This document shows, one piece after another, positions 1 to 64,000 of a stretch of 64,000 bases of DNA. Origin of the DNA: Alsobacter soli (GTDB lineage: Bacteria; Pseudomonadota; Alphaproteobacteria; Rhizobiales; Beijerinckiaceae). The notes beneath the pieces were generated by a model, which worked only from the letters and a program-made list of their open reading frames with translations, was not told where the DNA came from and ran no database searches. A program made the translations under genes and the position numbers. Every line of letters starts with the position of its first letter. The stretch's first letter is position 1. Location of the stretch: contig CAMCXA010000006.1 of NCBI GenBank assembly GCA_945883115.1, positions 1 through 64,000 on the forward strand, read 5' to 3'.

Positions 1-111
1 ATCCCCGTCATCCGCCGCATCATGATCGACGCCCCCCACCCCGCCATCCAGCTCACCGTCCCCCTCCAGGTCGACGCCCGCGCCGCCGCCAATTGGGACG
101 AAGCGCATTAG
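1..111 (+). CDS. polA: DNA polymerase I, C-terminal end (partial)
   Basis: The window opens inside a reading frame that stops with TAG at 109-111. The 36 visible residues end in VDARAAANWDEAH, which matches the extreme C-terminus of the alphaproteobacterial DNA polymerase I polymerase domain (a basic-hydrophobic strand, then NWDEAH-stop). Pol I fills gaps and removes RNA primers. Only the tail is present, so no catalytic residue can be checked. The call rests on this short C-terminal signature. The 3' side runs straight into the repeat cluster that begins near 120. Confidence 0.78.
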   Translation: MPVIRRIMIDAPHPAIQLTVPLQVDARAAANWDEAH

Positions 112-838
112 GCCCCACCCCGTCATCGCGAGCGAACGTGAAGCGATCCCGCTAACGCCAGCCATTTCTCTCCCAAGCCCACCCGTCATTGCGAGGAGCA
201 AAGCGACGCGGCAATCCAGCCTCGTCCTGAATCACCAACTGGATTGCGTCGCTCCCGCTCGCAATGACGCCCCCCGTCATCGCGAGCGAACGCGAAGCGA
301 TCCAGTTAACGCCAGCCCTTTCTGTCCCGAGCCCGCACCGTCATCGCGAGCGAACGAGTGCCTCACCCGTCATCGCGAGCGAAGGCGAAGCGATCCAGCT
401 GATGCCAGCCACGTCTCTCCCAAGCCAACCACCCCTCGCCAATCACCAACTGGATTGCGTCGCTCCCGCTCGCAATGACGCCCCTCCCGTCATCGCGAAC
501 GAACGTGAAGCGATCCAGCTAATGCCCGGCATTTCTCTCCAAAGCCCGCCCCGCCATTGCGAGGAGCAAAGCGACGCGGCAATCCAGCCTCGTCCTGAAT
601 CACCAACGCGAGTGCGTCGCTCCCGCTCGCAATGACGCCCCCCGTCATCGCGAACGAACGTGAAGCGATCCAGCTGATGCCAACCATTTCTCTCCCAAGC
701 CCAACCCCACCACCCCACGCCAACGACCAACTGGATTGCGTCGCTCCCGCTCGCAATGACGGCCCAATCCACTCGCCCCCTTTCCATATCCTCCGCGTTT
801 AGCTACTTCTTGCTCTCCCCCACCCCCCGGAGCCTCCC
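112..838. repeat. Cluster of interspersed palindromic repeats between polA and the hydroxyproline dehydratase gene
   Basis: This 727-base non-coding stretch is built almost wholly from two repeat families. Family A is about 33 bases, begins CGTCATCGCGAGCGAACG and ends GAAGCGATCCAGCT. Copies lie at 121-153, 275-307, 339-359 (truncated), 368-400, 488-520 and 643-675, usually followed by a half-conserved 'GCCAGCCATTTCTCTCCCAAGCC' type spacer. Family B is an inverted pair: a left arm starting CGTCATTGCGAGGAGC and ending GGCAATCCAG, and a right arm CTGGATTGCGTCGCTCCCGC ending CAATGACG. Full pairs lie at 184-269 and 552-637, and lone right arms at 450-480 and 731-761. The layout resembles REP/BIME-type extragenic repeats. 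Short reading frames through the stretch are translations of the repeat, not genes. Nothing else is seen between 762 and 838. Confidence 0.88.
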
Positions 839-1906
839 ATGTCCGCGCCTCTCACTTTGTCCTTCACTGATATGCACACGGCGGGGGAGCCTGTCCGCAT
901 TGTCACGGGCGGTTATCCGGAACTTCACGGCGCAACCCTTCTCGAGAAGCGCCGCCACGCGCGCGATGCGTATGATCATCTCCGCCGCGCCATGATCTGG
1001 GAGCCGCGCGGCCATGCCGGCATGTATGGCGTCATTCCCGTGGCGTCCTCCCGCCCGGGCTGCGTCATGGGCGTGTTGTTCACCCATCATGAGGGCTATT
1101 CCACCATGTGCGGCCACGCCACCATCGCGCTCGGCCGCTGGATTGTCGATCAGGGCCTCGTGCCCCGCATCGAACCCGTTACCCGCTTTTCCATCGAGGC
1201 CCCCTGCGGCGTGCTGCATCTCGCCTGCACCGTCGAGCACGGCACCGTCACCCATGTCGGCTTCGAGAGCGTCCCCGCCTTCGCCGTCGCGCGCGATCTC
1301 CCCGTCACACTCGCGGGCTATGGCACGCTCGCCACCGATCTCGCCTATGGCGGCGCATTTTATGCCATCCTGCCCGCCTCCCGCTTCGGGCTCGATTTCT
1401 TCGGCACCCCCGTCGACACACTCGTGACCGCCGCCGGCACCCTCACCGATCACCTGCGCGCCACCTACCCCTTTGACCACCCCGACGCCCCCGATCTCGG
1501 CTTTCTCTATGGCACCATCCTCACCGATGACGCCCCGCCCGATCACGAAAGCTGGAACCTCTGCGTCTTCGCCGAACGCCAGATCGACCGCAGCCCCACC
1601 GGCTCCGGCGTCACCGCCCGCATGGCGCTCGATCACGCAAAAGGCCTCGTCACCCAAGGCGTCACCCGCACCTTCCGCGGCATCTCCGGCGGCCCCTTCA
1701 CCGGCCGCGTCACAGCCCCCGCCGATTTCCCCCGCGAAGGTGCCGTCACCATCGCCGTCGGCGGCCAAGGCTATTATGCCGGCAAGGGCGAATTCACGCT
1801 CGAACCCCAAGACCCCCTCGCCACCGGCCTCACCCTCCCGGGAACGTTCAACGAGGCACGGGTGACCAACCCGTCATCGCGAACGAACGTGAAGCGATCC
1901 AGCTAG
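839..1906 (+). CDS. Proline racemase family protein, probable trans-3-hydroxy-L-proline dehydratase
   Basis: A 355-residue member of the proline racemase / hydroxyproline epimerase fold. The first catalytic cysteine is present in STMCGHATIA (Cys91). The second catalytic position, normally Cys in DRSPCGTG, is Thr254 in DRSPTGSG. In this family a Cys/Thr pair marks trans-3-hydroxy-L-proline dehydratases, which yield delta1-pyrroline-2-carboxylate, whereas Cys/Cys marks racemases and epimerases. The N-terminal DMHTAGEPVRI also fits. Codon use is extremely C-rich at third positions. The last dozen codons (NPSSRTNVKRSS-stop) come from a family A repeat at 1872-1904, so the natural C-terminus has been replaced or extended by repeat sequence. 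The exact substrate is inferred from the Thr, not demonstrated. Confidence 0.82.
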   Translation: MSAPLTLSFTDMHTAGEPVRIVTGGYPELHGATLLEKRRHARDAYDHLRRAMIWEPRGHAGMYGVIPVASSRPGCVMGVLFTHHEGYSTMCGHATIALGRWIVDQGLVPRIEPVTRFSIEAPCGVLHLACTVEHGTVTHVGFESVPAFAVARDLPVTLAGYGTLATDLAYGGAFYAILPASRFGLDFFGTPVDTLVTAAGTLTDHLRATYPFDHPDAPDLGFLYGTILTDDAPPDHESWNLCVFAERQIDRSPTGSGVTARMALDHAKGLVTQGVTRTFRGISGGPFTGRVTAPADFPREGAVTIAVGGQGYYAGKGEFTLEPQDPLATGLTLPGTFNEARVTNPSSRTNVKRSS

Positions 1907-2087
1907 AGACTGGCGAAAGGCTCCGAGTCGTCCCCACCCCGTCATCGCGAGCGAACGCGAAGCGATCCAGCTAGAGACTGGCGAAAAGCTCCGAGTTCCC
2001 AACCGTCATTGCGAGGAGCGAAGCGACGCGGCAATCCAGCCTCTTCCTGCACCACCAACTGGATTGCTTCGCAAGCTCGCAATGACG
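1872..2087. repeat. Second block of the same repeats, overlapping the 3' end of the dehydratase gene
   Basis: Family A copies lie at 1872-1904 and 1940-1972. Each is followed by the same sequence, AGAGACTGGCGAAA then GCTCCGAGT, giving a near-tandem duplication with a period of 68 bases. A complete family B inverted pair lies at 2004-2087 (left arm 2004-2039, right arm 2059-2087). The first A copy is read as the last codons and the stop of the upstream gene. Confidence 0.85.
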
Positions 2088-2240
2088 ACACCTTACTCCC
2101 CACTCGCCACTCGCCACCCCCATACCCACTCCCCACCGGACATTTCCAGTTCCCGTGTCCAACGCCAACGTTGGACAAAACTGCTGGACATTTTCCGTTC
2201 CACTACGGCATAACACACTGGAAATTGGGGGGGTTGTTCC
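1907..2240. other. Non-coding stretch upstream of the antiporter gene
   Basis: The first half is the repeat block ending at 2087. The rest has a C-rich tract with ACTCCCCACTCGCC at 2095-2108, which recurs at 36328-36341, and a 10-base palindrome CCAACGTTGG at 2165-2174 that could be an operator. No small gene, RNA or clear promoter was recognised. Confidence 0.5.
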
Positions 2241-3680
2241 ATGGCAACGCGGATGATTGGAGTGGACATGCCGGCACGGCTCGGTCGCGCCCTTCTCGTC
2301 CTTGCGGGCCTCTGTTTCATGGCCTCCCCCGCCCTCGCCGCCGAGGGGTTGGACGGCACAGCACTCGGCGTTTTATGGGCCGTGCCGTTTGTCGGCATCC
2401 TGCTCTCGATTGCGCTTTTTCCCTTGTTTTTCAATCATTTCTGGGAGCATCACCAAGGCAAAATCGCCGCCTTCTGGGGGCTGCTGCTGGCCCTGCCGCT
2501 CCTCGCCTCGGTCGGCTTCGAGGCCACGGCAAGCGCGCTGCTGCACGCCGCTTTCCTCGAATACATCCCCTTCATCCTGCTCCTGCTCGCCCTCTTCACT
2601 ACCGCCGGCGGCATCGTCATCCGCGGCAACCTCCACGGCTCCCCGCTGACCAATGGCGCCCTGCTCCTGCTCGGCTCGGGCCTCGCCAGCATCATCGGCA
2701 CAACGGGCGCGGCGATGGTATTGATCAGGCCGATTATTCGCGCCAACGACAACCGCAAAAGCAACGCGCATGTTGTTATCTTCTTCATCTTCCTCGTCGC
2801 CAATATTGGTGGCTCGTTAACCCCCCTTGGTGACCCGCCTTTATTCTTGGGTTTCTTGAAGGGCGTCGATTTCTTTTGGACAACGACGCATCTGTTCAAA
2901 GAAACACTTTTCGTCGGCGGCATCGTATTCGCAGTTTTTCTTGCCCTCGATTCCTGGCTCTATCACCGCGAAGGCGTCACCCGCGCCGATCCGACGCCCG
3001 ACTCGCAGCTCCGGGTCACCGGCCTCGTCAACCTCCCCCTCATCGGCATCATCATCGCCGCCATCCTCCTCAGCGCCTCGTGGAAGCCCGGCCCAGCCTT
3101 CACAATCTTCGGGATTACCGTTGAAATTCAAAACCTTATGCGAGATTGCGTAATGGTCGCCGTCACCCTCGCCTCGCTCATGGTCACCCGCAAGATAGAC
3201 CGCTCCGCCAATGGCTTCAGCTGGGGCCCCATGCTCGAGGTCGCCAAGCTTTTTGCCAGCATTTTCATAACGATAATCCCTGTTCTCGCCATGCTGAAGG
3301 CCGGCTCCGCGGGCGTCTTCGCCCCGCTCGTGGCCCTCGTCACCGATGCGGACGGTGCCCCCATCCCCATGGCCTATTTCTGGCTCACAGGCGGCCTGTC
3401 CTCGTTCCTGGACAACGCCCCGACCTATCTGGTCTTCTTTGAACTGGCAGGCGGAAACGCCCAGAAACTGATGACAGAAGGGGCTTTAACCCTCGCCGCC
3501 ATCTCCGCCGGGGCGGTATTCATGGGCGCGAACACCTATATCGGCAACGCGCCCAACTTCATGGTCTATGCCATTGCCCGCCAACGCGGCGTCAAAATGC
3601 CCGGCTTTTTCGGCTATATGCTCTGGTCCGGCGCGGTGCTTATCCCGTGCTTCCTATTGGCAACACTGGTCTTTTTCTGA
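2241..3680 (+). CDS. Sodium:proton antiporter-like membrane protein
   Basis: A 479-residue, very hydrophobic protein with about a dozen membrane segments. The N-terminus (residues 10-34, ending ASPALAAEG) looks like a cleavable or uncleaved signal segment. The body carries GTTGAAMVLIRPI near residue 155 and GGSLTPLGDPPLFLGF near residue 190, followed by a second half with SSFLDNAPTYLVFF and ANTYIGNAPNFM. These paired, asparagine/aspartate-containing discontinuous helices are typical of the ion transporter superfamily branch annotated as NhaD-like Na+/H+ antiporters. The likely role is cation/proton exchange at the inner membrane. The start at 2241 follows a G-rich stretch; an ATG nine codons later is possible. 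Transport specificity cannot be read from sequence. Confidence 0.72.
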   Translation: MATRMIGVDMPARLGRALLVLAGLCFMASPALAAEGLDGTALGVLWAVPFVGILLSIALFPLFFNHFWEHHQGKIAAFWGLLLALPLLASVGFEATASALLHAAFLEYIPFILLLLALFTTAGGIVIRGNLHGSPLTNGALLLLGSGLASIIGTTGAAMVLIRPIIRANDNRKSNAHVVIFFIFLVANIGGSLTPLGDPPLFLGFLKGVDFFWTTTHLFKETLFVGGIVFAVFLALDSWLYHREGVTRADPTPDSQLRVTGLVNLPLIGIIIAAILLSASWKPGPAFTIFGITVEIQNLMRDCVMVAVTLASLMVTRKIDRSANGFSWGPMLEVAKLFASIFITIIPVLAMLKAGSAGVFAPLVALVTDADGAPIPMAYFWLTGGLSSFLDNAPTYLVFFELAGGNAQKLMTEGALTLAAISAGAVFMGANTYIGNAPNFMVYAIARQRGVKMPGFFGYMLWSGAVLIPCFLLATLVFF

Positions 3681-3706
3681 CGTTCCCCGCCTTCCGGCGC
3701 GGAACG
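3681..3706. terminator. Stem-loop between convergent antiporter and trxA genes
   Basis: CGTTCC-c-CGCC, loop TTCC, GGCG-c-GGAACG: ten base pairs with one C/C mismatch. It sits in the 44-base gap between two convergent genes, where a shared transcription stop is expected. There is no T tract on the plus side, so it may be Rho-assisted or only stabilise the 3' ends. Confidence 0.5.
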
Positions 3707-3724
3707 CCACTGGCGTGAACAGAC

Positions 3725-4042
3725 TCAGATCGAGCCGCTGATCCACTTCGAGAGGTCGCCCTTCGAGGCCGCCCCAACCTTCTGCGCCGCCAATTGACCA
3801 CCCTTGAAGATCATCAGCGTCGGGATCGAGCGAATGCCCATTTGCCCCGCGATTCCGGGGTTTTCATCGACATTCATCTTCACAATCTTCACTTTTCCGG
3901 CCATTTCCTTCGAAATTTCCTCAAGCGCAGGCGCAATCATCCGGCACGGGCCACACCACTCCGCCCAGAAATCGACCACAACCGGCTCCGTTGATTTCAG
4001 AACGTCCTGATCGAAACTCGCATCCGTCACTATCATGGTCAT
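3725..4042 (-). CDS. trxA: Thioredoxin
   Basis: A 105-residue thioredoxin, the normal family length. The redox motif is WCGPC (Cys30/Cys33), preceded by VVVDFWAEW, with the cis-proline in RSIPTLMIF. It is a general cytoplasmic disulfide reductase that recycles ribonucleotide reductase and other targets through thioredoxin reductase. The frame stays open to 4102, but the ATG at 4042 has AAGGA about 7 bases upstream and gives the usual N-terminus, so it is chosen here. It lies 63 bases downstream of addA on the same strand, the common arrangement in this order. Confidence 0.93.
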
Positions 4043-4105
4043 GGCCGAATCCTTACCCTGCACGGGAAAATCCCCGAATCGACCGAGAACGTAGGGAGCC
4101 AACCC

Positions 4106-7100
4106 TCACGCGTCAAGGGAAGCGGCCTGAACAATCTTCACAAGGGCAAGGTCAAGCTGCGCATCCGAAAGCGTGAAGACCCGCGGCCCCGCCGTGTACA
4201 CAATCAGGCAAACCACCCGCCGATCCGGATAAACCGGCACAAGAAGCGCCCGATAGAGCGCCAATTGCGCAATATACGTCTCCGGAATGTCCTCCAACCG
4301 CTCAGGTGCGCGCGTCGCCGTCTTGTAGTCCGCGATAAAAACAGCCTCTTTCGTCACAGCAAGTCGGTCAATTTGAGCAGAAATATCCCGCTTTTGCCTC
4401 TCTCCGAGCATTACTGACCCGGAAATCGCTATTTCAGCTTTGCTTTCAGGCCCAAACAGAGCCGCCAACTCCGGCGCGGAGATGAGCGCCACAACTTCTT
4501 CCGCAAGTTGACCCTGCTGGGCCTCGGTGAGCCAGTTTCCGCGTATCTTGAGAAGTATTTGGGCGAAGCCGGCTCTTTTGTCGCGCGCAATCTCAGGCAA
4601 AGTTTGCAAGAGGGAATGGACTAGATTTCCCCTGCGTCGGGCATCGCGGGCAAAAGCGCTATCAAAGGGCCTATCAGGAGCATTGGCAGCGCTCAGGGCG
4701 CTCGAAGGCCGCAAAGGTGGCATTGTTTCAGGCTCCGACGGAGCCGCGCGCTCCAGCCAGTCCGGCTTCTCAATACTTACAGGGGGAGAGCCTGCAGACA
4801 GAGGATCCCCCGTCGGCAAATTGTAGCTTTGGAGACGAAGCGCTCCATCCGGCGTGTCAGGGTCGGTTGCAGTCACAAGGAGCCCACTCAGCCCTTCCTT
4901 GATCATTGTATACCAGCAGTCAGGTGGCGGCTCATTTATGCCCGTAAATCCGCTGATATAAAGACGATCGCGAGGGCGCGTGAGAGCCACATAAAGCAAT
5001 CGCCGGTGTTCATCACGGGCCCGCTCCTCTGCGGCTGTCCTCAGCGATGCGAGATACTCATTGTCGGTTCGTTTCTTCGAAGGGGACCAAATCGGGATTT
5101 TTACCCCCGTTTCACCCTCTTCCACGCTCCAGAGCAAGGATTGTCCGCCACTTTGCACGGCAGGGCCACACGTATCGGGAAGATAGACAATCGGTGCTTC
5201 AAGCCCCTTCGCTCCATGCACAGTCATCACCCGCACTTCATTCCGCGCCGCATCCATATCCCGCTTCACGGACAAATCCGCTTCGCTAAACACCGTCAAA
5301 AAGCGGTGCAATGACGGCGTTTGCATCCTTTCATGGTCAAGAGCTAACGATAGGAACGTATCAATCGCGTCCCCCGCCTCAGGCCCAAGACGTTGAACGA
5401 GCACCTGCCGGCCACGATCAGGGCCCAAAACGTTTGCATAAAACCCGAACGGCCCTAGGCGCGAACTAAGAGCCTGCCAGCGGTCAAGCCGCTCGACAAT
5501 ACCTGGAAAGCCCAAATCAGCGGCCCTGCTGAATAGTGCATCCCTCAAGGAGCCAGATCGACCATTAGCGAGGTTACACAACGCATCCTCACTCATGCCC
5601 ATGAGAGGAGAGCGAAGCAATGCAGCCAAAGTTAGATCATCCTCCGGCGACAGCATGGCCCTCCCGAGAGCCATCAAGTCCATAATGGCAATATGTTCCG
5701 TCAGTTTGAGGCGATCAGCACCGGCTACTGGTATCCCCGCATCCTTAAGAGCGCGAATAATCGCTTCAAAAAGGCTATTCCGGTTGCGCACGAGAATAAT
5801 AATGTCGCCAGCCCGAATTTTTCGTGCCGAATGTGCCCCCGGGTTTTCCTCATCCTGAATGCGTTGTGTGGAGTGAGGTCCGATCAATGACTGAATGTGG
5901 CGAGAAACTTGGTGCGCCAGACGCATCGCGGAAGAACGCCGATCTGTTTCATCAAGCGGAGAGGCCCATGACTCCGGCTCGGTCGACTTCTCATTCTTAA
6001 GGCTTGGCCATATTTCAACTAAGCCGGGCGCTCTAAACCGCTGCGTCTCATGAGAAGTAGCTACCGGCTCGCTTTCAAGCCCTTTGAATCTTGTGAGATC
6101 CGAAAAAATTTGATCAACAGCCCGCAAGACGTCCGGAGTTGATCGAAACGACAGCGTGAGTTTTTCATCGTGAAATTTGAACTGGTTCACGCTTTCCGTA
6201 CTGTTCAGTCCATTGATTTTCTTACTGAAAAAATCCCGTGCCCTTGAAAACGCTGCCGGATCCGCACCTTGGAAACTATAAATGGATTGCTTCGGATCAC
6301 CGACCGCAAAAACCGTTCGCTTGAAATTTCGTGCAGAATGCCCGTCAAAAAACTCCCCCGCAATGCGTTTGAGAATTTCCCATTGATCAGGGCTTGTATC
6401 TTGCGCCTCGTCGATCAAAATATGATCAATACCTTTGTCGAGCTTGTAGAGAACCCATTGCGCATCGACTCGTTCGAGCAGTGCAAGTGTTCGCTCGATA
6501 AGATCGTCAAAATCGAGAAAACCTGCTCGAGCTTTTTGCTGATTATAAGCACTGAAAATGGAGTCAACGACGCGCATGAGCGCCCGTGTCCGCTCGTAAG
6601 CATCAACCGCACGCAACTGATGAAGGAGTGAATTTATTCTGTCACGTTCAAGAGCCAATTTCTCCCGAATTTGCGGGTGAGGACCGTGAATTTGCTTTGT
6701 AACCAGGTTCTTGTCATCGCGCGGAAGGCCATCGGATTTAAAAAAGACATCTCCGTAAATTTCAAACCATATTTCGAAATCCTGTATTCCAATGGAAGAC
6801 CTTAACGCTTGCCCCCGACTAATGTCTGTAGACAAACCCTCAAACAAGATTGGTGTCATCAGCACACAATCAGCATCAGAAATTCGCCCGTTATAAATTT
6901 TTTGCCGGATTTGACTTGCAGTCTCATGTTCGAAAACCGTGAGCATCGACCGGAGTTTTCGGGCCATCCCTTCCGAAGACGAGTTACCTGACCCAATTCG
7001 CCTGAGGTTTGTCCGCTGTGCCAGTGCTTCTTTTAAAACTTTTTCGAACCCGGACTCCCCTGCTTCATCAGAAATCAGACCCAAGGCTAAGGTAAGCTCA

Positions 7101-7624
7101 CGATCCACCCCTGAATTGGCTTTTTTTAAGGTTTGGTTGATTGTATCCGCGATCAATGCCGCCTTTTTCTGATCGTCCAATACCTCAAACCGGGCCGCGA
7201 CATTTGCTTCAAACGGAACAAGATGCAGGAGTCTTTCGCAAAAGGCGTGGATTGTTTGGATCTTGATCCCACCCGGTGTTTCAATGGCCCGCGCAAAAAG
7301 CCGCCGGGCTTGCGCGAGGCGAATAGCGTTGGGATTCTGGCCATCCAGTTTTTCGATTTTTTGCGAAAGGTCAAAATCACTCAGTCCGATCCACTCGCCC
7401 AATTCTTTAAAAACCCGGTTCGCCATATTGGCCGCAGCCGCCTTCGTATAGGTGAGCGCCAAAATTCTGGATGGATCCGTGCCATCAAGCAGAAGACGTA
7501 AAATGCGTTGAACAAGCACATAGGTTTTCCCCGACCCAGCATTCGCCGCAACCCAAGCAGAGGCGGAAGGATCTGATGCACGTCTTTGGCGTTCAGTGAC
7601 ATCGTTTGACATAGCGGCAGTCAT
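4106..7624 (-). CDS. addA: Double-strand break repair helicase/nuclease subunit AddA
   Basis: A 1172-residue UvrD/Rep-type (SF1A) helicase with a C-terminal nuclease. Motif I is ANAGSGKTYVLVQR (Lys33). Motif II is LIDEAQDTSPDQWEIL, and later motifs include VFAVGDPKQSIYSFQGAD, TVHGAKGLEAPIVYLPD and RLLYVALTRPRDRLY. The C-terminal PD-(D/E)XK nuclease has VFIADYKTATRAP. With AddB it forms the RecBCD-equivalent complex that resects DNA ends up to Chi-like sites and loads RecA. Its ATG overlaps the stop codon of addB by one base (TAATG), so translation is probably coupled. Length and motif set are intact. Confidence 0.95.
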   Translation of the reverse strand: MTAAMSNDVTERQRRASDPSASAWVAANAGSGKTYVLVQRILRLLLDGTDPSRILALTYTKAAAANMANRVFKELGEWIGLSDFDLSQKIEKLDGQNPNAIRLAQARRLFARAIETPGGIKIQTIHAFCERLLHLVPFEANVAARFEVLDDQKKAALIADTINQTLKKANSGVDRELTLALGLISDEAGESGFEKVLKEALAQRTNLRRIGSGNSSSEGMARKLRSMLTVFEHETASQIRQKIYNGRISDADCVLMTPILFEGLSTDISRGQALRSSIGIQDFEIWFEIYGDVFFKSDGLPRDDKNLVTKQIHGPHPQIREKLALERDRINSLLHQLRAVDAYERTRALMRVVDSIFSAYNQQKARAGFLDFDDLIERTLALLERVDAQWVLYKLDKGIDHILIDEAQDTSPDQWEILKRIAGEFFDGHSARNFKRTVFAVGDPKQSIYSFQGADPAAFSRARDFFSKKINGLNSTESVNQFKFHDEKLTLSFRSTPDVLRAVDQIFSDLTRFKGLESEPVATSHETQRFRAPGLVEIWPSLKNEKSTEPESWASPLDETDRRSSAMRLAHQVSRHIQSLIGPHSTQRIQDEENPGAHSARKIRAGDIIILVRNRNSLFEAIIRALKDAGIPVAGADRLKLTEHIAIMDLMALGRAMLSPEDDLTLAALLRSPLMGMSEDALCNLANGRSGSLRDALFSRAADLGFPGIVERLDRWQALSSRLGPFGFYANVLGPDRGRQVLVQRLGPEAGDAIDTFLSLALDHERMQTPSLHRFLTVFSEADLSVKRDMDAARNEVRVMTVHGAKGLEAPIVYLPDTCGPAVQSGGQSLLWSVEEGETGVKIPIWSPSKKRTDNEYLASLRTAAEERARDEHRRLLYVALTRPRDRLYISGFTGINEPPPDCWYTMIKEGLSGLLVTATDPDTPDGALRLQSYNLPTGDPLSAGSPPVSIEKPDWLERAAPSEPETMPPLRPSSALSAANAPDRPFDSAFARDARRRGNLVHSLLQTLPEIARDKRAGFAQILLKIRGNWLTEAQQGQLAEEVVALISAPELAALFGPESKAEIAISGSVMLGERQKRDISAQIDRLAVTKEAVFIADYKTATRAPERLEDIPETYIAQLALYRALLVPVYPDRRVVCLIVYTAGPRVFTLSDAQLDLALVKIVQAASLDA

Positions 7625-10600
7625 TATTCATCTCCGCCATTCTCGGCATCGCCAATGATTGTCCATTCTCTCACGCGGGCAAGATGGTCATAGGGCTTGG
7701 CATCTCTTAAAAACTGCACCGCTGGGCGGGAATAGAATGGTCGCCCCCTGTTCCAATGGGCATCAATCAAGCTGACAAATTCATCATAATGCGCTTCCGT
7801 CAGTACGTCGGGATCAATTTCAGTCTTCCCTCTAGAAATATCACGAATAGTTCCCCCATCGCGGTCCATCAATTTAACATAAATAAGCGCCGTAGGCCGT
7901 GTTGCATCAATTTTCGCGAAGGCTCCGCGCTTGACCATTGCCGCCTCAAGAGTCAATTGCGGCGAAAATCCGATCCTGGCTTCATTGACGCCCGGCACGC
8001 GGCCCGTCTTGTAATCAATGACTGCGAAACTCTTGTCGGGGCTAATCTCAATCCGGTCAGCACGGGCGGAAAGAGTGAATTCCCCCCCTCCGGGAAGCAT
8101 GATGGTTAGCTTTCCACTTTCCTCTACCCTTATTAAAGTCCCGTCATTCCGTCGTTTGAGTTCCCAGGCGATGAACCAAGTTGCGGCGCGCTGAAACCTT
8201 GGCCACCAAAAAGCGACGAACTCAGGCAAATGCGCAATCGGCTCAAAAGCCTTCCATGCAAGTGTTTCGAGAGTGGAGATCGCATCTCCCCGCAGCATTG
8301 CAGGATGCAGCAAACAAAACTGGTATAACGCCTGATGAACGGCCGTTCCACGTTCTGCAGCTCCCGGCTCACGGCCAATCGACTCCAGCGGATCAAGTTC
8401 AAGTACATGCTTAGCATAGACCGCATAAGGATCACGACGTAGCGTCTCTATTTCCGTAACACTAAGACGACGCGGCAACAGATGCGATGCCGGAACGGGC
8501 GCAGGTCTTTGTATAGCAGCAACAGCCGGCGACTGATCAATTGCCCGGGCAAGAGCCAAAAGAACGTGTCCCCGATCCAAGGCTGGACCAAAAAGATCTT
8601 TGCCTGCTAACGCTCTGATCCGTTGCAGGAATCGTGAAGCGACAGTCGGATCACCCCCGTTCTTCATAGTTCGTGTAATAATGATCTCTGATGCGCCCAT
8701 CGCTTGAACAAAATCATGAGCGGTTTGCCCGATACGTCGCTCTGGAGACGGCAAATCCAGAGCATCACGTGCTGGACGGTTCAGGAAAGAATCCGATTTT
8801 GTCTCCGGTGGCCACGTTTTTTCGTCGAGCCCCGCCAATATGACCAGATCGGCACTGAGCAAGCGAGCTTCGAGCAATCCCCAGATATGAAGCCTTTTGT
8901 GGTGGGGGCCTCGCCGAACCACGATTTCTCCGGATACAAGTGCCCGAAAAAACATGGGATAATCAAAGAAACTACCGATGATCCCGCTATCTCCTGCTTC
9001 TGAGACACTGTCGAAAAGACGCAGCAAGACATCGCCACCATCCGCAGCGGGAAGAGCCTCGCTGCCATCGTGAAACCGCGCGAGCGTCACCAAAGCCTGC
9101 TCATGCAGCGCCGCAATCCCGGAATAGGAAACCGGTTCCGATCTATATGCTATTGGCAAAGCGCCGAAAGCATTCGAGAGACGGTCGACGATCTCTCTAG
9201 CCGCATCCCAACCTTTCTCCGTAATCCTGCGTAACGGCCTCAAGGCATGGTGATCAAGTTGTGTCGTCGCTGCTAGGTCAATAGCTGCTCGCAGATTGGC
9301 AAGGCCAGGAGAGGGAGTATTCCTTCTGAAAACACCAATTTCAATGGCGTTTCGCCCCGCTATCTTGGACTCATCTGTCATTCCCAGAAGGGTGAGTGGA
9401 TGGTCGATCAGCGCCAACAGACTGTGTGGCCCAAAGCCGTCGGCAGCCGCGTCAATCACAAGCTGTGCAAAAGTTCCTGCTTCCGAACGGGGCAGAGGTA
9501 CACCAGCGGAGTCCCCGACGTCGATATTCCAGCGTCGTAACTCCACTGAAACCCGCTCCGCCAAAGCTCGGTCAGGAGTTACCAGTGCAGCGGTCTTATC
9601 AGGCGTTTCAAGTGCCCCACGCATCGCAATCGCTATCGCCAGAGCCTGCTCATGCTCGTTATCCGCTTCAACAATACTCACCTCTGCAAGAGCGTCAGCC
9701 GTCGAAGCAGCTAAGTTCGTCGATCTGGCCAGATACCATTGATCCGTCGTTTCCGCCGGCTTGAGCGCCTCTGAAAGAAAGGCGTCACGGGCAGCCAGTT
9801 TCCGTTCTGGCAGCCCAATCTGCTTGACATCCTCTCTCGTGACCCCAAGCGTTGTCAGAAGGCGTGCCAACAACGCCTGTGGATGCCCGGGATAGGGCAT
9901 TGACGGCTTATTGCCTGTCAATATCCCCCATGAAATTGGATCCAGTGCCTGATCAAGCCCCGGCAAAACGACGGCGCCCCGCGGCAGCCCTGCGATTGCA
10001 GACAGGAGTGCTGCAGTTGCGGGCATCGAACCGGTTGATCCTGCGGCCACAACGGGGGCAAGCGGGCGATCACGCCGCAGACGTTCAGTCTCTCTCAAAA
10101 TCAGCTTATGGCGCCGCAATGCCGCGTCCATGACACCAATTTCGGCACAGTAATTCGGCCACTCCCGCGCCGCGATTTCCAGAAAATTTTTCGAGATTGC
10201 CCAATATTGGTCAGAAAGATCATCCTCGACGAGTTGATGTATCTGCTCCCAGCCGGTGTCGTGAATTGCAAGCGTATCAATCAATTTCCCAAGGGCGTCG
10301 GCCAATCCCAAGGCGTCCTGCGCAGATGTCGCAACCGCGAACCCGTTCGGGTCGGAGCGGATTCCTGCTGTCAGACGCTCGCTGAATGGATGCTCCCCTT
10401 TATCGCTCGATAGCGCCTCGGAAATGCGCTTCGACCATGCCAACACAAGGCGGGCAAGAATGAGACGGCGACGCGTCGGGTCGATCTCTGGCAGTAATGC
10501 AGCATCGCCTTCAAGCGCTTCCAGCCCGCTATCCAAAAGGAGTTTTTCTTCCGCATCCTCCAACCCGCCAAGAGGCACAATCCGCGGCATCAACAAGGTG

Positions 10601-10806
10601 CGCTCCGGAGCCAACGCTTTCAATGCCTCGGTTAACGCACGGGCGGCACGGCGTGTTGGAACAAATACCGTACCTTCGGCAAGGGATAGCGGATCCCCCA
10701 GTCTTGGCCATCCCTCAATCAGTTGCCCTTCCAAAAGAGCTTTCGCAAGTGATGGCAAAAATGGCGCACCCGGAGGTATCGTGTAGACTTTCGCCTTCAA
10801 TTGCAT
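7624..10806 (-). CDS. addB: Double-strand break repair nuclease subunit AddB
   Basis: A 1060-residue alphaproteobacterial AddB. The N-terminal half has the inactivated helicase-like fold (VFVPTRRAARALTEAL near residue 50). The C-terminal nuclease carries SFAVIDYKTGRVPG, the PD-(D/E)XK core. It is the partner of AddA in end resection. The start codon lies 12 bases after murU, with an AAGG element that overlaps the murU stop codon, so the two genes are tightly linked. The AddA/AddB overlap and matching strand support an operon. Confidence 0.93.
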   Translation of the reverse strand: MQLKAKVYTIPPGAPFLPSLAKALLEGQLIEGWPRLGDPLSLAEGTVFVPTRRAARALTEALKALAPERTLLMPRIVPLGGLEDAEEKLLLDSGLEALEGDAALLPEIDPTRRRLILARLVLAWSKRISEALSSDKGEHPFSERLTAGIRSDPNGFAVATSAQDALGLADALGKLIDTLAIHDTGWEQIHQLVEDDLSDQYWAISKNFLEIAAREWPNYCAEIGVMDAALRRHKLILRETERLRRDRPLAPVVAAGSTGSMPATAALLSAIAGLPRGAVVLPGLDQALDPISWGILTGNKPSMPYPGHPQALLARLLTTLGVTREDVKQIGLPERKLAARDAFLSEALKPAETTDQWYLARSTNLAASTADALAEVSIVEADNEHEQALAIAIAMRGALETPDKTAALVTPDRALAERVSVELRRWNIDVGDSAGVPLPRSEAGTFAQLVIDAAADGFGPHSLLALIDHPLTLLGMTDESKIAGRNAIEIGVFRRNTPSPGLANLRAAIDLAATTQLDHHALRPLRRITEKGWDAAREIVDRLSNAFGALPIAYRSEPVSYSGIAALHEQALVTLARFHDGSEALPAADGGDVLLRLFDSVSEAGDSGIIGSFFDYPMFFRALVSGEIVVRRGPHHKRLHIWGLLEARLLSADLVILAGLDEKTWPPETKSDSFLNRPARDALDLPSPERRIGQTAHDFVQAMGASEIIITRTMKNGGDPTVASRFLQRIRALAGKDLFGPALDRGHVLLALARAIDQSPAVAAIQRPAPVPASHLLPRRLSVTEIETLRRDPYAVYAKHVLELDPLESIGREPGAAERGTAVHQALYQFCLLHPAMLRGDAISTLETLAWKAFEPIAHLPEFVAFWWPRFQRAATWFIAWELKRRNDGTLIRVEESGKLTIMLPGGGEFTLSARADRIEISPDKSFAVIDYKTGRVPGVNEARIGFSPQLTLEAAMVKRGAFAKIDATRPTALIYVKLMDRDGGTIRDISRGKTEIDPDVLTEAHYDEFVSLIDAHWNRGRPFYSRPAVQFLRDAKPYDHLARVREWTIIGDAENGGDE

Positions 10807-10818
10807 GTGATCAAGGCC

Positions 10819-11556
10819 TTAAAGGGTGCTGCGGCGAAGTCGCATTTCGGCTGCCTCGATCGCATTCGGTGTGCCGACATGGAGCCATTCGCCGTCCAGT
10901 CTCAACCCGAAGAGCTTTTCAGCGCTGATGGCCCGATCAAATAACAGATTGAGCGAAAAAGGTCCCTCGGGAGTGTCTGAAAACAACTCTGGCTTCATAA
11001 TCCCGACGCCCGCATAGACGAAGGGCGCTACATGTCGCTCGACCCTTCGGTGCAAACGCCCATCTGCCTCCATCGTGAAATCCCCCTTCCCCTCATATCC
11101 CGTTGCCAGAGCGCTTGCGACGACCAGAAGGAGAATATCCATCCTCTCCGGTTCCCAAGCCTCTGCAAGACGCATCAGGTTCGGCCGGGGTCCGTCGATC
11201 CAGAACGAATCGCCGTTCAGAACAAAAAATGGCTCAGGGCCAAGTGCAGACAGCGCTTTCTTGATGCCACCCCCCGAATCCATCAATCTAGCCGTTTCAT
11301 CCGAAATGATCACGTCGGCTCCCGCGCGTGCCGCAATGTGCGCTCGCAGCTGGTCAGCAAGATAATGTACGTTCATGACAATTCTTGGCACACCAGCCGC
11401 CTCGATCGGTTTAAAGATGTGCTCGATCAACGGCTGCCCGGCAACCGACACCAATGGCTTGGGCCGACTTTCCGTTAAAGGTCGCATGCGCAACCCGAGT
11501 CCCGCCGCAAGAACCATGGCACTTTTTGGCATATTTCTGGGGCGGTTCTGCTTCAT
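10819..11556 (-). CDS. murU: N-acetylmuramate alpha-1-phosphate uridylyltransferase (MurU-like)
   Basis: A 245-residue sugar nucleotidyltransferase with the signature MVLAAGLGLRMRPLTESRPK near the N-terminus and FVLNGDSFWIDGP as the metal-binding aspartate region. Members that sit directly after an AmgK-type kinase convert MurNAc-1-phosphate to UDP-MurNAc in peptidoglycan recycling, and that context is present here. The frame is open to 11643, but the ATG at 11556 has AGGAG nine bases upstream and lies 25 bases after the preceding gene, so it is chosen. Other nucleotidyltransferases share the fold; the MurU assignment is by neighbour. Confidence 0.8.
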   Translation of the reverse strand: MKQNRPRNMPKSAMVLAAGLGLRMRPLTESRPKPLVSVAGQPLIEHIFKPIEAAGVPRIVMNVHYLADQLRAHIAARAGADVIISDETARLMDSGGGIKKALSALGPEPFFVLNGDSFWIDGPRPNLMRLAEAWEPERMDILLLVVASALATGYEGKGDFTMEADGRLHRRVERHVAPFVYAGVGIMKPELFSDTPEGPFSLNLLFDRAISAEKLFGLRLDGEWLHVGTPNAIEAAEMRLRRSTL

Positions 11557-11581
11557 CGCGGGATGCTCCTTCGCTCTGCGG

Positions 11582-13138
11582 TCAGTCCGCACTCCCAAAT
11601 AAATCCGGCATATGCTCCCCATACCAAGCCTTGAGAGGGCCAAGCGTGTGATGAGAGAGATTTCTGCGCAAATATCCTTCCAGCATCGGAATATGTTTTA
11701 AATACTGCGGCTTACCGTCCCGTTGATCAAGTCGCACAAATATCCCGAGAATTTTTGTAAGTCTCTGGGCGCTAAAAAGCGCGAGAGCACTCGAAAAACG
11801 AAGCCCGTCGAAATCGGAATTTTTTGAAGTTCTCATATGCACGTAAAGGTCAGTCATCTCAGACGCCAGCGATTCCGGAACCTGCACCCGCGCATCATAG
11901 ATAATGGAGCCAACATCATATGCAGGATGACCGATCAATGTATCCTGAAAGTCGATCACGCCCACCCGGTCCGTACCCTCCCGGGAGGGTTGCCAGATCA
12001 GGTTGGGTGAGTGGAAATCGCGCAGCACCCATGTCGGCTCGGCTAGCGCAAGAGGCTCAAGTGCCCGTCGCCACAGATTGAGGAATATCCCGCGCGCTGA
12101 ACCCGATAACGGCTTGCCGGTTCGGCTAGGAACATACCAGTCAAGAAACAACTCAATTTCGACCATTAAAGGTTCAAGATCATAAGTTGGAATAGTATAA
12201 TACTGGCCTTCAACAACGGGCAAAGCCCGAGGTAGCTCCTGCCCGTGTATTTCGGCCAGCAACCTGACGGCTTCGAGGTAACGTTCGCGAATGGGACCGT
12301 TGTGATCGACAAAACCGTCAGAACCCAGATCCTCCATGAGAACAAGGCCATCCTGAATGTTTGCCGCATAGATTTCAGGCGCGCTAACTCCAAAAGTTCG
12401 AAGTCCTTTCGCAAGTGCAACAAATGCAGACACATCATCCGCCAGACGCGCCAGCGTGCGATACGTTTTCCCCGCTCGAATAATCGGACCCTGCTTTGGC
12501 GTCGGTGAGATCATCAGAATTGCCGACTTGCCGGGCAGAACAAGCCGCTCATAAAGGCGTGAGGATGCGTCACCTTGCACAAGATCACGTCGTGCATTGC
12601 CCCAACCCGCGTGATCCAACAAATCCGAAAGCGCCCTTGCCTGCTGAATCCGCTCCGCCCAACCGCCTGTTCCGGTGAGTGTGATGGTTCGCCGCATACC
12701 GCCACTGTCAGGCACGATATCCAGTCTGACATCGAGGCGATGGGCGGTAAAAAAGTGTTCCGCCCGTTCAGGCCATTCAACGAGCATCAGCGAGCAGGAG
12801 GCAGCATCCTCCCAACCCAGTTCGATGAGCTCATCAGGCTCTCTAATCCGGTACAAATCCGCATGGACAATGGGAAAACGCGGCCCCTCATAATTCTGCA
12901 TTAACGTAAAAGTCGGGCTTGGCACTTCAAGCTCAGGATCACCCATGATTTCACGGATCAACGCACGGGCGAAAGTTGTCTTTCCTGCGCCCAAATCACC
13001 CGACAACGTAACGAGATCGCCCACGGCAACTGCACCCGCGACCTGGCGGGCTACGTCAATCGTTGCGTCTTCGCTGCCGACATCAAATCTCCAGCGGGCG
13101 ATCTTCGAATTGCGATTTTCCGGCGAATATGACGCCAT
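11582..13138 (-). CDS. TsaE-AmgK fusion: tRNA t6A ATPase plus amino-sugar kinase
   Basis: A 518-residue two-domain protein. Residues ~15-155 are TsaE, with Walker A SGDLGAGKTTFARALI, SPTFTLMQNY and HADLYRI. TsaE is the ATPase of the TsaBDE complex that makes N6-threonylcarbamoyladenosine on tRNA. Residues ~180-510 are an aminoglycoside-phosphotransferase-fold kinase with VLRDFHSPNLIW (catalytic Asp) and GVIDFQDTLIGHPAYDVGS (metal-binding Asp). This matches AmgK, the anomeric MurNAc/GlcNAc kinase. The usual first His of the HxD motif is Leu. The fusion is common in Hyphomicrobiales. It starts 11 bases after divL and is followed by murU, so kinase and uridylyltransferase are consecutive steps. 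Confidence 0.88.
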   Translation of the reverse strand: MASYSPENRNSKIARWRFDVGSEDATIDVARQVAGAVAVGDLVTLSGDLGAGKTTFARALIREIMGDPELEVPSPTFTLMQNYEGPRFPIVHADLYRIREPDELIELGWEDAASCSLMLVEWPERAEHFFTAHRLDVRLDIVPDSGGMRRTITLTGTGGWAERIQQARALSDLLDHAGWGNARRDLVQGDASSRLYERLVLPGKSAILMISPTPKQGPIIRAGKTYRTLARLADDVSAFVALAKGLRTFGVSAPEIYAANIQDGLVLMEDLGSDGFVDHNGPIRERYLEAVRLLAEIHGQELPRALPVVEGQYYTIPTYDLEPLMVEIELFLDWYVPSRTGKPLSGSARGIFLNLWRRALEPLALAEPTWVLRDFHSPNLIWQPSREGTDRVGVIDFQDTLIGHPAYDVGSIIYDARVQVPESLASEMTDLYVHMRTSKNSDFDGLRFSSALALFSAQRLTKILGIFVRLDQRDGKPQYLKHIPMLEGYLRRNLSHHTLGPLKAWYGEHMPDLFGSAD

Positions 13139-13149
13139 TCTCTTGCCTT

Positions 13150-15576
13150 TCAGGCCGCCACTTCCGCGCGGATGGGCTTACCTGAGTCATCAGGAAATAG
13201 GCAGCTGACCAAAGTACCGGCACCCGGTTCTGATACAATTTTTACCTGGCCACCGTGCAATTCTACAAGCGCTCGAACAATGGAAAGCCCCAGTCCAACG
13301 CCACGGTGGCGCGTTCCTGCGCTGTGGGTTTCAAACCTGTCAAAGACGCGATCAATCAACTCGCGGGGAATACCACGCCCCTCATCGCGAACCGACAGCG
13401 AGAGGCCTCCCGAATACCTTCGCGCGGTAACTGTAACCGTCTGACCTACACTGGAAAACCCGATTGCATTGGAGAGCAGGTTAAATAGAACTTGCCGAAC
13501 CCGCTTCGTGTCCGCTCGGAAGGAGCCGATATCAGAGGGAGAGTCAACGACAAGGTTGATATTTTGCTCTGCAAGTCTATCCTTCAAACCTTCAACGGCA
13601 ATCTCGATAGTTCCAAGCACATTGGTATCGCTGATATCCAGTTTGGCCTCGCCAGAGTCGAACGATGCCAGATCAAGAATATCGTCAATAATTGCCATCA
13701 ATGCATTCGATGAATGAATGACGTGACTTGCATATTCTCCTTGCCTTTCGTTGAGCGCCCCGGCTGTGCCGCTAGCCAATAACTCCGTAAAACCGATCAC
13801 ATTCGTGAGTGGCGAGCGAAGTTGGTAGGATACATGATGAATGAAATTCTCGCGTAATTGCGCCGCTTGCTCGAGCGCATCATTTTTTTCCTTCAGCGCA
13901 CGCTCGACCTGCACGGTATCCGAGACATCTACGAAGGTAACAAGCGTTGCTCCGTCAGGCAAAGGCGCAAGAGCGCAGTCCACGATACTGCCATCATGGC
14001 GTTCCATACGGAAAAATTGACCTTTTCGACTTTCATTTAAACCGACAATGCCACTTCGGATTGCAGTCCAAACCGTTACATCGGCAAAGAGATGATGCGC
14101 ATCAAGAATAATCTGGTCGATATGAGGGCGGTTCGCGATCCGGTTCCCGTCAAGCTTCCAAATTGACTCGAAAGACTGGTTTCTGAGCTTGAGGCGACCG
14201 TCGGTTCCGAAAACCGCAACGCCCTCCTTCAGCGAATTGAGCGTTTCGCTCTGCACCTGCGTCAACGAGTTGAAACTCGATTCGAGATGGAACTGTGCCG
14301 TAACATCGTCGAACAGATAGGTTATGCCACCCTGGGGATTTGGATTGATCACAACACGTAACGTTCTCCCCCCAGGCAAATACCAAGCAGTTTCCTGCGT
14401 TTCAACTGATCGATAAGCCTCAAGCAGCGCTCTTTTCCAGCTTCTGTAATCAGCCTGCTCGGGCAATCGACGGGCATCACGCAGACAATCGAGTACTTCG
14501 CTGTCGGTAGGGTGTGAGTCCACAAAGGCATCGGTCAGCTGCCAAAGCTTGCGATAAGCAAGATTGCAGAATGTCAGCCTTTGCCGTTCGTCAAAAATTG
14601 CAACAGCCGTCGGCAACTGATCCAGTGTCCCCACATGATTTGCCATGTGCCGCACCAGATCAGAACGCACCGTCTCGAGATCCGTCACATCAGCGGCATA
14701 TCCCAGCGCGCCGATGTCGACCGGTGTTTCAACAACATCAAAAATTCGACGCTGTCCAAGTACAACTGCAGGAAAACGTCTCTGGAATACTTCGCCCGAC
14801 TTTGTTGTCTCAGCCGCCTCGTTTCGATTGTTATAATCAAGAAACTCGATCTGTCGCGCAATAACGTCTGAGGCATCTGTTGCTTCAACAGCAAAGGCAT
14901 AAGCCTCGTTTACCCAGTTGAGATGTCCGTCTTTGTCACGCAACCATATTGGTTGCGCCAAAGTGTCGAGCATGCCCCGAAGACCCAATATCTCGGTTTT
15001 ATATGCCTCATTGGATGAAGCTATCTGAAGCAGTTCCTGCCGGGTGGAACTGACATCGCGGAGTCTAAGGACGGCCGATCCGATAACTGCCCGTCCCTCA
15101 GCCTCAATGTGACGCCCATTTGTCGCTTGGAGCATGAGATGAAAACCCTCGCCCCTGAGGCGCAAGCGATGAACGGCCGCGTCAAGCGATTGAGCAAGCT
15201 TCGGTGAAAGCCACAAATTGAACGACAATGGCGCTTTTGCACCGACAGCTTCGGTTAATGCCGCAAGGTCCCCCTGAATGTCAGGCTCTCCGTCCGAACT
15301 TGTCCAGCTGATAAAAATCTGCGTCTCGGTGGAAAGAAAAGTTTTCATCCTGTCATGATCAATTCGCAGCGAAGCTACCAATGCCTCGAGGTGGCGCTCA
15401 CCATCACCGCGCTTGCGCCTTCTCGCGATCAAAAACATCACCGCCCGTACAGAAACAAGCAACACCACCGCAGCCAAAGCTATCGATTGTGCTCCAAAAT
15501 TGAACTGGACACCGAATATTCGATCAATAAAATCGAACAAGCCTAAAAAAAATGAATTTTCAGTCGAAAGCTGCAT
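13150..15576 (-). CDS. divL: DivL, tyrosine-bearing PAS histidine-kinase-like cell-cycle regulator
   Basis: An 808-residue protein with one N-terminal membrane segment (about 30-51), several PAS-like regions (about 190-550), a dimerisation helix and a HATPase domain ending near 800 (GVGLGLSIVRALV). The phospho-acceptor box reads HHVSYQLRSPLTNVIGFTE, with Tyr584 where kinases have His. That substitution is the hallmark of DivL, which in Caulobacter binds DivK~P and steers the CckA-CtrA phosphorelay rather than working as an ordinary kinase. The codon (TAC) was checked directly at 13825-13827. The gene is separated from ahcY by a strong terminator, so it probably starts the downstream series from its own promoter. 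Confidence 0.9.
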   Translation of the reverse strand: MQLSTENSFFLGLFDFIDRIFGVQFNFGAQSIALAAVVLLVSVRAVMFLIARRRKRGDGERHLEALVASLRIDHDRMKTFLSTETQIFISWTSSDGEPDIQGDLAALTEAVGAKAPLSFNLWLSPKLAQSLDAAVHRLRLRGEGFHLMLQATNGRHIEAEGRAVIGSAVLRLRDVSSTRQELLQIASSNEAYKTEILGLRGMLDTLAQPIWLRDKDGHLNWVNEAYAFAVEATDASDVIARQIEFLDYNNRNEAAETTKSGEVFQRRFPAVVLGQRRIFDVVETPVDIGALGYAADVTDLETVRSDLVRHMANHVGTLDQLPTAVAIFDERQRLTFCNLAYRKLWQLTDAFVDSHPTDSEVLDCLRDARRLPEQADYRSWKRALLEAYRSVETQETAWYLPGGRTLRVVINPNPQGGITYLFDDVTAQFHLESSFNSLTQVQSETLNSLKEGVAVFGTDGRLKLRNQSFESIWKLDGNRIANRPHIDQIILDAHHLFADVTVWTAIRSGIVGLNESRKGQFFRMERHDGSIVDCALAPLPDGATLVTFVDVSDTVQVERALKEKNDALEQAAQLRENFIHHVSYQLRSPLTNVIGFTELLASGTAGALNERQGEYASHVIHSSNALMAIIDDILDLASFDSGEAKLDISDTNVLGTIEIAVEGLKDRLAEQNINLVVDSPSDIGSFRADTKRVRQVLFNLLSNAIGFSSVGQTVTVTARRYSGGLSLSVRDEGRGIPRELIDRVFDRFETHSAGTRHRGVGLGLSIVRALVELHGGQVKIVSEPGAGTLVSCLFPDDSGKPIRAEVAA

Positions 15577-15732
15577 TCCAAAATCGTCCCGCCGGGTTTC
15601 ATCAGTTCAAAACATTTCTGACGCACATACCGAATCACCAAGACATTACATGGTCGATGATTCGCAGCGGAAGAGGTTAACAAAGCCTAAAGACACGGTT
15701 TCTGAAGACCGTTGCCAATAAGACTCACTTTT

Positions 15733-15766
15733 GAAAAAGGCCCGGCAAATGCCGGGCCTTTTTTTG
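15733..15766 (-). terminator. Rho-independent terminator after ahcY
   Basis: AAGGCCCGGC, loop AAAT, GCCGGGCCTT (15737-15760), a perfect 10-bp stem with T runs on both sides, so it could work in either direction. On the minus strand it lies about 30 bases after the ahcY stop and before divL. Confidence 0.92.
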
Positions 15767-15791
15767 ATCAAATTTGGGCAGGTATGGAGAC

Positions 15792-17198
15792 TCAGTACCG
15801 ATAATGATCTGGCTTGAACGGGCCCTGTGTCGGCAATCCGAGATAATCAGCCTGTTTCGGGTTCAATTTTGTCAACTTCACACCAATCTTTTCGAGGTGA
15901 AGTGCTGCCACTTTTTCATCAAGATGCTTCGGCAGCGTGTAGACCTTCTTGTCGTATTGCCCCTGTTTCGTCCAAAGCTCGATCTGGGCGAGCGTCTGGT
16001 TTGTGAAAGAGGCCGACATCACAAAGGACGGGTGCCCTGTCGCATTGCCGAGATTGACCAACCGACCTTCCGAGAGAACGATAATCCTCTTCCCGTCAGG
16101 GAATTCAACCTCGTCAACCTGTGGCTTTACATTGTGCCACTTCATGTTCTTGAGCGCTGCGATCTGGATTTCGGAGTCAAAATGTCCAATATTGCAGACA
16201 ATAGCCCGGTCCTTCATCGCACGCATGTGATCAACGGTCAGAACATCGACATTTCCGGTGGCCGTCACAAAGATGTCTGCCCGCGTAGCGGCGTCTTCCA
16301 TCGTCGTGACTTCATAACCTTCCATCGCAGCCTGCAAAGCGCAAATCGGATCGATTTCCGAAACCATAACGCGGCATCCTGCATTTCGGAGTGATGCTGC
16401 AGAACCTTTGCCGACATCGCCAAAGCCCGCGATCATCGCGACTTTACCCGCCATCATCACGTCTGTCCCGCGACGAATTCCGTCGACGAGTGACTCACGG
16501 CACCCATAAAGATTGTCGAATTTCGATTTCGTGACCGAGTCGTTCACATTGATCGCAGGGAATAACAACTTGCCTTCATTCGCCATGATATAGAGACGAT
16601 GAACGCCAGTGGTTGTCTCCTCGGTGACACCCTTGATGTTTGCACCGTTGCGGCCGTACCAACCCGGATTGGCCTTCAACTGTCGCTTAATTGATGCAAA
16701 AAGGACCTCTTCCTCTTCGTTGCTCGCCTTGTCGAGAAAAGCGGTATCGCCCGCTTCGGCGCGCATCCCGAGATGGATCAACATTGTTGCATCACCACCA
16801 TCATCAAGGATCATATTCGGGGTCCCGCCGTCATGCCATTCGAAAATTTTGTGGGTAAAGTCCCAGTAATCTTCGAGGCTCTCGCCCTTAATGGCGAAAA
16901 CAGGCGTTCCTGCCGCCGCAATCGCCGCTGCTGCCTGATCCTGTGTCGAATAAATATTGCACGAAGCCCAGCGTACTTCGGCGCCCAGCGCCTGAAGCGT
17001 CTCGATCAACACCGCTGTTTGAATCGTCATGTGCAAAGAACCGGCAATGCGCGCGCCCTTCAAAGGCTGGGACGGCCCGAACTCTTCGCGGGTTTTCATC
17101 AGACCCGGCATTTCTGTCTCGGCGATCTTGATTTCCTTGCGACCCCAATCAGCTAAGCCGATATCTGCAATCCGGTAGTCATGGTGGTGATGAGGCAT
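15792..17198 (-). CDS. ahcY: Adenosylhomocysteinase
   Basis: A 468-residue S-adenosylhomocysteine hydrolase, which splits SAH to adenosine and homocysteine and so relieves product inhibition of methyltransferases. Clear family blocks are [39 protein letters not shown] (catalytic Lys/Asp region), the NAD-binding [10 protein letters not shown], and the C-terminal PFKPDHYRY. The long form, with the extra insert near residue 150-190, is normal for bacteria. It has its own terminator at 15733-15766. The 112-base upstream gap contains an inverted repeat but no recognisable SAH riboswitch. Confidence 0.97.
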
Positions 17199-17246
17199 TG
17201 TTTTCCAGCTTTCCTAAAATTGAATATGGCGCGCTTATAGCATCCG

Positions 17247-17271
17247 TATTTCCAAAGAGTCTTTGGAAATA
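17247..17271. repeat. Inverted repeat between ptsH and ahcY
   Basis: TATTTCCAAAG, three-base spacer, CTTTGGAAATA: an 11-base perfect inverted repeat 49 bases before the ahcY start and 40 bases after the ptsH stop. There is no T tract after it on the minus strand, so it is either a protein-binding operator for ahcY or a 3'-end hairpin for ptsH. Confidence 0.55.
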
Positions 17272-17310
17272 TTCCCGAGAAAGGGAACCGGATACCGCTA
17301 GGATGATTAT

Positions 17311-17643
17311 TTAGTCTTCTTCACCAAACCGGTTGGCAATCAACGCTGTCAGCGACTCGAGGGCAGCTTCGGCATCATCTCCGGTCGCCGCGAGCATGAT
17401 AGTCGAGCCGATCCCGGCTCCGAGTGTCAGTATGCCCATAATCGACGTCCCGCCGACCGTCTCACCACACCGCGTCACTGTGATATCGGCGTTGAAGCCC
17501 TCGGCGCATTGAACAAACTTTGCCGTTGCCCGCGCATGCAATCCCTTGCGGTTGACAATCTGAACCTCGCGCACAAGCGCATCATTCCGATGAGTCGCGG
17601 GCGGGCATGGCGCGTCTTCCATCAAGAAGGGATCATCGGTCAT
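17311..17643 (-). CDS. ptsH: HPr phosphocarrier protein
   Basis: A 110-residue HPr with an extra N-terminal tail of about 20 residues. His36 in NRKGLHARATAKF accepts phosphate from enzyme I, and Ser67 in GGTSIMGILTLGAG is the site used by HPr kinase. In this order the PTS is regulatory rather than transporting, and no EIIB/EIIC is seen nearby. The frame stays open to 17772, but the ATG at 17643 has GAGAGG just upstream and lies 22 bases past the EIIA stop, so it is chosen. Confidence 0.92.
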   Translation of the reverse strand: MTDDPFLMEDAPCPPATHRNDALVREVQIVNRKGLHARATAKFVQCAEGFNADITVTRCGETVGGTSIMGILTLGAGIGSTIMLAATGDDAEAALESLTALIANRFGEED

Positions 17644-17665
17644 GCTACCCTCTCGGCTCCATCCA

Positions 17666-18067
17666 TTATTTTCCGGCAAGTACCCGGCTGGCGACGTTGA
17701 TATATTTTCGGCCAGCGTCTTGGGCTTGAACAACTGCGTTTTCGAGATCGCAATCGTCTCGAACGCTGGCAAGCTTGATCAGCATCGGTAGATTGATACC
17801 CGCAACAACTTCCGTCCGACCGGAACCCATCACCGAAATCGCAAGATTGGATGGCGTTCCGCCAAACATATCCGTCAGCACCACAACACCCTGTCCGCTG
17901 TCAACATCGCGCACGGCATCGACAATCTCCGTGCGCCGCATGTCCATGTCATCCTCGGGGCCAATCATCACCGTAGCAACTTGCGTCTGAACTCCGACAA
18001 CGTGCTCCATCGCAGCACGGAATTCGGCGGCGAGGCGGCCGTGCGTCACGATAACCATACCGATCAT
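17666..18067 (-). CDS. PTS EIIA component, mannose/fructose (ManX) family
   Basis: A 133-residue single-domain EIIA-Man. His9 in MVIVTHGRLAAEF is the phospho-acceptor, and VVVLTDMFGGTPSNLA is the family's second signature. It takes phosphate from HPr. In Hyphomicrobiales this lone EIIA works in regulation (for example on ChvG/ChvI or gluconeogenesis), which fits its position between hprK and ptsH. No permease partner is present. Confidence 0.92.
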   Translation of the reverse strand: MIGMVIVTHGRLAAEFRAAMEHVVGVQTQVATVMIGPEDDMDMRRTEIVDAVRDVDSGQGVVVLTDMFGGTPSNLAISVMGSGRTEVVAGINLPMLIKLASVRDDCDLENAVVQAQDAGRKYINVASRVLAGK

Positions 18068-18176
18068 CAGAACGTCTCCCGGCTAATTTGGCAGATTACG
18101 CAAACCATGGTGCTCTCTGAAAACAAAAAATGGACCCGGGCTACTCAACCGCCCTTTTCACGACCTCATGCCCTGC

Positions 18177-18614
18177 TTACCCGAGAATGGACAAAACAAG
18201 ATTTCCTTCCGCAGCCGAAGTCTCGATCCGCGGCAACCAGACCCCCTGAATAGTAACCAGTCGATCTTCTTCGTTCGGACTACGTAGTCTTACCTGCTTT
18301 GAACAGTCAACAACAAGTCGAATGATACAGGCAGACTCATAGGGTGTATCGACAATTCCGACGCCGCGCACCTCTACCATTCCCGCAATCGCCGGATGTC
18401 CCGACGCAACCAAACGCCCACTGTTTTCAGCAACAAAGACCCTGTCATCGCCGACAAGTCGAGCAAAAATACCACTCTGTGTTGCGAGGGCGACCAAATG
18501 CCGTGCCAAAGTCGTCTTTCCACTACCGGATTCGCCCCGGATAAGGATCCCTCGTTCCCCGATAACAACACAACTCGCATGAATTGAGGGCGCCATTTCG
18601 ATATGTTCCTTCAT
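18177..18614 (-). CDS. hprK: HPr kinase/phosphorylase, short form
   Basis: A 145-residue HprK made only of the C-terminal kinase domain, as is usual in Alphaproteobacteria (Firmicute HprK is about 310). Walker A is RGESGSGKTTLARHL (Lys33). VEVRGVGIVDTPYE is the HprK signature region. It phosphorylates HPr on the serine. The ATG overlaps the chvG stop codon by four bases (ATGA), which supports this start and translational coupling with the sensor kinase. Confidence 0.92.
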   Translation of the reverse strand: MKEHIEMAPSIHASCVVIGERGILIRGESGSGKTTLARHLVALATQSGIFARLVGDDRVFVAENSGRLVASGHPAIAGMVEVRGVGIVDTPYESACIIRLVVDCSKQVRLRSPNEEDRLVTIQGVWLPRIETSAAEGNLVLSILG

Positions 18615-20362
18615 GGCGTCGCTGACAGTCTAATAATAAAGCGCGCGCCGATCGGCATCACATCGGGCTCATGTGGACTTTGTGCATATCTGTTTTCCGC
18701 CCAGATCCTTCCGTGATGCGCCGCAATAATCTGACGGGAGATTGACAAGCCTAATCCCGAATTTTGTCCGAAACCCTGCTCAGGACGATCCGTGTAGAAG
18801 CGCTGAAACACTTTTTCCAAAGCGTGTGCAGGAATTCCCGGCCCGTCATCCTCGATCACGATCTCGATATCAGGACCAATACGCCCTAATGATACTCTCA
18901 CCTCGCCACCCGTCGGCGAGAATGAGCACGCATTTTCGATCACATTCGTCAGCACCTGGCCGAGACGGCTGTCATGACCTGTCACGATAAACGGACTTTT
19001 GGCATTGGCCGATCGTTCTATGTTCAGCTTGACCGATACATGGTTTTCCCGCGTGATGCTGTTCGCAACGCCAGTTACTGCTTCGGCGAGCAGGGCCAGA
19101 TCGACCTTTTCCGCATCCGCGCGCGCAAGTTCCGCATCGAGGCGCGATGCATTTGAAATGTCACTGATCAAACGGTCAAGTCGCCTCACATCATGCTGGA
19201 TAACTTCAAGCAGGCGCGCACGGCTCTCGTCGGTTTTAGCGAGCGGCCACGTTTCAACGGCACTGCGCAGGGAAGTCAGGGGGTTTTTGAGTTCATGCGC
19301 CACGTCCGCCGCAAAACTCTCGATTGCTTCGATCCGGTTATACAGCGATTTGGTCATCTCGCTCAGCGAGCCAGATAACTGTCCGATTTCGTCTGATCGA
19401 TCCGTAAAATCTGGAATTTCCTCCCGAATCTTCACTCCCCGTCGCACACGGTCTGCTGCCGCCGACAATCTGCGGATCGGTCCTGCAATCGTACCCGCAA
19501 AAAACGCGGAGACAATCACCATGACCGCGGCAGCAACGCCGAAAATCCGGAAAATCGCCATGCGCTCTTTGTCGATCGTCGTGTCAATATCACCCCCGAG
19601 GGTTGATAATAAAAGGACACCCTTCACAAGCCGCGAACGCTGGATCGGCACAGCCACGGAAACAATTGTATCACCGAGGCTGTTCACCCGCACCGTACTC
19701 GCAGGCAATCCACCTAAAGCACGCGCGACTTCCGGAATGGTCCGGCCCGAACTACCTCCAGCCTCCTCGACCGGTTTGGGAGCCATCGAACCAAAACCAT
19801 GCTTCATCAGGTTCCACGTCCGCTCGAAAATCGTTTTGTCCGTTGTGTCCGGCGGTGCCAGATCAAACTTTAAAATGTCGCCGCGCGAATAGAGTGATGC
19901 TGAATCGAGCAATAATTCCGCATCCTGATCATAAATCCGCGCTCGGGTACGCGTTGGTGTCACAAGCCTCCGCAAGAGCGGTGCAACCCGCGAGGGATTG
20001 ATCGAAAACTCCACCTCGTCATCGCCGACGACAATACTCTCGCCGGCTTGCATCTGCAGTAATCTCTCCGGATCAATTGTAATCGAGTCTGTTTCAACGG
20101 TTGCCGAGCCTGCGATGGCACCTGCAATAATTTCTCCCTGAATCAACAGACTCTGGACCCGGGCATCAATCAGTCCCTCTCGAAACTGGTTCAGGTAGAG
20201 AAATCCCCCCAATAGGGCCACAAGACCTACGAGATTTAAAACGATGATACGGCGCACGAGACTTGATGACGCCTGCAAGCCGAGAATTCGGATAGCCCGA
20301 CGCACACGGTACATAGCTCCCCCGTGACGCGGGGATAAACCGCGCCGGGAAAGATGATCCAT
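18611..20362 (-). CDS. chvG: Sensor histidine kinase ChvG (ExoS)
   Basis: A 583-residue inner-membrane kinase: a membrane segment at about 35-55 (VLNLVGLVALLGGFLYLN), a periplasmic sensing region of about 215 residues, a second membrane segment at about 275-295, HAMP, an H-box AADVAHELKNPLTSLRSA and a HATPase (GPGIPAHALEKVFQRFY; NSGLGLSISRQII). ChvG responds to acid and envelope stress and phosphorylates ChvI, controlling exopolysaccharide, motility and host interaction in rhizobia and Brucella. The frame extends upstream to a GTG at 20452, but the ATG at 20362 has GAAGG seven bases before it and is preferred. Confidence 0.9.
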   Translation of the reverse strand: MDHLSRRGLSPRHGGAMYRVRRAIRILGLQASSSLVRRIIVLNLVGLVALLGGFLYLNQFREGLIDARVQSLLIQGEIIAGAIAGSATVETDSITIDPERLLQMQAGESIVVGDDEVEFSINPSRVAPLLRRLVTPTRTRARIYDQDAELLLDSASLYSRGDILKFDLAPPDTTDKTIFERTWNLMKHGFGSMAPKPVEEAGGSSGRTIPEVARALGGLPASTVRVNSLGDTIVSVAVPIQRSRLVKGVLLLSTLGGDIDTTIDKERMAIFRIFGVAAAVMVIVSAFFAGTIAGPIRRLSAAADRVRRGVKIREEIPDFTDRSDEIGQLSGSLSEMTKSLYNRIEAIESFAADVAHELKNPLTSLRSAVETWPLAKTDESRARLLEVIQHDVRRLDRLISDISNASRLDAELARADAEKVDLALLAEAVTGVANSITRENHVSVKLNIERSANAKSPFIVTGHDSRLGQVLTNVIENACSFSPTGGEVRVSLGRIGPDIEIVIEDDGPGIPAHALEKVFQRFYTDRPEQGFGQNSGLGLSISRQIIAAHHGRIWAENRYAQSPHEPDVMPIGARFIIRLSATP

Positions 20363-20469
20363 TTCGGCGCCTTCACTGGCTCTCATAATTGCCCGTGCTC
20401 TGAAAAATCCGCCCAATCGCCGCAATGACCAAAAAACAGCAGGTGTACCCACCTCGGATACACCCTATT

Positions 20470-21165
20470 CTACTCGGCAAACCGGTATCCGACACCGTAA
20501 AGCGTTTCGATTTTTTCAAAATCATCATCGACCACTTTGAACTTCTTGCGAAGCCTCTTGATGTGACTGTCGATCGTTCGGTCATCCACATATACCTGAT
20601 CATCATAAGCCGCATCCATCAATGAACCCCGACTTTTGACAACGCCAGGGCGGTTTGCAAGAGCCTGGAGTATCAAAAACTCTGTCACAGTCAGCGTGAC
20701 GTTCTTGCCCTTCCACGTACAGGCATGCCGCTCAAGATCCATCTTGAGTTGCCCGCGTTCGAGCACACGAGCCTCTCCCTCGCGCGCAACCGGAAGATCC
20801 TTCGCACTTGCACGACGCAGCACTGCTTTCACACGCTCAACCAACAGTCTTTGAGAAAATGGTTTCCGAATAAAGTCATCAGCTCCCATTTTCAGACCGA
20901 ATAATTCATCAATTTCTTCATCCTTGGAGGTCAGAAATATCACAGGAAGATCAGATTTCTGCCTGAGACGCCTGAGCAACTCCATGCCATCCATACGCGG
21001 CATTTTAATATCGAAAATAGCAAGATCAGGTGGATTTTGCTTCAATCCGTCAAGCGCTGATGCGCCATCGGTATAGGTGGTTACGCGGTACCCTTCACTT
21101 TCAAGAGCGATTGAAACCGAAGTCAGAATATTGCGATCATCATCGACAAGGGCAATTGTTGGCAT
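20470..21165 (-). CDS. chvI: Response regulator ChvI
   Basis: A 231-residue OmpR-family regulator. The receiver domain has the acidic pair VDDD, Asp52 ([13 protein letters not shown]) as phospho-acceptor, Thr in FLTSKDE and Lys in RKPF. The C-terminal winged helix carries [17 protein letters not shown] and [11 protein letters not shown]. It is the partner of ChvG, encoded immediately downstream. The promoter should lie in the 142-base gap to the divergent gene at 21308. Confidence 0.94.
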
Positions 21166-21307
21166 TGAATGGATCCGATTCTCATAAGACCTATTTATAG
21201 CCTTTCATACTAGAACATAGCGAGGCCAAATTGTGGCAGAGCTTATGCTGGACACCCCTTATTCCCGAAATCCTTGACGAAACGACGATAAAATTCAATC
21301 TGATCCC

Positions 21308-21817
21308 ATGAAAGAAAAATCGCAACTGCTGCGCCCGACGGATGAGAGTGCCTTGGCGCTTGCCGGACTATTGCTCTCGAAAATTCGATGGGGCGCCCTA
21401 GCCACACTCGCCCCTGACGGATATCCGCTCACAAGCCTCATCAATATCGCCTTTGATCGAGACGGCAGGCCTCTCATGCTCGCGTCACGCTTGTCGGACC
21501 ACACAACCAACCTGCTCGCCGATCCGCGCTGTTCTCTCCTGATCAGCGACCCCGGAAAGGGAGATCCTCTTGCCCATCCGCGACTAAGCCTCACCTGTAA
21601 CGGCCAACACATCACCGATGCGCGCGAAACGGTGCGTTATCAGGACATTCGTGCTGATTTTCTGGAGCACCATCCGAAATCTGCACTCTATATCGATTTT
21701 CCGGATTTCCTCTTTTTTCGGCTCGACTTGCTGGGTGCCCGGTTGAATGGCGGCTTCGGCAAAGCCTACCAACTGACAAGCTCCGAGATTTTATCACTCA
21801 CCGCGTGCAAACCATAG
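21308..21817 (+). CDS. Pyridoxamine 5'-phosphate oxidase-fold (HugZ-like) protein
   Basis: A 169-residue FMN-binding split-barrel protein. RWGALATLAPDGYPLTSLIN and LASRLSDHTTNLLADPRCSLLI are the strand/loop blocks that bind flavin in this family, and FPDFLFFRLDLLGARLNGGFGKA resembles the haem-utilisation HugZ branch. The function may be haem degradation or an unknown flavin-dependent reduction. It is divergent from chvI and nearly abuts the convergent folC (8-base gap). It is shorter than full HugZ proteins (about 250), lacking their C-terminal DUF2470-type extension. Confidence 0.75.
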   Translation: MKEKSQLLRPTDESALALAGLLLSKIRWGALATLAPDGYPLTSLINIAFDRDGRPLMLASRLSDHTTNLLADPRCSLLISDPGKGDPLAHPRLSLTCNGQHITDARETVRYQDIRADFLEHHPKSALYIDFPDFLFFRLDLLGARLNGGFGKAYQLTSSEILSLTACKP

Positions 21818-21825
21818 CACGCAGC

Positions 21826-23148
21826 TCAGGTCGGAACGGTTCCGTTCAGCGAAAGAACCTCACCGGCAAGATACAGCGAACCGGCGATCAGAACCCGCGG
21901 AGCAACGCGCCATTGCCGCTCACGCAAAAGCCTGAGAGCTTCTTCGACTCCCGCGCATGGCACAGCTGGTAATCCGGCGGCCTCCGCCAGAGCGGCGACT
22001 TCAGCAGCCGACCGCGAAGCAACATTTCCCTTAATCGGAATAGTCATCACTTGTCCGGCAAGACCGGCGAAAGGCAACAGAAATCCGGCAGAATCCTTCG
22101 TACCAAGCATCCCGACAATCATCACCAACGGCCGCGATGCCCGTTCCTCGAAATCAGCCATCGCTGCTGCAAGAACTTTTCCACCATCCGGATTATGGCC
22201 GCCATCCAACCATAATTCGGCACCTTCAGGCAGCTGATCTGCGAGACGGCCGCGAGTGAGACGCTGCAAGCGTGCTGGCCATTCGGCGCCAATAATCCCT
22301 GCTTCGTAGGCGGCAACGGGAAGTCGCCCGAAACCCGCTGCTCGCAACGCAGCCACAGCAGTCCCCGCATTGATCTGCTGGTGCCTTCCGGCCAGCCTAG
22401 GCAATGGCAAATCAACTAGGCCATCCTCGTCCTCGACGATCAAACGCCCTTGTTCTTCCCGGATATGGAAATGCTGGCCCGCTTCGATCAGACGCGCTCC
22501 AACGCGCGCTCCATACCGCTCAAGCACGGGCTCGACTTCAGGAAATTCTTGCGGAGCAATAACAGCTGGAACCCCGCGCTTCATAATTCTTGCTTTAGCG
22601 GAAGCAATCAGCTCAGGCGTATCGCCAAGATACTCCGCATGATCCCGTGAGATCGGCGTGATCACCGTTGCGAGCGGTTTATCAATCACATTCGTCGCGT
22701 CGTAAATGCCGCCAAGCCCAACCTCGAGCAACAATACATGCGCAGGATGTTCTGAAAACAACAGAAAAGCTGCTGCAGTTGTCATTTCGAATAACGTAAT
22801 CGGTGCCCCTGCATTTGCCTTCTCACATCTTTGGAACGCATCAACGAGGGTCGCCTCCCCGACGAGATGACCACCACCGGGAGCCCCCAACCTGATCCGT
22901 TCATGGAAGCGCACGAGGTGCGGCGACGTGTAGACATGAACGACCAGACCGACAGCTTCGAGGATCGACCGCATAAATGCGATTGTCGATCCTTTCCCGT
23001 TCGTTCCGGCAACATGGATCACCGGTGGAAGTTTTCGATGCGGTTCTCCCAACGCCAGCAGCAACCGCTCGATCCGTCCGAGGGACAGATCGATCAGTTT
23101 CGGATGCAGCGAAAGAAAACGCTCGAGGATCGTTTCCGACGGTTCCAT
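21826..23148 (-). CDS. folC: Folylpolyglutamate synthase / dihydrofolate synthase
   Basis: A 440-residue Mur-ligase-family enzyme. The ATP loop is HVAGTNGKGSTIAFMRSILE; other blocks are YTSPHLVRFHERIR, LLEVGLGGIYDATNVI, HAEYLGDTPELIASAKA and WLDGGHNPDGGK. It adds glutamate to dihydropteroate and polyglutamylates tetrahydrofolate in the cytoplasm. In many relatives folC follows accD, but here it is downstream of ridA (12-base gap, probable operon). Confidence 0.95.
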   Translation of the reverse strand: MEPSETILERFLSLHPKLIDLSLGRIERLLLALGEPHRKLPPVIHVAGTNGKGSTIAFMRSILEAVGLVVHVYTSPHLVRFHERIRLGAPGGGHLVGEATLVDAFQRCEKANAGAPITLFEMTTAAAFLLFSEHPAHVLLLEVGLGGIYDATNVIDKPLATVITPISRDHAEYLGDTPELIASAKARIMKRGVPAVIAPQEFPEVEPVLERYGARVGARLIEAGQHFHIREEQGRLIVEDEDGLVDLPLPRLAGRHQQINAGTAVAALRAAGFGRLPVAAYEAGIIGAEWPARLQRLTRGRLADQLPEGAELWLDGGHNPDGGKVLAAAMADFEERASRPLVMIVGMLGTKDSAGFLLPFAGLAGQVMTIPIKGNVASRSAAEVAALAEAAGLPAVPCAGVEEALRLLRERQWRVAPRVLIAGSLYLAGEVLSLNGTVPT

Positions 23149-23160
23149 GGTATGAAAAGC

Positions 23161-23511
23161 TTACCGCGCGGCGATAGCTGCGATTTCGACAGTATATTCC
23201 GGTGCCGCCAATTTAGCTTCCACCGTTGCACGTGCAGGTGTCGATCCGACGACAATCCATGTATCCCAGACGGAATTCATTTCGCTAAATGTGGAAATGT
23301 CGGCAAGCCAGATATTGACCGACAACAGCTTTGTTTTGTCGGTTCCCGCCTGCGCGAGCAAACCATCGATCTGCGCCAGTATGTCTTTCGTCTGTGCGGC
23401 AACGCTCTGGCCTTTTGCGGCGTCAGCTACTTGACCGGCAAGATAGACGGTGTTTCCGTGAACGACGGCCTTGCTCATACGAGGGCCTGCTCCGATACGT
23501 GTGATGGTCAT
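23161..23511 (-). CDS. RidA/YjgF-family enamine/imine deaminase
   Basis: A 116-residue RidA-fold protein, with VYLAGQVADAAKGQSVAAQ, a STFSEMNSVW segment and the C-terminal PARATVEAKLAAPEYTVEI that supplies the substrate-binding Arg and Glu. RidA proteins hydrolyse reactive 2-aminoacrylate and related enamines made by PLP enzymes. It probably belongs to one of the Rid1-3 subgroups of less certain role rather than archetypal RidA. It is the first gene of a probable ridA-folC operon and divergent from sppA. Confidence 0.88.
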   Translation of the reverse strand: MTITRIGAGPRMSKAVVHGNTVYLAGQVADAAKGQSVAAQTKDILAQIDGLLAQAGTDKTKLLSVNIWLADISTFSEMNSVWDTWIVVGSTPARATVEAKLAAPEYTVEIAAIAAR

Positions 23512-23664
23512 AAAATGCTCCTGATCGCGGAATGAAGTTAATCGACAGGCGATGGCCTAACCTGCCAAAGCGTCCGGCGCAACCCGGATGGTGTTGCCGT
23601 TCGCGAAAGTCGGGTTTAGAGAGTGTAGTCATAGTTACCTGACGAGACGAAAAGGCGCGTCAAA

Positions 23665-24630
23665 ATGGACACAGACTATCTGATTGAACGCCGAACGCTC
23701 AAAAAACGGATAACGTTCTGGCGCATTCTTGCGTTCTTGGTGGCGGTTGGTGCGCTGATTGGCGGCGGCCTCTATATGGGAGGCGGCACCGAGTTGGAGC
23801 GCCATCAGGCTCATATCGCACGTCTGAAAATCTCTGGTATCATCACAGGGGATCAGGCAACCCTTGATACGCTCAAGAATATTGGCGAGAGCAGTGCAAA
23901 GGCAGTATTCCTCGTCATTGATAGTCCGGGGGGGACAGTCACGGGCTCAGAGGCGCTTTTCGAAGCCATCCGAAATGTGGCCGCAAAAAAGCCGACGATC
24001 GCAATCGTCGATGGCCTTGCCGCATCCGGCGGTTACATCGCCGCCCTAGGCGCTGATAGGATCATCGCGCGACGTACTTCTGTCGTTGGCTCGATCGGCG
24101 TCCTGTTCCAATACCCTGACGTGGTAAAACTGCTCGACTCTTGGGGTGTCAAAGTGGAGTCGATCAAATCCGCCCCTCTCAAAGCATCGCCAAATCCGGT
24201 GGAGCCTACCTCGCCCGAAGCGCGCGCAGCGATTGCCGCTGTTGTCGAAAGTAATTTCAACTGGTTCAAGGAACTCGTAAAAGAGCGGCGAAACCTTACA
24301 AATGAAGAAGTGCAAACCGTTTCCGATGGCAGAATTTTCGCTGGCGAACAGGCGCTACCTCTCAAATTGATCGACGAGATCGGCTCCGAGAAGCAAGCAC
24401 TTTCATGGCTTGCGAAAGAGAAGGGAATTGACGAGACGACCCGCGTCATTGACTGGAAAATCAAATCGCAGGACAATTTGTTCGGATTGACAGACGCATT
24501 GGCCTTGGGTGCAAGGCTTGCCGGTTTCGAAACATTGGCACTATCAATTGATCAAGCGGCACAAGCTCAGAAAAAGCTAAGTCTTGACGGGGTGTTAGTC
24601 CTCTGGCACCCTTCGCTCGACATTCAGTAG
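23665..24630 (+). CDS. sppA: Signal peptide peptidase SppA (36K type)
   Basis: A 321-residue S49 serine protease with one N-terminal membrane anchor (about 18-40), facing the periplasm. The catalytic dyad is Ser121 ([12 protein letters not shown]) and Lys173 ([10 protein letters not shown]), with [12 protein letters not shown] before it. It degrades cleaved signal peptides and possibly membrane proteins. It is the short form, one protease domain rather than the two in E. coli SppA. AAGG lies 9 bases before the ATG. It begins the run leading to ihfB and lapA. Confidence 0.92.
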
Positions 24631-24676
24631 AAACAAGCATACCCACAGTAGCGGTCGCTCCTTAAAGAGAAAAAGT

Positions 24677-24970
24677 ATGATTAAGTCAGAACTCGTTCAA
24701 AAAATCGCTGAACAATATCCGGAACTGTACCAACGGGACGCTGAAAATGTCGTCAACGCCATTCTGGATGAAATTGTAGAGGCATTAGCCCGCGGTGATC
24801 GGGTCGAAATCCGTGGATTTGGTGCGTTCTCTGTCAAAAAGCGTGACGCCCGCGTCGGCCGCAACCCTCGGACGGGCGAACATGTGCCCGTCTCGGAAAA
24901 AGTGGTTCCCGTGTTCAAGGCCGGCAAGGAAATGCGCGTCCGGCTGAATATGGAAGCGGGCAAGCGCTAG
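24677..24970 (+). CDS. ihfB: Integration host factor subunit beta
   Basis: A 97-residue HU/IHF-fold DNA-bending protein starting [17 protein letters not shown]. The arm region [20 protein letters not shown] and the tip [11 protein letters not shown] contain the conserved proline that kinks DNA, and the C-terminus GKEMRVRLN is typical of IhfB. It forms a heterodimer with IHF alpha. It sits between sppA and lapA, the standard order in this group. Confidence 0.95.
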
Positions 24971-24994
24971 GCGCCCAAATGTTGGGAGGCATGC

Positions 24995-25330
24995 TTGAGA
25001 GTAGCGCTCAAAGCGATCATTCTGGTTCCCGTATTTGTTCTGCTGATTGTGTTCGCCGTAGTGAACCGCGCACCGGTCACCTTGCTGTTGGATCCTTTTG
25101 ACCTCACGGCTCCCCCGCTCGCGATCACGGCACCGCTCTTCATCATCATTTTCCTGTCTTTGATGGTTGGTATTGCAGTTGGCGGCGTTGGCGTCTGGAT
25201 TTCTCAAGCAATCCACCGCCAATCCCTACGCCATCACAAGCGGGAAGCGGAACGTTACCGCGCTGAGATTGAAGAACTCAGACGCCGCTCGGATCTGCCG
25301 CCCCTACCACAAGCCCCGATGATTGGCTGA
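24995..25330 (+). CDS. LapA-domain (DUF1049) inner-membrane protein
   Basis: A 111-residue protein with two membrane segments (about 5-23 and 42-68) separated by NRAPVTLLLDPFDL, the LapA-family pattern, and a basic, partly coiled tail. In E. coli LapA/LapB work in lipopolysaccharide assembly, but alphaproteobacterial versions are of unproven role. Translation most likely starts at TTG: GGGAGG lies five bases before it, and the nearby ATG (24991) is in a frame that does not give this protein. Confidence 0.8.
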   Translation: MRVALKAIILVPVFVLLIVFAVVNRAPVTLLLDPFDLTAPPLAITAPLFIIIFLSLMVGIAVGGVGVWISQAIHRQSLRHHKREAERYRAEIEELRRRSDLPPLPQAPMIG

Positions 25331-25362
25331 TCCGAAACTGCATCCATCATAAGGAATATCCT

Positions 25363-26313
25363 ATGCACATCATATCCGCCGATATGATCGATCAGGCTCT
25401 CGATCCCGTAACCTTGGCAGATGCGCTGGCTGATGGCTTTCGCTCGGATATCATCCTCCCCCTCCGCCATCATCACGACATTGAACGCACATCGCAAAAT
25501 GCAACGCTTCTCCTGATGCCTGCATGGACCGGGAAATCCGCGACACCCGCCTATCTCGGCACCAAGATCGTGACGATTTTTCCAGGCAATGGCGCTCTCA
25601 ATCTCCCCAGCGTCTACGGCACCTATCTGCTGCTTGACGGCAACACCGGTGCGGCACTGGCTGCCCTTGATGGAACACGGCTGACACTATGGCGCACCGC
25701 TGCCGCTTCCGCCCTCGCCGCCCGCTATTGCGCCCGCCCCAACGCGACGCGCATGGTGATGGTCGGGGCCGGCGCACTTGCGCCCTTTCTGATCAAGGCG
25801 CATTGCGCAACGAGCCCGATCAATGACGTCGCCTTGTGGAACCACAAGCCGGAAAAAGCGGTCGCTTTGGCTAACACACTTCGTGCCGAAGGACTTCCGG
25901 TTCGCGCGGTCACCGACCTCGAACACGCCGTCCGCGAGGCGGATATCGTCTCGAGTGCCACCCTCTCTACCCAACCCCTCATTCTTGGTGCCTGGCTCCG
26001 GCCCGGCATGCATATTGACTGCGTCGGCGCGTTCAAACCATCCATGCGCGAAACAGATGACGCCCTCGTTCAACGCGCAACCTTGTTCTGCGACACGCGA
26101 GAGGGCGCGATGAAAGAAGCCGGTGACTTTTTCCAACCCCTCGCTGCCGGAATCCTCAAGCCTGAGGATGTGAAAGCGGATTTATTCGACCTCGCCCGCG
26201 GAACACATCGGGGCCGCTCGAGCCCTGACGAGATTACGATGTTCAAATCAGCCGGAACGGCCATTGAGGATCTAGCCGCAGCCATCCACATCTGGAACCG
26301 CGTTAACGCCTGA
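25363..26313 (+). CDS. Ornithine cyclodeaminase / mu-crystallin family protein
   Basis: A 316-residue NAD(P)-dependent enzyme. YLGTKIVTIFPGNGALNLPS, YLLLDGNTGAALAALDGTRL and TLWRTAAASALAARY are the family core, and MVMVGAGALAPFLIKAH is the Rossmann loop. Activities in the family include ornithine cyclodeaminase, alanine dehydrogenase and delta1-pyrroline-2-carboxylate (ketimine) reductase. The last would complete the trans-3-hydroxyproline pathway started by the dehydratase at 839-1906, but this is inference. AAGGA lies seven bases before the ATG. Its place before trpF is shared with relatives. Confidence 0.82.
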   Translation: MHIISADMIDQALDPVTLADALADGFRSDIILPLRHHHDIERTSQNATLLLMPAWTGKSATPAYLGTKIVTIFPGNGALNLPSVYGTYLLLDGNTGAALAALDGTRLTLWRTAAASALAARYCARPNATRMVMVGAGALAPFLIKAHCATSPINDVALWNHKPEKAVALANTLRAEGLPVRAVTDLEHAVREADIVSSATLSTQPLILGAWLRPGMHIDCVGAFKPSMRETDDALVQRATLFCDTREGAMKEAGDFFQPLAAGILKPEDVKADLFDLARGTHRGRSSPDEITMFKSAGTAIEDLAAAIHIWNRVNA

Positions 26314-26342
26314 TATGATAGACAATTCGCGTCCCTCATGCG

Positions 26343-27038
26343 ATGAAACCATTAATGTCGGTCATCGTTAAAATCTGCGGAATTAAAACGGTAGAAGCCC
26401 TCTCGGCCGCGCTCGATGCGCGTGCGGATATGGTCGGCTTTGTGTTTTTCCCGCGCTCCCCGCGTCATGTCGAACTCGATCAAGCCGCTACTCTCAGTGC
26501 ACTCACGGGAACCCGGTCGGCAAAAGTCGCTCTCACCGTCGATGCATCCGATGAAACCCTTTCCGCCATCATCGACGCGCTCAAGCCCGACATTCTTCAA
26601 TTGCACGGTCATGAAACGCCGGAGCGAACTGCCGAAATCCGCTCCCGCTTCGGCATTCCCGTTATGAAAGCCCTCGGCGTGGCGTCAGTCGCCGATCTTT
26701 CCGACGTCAAAGCCTATGAACAGGTAGCCGATCGCCTCCTTTTCGATGCCAAGCCTCCCAAAAATGCCGCCTTGCCAGGAGGCAACGGGCTGGTTTTCGA
26801 TTGGCAGATTCTTTCAGGTCTTGACCTTACCAAGCCATTCATGGTGTCAGGGGGACTTGATCCGTCCAATGTCGCAACCGCTCTCGCAATGACTGGCGCT
26901 CCCGGCGTCGATGTGTCATCTGGAGTGGAAACAACACCCGGCATCAAAGACCCGTCAAAGATCAAGGCTTTCATCGCCGCCGCAAGAGGCTTCAACCCGC
27001 ACAGATCACCGCGCAACCAAGAGGATAAAGTGTCGTGA
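26343..27038 (+). CDS. trpF: Phosphoribosylanthranilate isomerase
   Basis: A 231-residue TIM-barrel enzyme of tryptophan synthesis. [12 protein letters not shown] carries the catalytic Cys, [15 protein letters not shown] the phosphate-binding strand, [10 protein letters not shown] and the Asp-containing LLFDAKPP are typical, and [16 protein letters not shown] and [20 protein letters not shown] close the barrel. A second ATG four codons in (26355) is also possible; neither has a strong ribosome site. Its stop overlaps the trpB GTG by four bases. Confidence 0.95.
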
Positions 27039-28255
27039 CACTACAGCAGACGCTCAACTCGTTCAGAACCGGACCGGACGAAACCGGCCATTTCGGCCAG
27101 TTCGGCGGCCGTTTCGTCGCTGAAACGCTAATGCCACTCGTCCTGTCGCTCGAAAAAGCCTATGCCGAGGCAAAGGCCGATCCGCACTATCAGGGCGAGA
27201 TGAAATCCTACCTCACCCATTATGTCGGTCGCCCGAGCCCGCTCTATTTTGCCGAACGCCTCACCGAACATGCTGGCGGCGCGAAAATCTATCTGAAACG
27301 CGACGAGTTGAACCACACCGGCGCACACAAAATCAACAATGTGCTTGGCCAGATCCTGCTTGCCATGCGCATGGGCAAAACCCGCATCATCGCCGAAACC
27401 GGCGCCGGCCAGCACGGTGTTGCAACTGCAACGGTTTGCGCCCGCTTCGGCCTGAAATGCATCGTCTATATGGGCGCGGTCGATGTCGAGCGCCAGAAAC
27501 CAAACGTGTTCCGTATGAAAATGCTTGGTGCCGAACTCATCCCCGTCACGTCAGGGTCGAAAACCCTGAAAGACGCGATGAACGAAGCTCTGCGCGATTG
27601 GGTCACGAATGTCGCGGATACGTTTTATTGCATCGGCACCTCAGCCGGTCCGCACCCCTATCCGATGATGGTGCGTGATTTCCAATCCGTCATCGGCACG
27701 GAAGCCCGCGCCCAGATGATTGAGCGCGAAGGTCGCCTACCTGACTCCATCATCGCCTGCATCGGCGGCGGCTCAAACGCGATCGGCCTATTCCATCCCT
27801 TCCTCGATGATCCGTCGGTCGAGATTTATGGCGTCGAGGCCGCCGGTCACGGCGTTGCATCCGGCCTTCATGCCGCATCGCTAACGGGCGGTCGTCCCGG
27901 CGTTCTGCACGGCAACCGCACCTATCTGCTGATGGATCCTGATGGCCAGATCGCTGAAGCGCATTCGATTTCGGCGGGCCTAGATTATCCCGGTATCGGC
28001 CCCGAGCATTCCTGGTTGCATGACATGGGGCGCGTCAAATATATTTCCGCAACCGATCAGGAAGCGCTCGACGCCTTCCAGCTGCTCTCGAAACTCGAAG
28101 GCATCATTCCCGCGCTCGAACCCGCTCACGCGATCGCGCGTGCCGTCGAGATCGCCGCGACCAAGCCGAAAGATCATCTCATGATCGTCAATTTGTGCGG
28201 TCGCGGCGACAAGGATATCTTCTCGGTAGCTGAACATCTGGGAGGCATGGAGTGA
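27035..28255 (+). CDS. trpB: Tryptophan synthase beta chain
   Basis: A 406-residue PLP enzyme joining indole and serine. The PLP lysine lies in [15 protein letters not shown], with [20 protein letters not shown] and the phosphate-binding [15 protein letters not shown]. It starts with GTG in a four-base GTGA overlap with trpF, and overlaps trpA the same way, so the three are translationally coupled. TrpB channels indole from TrpA. Confidence 0.97.
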
Positions 28256-29088
28256 CCACGCGCATCGACACACGCTTTGCCAAACTTGGCGCTGAGGGAC
28301 GCGCCGCTCTTGTCACCTTCGTGATGGCCGGCGATCCTGATCCGGCCACCTCGCTTGCAATCATTAAGGCTCTTCCAGCAGCAGGCGCCGACCTTATCGA
28401 GATCGGTATGCCGTTCACCGACCCGATGGCCGATGGCCCCGCTGTTCAAGCGGCAGGATTGCGTGCGCTAGCAGCCGGCGAAACATTGGCCGGAACACTC
28501 AAGCTTGTCCGCGAGTTCCGCGCCGGCGATCAGTCAACGCCGATTATCCTGATGGGCTATTACAATCCCATCTATATTTATGGCGTTGACCGTTTTCTCG
28601 TCGATGCAAAATCTGCAGGAATTGACGGCTTGATTGTCGTTGATCTCCCTCCCGAGGAAGACGACGAATTGTGCAAGCCTGCTCTCGCGGCCGGCCTCAA
28701 TTTCATTCGCCTCGCAACGCCGACAACCGACGATGCCCGTCTGCCCAAGGTGCTCACCAATACGTCAGGCTTTGTCTATTATGTATCGATCGCCGGCATC
28801 ACCGGCGCTACAACACCTGATTTCGGCAAGGTTGCAACGGCCGTTGCGCGTATTAAATCACACACAAATCTCCCGGTTGCAGTTGGGTTTGGCGTCAAAA
28901 CCGCCGCTGATGCAGCTGCCATTGCAGCTGGTGCGGACGGCGTTGTTGTTGGTTCGACACTCGTCGACGCGGTTCGTCACTCATTGGACGCAAACGGCAA
29001 GGCAACGGCAAAGACGGTTGAGTCCGTTGTTGCACTCGTAAAAAATATCGCTTCGGGCGTCCACTCGGTCGCTAAGCCGAAAAAATAG
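28252..29088 (+). CDS. trpA: Tryptophan synthase alpha chain
   Basis: A 278-residue TIM-barrel lyase releasing indole from indole-glycerol phosphate. Catalytic Glu is in [17 protein letters not shown] (with the nearby Asp), and [14 protein letters not shown] supplies the catalytic Asp. [20 protein letters not shown] is the phosphate-binding end. The GTG start overlaps the trpB stop (GTGA). accD follows after 20 bases, as is usual. Confidence 0.96.
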
Positions 29089-29108
29089 ATCCGGCAAGGA
29101 AAGTCACC

Positions 29109-29984
29109 ATGGAAACGATGAACTGGATTTCAAACGTTGTCCGTCCCAAAATCAGGTCGTTCCTGAAACGGGATACGCCACAGAATCTCTGGATCAAATG
29201 CCCCGAGAGTGGACAGCTCGTTTTCAGCAAAGACGTCGAGGCCAATCAATATGTGATCCCAGGCTCCGACTATCATATGCGAATGTCAGCCGTGATCCGC
29301 CTGAAATCAATGTTCGACGGCGGCACCTTCGAGGATATCGCGCTTCCGGAAGTCCCTTTGGATCCGCTGAAATTCCGCGATGAAAAGCGCTATGTTGATC
29401 GTCTGCGGGACGCCAAAACAAAAACCAGCCTCGTCGACGCGATCAAGATCGGCGTCGGTACCGTGGAGGGGCAAACAGTTACCATCGGGGTTCAGGACTT
29501 CGACTTCATGGGCGGTTCCCTTGGCATGGCGGCAGGTGAAGCGGTCATCCGCGGACTTGAAACGGCAACCGCTCGCAAAACGGCTTTTATTATGTTTGCC
29601 TCGTCTGGCGGTGCTCGGATGCAGGAAGGCATGTTCTCGCTGATGCAGCTTCCGCGCACGACTGTTGCGGTTCAGCGTCAACGTGCTGCAGGGCTTCCCT
29701 ACATCGTTGTTCTCACAAACCCGACAACAGGCGGGGTCACAGCCTCCTACGCGATGCTCGGCGATATCCATATTGCAGAGCCGGGCGCACTGATCGGCTT
29801 TGCCGGTCCGCGCGTTATCGAGCAAACCATTCGCGAAAAACTGCCTGAAGGGTTCCAGCGGTCCGAATACCTCAAGGATCACGGCATGGTCGATATGGTT
29901 GTTCATCGGCACGAGCTGAAAGCAACGCTAGCGCGCTTGTGCCGTATTCTTTCCAATACGAAGCCAGCGAAAAAAATCGCCTGA
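29109..29984 (+). CDS. accD: Acetyl-CoA carboxylase carboxyltransferase subunit beta
   Basis: A 291-residue carboxyltransferase that, with AccA, moves CO2 from biotin to acetyl-CoA to make malonyl-CoA. The core blocks [36 protein letters not shown] and [16 protein letters not shown] are intact. The N-terminal zinc ribbon is degenerate: only Cys31 (KCPESGQ) of the four expected cysteines remains, the others being Ser34, Ile50 and Ser53. Loss of these cysteines is seen in other Hyphomicrobiales AccD, so the gene need not be damaged. AAGGA precedes the ATG. Confidence 0.95.
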
Positions 29985-29989
29985 CGCCC

Positions 29990-30013
29990 TCCCTCCTTAC
30001 GTTCACGGAGGGA
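29990..30013 (+). promoter_or_regulatory. Stem-loop covering the ribosome site of the next gene
   Basis: TCCCTCC, ten-base loop, GGAGGGA. The right arm is the strong Shine-Dalgarno sequence of the oxidoreductase gene at 30021, so the hairpin would hide it. No T run follows, so it is not an intrinsic terminator. Confidence 0.5.
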
Positions 30014-30020
30014 ACAAAAA

Positions 30021-31163
30021 ATGCATAAGGTAGGGCTTACAATGAGAGACATCGGCATCGGTATCATCGGCACCGGCTTTATGGGCAAATCTCATGGCTT
30101 TGCCTACCGAGCGGTAGCGGGACAATTTCCCGTCGCACGCAATCCCGTTCTTGAAATGGTGGCCGATATCAATCTGGAGACAGGTGCCGCTGCCCATCGT
30201 CAATTGGGCTTCAAGCGCGTGACCACGGACTGGCGTGAACTCGTCAATGATCCGAAAGTCGAGATCGTCTCCATTACATCACCCAATCTCTTGCACCGTG
30301 AAATGGCGCTCGCCGCCATCGCAGCAGGCAAGCATGTTCATTGCGAAAAGCCGCTTGCGCCTTCCGCCGACGACGCGCGTGTGATGATGGAAGCGGCTGA
30401 AAAGGCCGGTGTACGGACCCAAGTCGGCTATAATTACATCAAAAATCCGATCCTCAAACTCGCCAGAGACATGGTTGTATCTGGCGAACTTGGAGACATT
30501 ATCGGTTTTCGCGGCATTCATGCCGAGGATTACATGGTCGATCCGACAGGGCCGTGGAACTGGCGCGTTGACCCGCGCGGTGGTGGCGGCGCGGTCGCAG
30601 ACCTCGGCAGCCATATCATCGGCATCGCCCGTTTTCTTATTGGCCCGATTGTCGAACTCTCTGCCGAGCTTGAGACAGTCGTCAAAGAGCGCCCCGTTTC
30701 TACCGGCTCAACCGAGCGACGCAAAGTCGAAGTCGATGATGTTGCCCGCCTGACATTACGTTTTGAGCGCGGATGCACAGGATCCATCGAAGCAAACTGG
30801 GTTGCAACCGGACGAAAAATGCACCTTGGTTTCGAGCTTGCGGGAACGAAGGGATCGCTCGTCTTTACGCAAGAGCGCTTCAATGAACTTCAATACTATA
30901 AAGTGGGTGACGATCCGCGCCATGCCGGTTTCACAACGATTGAAGCCGGTCCCGCCCATTATCCTTACGGTCTGTTCTGCGTAGCACCCGGACACCAGAT
31001 CGGGTTCAACGATCTGAAAACCATCGAGGTTGCCGAATTTCTGGCATCCATTGACGGTGGCCCTGTCCTGGGACCGGACTTTCGCGAGGCTTGGGAAATT
31101 CAAAAAATTGTGGATACAGCCATTGCCGCGTCAAAAGACCGGATTTGGCATAAAATACCCTAA
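30021..31163 (+). CDS. Gfo/Idh/MocA-family oxidoreductase
   Basis: A 380-residue NAD(P)-dependent sugar or polyol dehydrogenase-like protein. GIGIIGTGFMGKSHGFAYRA is the Rossmann loop and HVHCEKPLAPSADDARVM holds the family's EKP motif with the catalytic Lys. GAVADLGSHIIGIARFLIG gives the DxGxHxxD-like active-site motif, here ending in Ile-Gly-Ile rather than Asp. GGAGGG lies eight bases before the first ATG, favouring it over the ATG seven codons in. Substrates are varied (inositol, glucosides, amino sugars) and cannot be assigned. Confidence 0.85.
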   Translation: MHKVGLTMRDIGIGIIGTGFMGKSHGFAYRAVAGQFPVARNPVLEMVADINLETGAAAHRQLGFKRVTTDWRELVNDPKVEIVSITSPNLLHREMALAAIAAGKHVHCEKPLAPSADDARVMMEAAEKAGVRTQVGYNYIKNPILKLARDMVVSGELGDIIGFRGIHAEDYMVDPTGPWNWRVDPRGGGGAVADLGSHIIGIARFLIGPIVELSAELETVVKERPVSTGSTERRKVEVDDVARLTLRFERGCTGSIEANWVATGRKMHLGFELAGTKGSLVFTQERFNELQYYKVGDDPRHAGFTTIEAGPAHYPYGLFCVAPGHQIGFNDLKTIEVAEFLASIDGGPVLGPDFREAWEIQKIVDTAIAASKDRIWHKIP

Positions 31164-31169
31164 ATTGGC

Positions 31170-31574
31170 CTATTTACCGGCTGTCATGATCAATTGCAGA
31201 TAGCAGATCCTGCGTTTAAACGTGCGACTTTCATTATACTCATAGATCACCAACCTTGGTCGGTCCGCATGCGGTCGCTCTACCTTAACCGCAATTTCAT
31301 CCGGCAAGAGGATTCCAATATGCCGAAGCGCCCGATGGGCATCGTTCTCGATTTCCACGAGCAATCCACGGTCGACCCAGCAACGCGCAAGCACTGCACC
31401 CAGATAGTGGAGGATTTTTTCCCGAATATCCTTTGAGTCAATAACGATCTCGATCGGGGGCTCTTGCTTGAAATTATTGGAAGCACCTGGCTCGGGAAAC
31501 TCGTGAACAACCAGCTCACGACTCTCACTGGGAACAATTGCCGGTACCCCGCCAGAATACGCGCTCTTCAGCAT
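31170..31574 (-). CDS. Small protein with nitrile-hydratase-like leader peptide (NHLP) similarity
   Basis: A 134-residue protein of unknown function. Residues ~59-108 follow the NHLP / nitrile hydratase alpha pattern (AWxDPxFxxxLLxDPxxALxxLGIxxP) with identical spacing: LARCWVDRGLLVEIENDAH, then RALRHIGILLPDEIAVKV, then LVIYE. NHLP domains act as leader peptides for ribosomally made, modified peptides or occur as stand-alone homologues. The 20-residue tail after LVIYEYN (SRTFKRRICYLQLIMTAGK) has no double-glycine cleavage site. The ATG at 31574 has AAGGA nine bases upstream and is preferred to the ATG at 31583. No modification enzyme or exporter is adjacent. The similarity is by eye. Confidence 0.6.
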   Translation of the reverse strand: MLKSAYSGGVPAIVPSESRELVVHEFPEPGASNNFKQEPPIEIVIDSKDIREKILHYLGAVLARCWVDRGLLVEIENDAHRALRHIGILLPDEIAVKVERPHADRPRLVIYEYNESRTFKRRICYLQLIMTAGK

Positions 31575-31686
31575 AGTCCCCATTCCTTCATCTTAATTTT
31601 CTTCAGGAGACTAATTTCACAAAGTTAAAAACTACGCAAGAAAATTTAGAATTTATTAAATATTTCCGACCACGTTTTTCTTAAAG

Positions 31687-31702
31687 CTGAAAGTCCTTTC
31701 AG
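31687..31702 (-). repeat. Short palindrome just after the 78-residue gene
   Basis: CTGAAAGTCCTTTCAG lies 3 bases after the stop codon of the gene at 31706-31942. It is a six-to-seven-pair hairpin with no T run, so at best a weak terminator or processing site between the two small genes. Confidence 0.4.
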
Positions 31703-31705
31703 AGC

Positions 31706-31942
31706 TTAGTTCAACAACATCACATCTGCGTGGGCTGTACGAAACAGGCCAGCCCTGTAATTGATCATCACATATTCGATATTCGTCGTGTTAGGCTTAA
31801 TACTGACAGGTATTGACTGACCAAGGGCGCCAAGCGAAAGCATGACCCCATCAGATATTCCTTTTGCTTGAGAGGCGTTGGCACAGTGAATGTCGATTTT
31901 ATCAATTTTTCCAAAAAACAAATCTCTCAGCATATTCGGCAT
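31706..31942 (-). CDS. Small protein of unknown function, possible degenerate NHLP-like paralogue
   Basis: A 78-residue protein, no family recognised with confidence. GGAGAG lies five bases before the ATG, which supports a real gene. The C-terminal half, SLGALGQSIPVSIKPN then YVMINY, has the same I-x-V-x-(V/I)-x9-(L/V)-(V/M)-I strand pattern as the NHLP-like protein encoded next on the same strand (IAVKV ... LVI). The N-terminal half lacks the W-x-D helix motif. The pair lies 131 bases apart in a visibly AT-rich pocket. It could be a precursor-like or regulatory paralogue. Confidence 0.5.
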   Translation of the reverse strand: MPNMLRDLFFGKIDKIDIHCANASQAKGISDGVMLSLGALGQSIPVSIKPNTTNIEYVMINYRAGLFRTAHADVMLLN

Positions 31943-32104
31943 AATGTCTCTCCATAAGCCGGCAAAATATCTGCCGTATTTATCATCGCTTCTTGACTAG
32001 CAAGGATCATGCCCCGAAATGCTTTTTGCCGGTTGAAGCGCGATTAAATTTGCGAGGGCGCCAACAGCTTGCAATTCTATCCGTCCCTATGCGACATCGA
32101 ACAA

Positions 32105-33631
32105 ATGTCACGCGCCACTCACCCAGAAATACCACGCTTCCCGTCCGGGAATATCTTCGGCTTTGTCGGGATTGTGACGGCAATTCGGCTGGTCGTCGCT
32201 GCCTTTGCACCGCTGACCGGCGATGAAGCCTATTATCGTCTCTGGTCGCTCTATCCCAATTGGGGCTATTATGATCATGCGCCCATGGTCGCCTGGTGGA
32301 TGGCGCTTGGCAGCGCACTTTTCGGAGATACGACCTTCGCGCTAAGGTTTCTGGCCCCCGTCTCGGCAGGTATCGGCTCCCTTTTCCTGTGGCGAACAGC
32401 AGCTCTTTTGCTCGACCGCCCGTCAGCCGATCGAACAGTAATCTGGTTCAATGCCATGCTGATCGTCGGCGTCGGCAGCATTGTCATGACACCCGATATT
32501 CCCTCGGTCTTTTTCTGGGGCATGGCACTTTGGGCGCTTGCGGAAGCGAACAGATCTCGAAAAGACGTTTGGTGGCTTCTCGTTGGTATATCCGCAGGGT
32601 TGGGAATCCAGTCGAAATATTCCGTTCTGTTTCTTGGCCCGGGCATCCTGCTCTGGCTCGCCCTTATCCCCGCAAACCGGTTCTGGCTTCGGCGGTGGGG
32701 CCTATGGACGGGTGGAGCTATCGCTGCCCTTGTCGCAAGCCCACTCCTCTATTGGAACGCGACCCATGAATGGGTTTCCTTTCTGAAACAATTCGGGCGC
32801 ACAGTGCCGAAAAGCTGGAGCTTGCAATATCTTCCAGAATTTATCGGCGCGATGCTCCTCTTGATGACACCGGTCATTTTTGGCTTTGCCCTCATCGGAT
32901 TGTTCAGGGCTGGGCGACTTTCCCTCGGCGGAAACTCAAAACTGGCCCTTCCCGTCCTGACAAGCTTTCCATTCCTCATCTATCTCGTCAGCCATTCCCT
33001 ACATGATCGCGTGCAGGGTAATTGGCCAGTCCCGATGATGCCCGCCTTTGCAATTCTTGCCGCCTTCGCCGCTAGCCTGATCGTCAACTCCACAACATCC
33101 GCGCGATGGAAAAAACAATGCGTCAAGGTCGCGGCGCCGCTGGGTTTCATTCTCTCGACGCTTGTTGTTCTCGAAGTCCTGCGTCCTTTCCTGCCAATCG
33201 CGACATCCGTCACGCCGCTTGCCGAAATGCGCGGCTGGGCGGGGTTTGCACAAGAAGTAGATCAGCGGAGAAAAGCCTCGAGCGCCGCGTGGGTGGCTAC
33301 ACTCTCGTACACCGAAACCGGCCAACTTGCCTTTCAACTCGATCACATCGCCCCTGTAATCCAGATTGATCAGCGGATGCGCTATGTGTTTGCGCCCGAA
33401 CCGGATCCCGCACTCATCAACGCAGCCGGACTGCTTGTTGCACCCGCTTCGAAAGCGGAAGCCTATCGTTCACGCATGAAACACTGCAATGTACAGTTCG
33501 AACCGCTCGGAACGCTTGACCGGAAGGATCACAACATCAAGCTTGAAACCTATGCGCTCTTTCGGATCACGGGTGCCAAGCTTGAACCGAGCCTCCCGCC
33601 ACGCGGGAAGAGCAAACGAGAGTGTCCGTGA
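32105..33631 (+). CDS. Glycosyltransferase family 39 (ArnT/PMT-like) membrane protein
   Basis: A 508-residue integral membrane glycosyltransferase of the GT-C fold. After the first membrane segment comes APLTGDEAYYRLWS, with the catalytic acidic residue of the GT39/ArnT type, then YYDHAPMVAWWM. About ten to eleven membrane segments follow and a soluble C-terminal part (residues ~380-508). Such enzymes move a sugar from a polyprenyl-phosphate donor to lipid A, protein or glycan on the periplasmic side. The acceptor is unknown. The frame extends to a TTG at 32069, but the ATG at 32105 is taken as the start. It converges on the alcohol dehydrogenase gene (22-base gap). Confidence 0.82.
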   Translation: MSRATHPEIPRFPSGNIFGFVGIVTAIRLVVAAFAPLTGDEAYYRLWSLYPNWGYYDHAPMVAWWMALGSALFGDTTFALRFLAPVSAGIGSLFLWRTAALLLDRPSADRTVIWFNAMLIVGVGSIVMTPDIPSVFFWGMALWALAEANRSRKDVWWLLVGISAGLGIQSKYSVLFLGPGILLWLALIPANRFWLRRWGLWTGGAIAALVASPLLYWNATHEWVSFLKQFGRTVPKSWSLQYLPEFIGAMLLLMTPVIFGFALIGLFRAGRLSLGGNSKLALPVLTSFPFLIYLVSHSLHDRVQGNWPVPMMPAFAILAAFAASLIVNSTTSARWKKQCVKVAAPLGFILSTLVVLEVLRPFLPIATSVTPLAEMRGWAGFAQEVDQRRKASSAAWVATLSYTETGQLAFQLDHIAPVIQIDQRMRYVFAPEPDPALINAAGLLVAPASKAEAYRSRMKHCNVQFEPLGTLDRKDHNIKLETYALFRITGAKLEPSLPPRGKSKRECP

Positions 33632-33653
33632 TCGCCTCGTCAGTCTGCCCCGA

Positions 33654-34817
33654 TCAGAGCTTGCCCGAATAAGTCGCCTCATAGAGCGCGTGTGCACTTT
33701 TTACATCAAGCGGCACGGGGTTCCCCCCCGCGGTTGGATCTTCCGGTGCCATCGCCGACATCAGCTCGAATTTGGTATTGTCGACGCCAAAATCCTTCAG
33801 CGTGTGCGGCACACCAAGTTGCTTCCGCAAATCGATAATCCACGCCATGAACGCCTCGAATGTCGGCGCAAGGCCGATATAAGCCGCAAGCCGCACGATC
33901 TTCGCCTCGATCGCGGCGCGGTTGAACTGCAATACATACGGCATGAAAACAGCATTCGTCATGCCGTGATGCGTATCATATAAAGCACCAACCGGATGCG
34001 AGAGGGCATGAATAGCCCCCAATCCCTTTTGGAACGCCGTCGCGCCCATCGCAGCTGCGGACATCATATTCGCTCGCGCCTCGATATCCGTACCATCCTT
34101 GAACGCCCGCACGAGGTTTTCCTTGACCAGTCTGATCCCCTCCACCGCGATCCCCTCGCCCATCGGGTGATAGAATGGCGAACAATAGGCCTCCAGGCAA
34201 TGCGCGAGCGCGTCCATGCCCGTGCCTGCTGTAATCTTCGGCGGCATGCCAACGGTCAGTTCCGGATCGCAGATCGTCACTTTCGGCATCATTCCTGGAT
34301 GGAAAATCACCTTTTTCGTATGCGTCGCTTCCTGTGTGATCACACCTGCGCGGCCCACTTCCGAGCCCGTTCCCGCAGTCGTCGGTACCGCGATCACCGG
34401 TGCAATCCCCTTCGGATCGGCCCGCGTCCACCAATCACCAATATCCTCGAAATCCCACATCGGACGCGTCTGTCCCGCCATGAAGGCGATCACTTTTCCC
34501 GCATCAAGCCCCGATCCGCCACCGAATGCGATCACACCATCATGCTTTCCCGCCCGCATCACCTCGAGCCCGGCATAGATATTCGACTCGACCGGATTAG
34601 GCTTGATCTCCGAGAACATCGCCCGGCCGAGCCCTGCAGCCTGCAGCGCATCCAAAACAGCCAGCGTCATCGGCTGTGTCGCCAGAAACGGATCAGTTAC
34701 CAGAAGCGGCCGCATGATCCCGTTGTTCTTGCAGAGCTTCGGCAACTCCGAGATTTTTCCTGCGCCAAAACGGATCGCGGTAGGGTAGTTCCAGTTGGCC
34801 GAATGTGAAGTTGTCAT
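33654..34817 (-). CDS. Iron-containing alcohol dehydrogenase
   Basis: A 387-residue group III alcohol dehydrogenase. NAD binding: VIAFGGGSGLDAGKVIAF and VPTTAGTGSEVGRAGVI. Metal ligands lie in GTGMDALAHCLEAYCSP, FQKGLGAIHALSHPVGALYDTHHG (two of the histidines). It oxidises a primary alcohol or reduces an aldehyde. It is last in a minus-strand set after an aldehyde dehydrogenase, a glutamine-synthetase-like ligase and an APC permease, so its substrate is probably an alcohol arising from that pathway. Confidence 0.92.
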   Translation of the reverse strand: MTTSHSANWNYPTAIRFGAGKISELPKLCKNNGIMRPLLVTDPFLATQPMTLAVLDALQAAGLGRAMFSEIKPNPVESNIYAGLEVMRAGKHDGVIAFGGGSGLDAGKVIAFMAGQTRPMWDFEDIGDWWTRADPKGIAPVIAVPTTAGTGSEVGRAGVITQEATHTKKVIFHPGMMPKVTICDPELTVGMPPKITAGTGMDALAHCLEAYCSPFYHPMGEGIAVEGIRLVKENLVRAFKDGTDIEARANMMSAAAMGATAFQKGLGAIHALSHPVGALYDTHHGMTNAVFMPYVLQFNRAAIEAKIVRLAAYIGLAPTFEAFMAWIIDLRKQLGVPHTLKDFGVDNTKFELMSAMAPEDPTAGGNPVPLDVKSAHALYEATYSGKL

Positions 34818-34868
34818 GATGATCTCGCAGAAAAGAGGAAAACAAAGGCGCCGTTTGACGACTTGAAA

Positions 34869-36251
34869 TCAGAGTGTCCTGAGGTGATAGCTCTTGGCAC
34901 GCGTCAGCATGTCATAGCCGATCTCGGAGAGGCTCACACCCCGTCCGGTATCCTTCACACCTGTCCACGCCAATGCAGGGTCAAGATAGTCGCAGCGGTT
35001 CATAAACACGGTGCCCGTCTCGATCTCGCGGCCCAGCGACGCAGCAGCAGCCTCGTCCGAGGTCCAGATCGCGGCAGTCAGGCCATAGGGGCTGTCATTC
35101 ATCAGCCGCACGGCCTCTGCATCATCCTTGACCTTCATAATACCAACCACAGGGCCGAAATTCTCCTCGCGCATCAGAGTCATCGAATGGTCAACGCCGG
35201 TCAGAACCTGCGGCATTAAATAGGTACCGCTCCCCTTGTCCGCCGGGAATAAAGCCGCATCAATATGCGCTTTCGCACCCTTGGCCACCGCTTCTTTCAC
35301 CTGCGCGCGTACAATATCCGCGCCCTTGGCCGTCGCCATTGGTCCGAGGGTTGTTGTCTCGTCCAGCGGATTGCCGAGCTTGTACGCCTTAGTCAGCGCC
35401 ACGAAGCCCTCGACAAAACGATCATAAAGACTTTCATGCACATAAATGCGCTCGATACCGCAGCAGCACTGTCCCGAATTGAAGAAAGCACCATCAACGA
35501 GATTTTCAACCGCATGATCAAGATTGGCATCTGCCCGCACATAGGCCGGATCCTTGCCGCCAAGTTCAAGCCCCAACGACGTAAACGTCCCCGCTGCCGC
35601 CTTTTCGATGGCACGCCCACCTGCAACCGATCCCGTAAAATTGCAATGGTCCACAGATCCCGATGACAAGATGCGCGCCGTGTCGTCATGCGTGAGAACA
35701 AGATTGGTAAAGAGCCCTTCCGGCATCCCCGCCACCTGCATCGCAGTCGCAAAGCGCTCCCCGACCAGAATGGTCTGCGCAGCCGCCTTCAGGATCACGG
35801 CATTGCCTGCCATCAGCGCCGGTACAACCGAATTCACCGCCGTCAAATACGGATAGTTCCACGGTGCCACAACCAGCACAACACCCAGAGGCGTCTTTTC
35901 GATATAGCGGGCGAAACCCTGTTTCTTCTCGGGTACAATCGGCGCTAACGCGTCGGGCGCAATCTTGATCATGTGACGGGCGCGCTCTTCAAAGCCGCGG
36001 AACTCGCCACCCCATTTCACGGGACGTCCCATCTGGATTGCGATTTCAGGCACGACTTCCTGGTTCATCGTCAGCATCGCGTCGACAAAAGCCGTAAGCT
36101 TGGCAGTACGCTCGGCGAGCGGAACTTTCGCCCAGAGCTTTTGCGCCTGACGCGCTGCCGCGAGAGCAGCCTCAATCGCTGCAGCAGAGGCCGAAGGCCG
36201 CCGTGCGACTTCGCGGCCATCAATGGGGGAGATGCAAAGAATGTCTGTCAT
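34869..36251 (-). CDS. NAD(P)-dependent aldehyde dehydrogenase
   Basis: A 460-residue ALDH-superfamily enzyme close to succinate-semialdehyde-type dehydrogenases. VVAPWNYPYLTAVNSVVPAL, GSVAGGRAIEKAA, LELGGKDPAYVRADAN (general-base Glu) and NSGQCCCGIERIYV (catalytic Cys in a Cys-Cys-Cys run) are present, plus REENFGPVVGIMKV near the C-terminus. It oxidises an aldehyde to the acid. It lies 51 bases upstream of the alcohol dehydrogenase gene, so the pair could carry an alcohol through to an acid. Confidence 0.93.
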   Translation of the reverse strand: MTDILCISPIDGREVARRPSASAAAIEAALAAARQAQKLWAKVPLAERTAKLTAFVDAMLTMNQEVVPEIAIQMGRPVKWGGEFRGFEERARHMIKIAPDALAPIVPEKKQGFARYIEKTPLGVVLVVAPWNYPYLTAVNSVVPALMAGNAVILKAAAQTILVGERFATAMQVAGMPEGLFTNLVLTHDDTARILSSGSVDHCNFTGSVAGGRAIEKAAAGTFTSLGLELGGKDPAYVRADANLDHAVENLVDGAFFNSGQCCCGIERIYVHESLYDRFVEGFVALTKAYKLGNPLDETTTLGPMATAKGADIVRAQVKEAVAKGAKAHIDAALFPADKGSGTYLMPQVLTGVDHSMTLMREENFGPVVGIMKVKDDAEAVRLMNDSPYGLTAAIWTSDEAAAASLGREIETGTVFMNRCDYLDPALAWTGVKDTGRGVSLSEIGYDMLTRAKSYHLRTL

Positions 36252-36274
36252 GGGAAGGTGGGCCTGTTTGTGAA

Positions 36275-36341
36275 AGTGGTTTTAGAGGCGAATAGCGAAT
36301 GATGAGTAGCGAATATTCGCCATTCGCGACTCCCCACTCGC
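36275..36341. repeat. Inverted-repeat sequence between GS-like and aldehyde dehydrogenase genes
   Basis: The 95-base gap contains GGCGAATA paired with TATTCGCC, repeated AGCGAAT units, and ACTCCCCACTCGCC at 36328-36341, which also occurs at 2095-2108. This is likely a second dispersed extragenic repeat family. Confidence 0.5.
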
Positions 36342-36346
36342 CCAGC

Positions 36347-37720
36347 TTAGATAATTTCAAAATACCGGGCCATTTCCCAGTCCGTAATCGCACGCCGGAA
36401 TTCCCGCTCTTCCCACTCGCGCGAGGCCGCATAATGCTCGACAAAAGCATCGCCAAACAGGGCCCGCCCGGGCTTTGAACCCTTCAACCGTTGCGCAGCT
36501 TCCCATAAGGTCCGCGGCAAAGCACGGCTCTTCGGCAGCTTCACATCATAGGCATTGCCGGTCATTGGCGCACCCGGCTCGATCTTGTTCTCAATCCCCC
36601 AAAGACCAGAACCAATCGCAGCGGCAAGTGCGAGGTAAGGGTTGATATCAGCAGCCGCTACCCGATACTCGATCCGTTGCGACTTCTCCGACCCCTCGAT
36701 CACACGCAGTGCCGTCGTACGATTATCCACAGCCCACGCCGAGTCCGTTGGCGCCCAGAACCCTGGGATCAGTCGCGTATAGCTGTTCACCGTGCAGGCA
36801 ACCATCGCCAGTAATTCGGGCATTAATTGCTGCTGCCCGCCGAGATACCAACGCATCGTGTCGGACATAGAATAGGGCTTGGACTTGTCATAAAACACGC
36901 CCTTCCCCGTCTTTTTATCCTGCAACGATGTGTGCAAATGTCCGGATTGTCCGGGCCAATCATGCGATGATTTCGCCATGAACGAAGCCATCCAGCCGCG
37001 CTTTTGCGCCAGAACCTTCGTGTAAGTCTTGAACAGCGCAGCCTTGTCAGCAGCCGCCATGGCCTCGTCGACCTTGATGGCCGCCTCCAGAACACCCGGT
37101 CCGGTTTCCGTATGCAACCCCTCGATCTCGAAGTCCATCTTCCGTCCAAGATCAAGCAAATCCCGATAGAAATCGGCATGCACAGAACTTCTCAGCATTG
37201 AATAGCCAAAAAACCCGGGCGTAATATTTTTCAAATTCTTGTAATTCTTTTCTCGCACCGAATGCGGCGTTTCCTCAAACAGAAAAAACTCGAATTCTGC
37301 AGCGGCACTCACCTTGAAGCCCATATCAGCCGCCTTCGCCAGAACACGCTTCAGCGTACCGCGCGGACAAACCTCTTCCCACTTCCCGTCAAATTCGCAA
37401 ATAAACAACGGCAGATCATCCTCGAAAGGGATCACACGCATCGTATCCGGCACCATGCGGACAGCAGCATCGGGATAACCCGTGTGCCAACCGGTTACCT
37501 TGGCATTATCATAAAGCTGGTCATTCGAATCCCAGCCGACAACCACGTCGCAAAAGCCCAACCCTTTCTCAAGGGCGCTCTCAAACTTGTCGCGATTGAT
37601 ATATTTTCCGCGAAAAACACCATCAATATCGAACAAACCCACCCGCACATAAGGCAAATCCTTCTCTCTGACATAGGCCAGAGCTTCAGCAGCAGATGTA
37701 ATGCGCGGTGGTGTGCTCAT
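36347..37720 (-). CDS. Glutamine synthetase family protein (gamma-glutamyl-amine ligase type)
   Basis: A 457-residue GS-fold enzyme. AAAEFEFFLFEE (metal Glu), GLHTETGPGVLEAAIK, SGHLHTSLQDKKTGKGVF, RLIPGFWAPTDSAWAVDNRT and RIEYRVAAADINPYLALAA are the active-site blocks. It lacks the adenylylation tyrosine loop of true nitrogen-regulated GlnA and resembles PuuA/GlnT-type ligases, which join glutamate to amines (putrescine, ethanolamine, isopropylamine) rather than ammonia. The flanking permease and dehydrogenases fit an amine-degradation route. The ATG at 37720 (GGGG nine bases upstream) is preferred to one at 37744. The amine cannot be named. Confidence 0.85.
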   Translation of the reverse strand: MSTPPRITSAAEALAYVREKDLPYVRVGLFDIDGVFRGKYINRDKFESALEKGLGFCDVVVGWDSNDQLYDNAKVTGWHTGYPDAAVRMVPDTMRVIPFEDDLPLFICEFDGKWEEVCPRGTLKRVLAKAADMGFKVSAAAEFEFFLFEETPHSVREKNYKNLKNITPGFFGYSMLRSSVHADFYRDLLDLGRKMDFEIEGLHTETGPGVLEAAIKVDEAMAAADKAALFKTYTKVLAQKRGWMASFMAKSSHDWPGQSGHLHTSLQDKKTGKGVFYDKSKPYSMSDTMRWYLGGQQQLMPELLAMVACTVNSYTRLIPGFWAPTDSAWAVDNRTTALRVIEGSEKSQRIEYRVAAADINPYLALAAAIGSGLWGIENKIEPGAPMTGNAYDVKLPKSRALPRTLWEAAQRLKGSKPGRALFGDAFVEHYAASREWEEREFRRAITDWEMARYFEII

Positions 37721-37747
37721 GATCATAAACCCCGTTGGAAACAAGCA

Positions 37748-37771
37748 CCGCGGGCGTCACCGCCCGCGGTT
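37748..37771. repeat. Strong intergenic stem-loop between permease and GS-like genes
   Basis: ACCGCGGGCG, loop TCAC, CGCCCGCGGT: a perfect ten-pair GC stem in the 78-base gap (taking the start at 37720). No T run follows on the minus strand. Probably an mRNA-stabilising or partial-termination element that lets the permease and ligase be expressed at different levels. Confidence 0.65.
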
Positions 37772-37798
37772 AAAATAATTGCGCGATTGCGCCTAGGC

Positions 37799-39355
37799 TC
37801 AGTTTTCGCCGACCGCCGCTTCAGCTTCCTTGATCGCAGCCTGCCGCTTGGCAATCATATCCCCAATAGGTGGACCTTGGAAACGACGGTTTTCAAACAG
37901 GACCCAGACAACAATCATTAGGACAATGAATCCGACCGTGATTGCAAGTGCCCAATCATTTGGCGGTTGAATTCCAGCATAGAAGATGATCGCCATTGCA
38001 ATAAGCGAGAGGAAACCAACAAGCTTGAATGTTCCGCCGCCAATGCTCCACGGACCCGGCTTTGGCCATTTCGCTGTCCCATATGCAACAATGCCGAGTG
38101 CAATCGGCAACGCGAAGGAGAGGAACAGGAAAATCACGGTGCATGAAACGACGATCGAATAAGCCGGCGTTCCAGCGATTGTGATGGCCGATGTCAGCCA
38201 GACGAACAGCACCGAAAGCGTCGATGCAACCCAGATGGAAGCAACAGGTGTCCGGAACGTGGGGCTAACCTTGCTCAAAAACCGTGGCAAGCCGCCATCA
38301 CGTGCAAAGGCAAACAACATGCGGGATGCTGATGTCACCGTCGCAAGGCCACATAGGAGTTGTGCGACAAAAATCGCAACATAGAGGACCATTTTCAGGG
38401 TTGGGTTTACTTGGGAGTCCATCGCCCAAAAGAACACGTTCCAGCCTTGCTTCGCAGCTTCGTCCATGTTCGGGATCATCAGGACGAATGCGCTCAGCAT
38501 CACCCATCCGAAAAGGCCGGAATAGATGACCGAATTGACCATGCCACGTGGAACGGCGGTGGCTGCAACTTTGGTTTCTTCTGCCGTATGTGCAGACGCG
38601 TCATATCCGGTAATCGTATAGACTGGCAGCAACAGACCAAGCACAAAAGCCATCAGTCCGCTAACGGCCACAGGCCATACGCCACTCGCACCTTCCGTGC
38701 CGGTATAGTTCGAGAACGTGTACAAGCGGGCAAAGTCGAGAGATGGCGCCGAAACCAGACAGACAACTGTCAAGGCGACCGCTGTGATCAGGATCAGATA
38801 GCCGGAGAAGTCCGTCAACTTCGCGGTCAATCGGATGCCGACGTGATTAATCACAACCTGAATAGCGGTAATCACGGCAACAAAAATTACCCGGTGCTGA
38901 AGCGTGTCTTCAATGCCGAACATCGCACCGAACGCACCGAAGAAGAAATAGAATGTACCGACGTTGATTGCGCCCAGAACGGTGATCAGTCCGAGAAGAT
39001 TCAACCAAGCCGACATCCAGCCCGTAAAACGGTTACCGAGGATGGAACCCCAGTGATACAAACCACCCGCAGTTGGATACGCCGAACTGATCTGAGCCAG
39101 TGCAAGCGCAAACATTCCGGAAAGGAGACACCCGACAGGCCAGCCGATCCCGATTGCAGCGCCACCGGCACCCGCGGTCGCCTGCCCGAGCGAATTGATA
39201 CCGCCCGAAAGAATGCAGATGATCGAGAACGAAATCGCAAAATTCGAGAAGCTGCTCATGCTTCTTTCGAGTTCCTGCGCATATCCCATCGAATGAAGGA
39301 CCTTCAGGTCTTCCTTCTTGTCCTTTTCGCCATAATCGGCATCAGACATTGACAT
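37799..39355 (-). CDS. APC-superfamily amino acid/amine permease
   Basis: A 518-residue transporter with about 12 membrane segments. The N-terminal LHSMGYAQELERSMSSFSNF and ISFSIICILSGGINSLG are characteristic of the amino acid/choline (GABA permease-like) branch. YTITGYDASAHTAEETKVA is the conserved loop before segment 7, and SASRMLFAFARDGGLP follows. It probably imports the amine or amino acid used by the GS-like ligase encoded next. The short cytoplasmic ends are charged. Confidence 0.9.
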   Translation of the reverse strand: MSMSDADYGEKDKKEDLKVLHSMGYAQELERSMSSFSNFAISFSIICILSGGINSLGQATAGAGGAAIGIGWPVGCLLSGMFALALAQISSAYPTAGGLYHWGSILGNRFTGWMSAWLNLLGLITVLGAINVGTFYFFFGAFGAMFGIEDTLQHRVIFVAVITAIQVVINHVGIRLTAKLTDFSGYLILITAVALTVVCLVSAPSLDFARLYTFSNYTGTEGASGVWPVAVSGLMAFVLGLLLPVYTITGYDASAHTAEETKVAATAVPRGMVNSVIYSGLFGWVMLSAFVLMIPNMDEAAKQGWNVFFWAMDSQVNPTLKMVLYVAIFVAQLLCGLATVTSASRMLFAFARDGGLPRFLSKVSPTFRTPVASIWVASTLSVLFVWLTSAITIAGTPAYSIVVSCTVIFLFLSFALPIALGIVAYGTAKWPKPGPWSIGGGTFKLVGFLSLIAMAIIFYAGIQPPNDWALAITVGFIVLMIVVWVLFENRRFQGPPIGDMIAKRQAAIKEAEAAVGEN

Positions 39356-39523
39356 AGCTTAATCCCCTTCTTGTTTTTAACCATCCGCCTAGTTCATCCC
39401 CCTGAATTGTTCAGGAAAAAAATGCGGTTGATCACTGAACTCAAAAACCGGTTCACCTGATACAGAATTAACCCTGATTTCCCCAAATGGTCAATGTTCG
39501 AACGTTATCATTGCGTTAATCGA

Positions 39524-39555
39524 GAAAAAGGCCGGATATCAGGCGATACCCGGCC
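39524..39555 (-). terminator. Rho-independent terminator after fhs
   Basis: On the minus strand GGCCGGGTATC, loop GCCT, GATATCCGGCC is followed by TTTTT: an eleven-pair stem with one G/T wobble. It lies about 43 bases after the fhs stop. Confidence 0.9.
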
Positions 39556-39597
39556 ACAGTATGAGGGAAGAAGTCTAAAGAAATCACTTCAAATTGA

Positions 39598-41274
39598 TCA
39601 GAACAGACCTTCAATATTGCCGGATGCCCCAATAAAGATCTTTTCCGCCGACGGCACTTTTGGAAGCCCCGGCATCGTCATCACTTCACCACAGATCACA
39701 ACAATGAATCCGGCGCCGGCCGAAAGCCGCAATTCCCGGACTGGAATCGTATGCCCTGTTGGTGCGCCGCGCTGGTTCGGGTCTGTCGAGAATGTGTACT
39801 GCGTCTTCGCAACACAAACCGGCAAATGGCCATAACCAGCCTTTTCCAACTCGTCAAACTGTCCCTTGACCTTCGCATCCATGACAATATCGGTCGCACG
39901 ATACACTTCACGAACAATCGTCCGCATCTTCTCGACGAGTGGCATTTCGTCCTTATAGATTGGAGCGAATGGAGCCTTGCGCGGGGCTTCAGCAACCGCA
40001 ACAACCTTGTGCGCAAGCTCTTCAATACCTGCAGAACCCTTGGCCCAATGCTGGCAGATGACAGCGTCAACGCCATATTCCTTTTTGCAGAATTCGATAA
40101 TCAGCTGATGTTCGGCTGCAGTATCGGACGTGAAATTATTGATGCCGACGACCGGCTCGACACCGAACTTGCGAACGTTTTCAATGTGACGTCCGAGGTT
40201 CACGAGACCCTTCCGCAAACCTTCGATGTTTTCCGTGCCCAACTGGTCCTTCGTAAGACCACCATGCATCTTCAGCGCGCGGACTGTAGCCACAATCACG
40301 CAAGCATCTGGCGTCAAACCCGCTTTGCGGCACTTGATATCGAAGAACTTTTCTGCACCCAGATCAGCGCCGAAACCTGCTTCGGTCACAACATAATCCG
40401 CCAACTTCAACGCCGTACGTGTCGCGATCACCGAATTGCAGCCATGCGCGATATTGGCGAACGGACCGCCATGCACAAAGGCCGGGTTCCCTTCGAGCGT
40501 CTGCACAAGGTTTGGCTGGATAGCATCCTTGAGCAAAACCGTCATAGCACCGGAAGCCTTCAGATCCTTCGCGGTAATCGCCTTCTTGTCGCGCGTATAG
40601 CCGACAACCATGCTGCCGAGCCGCTCTTCCAAATCCTTGATGTCACGCGCCAGACAGAACACCGCCATCACTTCGGAGGCAACCGTAATGTCGAAGCCGT
40701 CTTCGCGCGGGAAACCATTCGAAACGCCGCCCAGCGACGAAACAATCGAACGCAGCGAGCGGTCGTTCATGTCGATCACGCGGCGCCACGCGACGCGGCG
40801 TGCATCGATATTCAGCTCGTTGCCCCAATAAATATGGTTATCCAACATGGCGTTGACGAGATTATGCGCCGAGGTGATCGCGTGGAAATCGCCGGTGAAA
40901 TGCAGATTGATCTGCTCCATCGGGATGATCTGCGCATAACCACCACCAGCCGCGCCACCCTTCACGCCGAAGCACGGGCCGAGTGACGGCTCGCGAAGGC
41001 AGATTGCCGCTTTCTTCCCAATCCGGTTCAGGCCATCGCCCAAACCAACTGTCGTCGTCGTCTTGCCTTCACCTGCCGGCGTCGGGTTGATCGCAGTTAC
41101 AAGGATCAGCTTGCCGTCCTTCTTCTTTTCAAGAGACGCAATGTAATCGAGATCGATCTTGGCGATGCCACGACCATAAGGCTGGACAGAACTTGCTGGG
41201 ATCGCAAGCTTGTCTGCAATTTCCTGAATGGGACGAAGTGTTGCTTCGCGTGCAATTTCGATGTCGCTTTTCAT
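39598..41274 (-). CDS. fhs: Formate-tetrahydrofolate ligase
   Basis: A 558-residue enzyme that uses ATP to join formate and tetrahydrofolate to give 10-formyl-THF for purines, fMet-tRNA and one-carbon metabolism. [20 protein letters not shown] is the P-loop; [20 protein letters not shown] and [14 protein letters not shown] are family blocks. It is a stand-alone ligase, not fused to FolD. The frame is open to 41337, but the ATG at 41274 has GGAAGG seven bases upstream and gives the usual [11 protein letters not shown] start. A terminator follows it and it has its own 187-base upstream region. Confidence 0.96.
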
Positions 41275-41461
41275 GCCGTTGCCTTCCAAGACGTGTGAAA
41301 ACAGGATAACAAAGCAAGCAGATTTATCCCTTGTCACGACTTCATCAATTCCGATTACGACTTATACTATCTGTTTTTCGCCAGTGTTCACTGGGAAGAA
41401 ATTTTTTTGCTTGTTAAATGTTCAATTTACGACAATCAGTCACGTCAAAATCCGACACCTG

Positions 41462-42985
41462 TCATCGCTCCGTATAAAAACCTCTGAAACGATCCCTGAG
41501 AGCGTTTTTTTGCACTTTTCCCATCGCATTCCGTGGCAATTCATCAACGAAAACAATCCGCTTGGGTTGTTTGAATTTGGCAAGCCTCGTTTCGATCAAC
41601 GTCAGGATCGCCGCCTCATCCGGGCATTTTCCAGTTACCGGCACAATCACTGCCGTCACACCCTCGCCAAAATCCCGATGCGGCAGGCCGATGACGGCAC
41701 TTTCAACAACGCCGTCAATCGCATCAATCAATTCCTCGACTTCTTTCGGATAGACATTGAACCCGCCCGAAATGATCAGATCCTTGCCGCGCCCCAGAAT
41801 CCGCACATAGCCGCGCTCATCCACCGTCCCGAGATCGCCCGTGATGAAAAACCCGTCCGCCTTGAATTCCGCAGCCGTCTTCTCCGGCATCCGCCAATAG
41901 CCTGAAAACACGTTCGGCCCCTTCACCTCGATCATGCCGATCGTATCTTTTGGCAGCAGGGCTCCGGTCTCCGCATCAACGACACGCAAGCTCACGCCAG
42001 GCAATGGCAAGCCAACCGTCCCCGCAATCCGCTCCCCGTCATACGGATTAGACGTATTCATATTGGTTTCCGTCATCCCGTAACGCTCAAGAATGGCGTG
42101 CCCGGTCCGCGCAAACCATTCCTGATGCGTCTCCGCAAGCAGTGGTGCCGATCCCGAAACAAACAATCTGATCCCCGCCGTCGTCATTCGCCCCAAATCA
42201 GGATGCCCCAACAACCGCGTATAAAATGTCGGAACACCCATCATCACAGTCGCGCGCGGCATCAGCCGCATCACGTCATTCGGCACAAATTTCGGCAGAA
42301 GCAGCATCGATGCCCCCGCCATCAGCACCGTATTGATCGCCACGAACAGTCCGTGCGTATGATAGATCGGCAGCGCATGCAGCAGCACATCTTCGCCAGT
42401 AAACCGCCAATAATCAACCAAAGTCAGCGCGTTCGACACCAGATTATCGTGGCTCAGCATCGCCCCCTTGGAGCGCCCTGTGGTCCCCGACGTGTAGAGG
42501 ATCGCCGCAAGATCATCCCCTCCCCGCGCCACATCCCCGAAATCCGTCGCCTGCCCCGCCGCCATCTGCCGCAAAGTTCCGGCCCCGGTCGGGTCCATCG
42601 TCACAACGGCTTTGACACCATAGCGCGCAGCAATACCCTTTAGTTCGCTTTCCCGTGACGGGTCACACACCAGGATGGCAGGCTCCGCATCGCCGACAAA
42701 ATAATCAAGTTCATGCACTGTGTAGGCCGTATTCAGCGGCAAGATCACAAACCCCGCCCGGATACAGGCCAACATCAGAAACACAGCATCCGCCGATTTC
42801 TCGATCTGGATCGCGATGCGGTCTCCCGGCATGGCACCAAGCGTCTGCAAAGCCCGCGCATACCGCGCCGTCCCCGCAAGCAAGTCATCATAGGTAATGA
42901 CGGCGCCGTCCGGCGTCTCGATAAAGCGCCGCCCACCCTCCGGCATCCGCGCCCTGAGTGCCGCGAAAAAATGATTATCCATCAC
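41462..42985 (-). CDS. matB: Malonyl-CoA synthetase (MatB-like)
   Basis: A 507-residue adenylate-forming ligase. P-loop ILYTSGTTGRSKGAMLSHDN; MTETNMNTSNPYDGERIAGT; ITGDLGTVDERGYVRILGRG; C-terminal Lys in LPRNAMGKVQKNALR. The N-terminal part, FVILPLNTAYTVHELDYF, is close to MatB, which makes malonyl-CoA from malonate, CoA and ATP. It is followed on the minus strand by a non-coding gap and preceded by an amidase gene with a 12-base gap, a pairing that could feed malonate from malonamate. Methylmalonate or other short acids are alternatives. Confidence 0.86.
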   Translation of the reverse strand: MMDNHFFAALRARMPEGGRRFIETPDGAVITYDDLLAGTARYARALQTLGAMPGDRIAIQIEKSADAVFLMLACIRAGFVILPLNTAYTVHELDYFVGDAEPAILVCDPSRESELKGIAARYGVKAVVTMDPTGAGTLRQMAAGQATDFGDVARGGDDLAAILYTSGTTGRSKGAMLSHDNLVSNALTLVDYWRFTGEDVLLHALPIYHTHGLFVAINTVLMAGASMLLLPKFVPNDVMRLMPRATVMMGVPTFYTRLLGHPDLGRMTTAGIRLFVSGSAPLLAETHQEWFARTGHAILERYGMTETNMNTSNPYDGERIAGTVGLPLPGVSLRVVDAETGALLPKDTIGMIEVKGPNVFSGYWRMPEKTAAEFKADGFFITGDLGTVDERGYVRILGRGKDLIISGGFNVYPKEVEELIDAIDGVVESAVIGLPHRDFGEGVTAVIVPVTGKCPDEAAILTLIETRLAKFKQPKRIVFVDELPRNAMGKVQKNALRDRFRGFYTER

Positions 42986-42997
42986 AATACTCTCGTG

Positions 42998-44416
42998 TCA
43001 CGAGCGCGGATCAACCGGACGCACCGTCTGCAACCCGAGCACATCCTCCAGCACGCCCGCCGCAGAGAGCAACCGCGCATCGCCATTCGAGGCCCCGATC
43101 ATCTGAAGCCCCACAGGCAAGCCATCTTTCGTGAACCCGCACGGCAGCGACAGAGCCGGGCATGCCGCGAGCGTTGCCGGGGCAACGATCAGAAGCCAAT
43201 CGACATAAGTCGCAAAATCAACGCCGTTACACTGCTTCACATAGCGCTCGCCCACCGGAAACGGCGGCACAATCGTCGCCGGGCACAGCAGCACATCATA
43301 TTTCTCGAAAAAATCAGCCATACGCGCCGCAAGAGCCGTCCGCGCAAGCTCGGCCTTCACAACCATCTCCATCGGTTGCGCAAGCCCCTTCTCGGTATTC
43401 CAGATCACTTCCGGCTTCAATTTGTCCCGATGATCCCGCAACAGTCCCGACATCCCGATCGCATAAGAATGCGCCCGCAATACCTGGAAAATCTCGTAAG
43501 CATCGGAAAGATCAGGATGCGTCTCCTCGACAATCACCCCCGCATCCGAAAATCGGTGCGCCGCTCTTCGCGTAATCTCCGCCACCTGCGGATCAACCGG
43601 CGTAATCCCGAGGTCCGGCGAATACGCCACCCGCAAAGGCTTCAACCGCGCCTGCGCAGCGGCAAGAAAAGAGTGCGTTGGTCGCGGCTTCGAGAGCGGG
43701 TCGCGCGCATCATCCCCTGCCATCGCATCGAGCAACAAAGCGCAATCATCAACCGTCCGCGCCATCGGCCCCTCGACTGCGAGGCTCCCGTCAAGCTGCC
43801 CGCCTTTTGAAAACGCCACTCGCCCCGGCGAAGGCCGCAATCCGACAATTCCGCAGAAACTCGCGGGATTGCGGAGACTTCCTCCGAGGTCCGACCCATG
43901 CGCGACCCACGCCATGCCGGATGCAAGCGCTGCCGCAGCTCCGCCAGATGATCCCGCCGCCGACATCTTGGTATTGTACGGGTTCACGGTCGCCCCAAAC
44001 ACCTCGTTGAACGTGTTGGCTCCCGCGCCGAATTCCGGCGTATTGGATTTCGCATAAATCACCCCGCCCTCCGCCTCGAGGCGTGTCACGAGCAAATCGG
44101 ACTTTTCAGGCACCGCATTGGCAAAAATCGGTGAGCCATGTGTCGATCTTACGCCTTCCACGTCCGTCAGATCCTTGATCGGAACCGGCAGACCCGCCAG
44201 CACCCCGCGCTCCGCCACAGGCTTTTGCATCAAGGCCCGCGCATGCGCCCGCGCCCTCTCGAAGCACAAGGTCGGCAAAGCATTGATCCGCCCGTCAACC
44301 TCGGATATCCGCACTTCCAGCGCATCAAGGCATTCAAGCGGCGATACGTCGCCCCGACGCAGTCCCTCGACAACCTCAACCGCTGATGATTTAACAAGCC
44401 CAGATTTCAGCATCAC
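42998..44416 (-). CDS. Amidase signature family hydrolase
   Basis: A 472-residue amidase with the complete Ser-cisSer-Lys triad: Lys81 (GLPVPIKDLTDVEG), Ser156 (AAGSSGGAAAAL) and nucleophile Ser180 (GSDLGGSLRNPASFCG). It hydrolyses a carboxylic amide to acid and ammonia. Placement directly before matB suggests a malonamidase-like role (malonamate to malonate), known in rhizobia, but members also include indoleacetamide hydrolases and GatA-like enzymes. It is too far from any GatB/GatC to be GatA. Confidence 0.88.
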   Translation of the reverse strand: MMLKSGLVKSSAVEVVEGLRRGDVSPLECLDALEVRISEVDGRINALPTLCFERARAHARALMQKPVAERGVLAGLPVPIKDLTDVEGVRSTHGSPIFANAVPEKSDLLVTRLEAEGGVIYAKSNTPEFGAGANTFNEVFGATVNPYNTKMSAAGSSGGAAAALASGMAWVAHGSDLGGSLRNPASFCGIVGLRPSPGRVAFSKGGQLDGSLAVEGPMARTVDDCALLLDAMAGDDARDPLSKPRPTHSFLAAAQARLKPLRVAYSPDLGITPVDPQVAEITRRAAHRFSDAGVIVEETHPDLSDAYEIFQVLRAHSYAIGMSGLLRDHRDKLKPEVIWNTEKGLAQPMEMVVKAELARTALAARMADFFEKYDVLLCPATIVPPFPVGERYVKQCNGVDFATYVDWLLIVAPATLAACPALSLPCGFTKDGLPVGLQMIGASNGDARLLSAAGVLEDVLGLQTVRPVDPRS

Positions 44417-44521
44417 CTACCCCGCATTTGAATATCGAAATCCTAAACGCTTTCGTCACAAAAGGAAGGGGCTCATCACGCGCGTATTTGAATGATCCGT
44501 ATAAAATTCCTGCTAGACGGG

Positions 44522-44944
44522 TCAAATGATCGAAGGAGACTTATCCGGCATAATCAGCGTCAGTGACGGGAAATAATCTCGGTATCTGTTTTGGTCCCTT
44601 GTAAGCAACGGATACCCCGCAACAGCGGCGTGAGCACCAATAAAGAAGTCTGCAAGCACATTGGTTTTGGTTCCTTCCCGCCGCCGGTACTGAAGAAACG
44701 CCTTCCCGGCCAAAAACAGTGCCGCGCGGGGAATTTCTAAAACGTGCAGATCAAGAGATATGATCGTGTCATCCAGCTTCTCCACAGTCGAAAAAGCGAG
44801 CGATAATTCTGCATAGATAATCGGATTAATCGCTAATTGGTGGATCTTCGACTGCGCCCCTAGCTGGAAAACCGACCACTCGACCCATTGAGGATCATCC
44901 TCCAAAACATCCAGCAGAATATTGGTATCAACGAGGAGCGTCAC
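44522..44944 (-). CDS. vapC: VapC-type PIN-domain toxin
   Basis: A 140-residue PIN-domain ribonuclease. Acidic residues expected of the active site are present: Asp6 (LLVDTNILLDVL), Glu46 (YAELSLAF), Asp99 (LADFFIGAHA) and Asp117 (LLTRDQNRY). VapC toxins cut tRNA or rRNA and are held in check by the partner VapB. Its ATG overlaps the antitoxin stop by four bases. It looks intact. Confidence 0.9.
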   Translation of the reverse strand: MTLLVDTNILLDVLEDDPQWVEWSVFQLGAQSKIHQLAINPIIYAELSLAFSTVEKLDDTIISLDLHVLEIPRAALFLAGKAFLQYRRREGTKTNVLADFFIGAHAAVAGYPLLTRDQNRYRDYFPSLTLIMPDKSPSII

Positions 44945-45180
44945 GTTTCACCGCGAAGCAATGCCATCAACTCATCGGTACGCCAGCGAATATCGGCTTT
45001 ACCGCGCGCCGATTGAAAACGGTCAGCGCCTGACCCTCTCTGACCACCTGCCTTTTGAATCACAACTTGCCCGTCCGGACCGATCGCAAAGTCCACACTG
45101 CTGCCCGCCGTCAGATGCAGAGCATCACGAATATGCTTCGGGATCGTAACTTGACCCTTGATTGTCAACGTCGTCGCCAT
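44941..45180 (-). CDS. vapB: VapB-type antitoxin, AbrB/MazE DNA-binding fold
   Basis: A 79-residue protein. The N-terminal swapped-hairpin domain is TLTIKGQVTIPKHIRDALHL, the AbrB/SpoVT pattern, followed by VDFAIGPDGQVVIQKA. The C-terminal tail (RWRTDELMALLRGE) would bind and neutralise VapC. It is the first gene of the pair and would repress its own promoter in the upstream AT-rich gap. Confidence 0.9.
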   Translation of the reverse strand: MATTLTIKGQVTIPKHIRDALHLTAGSSVDFAIGPDGQVVIQKAGGQRGSGADRFQSARGKADIRWRTDELMALLRGET

Positions 45181-45590
45181 TCAAGCACTCCAAGAGTATT
45201 ACCATGATGAAATTAGTAATACAAAATGGATAAGCTTCAAGCTTTTTTGGTAAAACACAGACGAACGCTGCTGATGTATCGCGCATGTGGGGCGCATTGA
45301 TAAATGACAGAATTGCAGAACGGAACTTCAAAAAAGCTCAATGCACCGCTGGCCCGAAGCCTCTCGACGGAAACGTTCTTAATAATGGTACAGCTACCCC
45401 GGCTTGAACGGGGGACCTCTAGATCCACAATCTAGCGCTCTAACCAACTGAGCTATAGCTGCATTGCACTGAAGCGGGCGGACACTACGCCGAGGCTCCA
45501 CCTTTTTCAAGACCGTAATCGGGTCAAAGCAAAAAGGATGCGCCTCGGCATGTGGTCACACGAAGGATAGAGAGATTGGTGCGCGATCAA
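45181..45590. other. Intergenic region holding only tRNA-His
   Basis: A 410-base stretch between vapB and the phasin gene. Apart from tRNA-His at 45386-45462 nothing is recognised. 45181-45385 is AT-richer and should contain the vapBC promoter; 45463-45590 shows no clear terminator for the phasin gene. Confidence 0.5.
45386..45462 (-). tRNA. tRNA-His (GTG anticodon)
   Basis: All arms fold: acceptor GCAGCTA, D-arm GCTC/GAGC, anticodon arm CTAGA-TTGTGGA-TCTAG with anticodon GTG, variable AGGTC, T-arm CCCCG-TTCAAGC-CGGGG, and an encoded CCA (45386-45388). Position 72 is U, giving a G1-U72 pair, 73 is A, and the base before G1 is T, so the normal G-1 of tRNA-His is not encoded. This variant is known from an alphaproteobacterial group. 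Confidence 0.96.
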
Positions 45591-46427
45591 TCAACGTCCC
45601 GAAGTCAATCCGGTAAGCGCATCGCGCACGGGCTGAACCACGAGCGTTGCCGTTTTTCCGGCAAACGCGTTGATCTCGCGAATCTGCTTCGCAGACTCGT
45701 CAAACTGACGACGAAGGATAGTCGAATTCAGATCAATCATATCCGAAAGCGAACGCACATGGGCAAGATCGCGCGCATATCCGAATGCGGCATCGAACTG
45801 GGCTTGCATCAGCGTCGCAAGCCGTGCCTGCGTTCCAACCGCACCTTCCTGCGCCGCACGGGAACTCTTCTCGAGACCGGTCGTAAGATGGTCGGTCGTA
45901 CTCTTCACCGCCTTGAACAGATCACGCGCTTGCGTCGCAGCGAGATCGGAAGCGGTCTTGACTGCGTGTTGCACATTGATTGACGATATTTGCTCAGCCG
46001 TTGATTGAACCGTTGCCGATTTTTTGACCGGTGCAGACATCTTTGGCTTCGGCTTTGCCATGCGCGCTTTCGCAGATGTCGAAGCAATTGGCTTATCCGC
46101 AGCTGATTTTGTGATCAACTCGGCAGCACCATTCAACTTCAAAAGTTCAGACGCTGATTTCTGCTGGGCTTTTGCAATCGTCTGAGGTGCCAAAACCTTC
46201 TTCCGACGACCACGCCCCTTCGGTTCGCTCACGACAAGAGGTCGGACGCGCTCGGCCGGGACGATTGGTGCAGTAGGTGGACGACGCAAAAGAGTGCCTG
46301 TCACCTCGGAACCGATCTGTTTTTCGGTCGCCGGGGAGGTAGCCAAAGCAATTGCAGCAACAGTTGGCACAGGCTTTTCAACCGCTGGCGTTTCATTTTT
46401 GTTCGGCGAATCTGAATTCACGGACAT
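45591..46427 (-). CDS. Phasin with long basic N-terminal extension
   Basis: A 278-residue protein. The C-terminal ~130 residues form an amphipathic helical phasin domain (AEQISSINVQHAVKTASDLA onward), the type that coats polyhydroxyalkanoate granules. The first ~145 residues are low-complexity, rich in Ala, Pro, Lys and Ser, with EPKGRGRRKKVLAP (residues ~68-81) resembling an AT-hook, and MAKPKPKMSAPVKK. Basic extensions in PhaF-type phasins bind DNA. The ATG at 46427 has GGAG six bases upstream; the frame is open to 46502 without a better start. No phaC or phaZ is in the window. Confidence 0.8.
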   Translation of the reverse strand: MSVNSDSPNKNETPAVEKPVPTVAAIALATSPATEKQIGSEVTGTLLRRPPTAPIVPAERVRPLVVSEPKGRGRRKKVLAPQTIAKAQQKSASELLKLNGAAELITKSAADKPIASTSAKARMAKPKPKMSAPVKKSATVQSTAEQISSINVQHAVKTASDLAATQARDLFKAVKSTTDHLTTGLEKSSRAAQEGAVGTQARLATLMQAQFDAAFGYARDLAHVRSLSDMIDLNSTILRRQFDESAKQIREINAFAGKTATLVVQPVRDALTGLTSGR

Positions 46428-46517
46428 GACAATCTCCATTCGATAAGAGCGTGTCGGGACCTTTTCAATCATGGCCGATTGGTTGACCCGACGTCGATCC
46501 AATCGGCGATCATCTCC

Positions 46518-46958
46518 TTAACCCTTGAAAGCGTGCGAGGCCGTCCGCTGCATTTCGCTGGATGCCTTCTCGATTGTGCTTTGCACGTCTTCGGCTGTCT
46601 TCCGAGCACTTGACTGGACCGTGGAGCCAATATCAGTCATCTGCGATTGCAGCGTGCTGATCTGGGTCTTCACAAAATCCGACTGGATCCGCATGACATC
46701 TTGCATATCTTTTGCGTTGACGAGTTTTGCCGCGTAATCAAACGCCGTAGCGACGTTATGTTCGGCATATCCGAAAGTCTTTCTGACAAGCTCGCCTGTA
46801 TTGCTCTGCAACGAGGCAGTCTGCGCATCGGCAGCAACGACGGCCTTTCCGGCAGCATCGAAAAATCCGTCAAAGGCCTTCTTGGCCTGCTCGACGCTCT
46901 TTTCGGCAACGACACGCATTTCAGCAGGAATTTCAAAATTCAATGGCGATTTGGACAT
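46518..46958 (-). CDS. Phasin family protein
   Basis: A 147-residue classic phasin: FEIPAEMRVVAEKSVEQAKK, then helical heptads and NTGELVRKTFGYAEHNVATA, FDYAAKLVNAKDMQDVMRIQ. It binds the surface of polyhydroxyalkanoate granules and controls their number and size. AGGGG lies eight bases before the ATG at 46958, so that start is chosen over the open frame to 47024. It lies 90 bases upstream of the longer phasin gene and is probably co-transcribed with it. Confidence 0.88.
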   Translation of the reverse strand: MSKSPLNFEIPAEMRVVAEKSVEQAKKAFDGFFDAAGKAVVAADAQTASLQSNTGELVRKTFGYAEHNVATAFDYAAKLVNAKDMQDVMRIQSDFVKTQISTLQSQMTDIGSTVQSSARKTAEDVQSTIEKASSEMQRTASHAFKG

Positions 46959-47220
46959 GGTCTGGACCCCTGTATAAGAAAAAATACGAACACTCTGATG
47001 CTGCGTTGCAACATAATGCTGCACTGCACAATTGTCAAGAACCTTCTTGTTAACGACGTTTTCATTCTGATGGCCGCCGGAGCATCAAGATGATGGACGA
47101 AACTGGTTCTAATCGATTAAACCTTTAGCAGAATTGATCAAAGACAAACGGACGAAGATATGCCCTGGAAGGGTTGGGTCATTCGAACAACGAATGAAGC
47201 GATACGCGCCAGTTGAGTGA

Positions 47221-49326
47221 ATGATGGAACGAGAGCCAAAATCAGGACCGCCCTCCGCGATTTCAGGAAAAAGGGCGGCAGTTCAGAAAATTCGTTTCCT
47301 ATGGAAAACGGATAAAAACGGCGTCTGGTCTTTTCCGGAACCAAATGTCGATCCTGTCATTCAACGATTTGAGTCTCTGCTCTCCGGAACCAACTTGGTC
47401 GGCTCATCAGGCGACGCGATCCTCGACTCGTTTGATCCCCTCACTCAGGCCCTCGCCGGCAGAAGTACTTTTGAAGGCGTCAGAACGACTTGGACAGATC
47501 AATCAAATCAATGCAGTTCAAATCTTCAATTCTGGGGAACGCCGCTTTATTCTGCCGAAAGGGAATTTGAGGGCTTTCAGGGCTTCGGCGTCGTGATCCC
47601 GGCCTCGAAGGAGCCAACCTCGGAAATCGACGAGAAAAGTCACGCCACCCCTAAACTCGGACGTCAATCCACGACACGGTCGCCGCAAACTTTGTCAGAT
47701 GTCGAGCGGCAAGCATTCAGGGAAATTGCAAAGGCACTCAGCAGCAGTCTGGAAACTGCCCGGCGGGAAGAACCAGCCAGTGCCTCGGTGCAAATGGAAC
47801 CTGAACCGTCCGCCCACTTGGGCCCTGTTCAAAAAGGCTCTGGCACCGAGAAAGCAGCGCTACTCGAGAACTTGATCGATCGTCTGCCAATCGGTCTACT
47901 TATCAGCAGGGGCTCGGTTCCCATTTTGATGAACCGCACGCTCCTTCAGGCAACCGGATATGACAATGTTGATGATTTTTACCGGGACGGCGGACTTGAG
48001 CGCCTGTTCAGTGGACGAGATCCCGAGCGTGCGTCCCTGCTCCGTGATGATCATGCAATTCCCCTGAAGCTCCGGGACGGCAGCATCTCGGCATCGTCCG
48101 TCCATATTCAGACAATCAATTGGGATGGACTTCCGGCGACCATGATGACGTTCCAGCCTCTATCCGAGTCGGTCGGATCGACGCAGATGCCACCGGCCAA
48201 TGATCACGATAAGCACTCGGCGCGTGAACTCTCGGCAATTCTCGACACAGCAACCGATGGCGTCGTTGTAATCGACGTAAATGGTCTCATCCTGTCCGTA
48301 AACCGCTCCGCGGAAGCGCTGTTTGGCGATGATCAGATTGCGTTGATTGGCGAAAAATTTACCGTCCTTCTCGCTCCCGAATATCACTCCAAGGCATGGG
48401 ATTATCTCGATAGCCTAAAGGAGGGAGGCATCTCGACTATTCTCAATGATGGCCGTGAAATGGTTGGGCTTGAACGTCACGGCGGCCGAATCCCTCTCTT
48501 CATTACAATCGGGCGCATCGGCGATGAAAGTCTCGGAAAATACTGCATCGTCCTGCGCGATGTGACACCTTGGAAGCAGGTTGAAACGCGCCTTGATGAA
48601 GCACGCCATCAGGCAGAAGCGAGCAGCGCCCAAAAATCGGATTTCATCGCTCGGATCAGCCACGAGCTTCGGACTCCGCTTTCCTCAATTATCGGCTTCA
48701 CCGAAATCATGATGGAAGGACGGTTTGGTCCGATCGATAATGAACGTTACCAGTCGTATCTGAGGGACATTCATACCTCCGGCTCCCATATCACGAGCCT
48801 CGTTAACGACTTGCTTGATCTGTCCAAGATAGAAGCAGGCCACTCGGACCTTGCTTTTGTCGAGGTCGACGTGAACGAACTTTTGGCTCGAACAATCGGG
48901 TTGCTTCAGCCGGATGCAGCTCGGGGCAAAGTGGTTATGCGGTCAAGCCTGTCCTCGACACTGCCAAAAGTCATCGCCGACGAGCGATCACTCACCCAGA
49001 TATTCCTCAATCTCCTCTCGAATGCCGTTAAATTTACGAACCCGGGCGGTCAGGTGATCGTATCGACCGAATTGAATACGGAGCGCAGGGTAGTGATCCG
49101 GATCAGGGACACCGGTATCGGCATGACAGAGCAGGATATAGCAACCGCGCTTGAACCGTTCCGGCAGATTACGACCGCAGGAAGGTCGGGTGGTACTGGC
49201 CTCGGCCTAACACTGACGAAGGCTCTCGTCACGGCCAATCGCGCGGCACTCGCGATCTCGTCAGAGAAGGATGCGGGTACCCTCGTCGAAGTCACTTTTC
49301 CAACGGCCAAATTGATGGCTCATTGA
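47221..49326 (+). CDS. PdhS-like PAS-domain sensor histidine kinase
   Basis: A 701-residue soluble kinase. A poorly conserved N-terminal part is followed by two PAS regions (about 220-320 and 340-450), an H-box IARISHELRTPLSSIIGFTE with His481, then DLLDLSKIEAGHSD, N-box LNLLSNAVKFTNPGGQ and GGTGLGLTLTKALV. The catalytic half closely follows the PdhS/PleC-DivJ group (FGPIDNERYQSYLRDIH; ALEPFRQI), kinases that act on DivK in cell-cycle and polarity control. No membrane segment is seen. The PAS sensors of this group are variable, so the exact orthologue is unsure. Confidence 0.85.
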   Translation: MMEREPKSGPPSAISGKRAAVQKIRFLWKTDKNGVWSFPEPNVDPVIQRFESLLSGTNLVGSSGDAILDSFDPLTQALAGRSTFEGVRTTWTDQSNQCSSNLQFWGTPLYSAEREFEGFQGFGVVIPASKEPTSEIDEKSHATPKLGRQSTTRSPQTLSDVERQAFREIAKALSSSLETARREEPASASVQMEPEPSAHLGPVQKGSGTEKAALLENLIDRLPIGLLISRGSVPILMNRTLLQATGYDNVDDFYRDGGLERLFSGRDPERASLLRDDHAIPLKLRDGSISASSVHIQTINWDGLPATMMTFQPLSESVGSTQMPPANDHDKHSARELSAILDTATDGVVVIDVNGLILSVNRSAEALFGDDQIALIGEKFTVLLAPEYHSKAWDYLDSLKEGGISTILNDGREMVGLERHGGRIPLFITIGRIGDESLGKYCIVLRDVTPWKQVETRLDEARHQAEASSAQKSDFIARISHELRTPLSSIIGFTEIMMEGRFGPIDNERYQSYLRDIHTSGSHITSLVNDLLDLSKIEAGHSDLAFVEVDVNELLARTIGLLQPDAARGKVVMRSSLSSTLPKVIADERSLTQIFLNLLSNAVKFTNPGGQVIVSTELNTERRVVIRIRDTGIGMTEQDIATALEPFRQITTAGRSGGTGLGLTLTKALVTANRAALAISSEKDAGTLVEVTFPTAKLMAH

Positions 49327-49351
49327 ACGCGCGGGATCAGGTGCCTCCGTT

Positions 49352-49384
49352 AAGTCATAAAAGCGTCAGAGTTTTCCATCTAAG
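49352..49384 (+). promoter_or_regulatory. Probable Pho box and -10 element of olsB
   Basis: AAGTCAT-AAAA-GCGTCAG (49352-49369): two half-sites 11 bases apart with an AAAA spacer as in PhoB sites, then 9 bases and TCTAAG as a -10. The same arrangement with TCTAAT precedes pstS. Confidence 0.6.
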
Positions 49385-49441
49385 AGAGACAAGACGGAAT
49401 TTGATTCTGGATGATCGCTCGAATGATGAAAATTGACGCCC

Positions 49442-50371
49442 ATGAGTGACGCAAACACACCTGAATTCCAACAAAGTCCAATCTTCCAATTTAAATCGCC
49501 ATTATTACCGGTAATACCGCCTTTATTACCGGTAATTCAGGGCTTTAGACGGTACAACCAATTGGAACGTGGGATTGGGCGATTGGGGACCCTTGAGGTT
49601 CGCCTTGCGCGGTCAGCAACTGACATTTTGAGGGCTCAAAGGCTTCGTTATGCCGTATTTTACGAGGAAATGGCCGCAAAACCGACACTTTCCAACCGTC
49701 TCCTCCGTCGCGACGCGGACGCCTACGACGCCTACTGCGATCACCTGCTGGTCTTCGACCACGCAGCTACTTCAGGCCACTTGAGACGCCCTAAATTAGT
49801 CGGCACTTATCGCTTATTACGACAAGAAATTGCCAGTCTTTACAAAGGGTTCTATACTGCATCGGAGTATGATATTGCTCCCCTTCTGGCCCGTCATCCC
49901 AGCACCCGTTTTCTCGAACTCGGCCGCTCCTGCGTCGCCCCCGCCTACCGCGACAAGCGGACCATCGAACTCCTCTGGCATGGTATCTGGACCTATGTCC
50001 GCCATCACAAGATCGATGCAATGTTCGGCTGTGCGAGCTTCTCAGGCACAGATACCGACGCTCTAGCCGTACCCCTGAGCTTCCTGCATCACAAGGCGCT
50101 CGCGCCCACCGAATGGCAGGTCAAAGCACGACCAGAGCGTCTAATTCCTATGGATTCTCTTGCACTTACATCAATCGACCACCGGGCTGCGCTGGCCTTG
50201 CTCCCCCCCCTGATCAAAGGCTATTTGCGGGTTGGAGCACGATTTGGCGAAGGTGCTGTCATTGACCAACAGTTCGGTACAACTGACGTTCTCGTCATTC
50301 TGCCCGTTGAGTCCATCCAGGCCCGCTATATTAACCATTTCGGGCATGAGGCGGAACGCTTTGCCGCATAA
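49442..50371 (+). CDS. olsB: OlsB-like N-acyltransferase (ornithine lipid synthesis)
   Basis: A 309-residue GNAT-fold acyltransferase. GRLGTLEVRLARSATDILRA, QRLRYAVFYEEMAAK, AYCDHLLVFD and FLELGRSCVAPAYRDKRTI match OlsB (hemolysin-like GNAT), which moves 3-hydroxyacyl groups from ACP to ornithine, forming lyso-ornithine lipid; OlsA then finishes it. No olsA is in the window. The frame can start at a TTG at 49433, but the ATG at 49442 is taken. The N-terminus contains a 7-residue duplication (PLLPVIP/PLLPVIQ) from a DNA repeat at 49504-49536. An apparent Pho box lies upstream, consistent with phosphate-starvation control. Confidence 0.85.
   Translation: MSDANTPEFQQSPIFQFKSPLLPVIPPLLPVIQGFRRYNQLERGIGRLGTLEVRLARSATDILRAQRLRYAVFYEEMAAKPTLSNRLLRRDADAYDAYCDHLLVFDHAATSGHLRRPKLVGTYRLLRQEIASLYKGFYTASEYDIAPLLARHPSTRFLELGRSCVAPAYRDKRTIELLWHGIWTYVRHHKIDAMFGCASFSGTDTDALAVPLSFLHHKALAPTEWQVKARPERLIPMDSLALTSIDHRAALALLPPLIKGYLRVGARFGEGAVIDQQFGTTDVLVILPVESIQARYINHFGHEAERFAA
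49504..49536. repeat. Two identical 12-base palindromes inside the olsB N-terminus
   Basis: ATTACCGGTAAT occurs at 49504-49515 and 49525-49536, start to start 21 bases (two helical turns). It encodes the LLPVI duplication. The spacing resembles a dimeric operator, but it may be just a 21-base duplication. Confidence 0.7.
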
Positions 50372-50466
50372 CGCTGGAAAACTTCTCATTTCTCAAGATT
50401 CTACCTGATTTTTGCGATTCATCCCGCTATCAATAAAGGCATCGTCGCCTGATCAGGGTCAATGCT

Positions 50467-51795
50467 ATGTTGCCGCAAGAAATCATCCGCCGAAAGCGGG
50501 ATGGAGAGATACTCAAGCCTGAAGAAATTAGCGAATTTATTCAGGGGCTTACAGATGGACGGGTAACCGAAGGCCAGGCAGCGGCGTTTGCCATGTCGGT
50601 CTTTTTTCGGGGGATGAAGAGCCCCGAAACGGTAGCCCTCACACTCGCAATGATGCGTTCAGGCACTCAGTTATCTTGGCAAGAACTCGATGGTCCCGTT
50701 CTGGACAAACATTCAACGGGCGGCATCGGCGACAATGTTAGCCTCATGCTCGCACCTGCAATTGCCGCCTGCGGCGGTTATGTCCCGATGATTTCCGGTC
50801 GTGGCCTCGGCCATACTGGCGGCACTTTGGATAAACTGGATTCAATCCCCGGCTACATTTCCCAACCAGATAATGAATTGTTTAGAAAAGTTGTTCGTGA
50901 AACAGGCGCCGCAATTATCGGCCAAACTGCAGATTTAGCTCCTGCGGATAAACGCCTCTACGCCATTCGGGATGTGACTGCGACAGTTGAGTCGATCCCT
51001 TTGATCACGGCATCCATCCTTTCAAAGAAACTCGCCGCTGGGCTTCAAGGACTTGTCATGGACGTGAAGACAGGGAACGGCGCATTTATGCCAACCCTCG
51101 AAGGTGCACAGGAACTCGCAACAAGTTTGGCCGACGTTGCTAACGGTGCAGGATTGCGGACAGTCGCCTTGATTACTGATATGGATCAACCACTTGCATC
51201 TGCAGCAGGCAATGCTGTTGAAGTTTTGAATGCTGTTGAATATCTAACCGGCGCTCATCGCGACGAGCGACTTCACGAGGTTGTCATCGCGCTTGGAGCT
51301 GAAATGCTTGTGATTGGCGGTCTCGCTAAGGATAGCTCAGAAGCCCGGAAGCGCATCACTCGCTCAATAGAAGATGGGTCCGCGCTGGAACGGTTTCAGC
51401 GAATGATCACGGCTTTAGGCGGCCCTCATGATTTTGTAGAACGTCCTGCTACATACCTCCCCGTGGCACCAGTTCAAACGGCCTTAAGGGCGGATAAAGA
51501 TGGCTTTGTAAACAGCATCGCAACACGCGATATCGGAATGGCTGTTGTCGCAATGGGTGGTGGCCGCACGCGTGCGGATGATGCGATTGATCACGCTGTT
51601 GGCTTCTCTCGGCTTGCCGGAGTTGGTGCGCATCTTAAAACTGGTGACCTGATCGGGTTGGTGCATGCGCGAACAAATTCTGCCGCCGAATTGGCCGCAG
51701 ATATGTTGGCGCAGGCGTACACAATAACGCCCCAAGCGCCGCCGGTTCGACTTCTGATCCACGCAGTTCAATCCGGAAAGTCATATTCACAATGA
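50467..51795 (+). CDS. deoA: Thymidine phosphorylase
   Basis: A 442-residue pyrimidine-nucleoside phosphorylase. DKHSTGGIGDNVSLMLAPA is the family signature and MISGRGLGHTGGTLDKLDSI the phosphate/substrate loop; MDVKTGNGAFMPTLEGAQEL follows. It converts thymidine and phosphate to thymine and deoxyribose-1-phosphate for nucleoside salvage. Length and motifs fit the bacterial DeoA group. The ATG at 50467 is chosen; an ATG at 50462 is out of frame. The stop overlaps the next gene by four bases. Confidence 0.95.
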   Translation: MLPQEIIRRKRDGEILKPEEISEFIQGLTDGRVTEGQAAAFAMSVFFRGMKSPETVALTLAMMRSGTQLSWQELDGPVLDKHSTGGIGDNVSLMLAPAIAACGGYVPMISGRGLGHTGGTLDKLDSIPGYISQPDNELFRKVVRETGAAIIGQTADLAPADKRLYAIRDVTATVESIPLITASILSKKLAAGLQGLVMDVKTGNGAFMPTLEGAQELATSLADVANGAGLRTVALITDMDQPLASAAGNAVEVLNAVEYLTGAHRDERLHEVVIALGAEMLVIGGLAKDSSEARKRITRSIEDGSALERFQRMITALGGPHDFVERPATYLPVAPVQTALRADKDGFVNSIATRDIGMAVVAMGGGRTRADDAIDHAVGFSRLAGVGAHLKTGDLIGLVHARTNSAAELAADMLAQAYTITPQAPPVRLLIHAVQSGKSYSQ

Positions 51796-52736
51796 CATTA
51801 CTTATCGCGCTCGGCACTGGTGATCCTAATCCATGGGTTACAAAGTTCCGCGAGTTTCTTCCTGGGATGCAGATTGCAAAATTAGGCAACGATTTTGATC
51901 CTGATGAGATCCAATATGCCATGAGTTGGTATCATCCGGTTGGGTCGCTCTCAAATTTACCCAATCTTCGTGCCATTTTTTCGATGGGCGCAGGCGTTGA
52001 TCATCTTTTTCGAGATCCTAATCTACCTGATGTGCCGATGGCGCGAATTGTCGACTCAGACCTGACAAATCGGATGACCGAATATGTTGTGATGCACACG
52101 TTGAACATCCTTCGGCAGTCCCGACGCTACCGAACTCAGCAACTTCAAGGCGTCTGGCAAGACGACGATCTTCAACCTGTTGCGTCAGATATTCGGGTTG
52201 GTATCATGGGCATGGGTGTTCTCGGGAGCGACGCCGCGCGCAAGCTCGCATTGCTCGGTTTCAAAGTTGCGGGATGGAGCACTTCAGAAAAACAAATTGA
52301 TGGAGTCAAAAGCTATTGCGGCTCTTCAAATCTCCCACCCTTTCTTGCACGAACAGATATTTTGATCTCGTTGTTGCCGCTGACACCGGAAACCCGCGGT
52401 ATCATCAATTCGAAAATGCTAAAAGGCCTTGCGCGTGACGGCCGCGTTCCAGCGCCGTCACTTATCAATGCAGGCAGGGGCGGATTGCAAATAGAAGACG
52501 ATATTCTTGCATGTCTGGACGATGGTATAATTCATGAGGCAGTTCTTGATGTTTTTCAAACAGAACCATTGCCGCCAACGTCCAGGTTATGGTCGCATCC
52601 TAACGTGACCGTCACTCCACACAATGCCTCAGTTTCCAACCCTCTCGCTATTGGTAGATCGATCGCAGAAAAAATCAAAACACTCGAAAGTGGCGGAAAA
52701 CTGTTGAACAGCGTTCACCGTGACCGTGGTTACTGA
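51792..52736 (+). CDS. D-isomer-specific 2-hydroxyacid dehydrogenase (GhrA-like)
   Basis: A 314-residue NAD(P)-dependent reductase. GIMGMGVLGSDAARKLALLG is the Rossmann motif; LINAGRGGLQIEDDILACL and VTVTPHNASVSNPLAIG give the Arg/Glu/His region, with His in TPHNAS. GhrA-type enzymes reduce glyoxylate and hydroxypyruvate. It starts in a four-base overlap with deoA and so is co-translated with it, an unexpected partner for nucleoside salvage. It converges on the NlpC gene. Confidence 0.88.
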   Translation: MTLLIALGTGDPNPWVTKFREFLPGMQIAKLGNDFDPDEIQYAMSWYHPVGSLSNLPNLRAIFSMGAGVDHLFRDPNLPDVPMARIVDSDLTNRMTEYVVMHTLNILRQSRRYRTQQLQGVWQDDDLQPVASDIRVGIMGMGVLGSDAARKLALLGFKVAGWSTSEKQIDGVKSYCGSSNLPPFLARTDILISLLPLTPETRGIINSKMLKGLARDGRVPAPSLINAGRGGLQIEDDILACLDDGIIHEAVLDVFQTEPLPPTSRLWSHPNVTVTPHNASVSNPLAIGRSIAEKIKTLESGGKLLNSVHRDRGY

Positions 52737-52758
52737 CGATGCAGTTTACATTCGGAGA

Positions 52759-53619
52759 TTAACGGATCAGCCGCCGAATAGATGTAATTGATCCTCCACC
52801 TTTCGCCAAAATACGATCACGAACAGCAATCAATGATTCACTAACGACTAGCATTTGATGCCCGCTAGCATGCAGAATTTTGTTTGAATTTTGCATGATC
52901 CCGACGTGCCCATTCCAGAAGATCAAATCTCCACGCATCAGATTTCCCGTCACTTCGTCGATCGGGACAGGAAATCCGATTGATTTTGCCTGCATGTCGG
53001 TATCACGCAGCGAATTAACCCCGATGGCATCCAGACAAACCTGAACCAACCCAGAGCAGTCAATACCTAGACTTGTTTTTCCGCCCCAATAATAGGGCAA
53101 TCCAAGAAAACGCTCCGCGACAGTAACGAAATCATTTTCGAAAACACCAATTTCAACCAGATGGTTCGCGAAAACAAAGTGGCCGGTGTCAGTCACTGCA
53201 AATCCATTTTTTACAGCTTTCACATTTATCCGGCTACCAAGAGAAAGCGACGCAATCGGCGGGAGCTTTATGCTTGGTCCACCGTAGAGAAATGTTCGAA
53301 GCACGGCGGCACGATGCGTTGGTTCCAGTGTCTCCAATACCAGCGCACTACTTGGCATATATCCAACGTAACCATCACGTGCGAGTTGGCCCCAACTCCA
53401 ACCTTCCTCAGACTCTTCGTAAACGATAAAAATTTCTCCGTATAACGCTTCAGTATCAAGTTGTGCATCAGGAACCGGCAATCTGCGAATGTCGGCAGCA
53501 CCATGAATAACAGTACACCTTTTTCCTATAACAAAGCGGGCGGCATCAACCTTTCCCGTAAGGTAATCAGCCGCTATGTCGCCTCTAAATGGGGTCAACC
53601 GTGGATCAAAATCAGTCAC
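52759..53619 (-). CDS. NlpC/P60-family peptidoglycan endopeptidase
   Basis: A 286-residue protein. An SH3-like region (about 30-155) with YEESEEGWSWGQLARDGYVG precedes a C-terminal NlpC/P60 domain with Cys188 (GIDCSGLVQVCLD) and His238 (FWNGHVGIM). These enzymes cut gamma-D-Glu-diaminopimelate bonds in murein peptides. No signal peptide is seen, which suggests a cytoplasmic recycling role such as that of dipeptidyl-peptidase VI-like proteins. The ATG overlaps hslO by four bases. Confidence 0.87.
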   Translation of the reverse strand: MTDFDPRLTPFRGDIAADYLTGKVDAARFVIGKRCTVIHGAADIRRLPVPDAQLDTEALYGEIFIVYEESEEGWSWGQLARDGYVGYMPSSALVLETLEPTHRAAVLRTFLYGGPSIKLPPIASLSLGSRINVKAVKNGFAVTDTGHFVFANHLVEIGVFENDFVTVAERFLGLPYYWGGKTSLGIDCSGLVQVCLDAIGVNSLRDTDMQAKSIGFPVPIDEVTGNLMRGDLIFWNGHVGIMQNSNKILHASGHQMLVVSESLIAVRDRILAKGGGSITSIRRLIR

Positions 53620-54611
53620 GGGGGCAAATTCACATCTAACGGATTAACTTTGTAGTGCATCGAGCAAAATTCACATGTGACACCAATCACACCATCGTCA
53701 CCCACCATGGATGAACGCTCTTGAATTGAAAAGCTGTTCAGCATTCCGGTAATCCGTTCTTGCGAACAGCGGCACTTCTCAATGATGGATTGAGGTTCGA
53801 AGACTCTGACTCCGCGCTCGTGAAATAGTCGATAGAGTAAGTCAATATCCGAAATTTCGGGATCAAGAAGCTCGTCATCTGCCACAGTTGACACGAGAAC
53901 TTGCGCTTCGCGCCATGCTTCGTCTTCATCTACTTCAGTCAATACGACGCCTTGTGGAGCATCCCCCGGATCAAGATCACGAATCGTCTGCCGACGATTG
54001 GCGCTAGGTAAAAATTGAACAATGATCCCGCCCGCCCGCCAGCAAGAATGTGTGCTGCCGGTAATATCGGGACGGGTCAAAGAACCAACCGCTAGGCGCA
54101 CTCGTGTTGGAATTTGTTCTGATTGCACAAAGTACTGCTGCGCGGCTGCCTCAAGCCCTTGTCCGTCCAGTGCGACAATACCCTGATACTGGGACATGTC
54201 CTGCCCCTGGTCGACCGTTAACCCAAGCAACCCACGGCCTAATAACGGGGCGTTGATAGACTGAGCAATAGCCAGACGCTCAGCATCAAACCGTGCATAA
54301 CCCCGAACGCGGTCCGGCGCGTCAAAATCGACAACCAGCAAATCCACGGGGCCATCGGAGCGTGCCTGAAGTTGAAACCTGCCTTCAAATTTTAGAGATG
54401 CCCCAAGAAGGACGGTTAAGACAACAGCCTCCCCAAGAAGTGCTGAAACAGGTTCAGGATAATTGTGCCGCCCTAAAATCGAGTTCACCGTTTCACCAAG
54501 GCGAACCGTCTTGCCACGGACATCAAGGGTCTCGACAGCAAACGGCGTTACGTGGTCAAGACTTACGGGATCTTGAAAAGTAGAACTCAACCGATTACCC
54601 CAAAACACCAT
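53616..54611 (-). CDS. hslO: Hsp33 redox-regulated chaperone
   Basis: A 331-residue holdase activated by oxidation. The C-terminal zinc centre is intact as CRC ([13 protein letters not shown]) and CEFC ([12 protein letters not shown]). The N-terminal domain carries [20 protein letters not shown] and related blocks. Alphaproteobacterial Hsp33 has a similar length. The start overlaps the argF end by 25 bases, so it belongs to the argD-argF-hslO-NlpC chain. Confidence 0.94.
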
Positions 54612-55513
54612 GCAAGAATGCCCTTTTGGGCATGGAGACGATTTTCTGCTTCATCAAAAACAACAGACTGCGGTCCGTCCATCACTTCATCGGTGACCTC
54701 TTCGCCACGATGAGCGGGAAGACAATGCATAAATAGCGCATCCGGCCGGGCCGTTTGCATCAATTCCTTACCTACTTGGAAAGGCGACAACAAATTATGC
54801 CTCCGCCCCTCATCGTCATCTCCCATAGAAACCCAACAATCCGTAATAATACATGAGGCGTCATGCGCTGCCACGAAAGGGTCGTCAGTCAAAGAAATTA
54901 TTGCACCCTGCGCACTCGCTATATCGATCAAATTTGACGATGGAGCTAACTCTGGAGGTGTTGCAATTGATAACGCGAAACCAAATTTAGCTGAGGCTTG
55001 AATCCATGACGCAAGAACGTTGTTTGAGTCGCCCGTCCAAGCGATCTTATGGCCCTTTATTGACCCTCTATGCTCTTCAAAGGTCATGATATCAGCCATG
55101 ACCTGACAGGGATGCAAAACTTTTGTTAGACCATTTATAACAGGAACCGTGGCATACCGAGCCAATTCGCACACTGATTCATGATCTAATGTTCGGATCA
55201 TTATTGCATCAACATAGCGCGATAGAACCCGGGCAGTATCAGCAATAGTCTCGCCACGACCGAGCTGCATTTCAGCCCCGGTCAACATCAAGGTTTCGCC
55301 ACCCAATTCTCTCATGCCAACATCAAAAGATACCCTTGTGCGCGTCGATGGCTGATCAAAAATCATGGCGAGGAAACGCCTCTCAAGTGGCATCGAAATA
55401 GGTCTTACTCCAACACTTCGCTCTTTCTTGATCGAATTGGCACCGGCGAGAATCAACCGAAGCGTGTCACCGCTCAAATCAACCAAATCAATAAAATGCC
55501 TCGGCTTTGTCAC
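54587..55513 (-). CDS. argF: Ornithine carbamoyltransferase
   Basis: A 308-residue enzyme making citrulline from ornithine and carbamoyl phosphate. [21 protein letters not shown] binds carbamoyl phosphate; [15 protein letters not shown] and [12 protein letters not shown] are also conserved. It follows argD with a four-base overlap, the standard alphaproteobacterial order, and overlaps hslO. Confidence 0.96.
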
Positions 55514-56727
55514 GCTTTGGTTCCCCCAATCAGCTTAGCCTTAATGTCGGCGTCGATATCCGCGCAGGCGCGTTCAATCCGGTTCAAACCTTCCGATAAT
55601 GTCGCCTCATCAATATTTAATGGCGGCAATAGCCTAACCACATTGTCTCCTGCGCCAACGGCTAACATGTTTTGCCGTAACAGTGCCGATACAACTTCAC
55701 TGTTTGCGACATGAGTTTTTATCCCGAGCATCAAACCTTCACCGCGAACCGCATCAATAACATTTGGATACATGTCTTTGATCTCTGCAAGTCGCTGACG
55801 CGCAATGAGAGAGAGCAATCCGACTTGTTGAAGGAATCCTTCGGCGAGAACGAGGTCGAGCACCGCGTTTCCAACAGCCATTGCGAGTGGATTACCTCCA
55901 AATGTCGAGCCATGGGAGCCAGCGACCATCCCTTTTCCAGCCTCTATTGTTGCGAGACAAGCACCCATCGGAAAGCCCCCACCGATACCTTTGGCTAGCG
56001 CCATGATATCGGGAGCAATTCCACTTCTTTCATACGAAAACAAGTTACCAGTCCTGCCAATGCCCGTTTGAACTTCATCAAAAATGAGAAGAAGTCCATG
56101 CTGATCACAAAGGTCACGCAAACCCCGAAGGCACTGGGATGGTACGACGCGAACGCCACCCTCACCTTGTATCGGCTCAATAAGTATTCCTGCGGTTTCC
56201 GGTCCAATTGCCGCCTGAAGGGCAGCATGATCCGCAAATGGGACCTGATCAAAGCCCTCCACTTTTGGTCCGAAGCCTTCAAGGTACTTTTTTTGGCCCC
56301 CAGCTGCAATTGTAGCCAAGGTCCGTCCGTGAAATGCACCTTCAAAGGTTATGAGGCGATAGCGCTCAGGTTGCCCGTTAGCAGCATGATATTTTCGAGC
56401 CATTTTGATTGCACATTCGAGCGCTTCAGCACCCGAATTTGTAAAAAATACCGTATCTGCAAAGCTTGCACTCGTTAGTCGGCTTGCTAAACGCTCACCT
56501 TCTGGAATTTTGAAAAGATTTGACGTGTGCCAGAGCTTATCAGCTTGTGCTTTCAGGGCAGCGGCAAGGTGGGGATGGGCATGCCCAACGACATTCACAG
56601 CTATGCCCGACACGAAGTCGAGATAACGTTCCCCACTTGCAGTGTATAACCACGGGCCTTCACCGCGCTCAAAGGCCAAATCAAGACGAGCAAATGTGGG
56701 TAAGAGAGCCGAGTTAGCTAAAACCAT
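55510..56727 (-). CDS. argD: Acetylornithine aminotransferase
   Basis: A 405-residue class III PLP aminotransferase. [58 protein letters not shown] and the PLP lysine in [15 protein letters not shown] are present, plus [17 protein letters not shown]. It makes N-acetylornithine in arginine synthesis and may also serve as succinyldiaminopimelate aminotransferase. It is first in the arg chain. The ATG at 56727 has no strong ribosome site close by; a GGGGAGG stands about 24 bases upstream. Confidence 0.94.
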
Positions 56728-56768
56728 ACAATTTTGCGTCGTACAAACGCCTCCCCTTCAAGGGCCCT

Positions 56769-56803
56769 AAAAAACAAAAGGGCCGCCCTCTTTGGGACGG
56801 CTC
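56769..56803 (-). terminator. Hairpin with T run in the argD leader (possible attenuator)
   Basis: On the minus strand GCCG-T-CCC, loop AAAGA, GGGCGGC, then CCTTTTGTTTTTT. A seven-pair stem with one bulge and a long T tract, oriented to stop transcription before argD. Confidence 0.65.
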
Positions 56804-56814
56804 TTAACGCTCAC

Positions 56815-56842
56815 ATCTTATAATGGGTGCATTGCATGTCAA
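56815..56842 (-). promoter_or_regulatory. Candidate sigma-70 promoter of the arg operon
   Basis: On the minus strand TTGACA (56837-56842), 16 bases, TAAGAT (56815-56820). A transcript starting near 56808 would meet the hairpin at 56803 almost at once. Confidence 0.6.
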
Positions 56843-57085
56843 TCATAATGCACGCGACCACTCTATCGCTTTACCGACAAGATATCCACTACGATCATTG
56901 CGGAAAAGGTCATGATCTAGCCTGTCACGCTTGCGGCTGACCTACGTGATATTGTAGTCATTGCCTTAGATAACTACGATATCTGGTAATCGCCGCGGTT
57001 TTTTTAGCCGACGGTTATTGGTTCATGTATATAATCTGCCCCAGCTAGGTGGGTATGATTTGGCACCGAATGACAGAGGTAAAAA

Positions 57086-57643
57086 ATGTCTTGGAACGAT
57101 GAGCGTGTTGAAACTTTGAAGAGGCTCTGGAACCAAGGCTTGAGCGCGAGTCAAATCGCCGGAGAGCTTGGCCACGGCATCACACGCAATGCTGTAATCG
57201 GAAAGGTTCATCGGTTAGGACTATCGGGAAGAGCAAAATCGCCATCTGCAGCAACGTCAAGACCGAGAAAATCCACTCGGGCACCGAGCCATCCGATGGG
57301 GCACTCGACGATGAGCAGGATGAGGCAGTCGTCGGGAGGTAGTGCATCAGCAATGAGCATGCCAACAATGCGTGGAAGTCTTGCCCTGAGCGCCTCTCTA
57401 CCGATGATGAATCCGATTATAGAATATCAGCCGGCACCAATTGAAGACGTTGTTGTTCCGATGGCAGAACGGATCACGTTGATGGAACTGCGTGAAAGCA
57501 CATGTAGATGGCCGTTTGGTGACCCTAGCGCAGCAGATTTCAGATTTTGTGGCGCCTCATCACCGATTGGAACTCCCTATTGTGAGTTTCACAGCAAACT
57601 TGCGTATCAACCATCAAACGACCGCCGTAAAGCCCGTCATTAA
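57086..57643 (+). CDS. gcrA: GcrA cell-cycle regulator
   Basis: A 185-residue GcrA. The N-terminal helix-turn-helix MSWNDERVETLKRLWNQGLS, QIAGELGHGITRNAVIGKVH is nearly invariant in the family. The middle is low-complexity and the C-terminus has CRWPFGDPSAADFRFCG and GTPYCEFHSKLAYQP, the second conserved domain. GcrA binds sigma-70 RNA polymerase and methylated GANTC promoters made by CcrM. It stands alone and divergent from argD. Confidence 0.95.
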   Translation: MSWNDERVETLKRLWNQGLSASQIAGELGHGITRNAVIGKVHRLGLSGRAKSPSAATSRPRKSTRAPSHPMGHSTMSRMRQSSGGSASAMSMPTMRGSLALSASLPMMNPIIEYQPAPIEDVVVPMAERITLMELRESTCRWPFGDPSAADFRFCGASSPIGTPYCEFHSKLAYQPSNDRRKARH

Positions 57644-57700
57644 ACTAAACAATGCGGTTTTGATAAACATTAAAGATCCAATTTGGAGCATATATCCGCA

Positions 57701-58399
57701 TCAACTGTAGGTTTCGTCAAAAGAATAACCTCCACCACGCACGGTTCGAATTGGATCTAATTCTCGAGGCTTGTTTATTGCTTTGCGAAGGCGACCGACA
57801 TGCACATCAACAGTTCGCTCGTCAATTTCGGTGTCTATTCCCCAAACTCCATCTAACATCTGGCTCCTGGAAAATACTCGGCCCGGACGTTCCATCAAGA
57901 ATTCCAACATCTTGAATTCAGTGGGGCCAAGGTGGACATCCCTATTACCGCGTCTCACTCGATGGGTATTTCGATCCAAAACAAGATCTCCAGCTTCCAA
58001 AATGTTAGCGATCCGCCTGGGCGCGACACGCCTGAGCAAAGCACGGACCCTTGCCAATAATTCGGGCACAGAAAATGGTTTGACGATGTAGTCATCCGCG
58101 CCAGTGCCTAATCCGCGGACGCGTTCACTTTCTTCCCCCCTCGCTGTCAGCAGAATGATGGGGAGAAGTTGCGTCTCGGCTCGCTGGCGAATTCGTCGGC
58201 AAAGCTCTATTCCAGACAATCCTGGCAACATCCAGTCAAGCAGGACTAGATCGGGAGTCTGCTCACGAAGCATAATCTCTGCTTCATCACCACGAGCAGA
58301 GCTGTCTACTGAATAGCCCTCTGCTTCAAGGTTGTAACGAAGCAGCATCGTAAGTGGCTCTTCGTCTTCAACGATAAGTATTCGTGGGTTACGGCTCAT
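57701..58399 (-). CDS. phoB: Phosphate regulon response regulator PhoB
   Basis: A 232-residue OmpR-family regulator. The receiver has LIVEDEEPL and Asp55 (LVLLDWMLPGLSG). The winged-helix has LGPTEFKMLEFLMERPGRVF and RTVDVHVGRLRKAINKP, as in PhoB. It activates Pho-box promoters under low phosphate. The frame remains open to 58456, but the ATG at 58399 after phoU gives the normal MSRNPRILIVED start. It is last in the chain phoR-pstSCAB-phoU-phoB. Confidence 0.95.
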   Translation of the reverse strand: MSRNPRILIVEDEEPLTMLLRYNLEAEGYSVDSSARGDEAEIMLREQTPDLVLLDWMLPGLSGIELCRRIRQRAETQLLPIILLTARGEESERVRGLGTGADDYIVKPFSVPELLARVRALLRRVAPRRIANILEAGDLVLDRNTHRVRRGNRDVHLGPTEFKMLEFLMERPGRVFSRSQMLDGVWGIDTEIDERTVDVHVGRLRKAINKPRELDPIRTVRGGGYSFDETYS

Positions 58400-58430
58400 A
58401 GAATTTGATCCAGCTTTATTGTTTAACCCG

Positions 58431-59135
58431 TCAGGTCGAAAGCGGGATAATTGCATCTGATGCGCGAGGGCGATCGACCGATATGGCCTCCCCCGTTATC
58501 AAATAGTGGATCGTTTCAGCTATATTGGTTGCGTGGTCGCCAATTCGCTCAATATTTTTTGCACAAAACAAGAGATGGGCACAGAACCCGATATTTCGTG
58601 GGTCTTCCATCATGTACGTTAACAACTCGCGGAAGAGCGAATTATATAGATTGTCAATTTCTTCATCGTGCCGCCAAACGTCCATTGCAGCGGCATCATC
58701 GCTTTGAGCATAAGCATCCAAAACACGTTTCATTCTATCAAGAGCAAGGTCACTGATATGAACGACGCCACCAACAATTTTTTGCGGGGCAAATTGTCCG
58801 TCAATGGCGACAACACGCTTTCCGACATTCTTTGCCAAGTCGCCAATCCGCTCCAGATCACTTGCAATCCGAATTGCTGAAACAATAGCTCTCAAATCGA
58901 TTGCCATCGGTTGGCGTTTGGCAATTGTAAGCGTTGCTTTTTCCTCAACTTCCCGTTCCAGCGCGTCCAAACGCGGATCGGTAGCAATTACGCGCTGCGC
59001 AAGGACCGTATCGCCCTTCACCAACGCAGTAATTGAATTAGAAAGCATTGACTCGGCAATACCCCCCATTTCGGCAATTTTCCTTCCGATTTCCATCAAA
59101 TCGTCGTCATAAGATTTTACGGTATGATCTGGCAT
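58431..59135 (-). CDS. phoU: Phosphate signalling protein PhoU
   Basis: A 234-residue all-helical protein with the two PhoU repeats: RLDALEREVEEKATLTIAKR and RIASDLERIGDLAKNVGKR, then FCAHLLFCAKNIERIGDHAT. These E/D-rich helices bind metal clusters. PhoU links the Pst transporter to PhoR and blocks PhoB activation when phosphate is plentiful. It lies 32 bases after pstB. Confidence 0.95.
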   Translation of the reverse strand: MPDHTVKSYDDDLMEIGRKIAEMGGIAESMLSNSITALVKGDTVLAQRVIATDPRLDALEREVEEKATLTIAKRQPMAIDLRAIVSAIRIASDLERIGDLAKNVGKRVVAIDGQFAPQKIVGGVVHISDLALDRMKRVLDAYAQSDDAAAMDVWRHDEEIDNLYNSLFRELLTYMMEDPRNIGFCAHLLFCAKNIERIGDHATNIAETIHYLITGEAISVDRPRASDAIIPLST

Positions 59136-59167
59136 CGTTTTGCTCCCCGGGCCGGTTAATGGCGACT

Positions 59168-59944
59168 TCAGCCGAAGCGGCCGGTAATATAATCCTGAGT
59201 TCGCTTGTCACCGGGCGAAGTAAACATCTTCGACGTGTCATCGAATTCGATAAGCTCACCCAGATACATGAACGCCGTTTTCTCTGACACACGAGCCGCT
59301 TGCTGCATGTTATGAGTAACGATCACAATCGTGTATTCTGATTTTAGTTCATCAATAAGTTCCTCAATCTTTGCAGTCGAAATCGGATCCAACGCGGAAC
59401 AAGGCTCATCGAACAGAATAACATCGGGCCGAATAGCCACTGTTCTGGCGATACAGAGACGCTGTTGCTGACCACCAGACAAGCTGAGGCCGCTTTGACC
59501 TAGCTTGTCCTTTACTTCATCCCAAATTGCCGCCCGGCGTAACGAATCCTCGACGCGACCATCCATCTCACTCTTTGGAAGGGACTCATACAGTTTTATT
59601 CCAAAAGAAATATTTTCATAAATTGTCATCGGAAAGGGCGTTGGCTTCTGAAAAACCATTCCAATTCGTGCCCGCAACAGATTGAGATCAAGGCCCGGCA
59701 CTAAGATATTTTCACCTTCAAACAACACTTCACCCTCGGCGTGTTGATTAGGATAAAGGTCATACATCCGATTTAGAACACGCAGCAAAGTCGACTTTCC
59801 GCAACCAGAAGGCCCGATAAACGCAGTCACCATATTTTGGTAGAGCGGAAGCGTAACCTGCTTCAAAGCACGACTGTTGCCGTAATAAAAATCGAGTTTT
59901 TTAATGGAGATCTTTTCCACAATATTTTTGTTTTCGGTCATCAA
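59168..59944 (-). CDS. pstB: Phosphate ABC transporter ATP-binding protein
   Basis: A 258-residue ABC ATPase. Walker [21 protein letters not shown], signature [19 protein letters not shown], Walker [14 protein letters not shown] and switch His in [14 protein letters not shown]. It drives phosphate import through PstCA. It starts immediately after pstA (no gap). Confidence 0.97.
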
Positions 59945-60781
59945 CTATGTCCTCGATGAAGTAAGAGCTCGTGAAACAATGCTTAACGTGAGCACTGTAA
60001 GAGTGATGAGCAATGCTCCCGACCATGCCAATTGCTGCCAATCCTTGTACGGGCTGAGAGCAAACTGAAATATAACAGCTGGCAAGCTGGCCATTGGCTG
60101 GCTAAGATCGGTACTCCAGAACTGATTATTCAATGCAGTAAACATTAATGGCGCTGTTTCACCGCTGACGCGGGCAACTGCCAACAGAATTCCGGTAACC
60201 ATCCCGGTCCGAGCGGCACGATAAACGACCTTACGAATGACGAATGACCGCGGCATACCCAAGGAAGAAGCTGCTTCACGCAATGGAACGGGAACGAGCC
60301 GCAACATATCCTCTGTTGTCCGCACAACGACGGGAATAACGATCAAAGCTAATGCAACTCCGCCGGCAAATCCCGAGAAATGCCCTAATGGCGCGACCAT
60401 CACCTGATATACAAATAATCCGATGATGATCGAAGGAGCCGAGAGTAGAACATCATTTATAAATCTTACGATGGAAGCCAGCGCGGACTTATCTCCGTAC
60501 TCCGCAAGATAGGTGCCTGCCATCACACCGACGGGTGCGCCGAGGAGCACCCCGATGAAAGTCATCAGCAGACTACCAACTATCGGATTAAGCAAGCCGC
60601 CTTCGCCCCCAGGAGGTGGAGTCATTTGTGTAAAAAGTCCCGAATGAAACCCGCTTATGCCCTTCCAGAACAATCCACCGAGAATAAGCGTTAATATACC
60701 AAGACCAATGATCGTCGATATAAAGCTCAGCGCCATCCAGACCTGGTTGCGGGTCCGACGATAACGATAAAGCGCATTCAT
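59945..60781 (-). CDS. pstA: Phosphate ABC transporter permease PstA
   Basis: A 278-residue permease with six membrane segments. The EAA-type loop facing PstB is [40 protein letters not shown] and [15 protein letters not shown] are PstA blocks. Its ATG overlaps pstC by four bases. The short N-terminus is about the usual length. Confidence 0.95.
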
Positions 60782-61797
60782 GTGCCTGCCCTCAAATTCA
60801 AACGCATTAGCAAGAGCCTCGCTAAAGCGATAACGATAAACGTGATCACGAACAGAATGAGACCTAATGCGATCAGTGCAGAGGTATAAATATCACCGAC
60901 CGCTTCAGTGAACTCATTCGCAATATTTGCAGAAATTGAGGTTCCAGGAGCAAGCAAGGAGCCAGAGATTTTGTGCGCGTTACCAATGACAAAGGTAACC
61001 GCCATTGTTTCTCCAAGAGCGCGACCCAAGGCCAACATTATGCCGCCAACAACACCCGACTTCGTGTAGGGAATTACAATGTTCTTGACGACTTCCCAAG
61101 TGGTGCAACCCATACCATAGGCCGCTTCTTTCAAGACTGGTGGTACAGTTTCAAATACGTCCCTTGATATCGAGGTTATGAATGGCAATACCATGACAGC
61201 TAGCACCAGCCCGGCGGTCAGAATGCCGATGCCGTAAGGAGGCCCCTGAAATAGGGTCGAGAGTATCGGAATACCCTCAAAGGCAGAAATCAAGGAAGGC
61301 TGAACATACACCTGAAGGAATGGAGCTAAGAAGAATAGCCCCCAAATTCCATAAATGATTGACGGAATTCCCGCGAGCAACTCAATTGCTATCGCTATCG
61401 GACGACGTAATCTCGGCGTGCAAATCTCTGTTAAAAATACAGCAATCCCCAAACCGATAGGCACTGCGATTAACAAGGCAATCGCGGAGGTTACCAAAGT
61501 GCCAAAGACTGCGGCGCCAGCGCTAAACCGCTCGGTAACAGGGTTCCAAGAGGAAGAGGTAAAAAATTCAAACCCCATCGCTTTAAATACTGGTATTGAG
61601 CCATGAATGAGTGAAACAACAACGCCAGTTAAAATAATCAAAACAAGTACAGCAGCAGATCTTGACACAATTCGAAAGGTTGCATCGGGAAGCCTAAACC
61701 CGCGGACTGCCTTTGCTTTATCAAAGGTTAAAGCAGTTTTCAGTTGGGTCGCTTGCAGAGCCGTATCATTCACCTGAAAAACTCCTGTCGGAACCAT
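60778..61797 (-). CDS. pstC: Phosphate ABC transporter permease PstC
   Basis: A 339-residue permease: a hydrophobic anchor at about 49-72, then [20 protein letters not shown] and [38 protein letters not shown], and the EAA loop [20 protein letters not shown]. It pairs with PstA. The longest frame reaches a TTG at 61854, but the ATG at 61797 has AAGGA upstream and is preferred. Confidence 0.93.
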
Positions 61798-61884
61798 TCG
61801 ATTGCCAATCCTTCTAATAGATTGGCCGCAAACTTCGTTTACGCTAAGGATCAAGCACCATAATTGATCAGTTTAATATGAGAA

Positions 61885-61913
61885 GGGAAAGAGGAGAAGG
61901 TCACCTCTTTCCC
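61885..61913. repeat. Stem-loop between pstS and pstC
   Basis: GGGAAAGAGG, nine-base loop, CCTCTTTCCC: ten perfect pairs. A weak T-rich tail follows on the minus strand. It lies 51 bases after the pstS stop and probably ends or protects most pstS transcripts, letting pstS be made in excess over the permease. Confidence 0.75.
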
Positions 61914-61964
61914 ATCCTATTCACATTCGTAAAATTTTTGTTTCCGAAAGTCTCATATCAAGTC

Positions 61965-62972
61965 TCACTTAATTTCAGCCAAGATTTTGCTGACATTGTT
62001 TACCACGCTGTCCGGCATTGGAACATAATCAAGGTCCATCGCCATCTTGTCACCGCTAGCAAAGGCCCATTTGAAGAACTTCACTGCAGCGGCGGATGCC
62101 TCTGCATCTTTTGCTTCACGATACATCAGGATCCATGTCGAGGCAGTCATCGGCCAAGCGGTCGCACCCGCTGGATTGCTCAGGATGACAGCGAAGCCAG
62201 GCTCGCTATTCCAATCTGCACTCACAGCACCTGCCTGAAACGCGGCGAGTGATGGCGCAACGGTTTTGCCCGAAGCGTTCACCATTTTCGTGTAGGCGAG
62301 ACCGTTCTGCTTAGCATACGCGAACTCGACGTAGCCGATTGAACCATTAGCCTGCATCACATTATTTGCGACGCCTTCGTTACCCTTGGCGCCGATACCT
62401 ACCGGCCACTCAAGTGCAGTCGAAACACCAACATTCTTCTTCCAATCTTCGCTTACCTTCGCGAGATAATGCGCGAAGTTGAAGGTTGTGCCCGAACCGT
62501 CAGAGCGGCGAATAACAATGATCGCACTGGATGGCAGTTTCAGGCTCGGATTCAGAGCCTTCAAAGCCGCGTCGTCCCATTTTGTGATCTTGCCCAAATA
62601 AATGTTGGCAAGTGTCGGGCCGTCAAGAACCATCTGCGCAGGATTGATACCATCGATATTTACGACAGGAACAATACCACCCATCACCATCGGGAACTGG
62701 ACTAAACCCCATTTTTCCAGATCGGCACCGCTCAAAGGAGCGTCGGTCGCGCCGAATGTGACTGTCTTCGCCTGAATCTGCTTAATTCCACCACCAGAAC
62801 CGATCGACTGATAATTCAAGCCAATTCCCGTCTGCTTCTTGTAGGTGTCAGCCCATTTTGCATAGAGAGGGTATGGGAATGTAGCACCTGCGCCGGAAAT
62901 ATCAGCTGCCAACGCTGAGGTCAAAGAAGCTGCGAGCGCAAAGCCAGCAGCAATAATCGTCGTGAATTTCAC
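61965..62972 (-). CDS. pstS: Phosphate-binding periplasmic protein PstS
   Basis: A 335-residue solute-binding protein with a signal peptide cleaved after residue ~23 ([11 protein letters not shown]). [20 protein letters not shown] begins the mature chain; [12 protein letters not shown] and [19 protein letters not shown] bind phosphate. First gene of the pst block after phoR, with its own Pho box promoter at 63070-63101. Confidence 0.96.
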
Positions 62973-63069
62973 GGTATGTCTCCATAGTTACACTGAACGA
63001 CGAAAGGCGAAGCAAAGGTCGCATCAGCCAATCAACGAATAACGGACGAAACCGTTTCGTCCTTGCACC

Positions 63070-63101
63070 TGATTAGACAGTGTCAATGACATATTTGTGA
63101 C
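63070..63101 (-). promoter_or_regulatory. Pho box and -10 element of pstS
   Basis: On the minus strand ACGTCAC-AAAT-ATGTCAT (63084-63101), half-sites 11 bases apart, then 8 bases and TCTAAT (63070-63075). Further GTCA repeats lie upstream at about one-turn spacing (63108-63111), suggesting extra PhoB sites. Confidence 0.8.
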
Positions 63102-63147
63102 GTTTGTAATGACATTTGTGTCATCTATACGGTAAGGCTCCGTGAGT

Positions 63148-64000
63148 TCAAAAATAATTCGAATATTGCGGCAGAAATACGCGAAAAACGGCACCCGCGC
63201 CGAGTTGACTTTCAACAGCAAATCTTCCTCGGTGACGATTGACAATATGTTTTACGATAGCGAGACCAAGTCCCGTCCCGCCCTTATCCCGACTAGCTGC
63301 GACATCGATACGGTAGAATCGTTCTGTCAGACGGGGAAGAAATTCGGCGGCTATTCCAGGGCCATAATCCCTGACAGAGAGCTCTACTTCAGGAACTCCG
63401 GTGGTGTTTATGATTGAATGATCAACACAAACTTCGACCTTTCCGCCTGACTGCCCATATTTAATGGCATTTTCAATCAAATTTTCAATAAGCCGGAGTA
63501 ATTCGTCTCGCTCGCCAACGACAAAAACAGCATCTGCAGGCGATTGAAAAAAAATCTCGACATGTCTCTCACGCGCCAAAGGTCGCAACATATCGATCAT
63601 CTCCTGGACGAGTGCCCCAAAATTCACGCCATCAACTGGATGCTTGTGTTCACTCATTTCAACGCGGGACAACGACAATAAATCATCAATCAAGCGTGCC
63701 ATTCGCTGCGCCTGCTCACGCATGATTCCCAAGAATCGTTCATGCGCCTTCAAATCGTTGCGTGCCGAGCCCTGCAAAGTTTCAATAAACCCCAATAATG
63801 ATGCCAAGGGCGTTCTCAATTCATGACTGGCATTTGCCACAAAATCCACCCGCATGGATTCAAGGCGCCGAGCCTCGGTAAGGTCTCTGAACACAACCAT
63901 AATCAAAGGCAATAAAAGAGAACCTGTTGCTACCTCCTCAGATAATCTCGTTACCCGGACCAAGAAGGATCGTTCGACGGGAACCCGCTCAATCAACTCC
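63148..64000 (-). CDS. phoR: Phosphate regulon sensor kinase PhoR (partial)
   Basis: The last 284 codons of PhoR; the 5' part lies outside the window and the frame is open to the edge. Visible are the end of a PAS region, the H-box FVANASHELRTPLASLLGFI, N-box ENLIENAIKYGQSGGKVEV and GGTGLGLAIVKHIVNRHRGR. It phosphorylates PhoB when phosphate is low. It sits directly upstream of pstS with a 175-base gap that carries the pstS promoter. Confidence 0.93.
   Translation of the reverse strand, partial: ELIERVPVERSFLVRVTRLSEEVATGSLLLPLIMVVFRDLTEARRLESMRVDFVANASHELRTPLASLLGFIETLQGSARNDLKAHERFLGIMREQAQRMARLIDDLLSLSRVEMSEHKHPVDGVNFGALVQEMIDMLRPLARERHVEIFFQSPADAVFVVGERDELLRLIENLIENAIKYGQSGGKVEVCVDHSIINTTGVPEVELSVRDYGPGIAAEFLPRLTERFYRIDVAASRDKGGTGLGLAIVKHIVNRHRGRFAVESQLGAGAVFRVFLPQYSNYF

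Follow-up and report, generated by a model that had tools for sequence, protein, structure and literature searches.

A predicted NHLP-fold protein recurring beside flagellar genes in Alphaproteobacteria and on phage contigs

NHLP (nitrile-hydratase-like leader) peptides are the closest described counterparts of the protein considered here. In RiPP systems they are described as rigid folded domains for protein-protein docking, which bind a YcaO enzyme partly via their folded helices, and another enzyme is reported to be independent of these helices (PMC12455567). The leader of MprE7 (8TB1) is described as a three-helix bundle with two strands, after which come a proline-rich segment, helix 4 and the core (PMC10858898). 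The conserved region of NHLP precursors is reported to end in a Gly-Gly cleavage motif; the family TIGR03795 is set apart from NHLP by its cleavage region, with motif 2 given as N/A, although the same paper elsewhere ascribes a cleavage motif (PMC2887384).

The window analysed here is a stretch of 64,000 nucleotides from Alsobacter soli (contig CAMCXA010000006.1). An initial annotation, made from the letters alone, described two minus-strand genes of 134 and 78 residues in an AT-rich pocket, each with a ribosome site. This physical description holds: both open reading frames are present, GC content is 46% over 31001-32000 against 55% in the flanking kilobase on either side, it is 30% between the two genes, and the sites AAGGA and GGAGAG are found. 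The features are as follows.

31170..31583, minus strand: gene of the predicted NHLP-fold protein, 137 aa from ATG 31583 or 134 aa from ATG 31574, stop included
31173..31214, minus strand: conserved C-terminal segment RRICYLQLIMTAGK, which holds most of predicted strand 3 and was first read as a possible core peptide
31173..31451, minus strand: predicted NHLP-fold domain, residues 45-137 (helices 50-70, 72-80 and 82-88; strands 97-105, 108-116 and 123-130)
31533..31547, minus strand: N-terminal motif VPAIV (family pattern [LVIM]P[AVILMST]), preceding a poorly conserved, low-confidence linker
31584..31588, minus strand: ribosome-binding site AAGGA, 9 nt before ATG 31574
31706..31942, minus strand: 78-aa partner gene, upstream of the NHLP-fold gene
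31948..31953, minus strand: ribosome-binding site GGAGAG, 5 nt before the 78-aa gene

ATG 31574 (134 aa) is the better start of the larger gene, as AAGGA is better spaced from it. Both genes are real because both are conserved, and their homologues rule out chance open reading frames. Positions 26343-31163 hold, by eye, trpF-trpB-trpA-accD and then a Gfo/Idh/MocA oxidoreductase, the oxidoreductase alone being confirmed by Pfam. Genus mates carry different genes downstream of the NHLP-fold gene, which indicates that the window locus is rearranged.

Likely remote relation to NHLP leaders and nitrile hydratase alpha

The larger protein was first noticed for residues at NHLP spacing (W1, D3, D13, A17-L18, G22-I23, P26), and this spacing is exact in the window protein. 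Across 29 aligned rows, W1, L18, G22 and P26 are invariant and D3, D13, A17 and I23 are variable. The profile search that had been proposed as a test gave a divided answer: the family as a whole matches NHLP, TIGR03793 matching 22/22 aligned members at E <= 1 (best 3e-6, all below the curated cut-off of 50.9 bits), whereas the window copy alone matches weakly (15.4 bits, E 0.012). Since all 22 members are matched, the shared spacing is more than chance. Tested singly, a distant member (L080) reached 23.4 bits (E 4e-5) and a phage member (L075) 25.5 bits (E 8.9e-6). These two and the window copy all miss the 50.9 bits, and by this cut-off the 134-residue protein is not a member of TIGR03793.

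When a 38-row profile was searched against PDB sequences, the best 8 of the 21 matches listed were nitrile hydratase alpha or the NHLP leader 8TB1 (E 0.0029-0.035), with 1V29 as the best nitrile hydratase alpha match (E 0.0029) over the helical segment. This segment is what the protein family has in common with nitrile hydratase alpha (TIGR01323, PF02979); the PF02979 model itself matches 1/22 members, at E 0.21. Unlike nitrile hydratase alpha, the window protein measures 134 aa and has no metal-binding Cys cluster: the CxxCSC motif is absent, and its cysteines are C68 and C127. TIGR03795 (BMA_0021/BMA_0022, NHLP-Burk) weakly matches 4/22 members, the best at 0.0018, and the window protein differs from it in having no C-terminal Cys, in the absence of YcaO from its carriers and in its gene context. 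The current NCBI models touching the larger protein are solely of RiPP or NHase type plus one unrelated model, all of them weak, and because these models are mainly of that type, members of the family could be misnamed RiPP precursors. Neither the window protein nor any of the 22 members matched a Pfam or NCBIfam flagellar model, and PHROGs gave no usable family match for 38 members.

The AlphaFold2 model of the larger protein has a mean pLDDT of 70, with block means of 74-90 over residues 41-130 and values below 50 over residues 1-37. The three-helix bundle and the strands b1 and b2 of the NHLP leader are present in it. Among the Foldseek matches scored with VIA-align, the proteusins 8TB1 (Z 5.2, 70 aligned, rmsd 3.5) and 9CJX (Z 4.4, 75 aligned, rmsd 4.0) rank first and second, and the next row stands at Z 3.8; the VIA-align lists for the models of both proteins re-score Foldseek's own matches, and families absent from these may also resemble the models. 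A plain Foldseek search found nothing at E 0.001 and had 8TB1 in tenth place. The structural match to NHLP leaders, at Z of about 5, is modest. Structure prediction had been named as a check on the fold; the model of the larger protein keeps the first five helix-strand elements of the leader and has proteusins as its top rows. The profile matches and the top structures agree on the NHLP / nitrile hydratase alpha character originally assigned to the 134-residue protein, and remote homology of this kind is likely.

Further down the same list stand T4 gp25 (5IW9, Z 3.5, 82 aligned) and 2IA7 (Z 3.2, 82 aligned), both covering the whole domain, as might be seen for a phage tail or baseplate structural or assembly protein resembling the gp25 fold. 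We consider such a role most improbable, as these Z values are lower than those of the NHLP rows and of a size that common arrangements reach, Pfam and PHROGs gave no useful match, and phage genes were not noticed by eye near the cellular copies.

The likeness to proteusin/NHLP leaders (TIGR03793, MprE7 8TB1) covers the W-x-D helix motif, the three-helix bundle and the first two strands. Beyond these elements the protein family has a third strand, instead of the proline-rich segment, helix 4 and core of MprE7. Positions G62, A66, W69, L86, G90, P94, R108, P109 and E115 are invariant in 29 rows from hosts, distant families and clade A phages, and the C-terminal strand follows Y-L-Q-x-x-M-x-A at >=90% in 29 rows. 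In a 22-row alignment, conservation reaches 90% or more, up to full invariance, at 12 of the last 14 positions. At the other end, [LVIM]P[AVILMST] occurs in 36/38 N-terminal segments against a shuffled mean of 8.9, for a pattern set after viewing the sequences, with hand-chosen starts and with shuffles that ignore kinship. The linker between this motif and the domain is poorly conserved. No signal peptide is visible in the 134-residue protein, which points to a cytoplasmic location.

This anatomy bears directly on the precursor role proposed at the outset. The tail once taken for a possible core belongs to the best conserved parts of the protein and makes up strand 3 in the domain model, a result that does not support a precursor role. 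Other early remarks stand: there is no Gly-Gly site, the conserved region running to the C-terminus, and no maturase was recognised next to the larger gene. The suggested whole-genome search for YcaO returned none in the window's own genome and none in 29 other carriers (0/30), and by eye no NHLM ABC exporter was recognised among the open reading frames of positions 26000-38000. The protein family differs from NHLP precursors in the missing Gly-Gly and variable core, in its flagellar or phage neighbours and in its score below the cut-off; a hypervariable Cys/Ser/Thr-rich core is not present, and the C-terminus is near-invariant. The relation to the NHLP domain of TIGR03793 would fit a stand-alone RiPP precursor that joins an NHLP leader to a conserved core and is processed by enzymes encoded at a distance, and conserved cores are known in some RiPP-derived cofactors. 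Such a precursor is very improbable, because the C-terminus is conserved as a predicted domain strand, Gly-Gly and YcaO are absent and the neighbours are often flagellar. On the basis of anatomy, gene context and YcaO, and of these alone, the 134-residue protein is probably not a RiPP precursor.

An NHLP-like open reading frame of another kind was seen in a same-order 7-Mb genome (L128:1441-2149; TIGR03793 E 6.7e-10), and the overlapping next frame is NHLP-like by eye. These two look more like ordinary NHLP-clan peptides.

Carriers, partner gene and flagellar neighbourhood

Homologues of the larger gene were found in 22/199 same-family genomes. A profile scan of named genome contigs gave 30 loci, whose titles name Alphaproteobacteria, Hyphomicrobiales, Rhizobiales or Beijerinckiaceae, against no match in a single-sequence scan. 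All but one of these titles (29/30) denote MAGs, and the remaining one is Rhizobiales bacterium TNE-4. The label Beijerinckiaceae as used below is partly broad, several record titles giving merely Hyphomicrobiales, Rhizobiales or Alphaproteobacteria. At class level, a profile search found the gene in 9/385 genomes and added four families (f60, f70, f155 and f160) with genomes of 1.4-2.8 Mb; within f160, 44/61 genomes carry it. The order-level search returned 1/297 genomes, the window's own, and the phylum-level search 2/378, namely the own genome and, weakly (E 3.7e-5), the same-order 7-Mb genome with L128. These counts suggest that the gene is rare outside the sampled carrier families. The window protein had no match in the plasmids of PLSDB, and a literature search for NHLP or nitrile hydratase together with flagella found no earlier description of an NHLP-fold flagellar-locus family.

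Four alignments were built: A1 with 22 rows (the window and 21 other same-family carriers), A2 with 38 rows (the window, 25/30 named loci and 12 of 16 viral loci), A3, for the 78-aa gene, with the window and 9 loci, made before all 18 named loci with that gene were known, and A4, a hand-chosen set of 29 rows used for the first tree. Over the domain, dN/dS was 0-0.06 in 7 host pairs and 0.04-0.13 in 7 phage pairs, with 2/16 pairs saturated and several dS values above 1. Selection on the domain is strongly purifying in hosts and phages.

The 78-aa gene accompanies the larger gene in many loci. A single-sequence search found its homologues directly upstream of the NHLP-fold gene in 7 other genomes, and a profile search placed it there in 18/30 named loci, that of L054 being weak (1.1e-7). 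By profile, it was found in none of the genus mates, g30 genomes, 8 distant genomes or 4 phage records, and none appeared in the viral contig scan. As no 78-aa gene was found in the genus mates, the window's species seems to have retained a pairing that its nearest sampled kin have lost. The smaller protein had been described as repeating the NHLP strand pattern, which was not confirmed: it has no NHLP match, no family match in Pfam, NCBIfam or the profile search, and its nearest structures are other folds. Its model has a pLDDT of 90.7 and a best Z of 5.9, with many ties of several kinds; many of the nearest rows are proteins that we take to be thioredoxin-like, and the window copy of this 78-aa protein has no CxxC.

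Flagellar linkage was scored by tblastn at 1e-6, counting flagellar genes within 11 kb. On this measure 13/30 named loci are linked, and these make up 13/17 informative Beijerinckiaceae-type loci outside the window's genus. The 17 named loci with no flagellar genes comprise 9 of the window's genus, four that are too short (L050, L053, L055, L060), and L048, L051, L054 and L059. Within the window's genus, none of 10 (the window and 9 loci, of which L044 was placed by synteny alone) has a flagellar gene within 11 kb, and none was found within that distance in g5 (L048, L054, L059) or L051. The flagellar cluster of the window's genome lies on another contig. At the TNE-4 locus (L112), a fli run, two sigma-54 activators and fliS are followed by flgE/F-motA-motB-78-aa gene-NHLP-fold gene, the last five on one strand; fliS, flgE/F, motA, motB and one activator were named by Pfam, FliG and FliP by search and the other fli genes by eye. 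A conserved gene beside the pair (L112:17292-18185) also occurs in several named loci; it is methyltransferase-like by eye and has no Pfam or NCBIfam match.

In the four other families, flgF, flagellin or motAB genes stand no more than 10 kb from the NHLP-fold gene. Of nine distant places, all but G491 were examined over a long stretch, and 8/8 long distant loci have flagellar genes within 11 kb. In f160 and f70 (L104-L108), the order is flgA-flgT-LPP20 lipoprotein gene-flhA-flhF-flhG-fliA-flgF-[NHLP fold]-Sel1, read for L105-L108 as tblastn counterparts of L104. All 12 short f160 loci, which are the best 12 matches among 44 f160 carriers and in which L115 repeats the place of L107, show flgF (or flgE/F)-[NHLP fold]-Sel1. 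The f155 locus (L110) has flgT, flgA, flagellins, fliS and motAB nearby, and a second, diverged copy (L109, 9742-10131; G783:C29) stands beside flagellin alone in a genome that also has a standard copy. In f60 (L103), motAB lie 8-9 kb away, an rpoN-like gene lies within 6 kb by eye, and bactofilin-like genes adjoin. The synteny in relatives that had been proposed as a check thus gives homologues recurrently beside flagellar genes, though not in the window's own genus, and this recurrent linkage extends across five taxonomic families.

The distant loci also recall Vibrio-type FlgT, FlgP and MotX, since they hold flgT, a flgP-like LPP20 lipoprotein gene and a Sel1 gene. MotX is described as a T-ring protein (PMC4960245). 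The Sel1-repeat neighbour is weakly MotX-like (E 0.013), and at this level MotX identity is not claimed for it. The NHLP-fold protein differs from MotX in its fold and in having no visible signal peptide. Two further genes of these loci are conserved. A 137-aa protein between fliA and flgF (L104:8275-8685) has no Pfam or NCBIfam match and has tblastn counterparts in L105, L107, L108, L115-L121, L123, L124 and L126. After the Sel1 gene, most distant loci encode a 78-aa 'MKVHWIIDG' protein (L104:10680-10913), which has no usable NCBIfam match.

FliG was found in 22/22 same-family carriers and in 130/177 non-carriers (hypergeometric 0.0018, with kinship ignored). It is present in 29/30 carriers tested, a 31st genome in the same set, G195, being a non-carrier. 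The one carrier in which FliG was not found, G591, nevertheless has flgA, flhA and flhF close to the NHLP-fold gene. As 130/152 FliG-bearing same-family genomes have no NHLP-fold gene, the gene is not required for flagella in general. Two FliG genes occur in the carriers G012, G053, G085, G156 and G182; in the three g13 genomes among them (G012, G053, G085), about 10 kb separate the NHLP-fold gene from one of the two.

These neighbourhoods could be historical, with the protein acting as a regulator or adaptor of something that travels with flagellar genes, such as cell polarity, envelope or cell cycle. In the window's genus, in g5 and in L051 the gene is not close to flagellar genes, its f60 copy has bactofilin-like and rpoN-like neighbours, yet also motAB within 10 kb, and its carriage by phages under constraint fits a broader host-control protein. 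Against this, linkage recurs with different neighbours in five families, and 29/30 carriers tested have FliG, with flagellar genes kept near the gene in G591. We therefore see a historical association as unlikely, while giving it more weight than the precursor and gp25-like readings above.

Copies in phages

Scans of IMG/VR gave 16, 17 and 26 loci, or 27 contigs in all with near-duplicates included. The T4 major capsid protein Gp23 was found in 6/17 viral records tested, many of them fragments. In one or another of three viral contigs, the gene lies near those for T4-type DNA polymerase, UvsX, a DnaB-like replicative helicase, tail tube and PhoH. The nearest cultured relatives of the Gp23 of one contig are a Stenotrophomonas phage (73%), Methylophilales phages (65%), and Pelagibacter and Sinorhizobium phages (64%). 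No match to the NHLP-fold gene was obtained among the cultured phages of INPHARED with three different queries. No flagellar genes were found near 17 phage loci, a sample that does not include L129-L138.

The phage rows in the trees form two supported clades, A (100/99 and 99/99) and B (96/90). A 100/100 split separates the distant families from the Beijerinckiaceae group, and both clades fall on the side of the latter. The neighbours tested in clade B match mostly PHROGs of unknown function. In the first tree (29 rows), clade A groups with the host row L059 among the Beijerinckiaceae rows at 87/89, below the starred level; the second tree, in which clade B and the distant rows have long branches, does not resolve this grouping. 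It is thus shown that at least two phage clades, several of their members T4-like, carry the NHLP-fold gene under strong purifying selection.

The 27 viral contigs, the two supported clades and the deep, divergent position of clade B would be compatible with a host-takeover protein born in phages and later domesticated by bacteria next to flagellar genes. Such an origin appears improbable, given the joining of clade A to a host row in the first tree and the cellular copies in five families with their repeated synteny. A precedent for action on host motility is the phage protein PIT4, which is reported to inhibit motility and to bind the kinases FleS, PilS and PA2882 (PMC10714779). The comparison is by description rather than homology, and in that description PIT4 is not presented as a host-derived flagellar-locus gene (PMC10714779).

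A possible flagellar accessory role

The reading we prefer is that the 134-residue protein is a stand-alone cytoplasmic NHLP-fold accessory factor of the polar flagellar system of some aquatic Alphaproteobacteria, and that phages use its gene on host motility. We place the probability of this reading at roughly 0.55. As a further and more tentative step, which we would sooner doubt than assert, T4-like and related aquatic phages may have captured a bacterial NHLP-fold flagellar gene to control the host's polar motor, with NHLP leader and flagellar adaptor representing two uses of one docking domain related to nitrile hydratase alpha. Confidence in both is held at these levels because the window's genus is unlinked, neighbourhood is not function, the structural match is modest and the exclusion of a RiPP role is narrowly based.

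As an accessory factor, the protein would act as an adaptor, its NHLP-fold domain docking on one flagellar protein and its N-terminal motif of the [LVIM]P[AV] type binding a second. The analogy behind this proposal is that NHLP leaders dock on their enzymes via the folded domain. The first candidate partners may be stator, rod/hook or regulatory proteins, since the gene usually neighbours motA/motB and flgE/F in the Beijerinckiaceae group, and flgF and a Sel1-repeat gene in the distant families. The 78-aa protein is its gene partner in many Beijerinckiaceae-group loci, and phages carrying the NHLP-fold gene would tune or stop host motility during infection.

These observations suggest that the NHLP / nitrile hydratase alpha fold, known as part of an enzyme and as a RiPP leader, also exists as a constrained, flagella-linked cellular protein. 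Such a protein bears on the origin of RiPP leaders. If the phage part holds, it would provide a directly testable case of viruses that carry a flagellar gene of their hosts and so steer the motility of aquatic bacteria.
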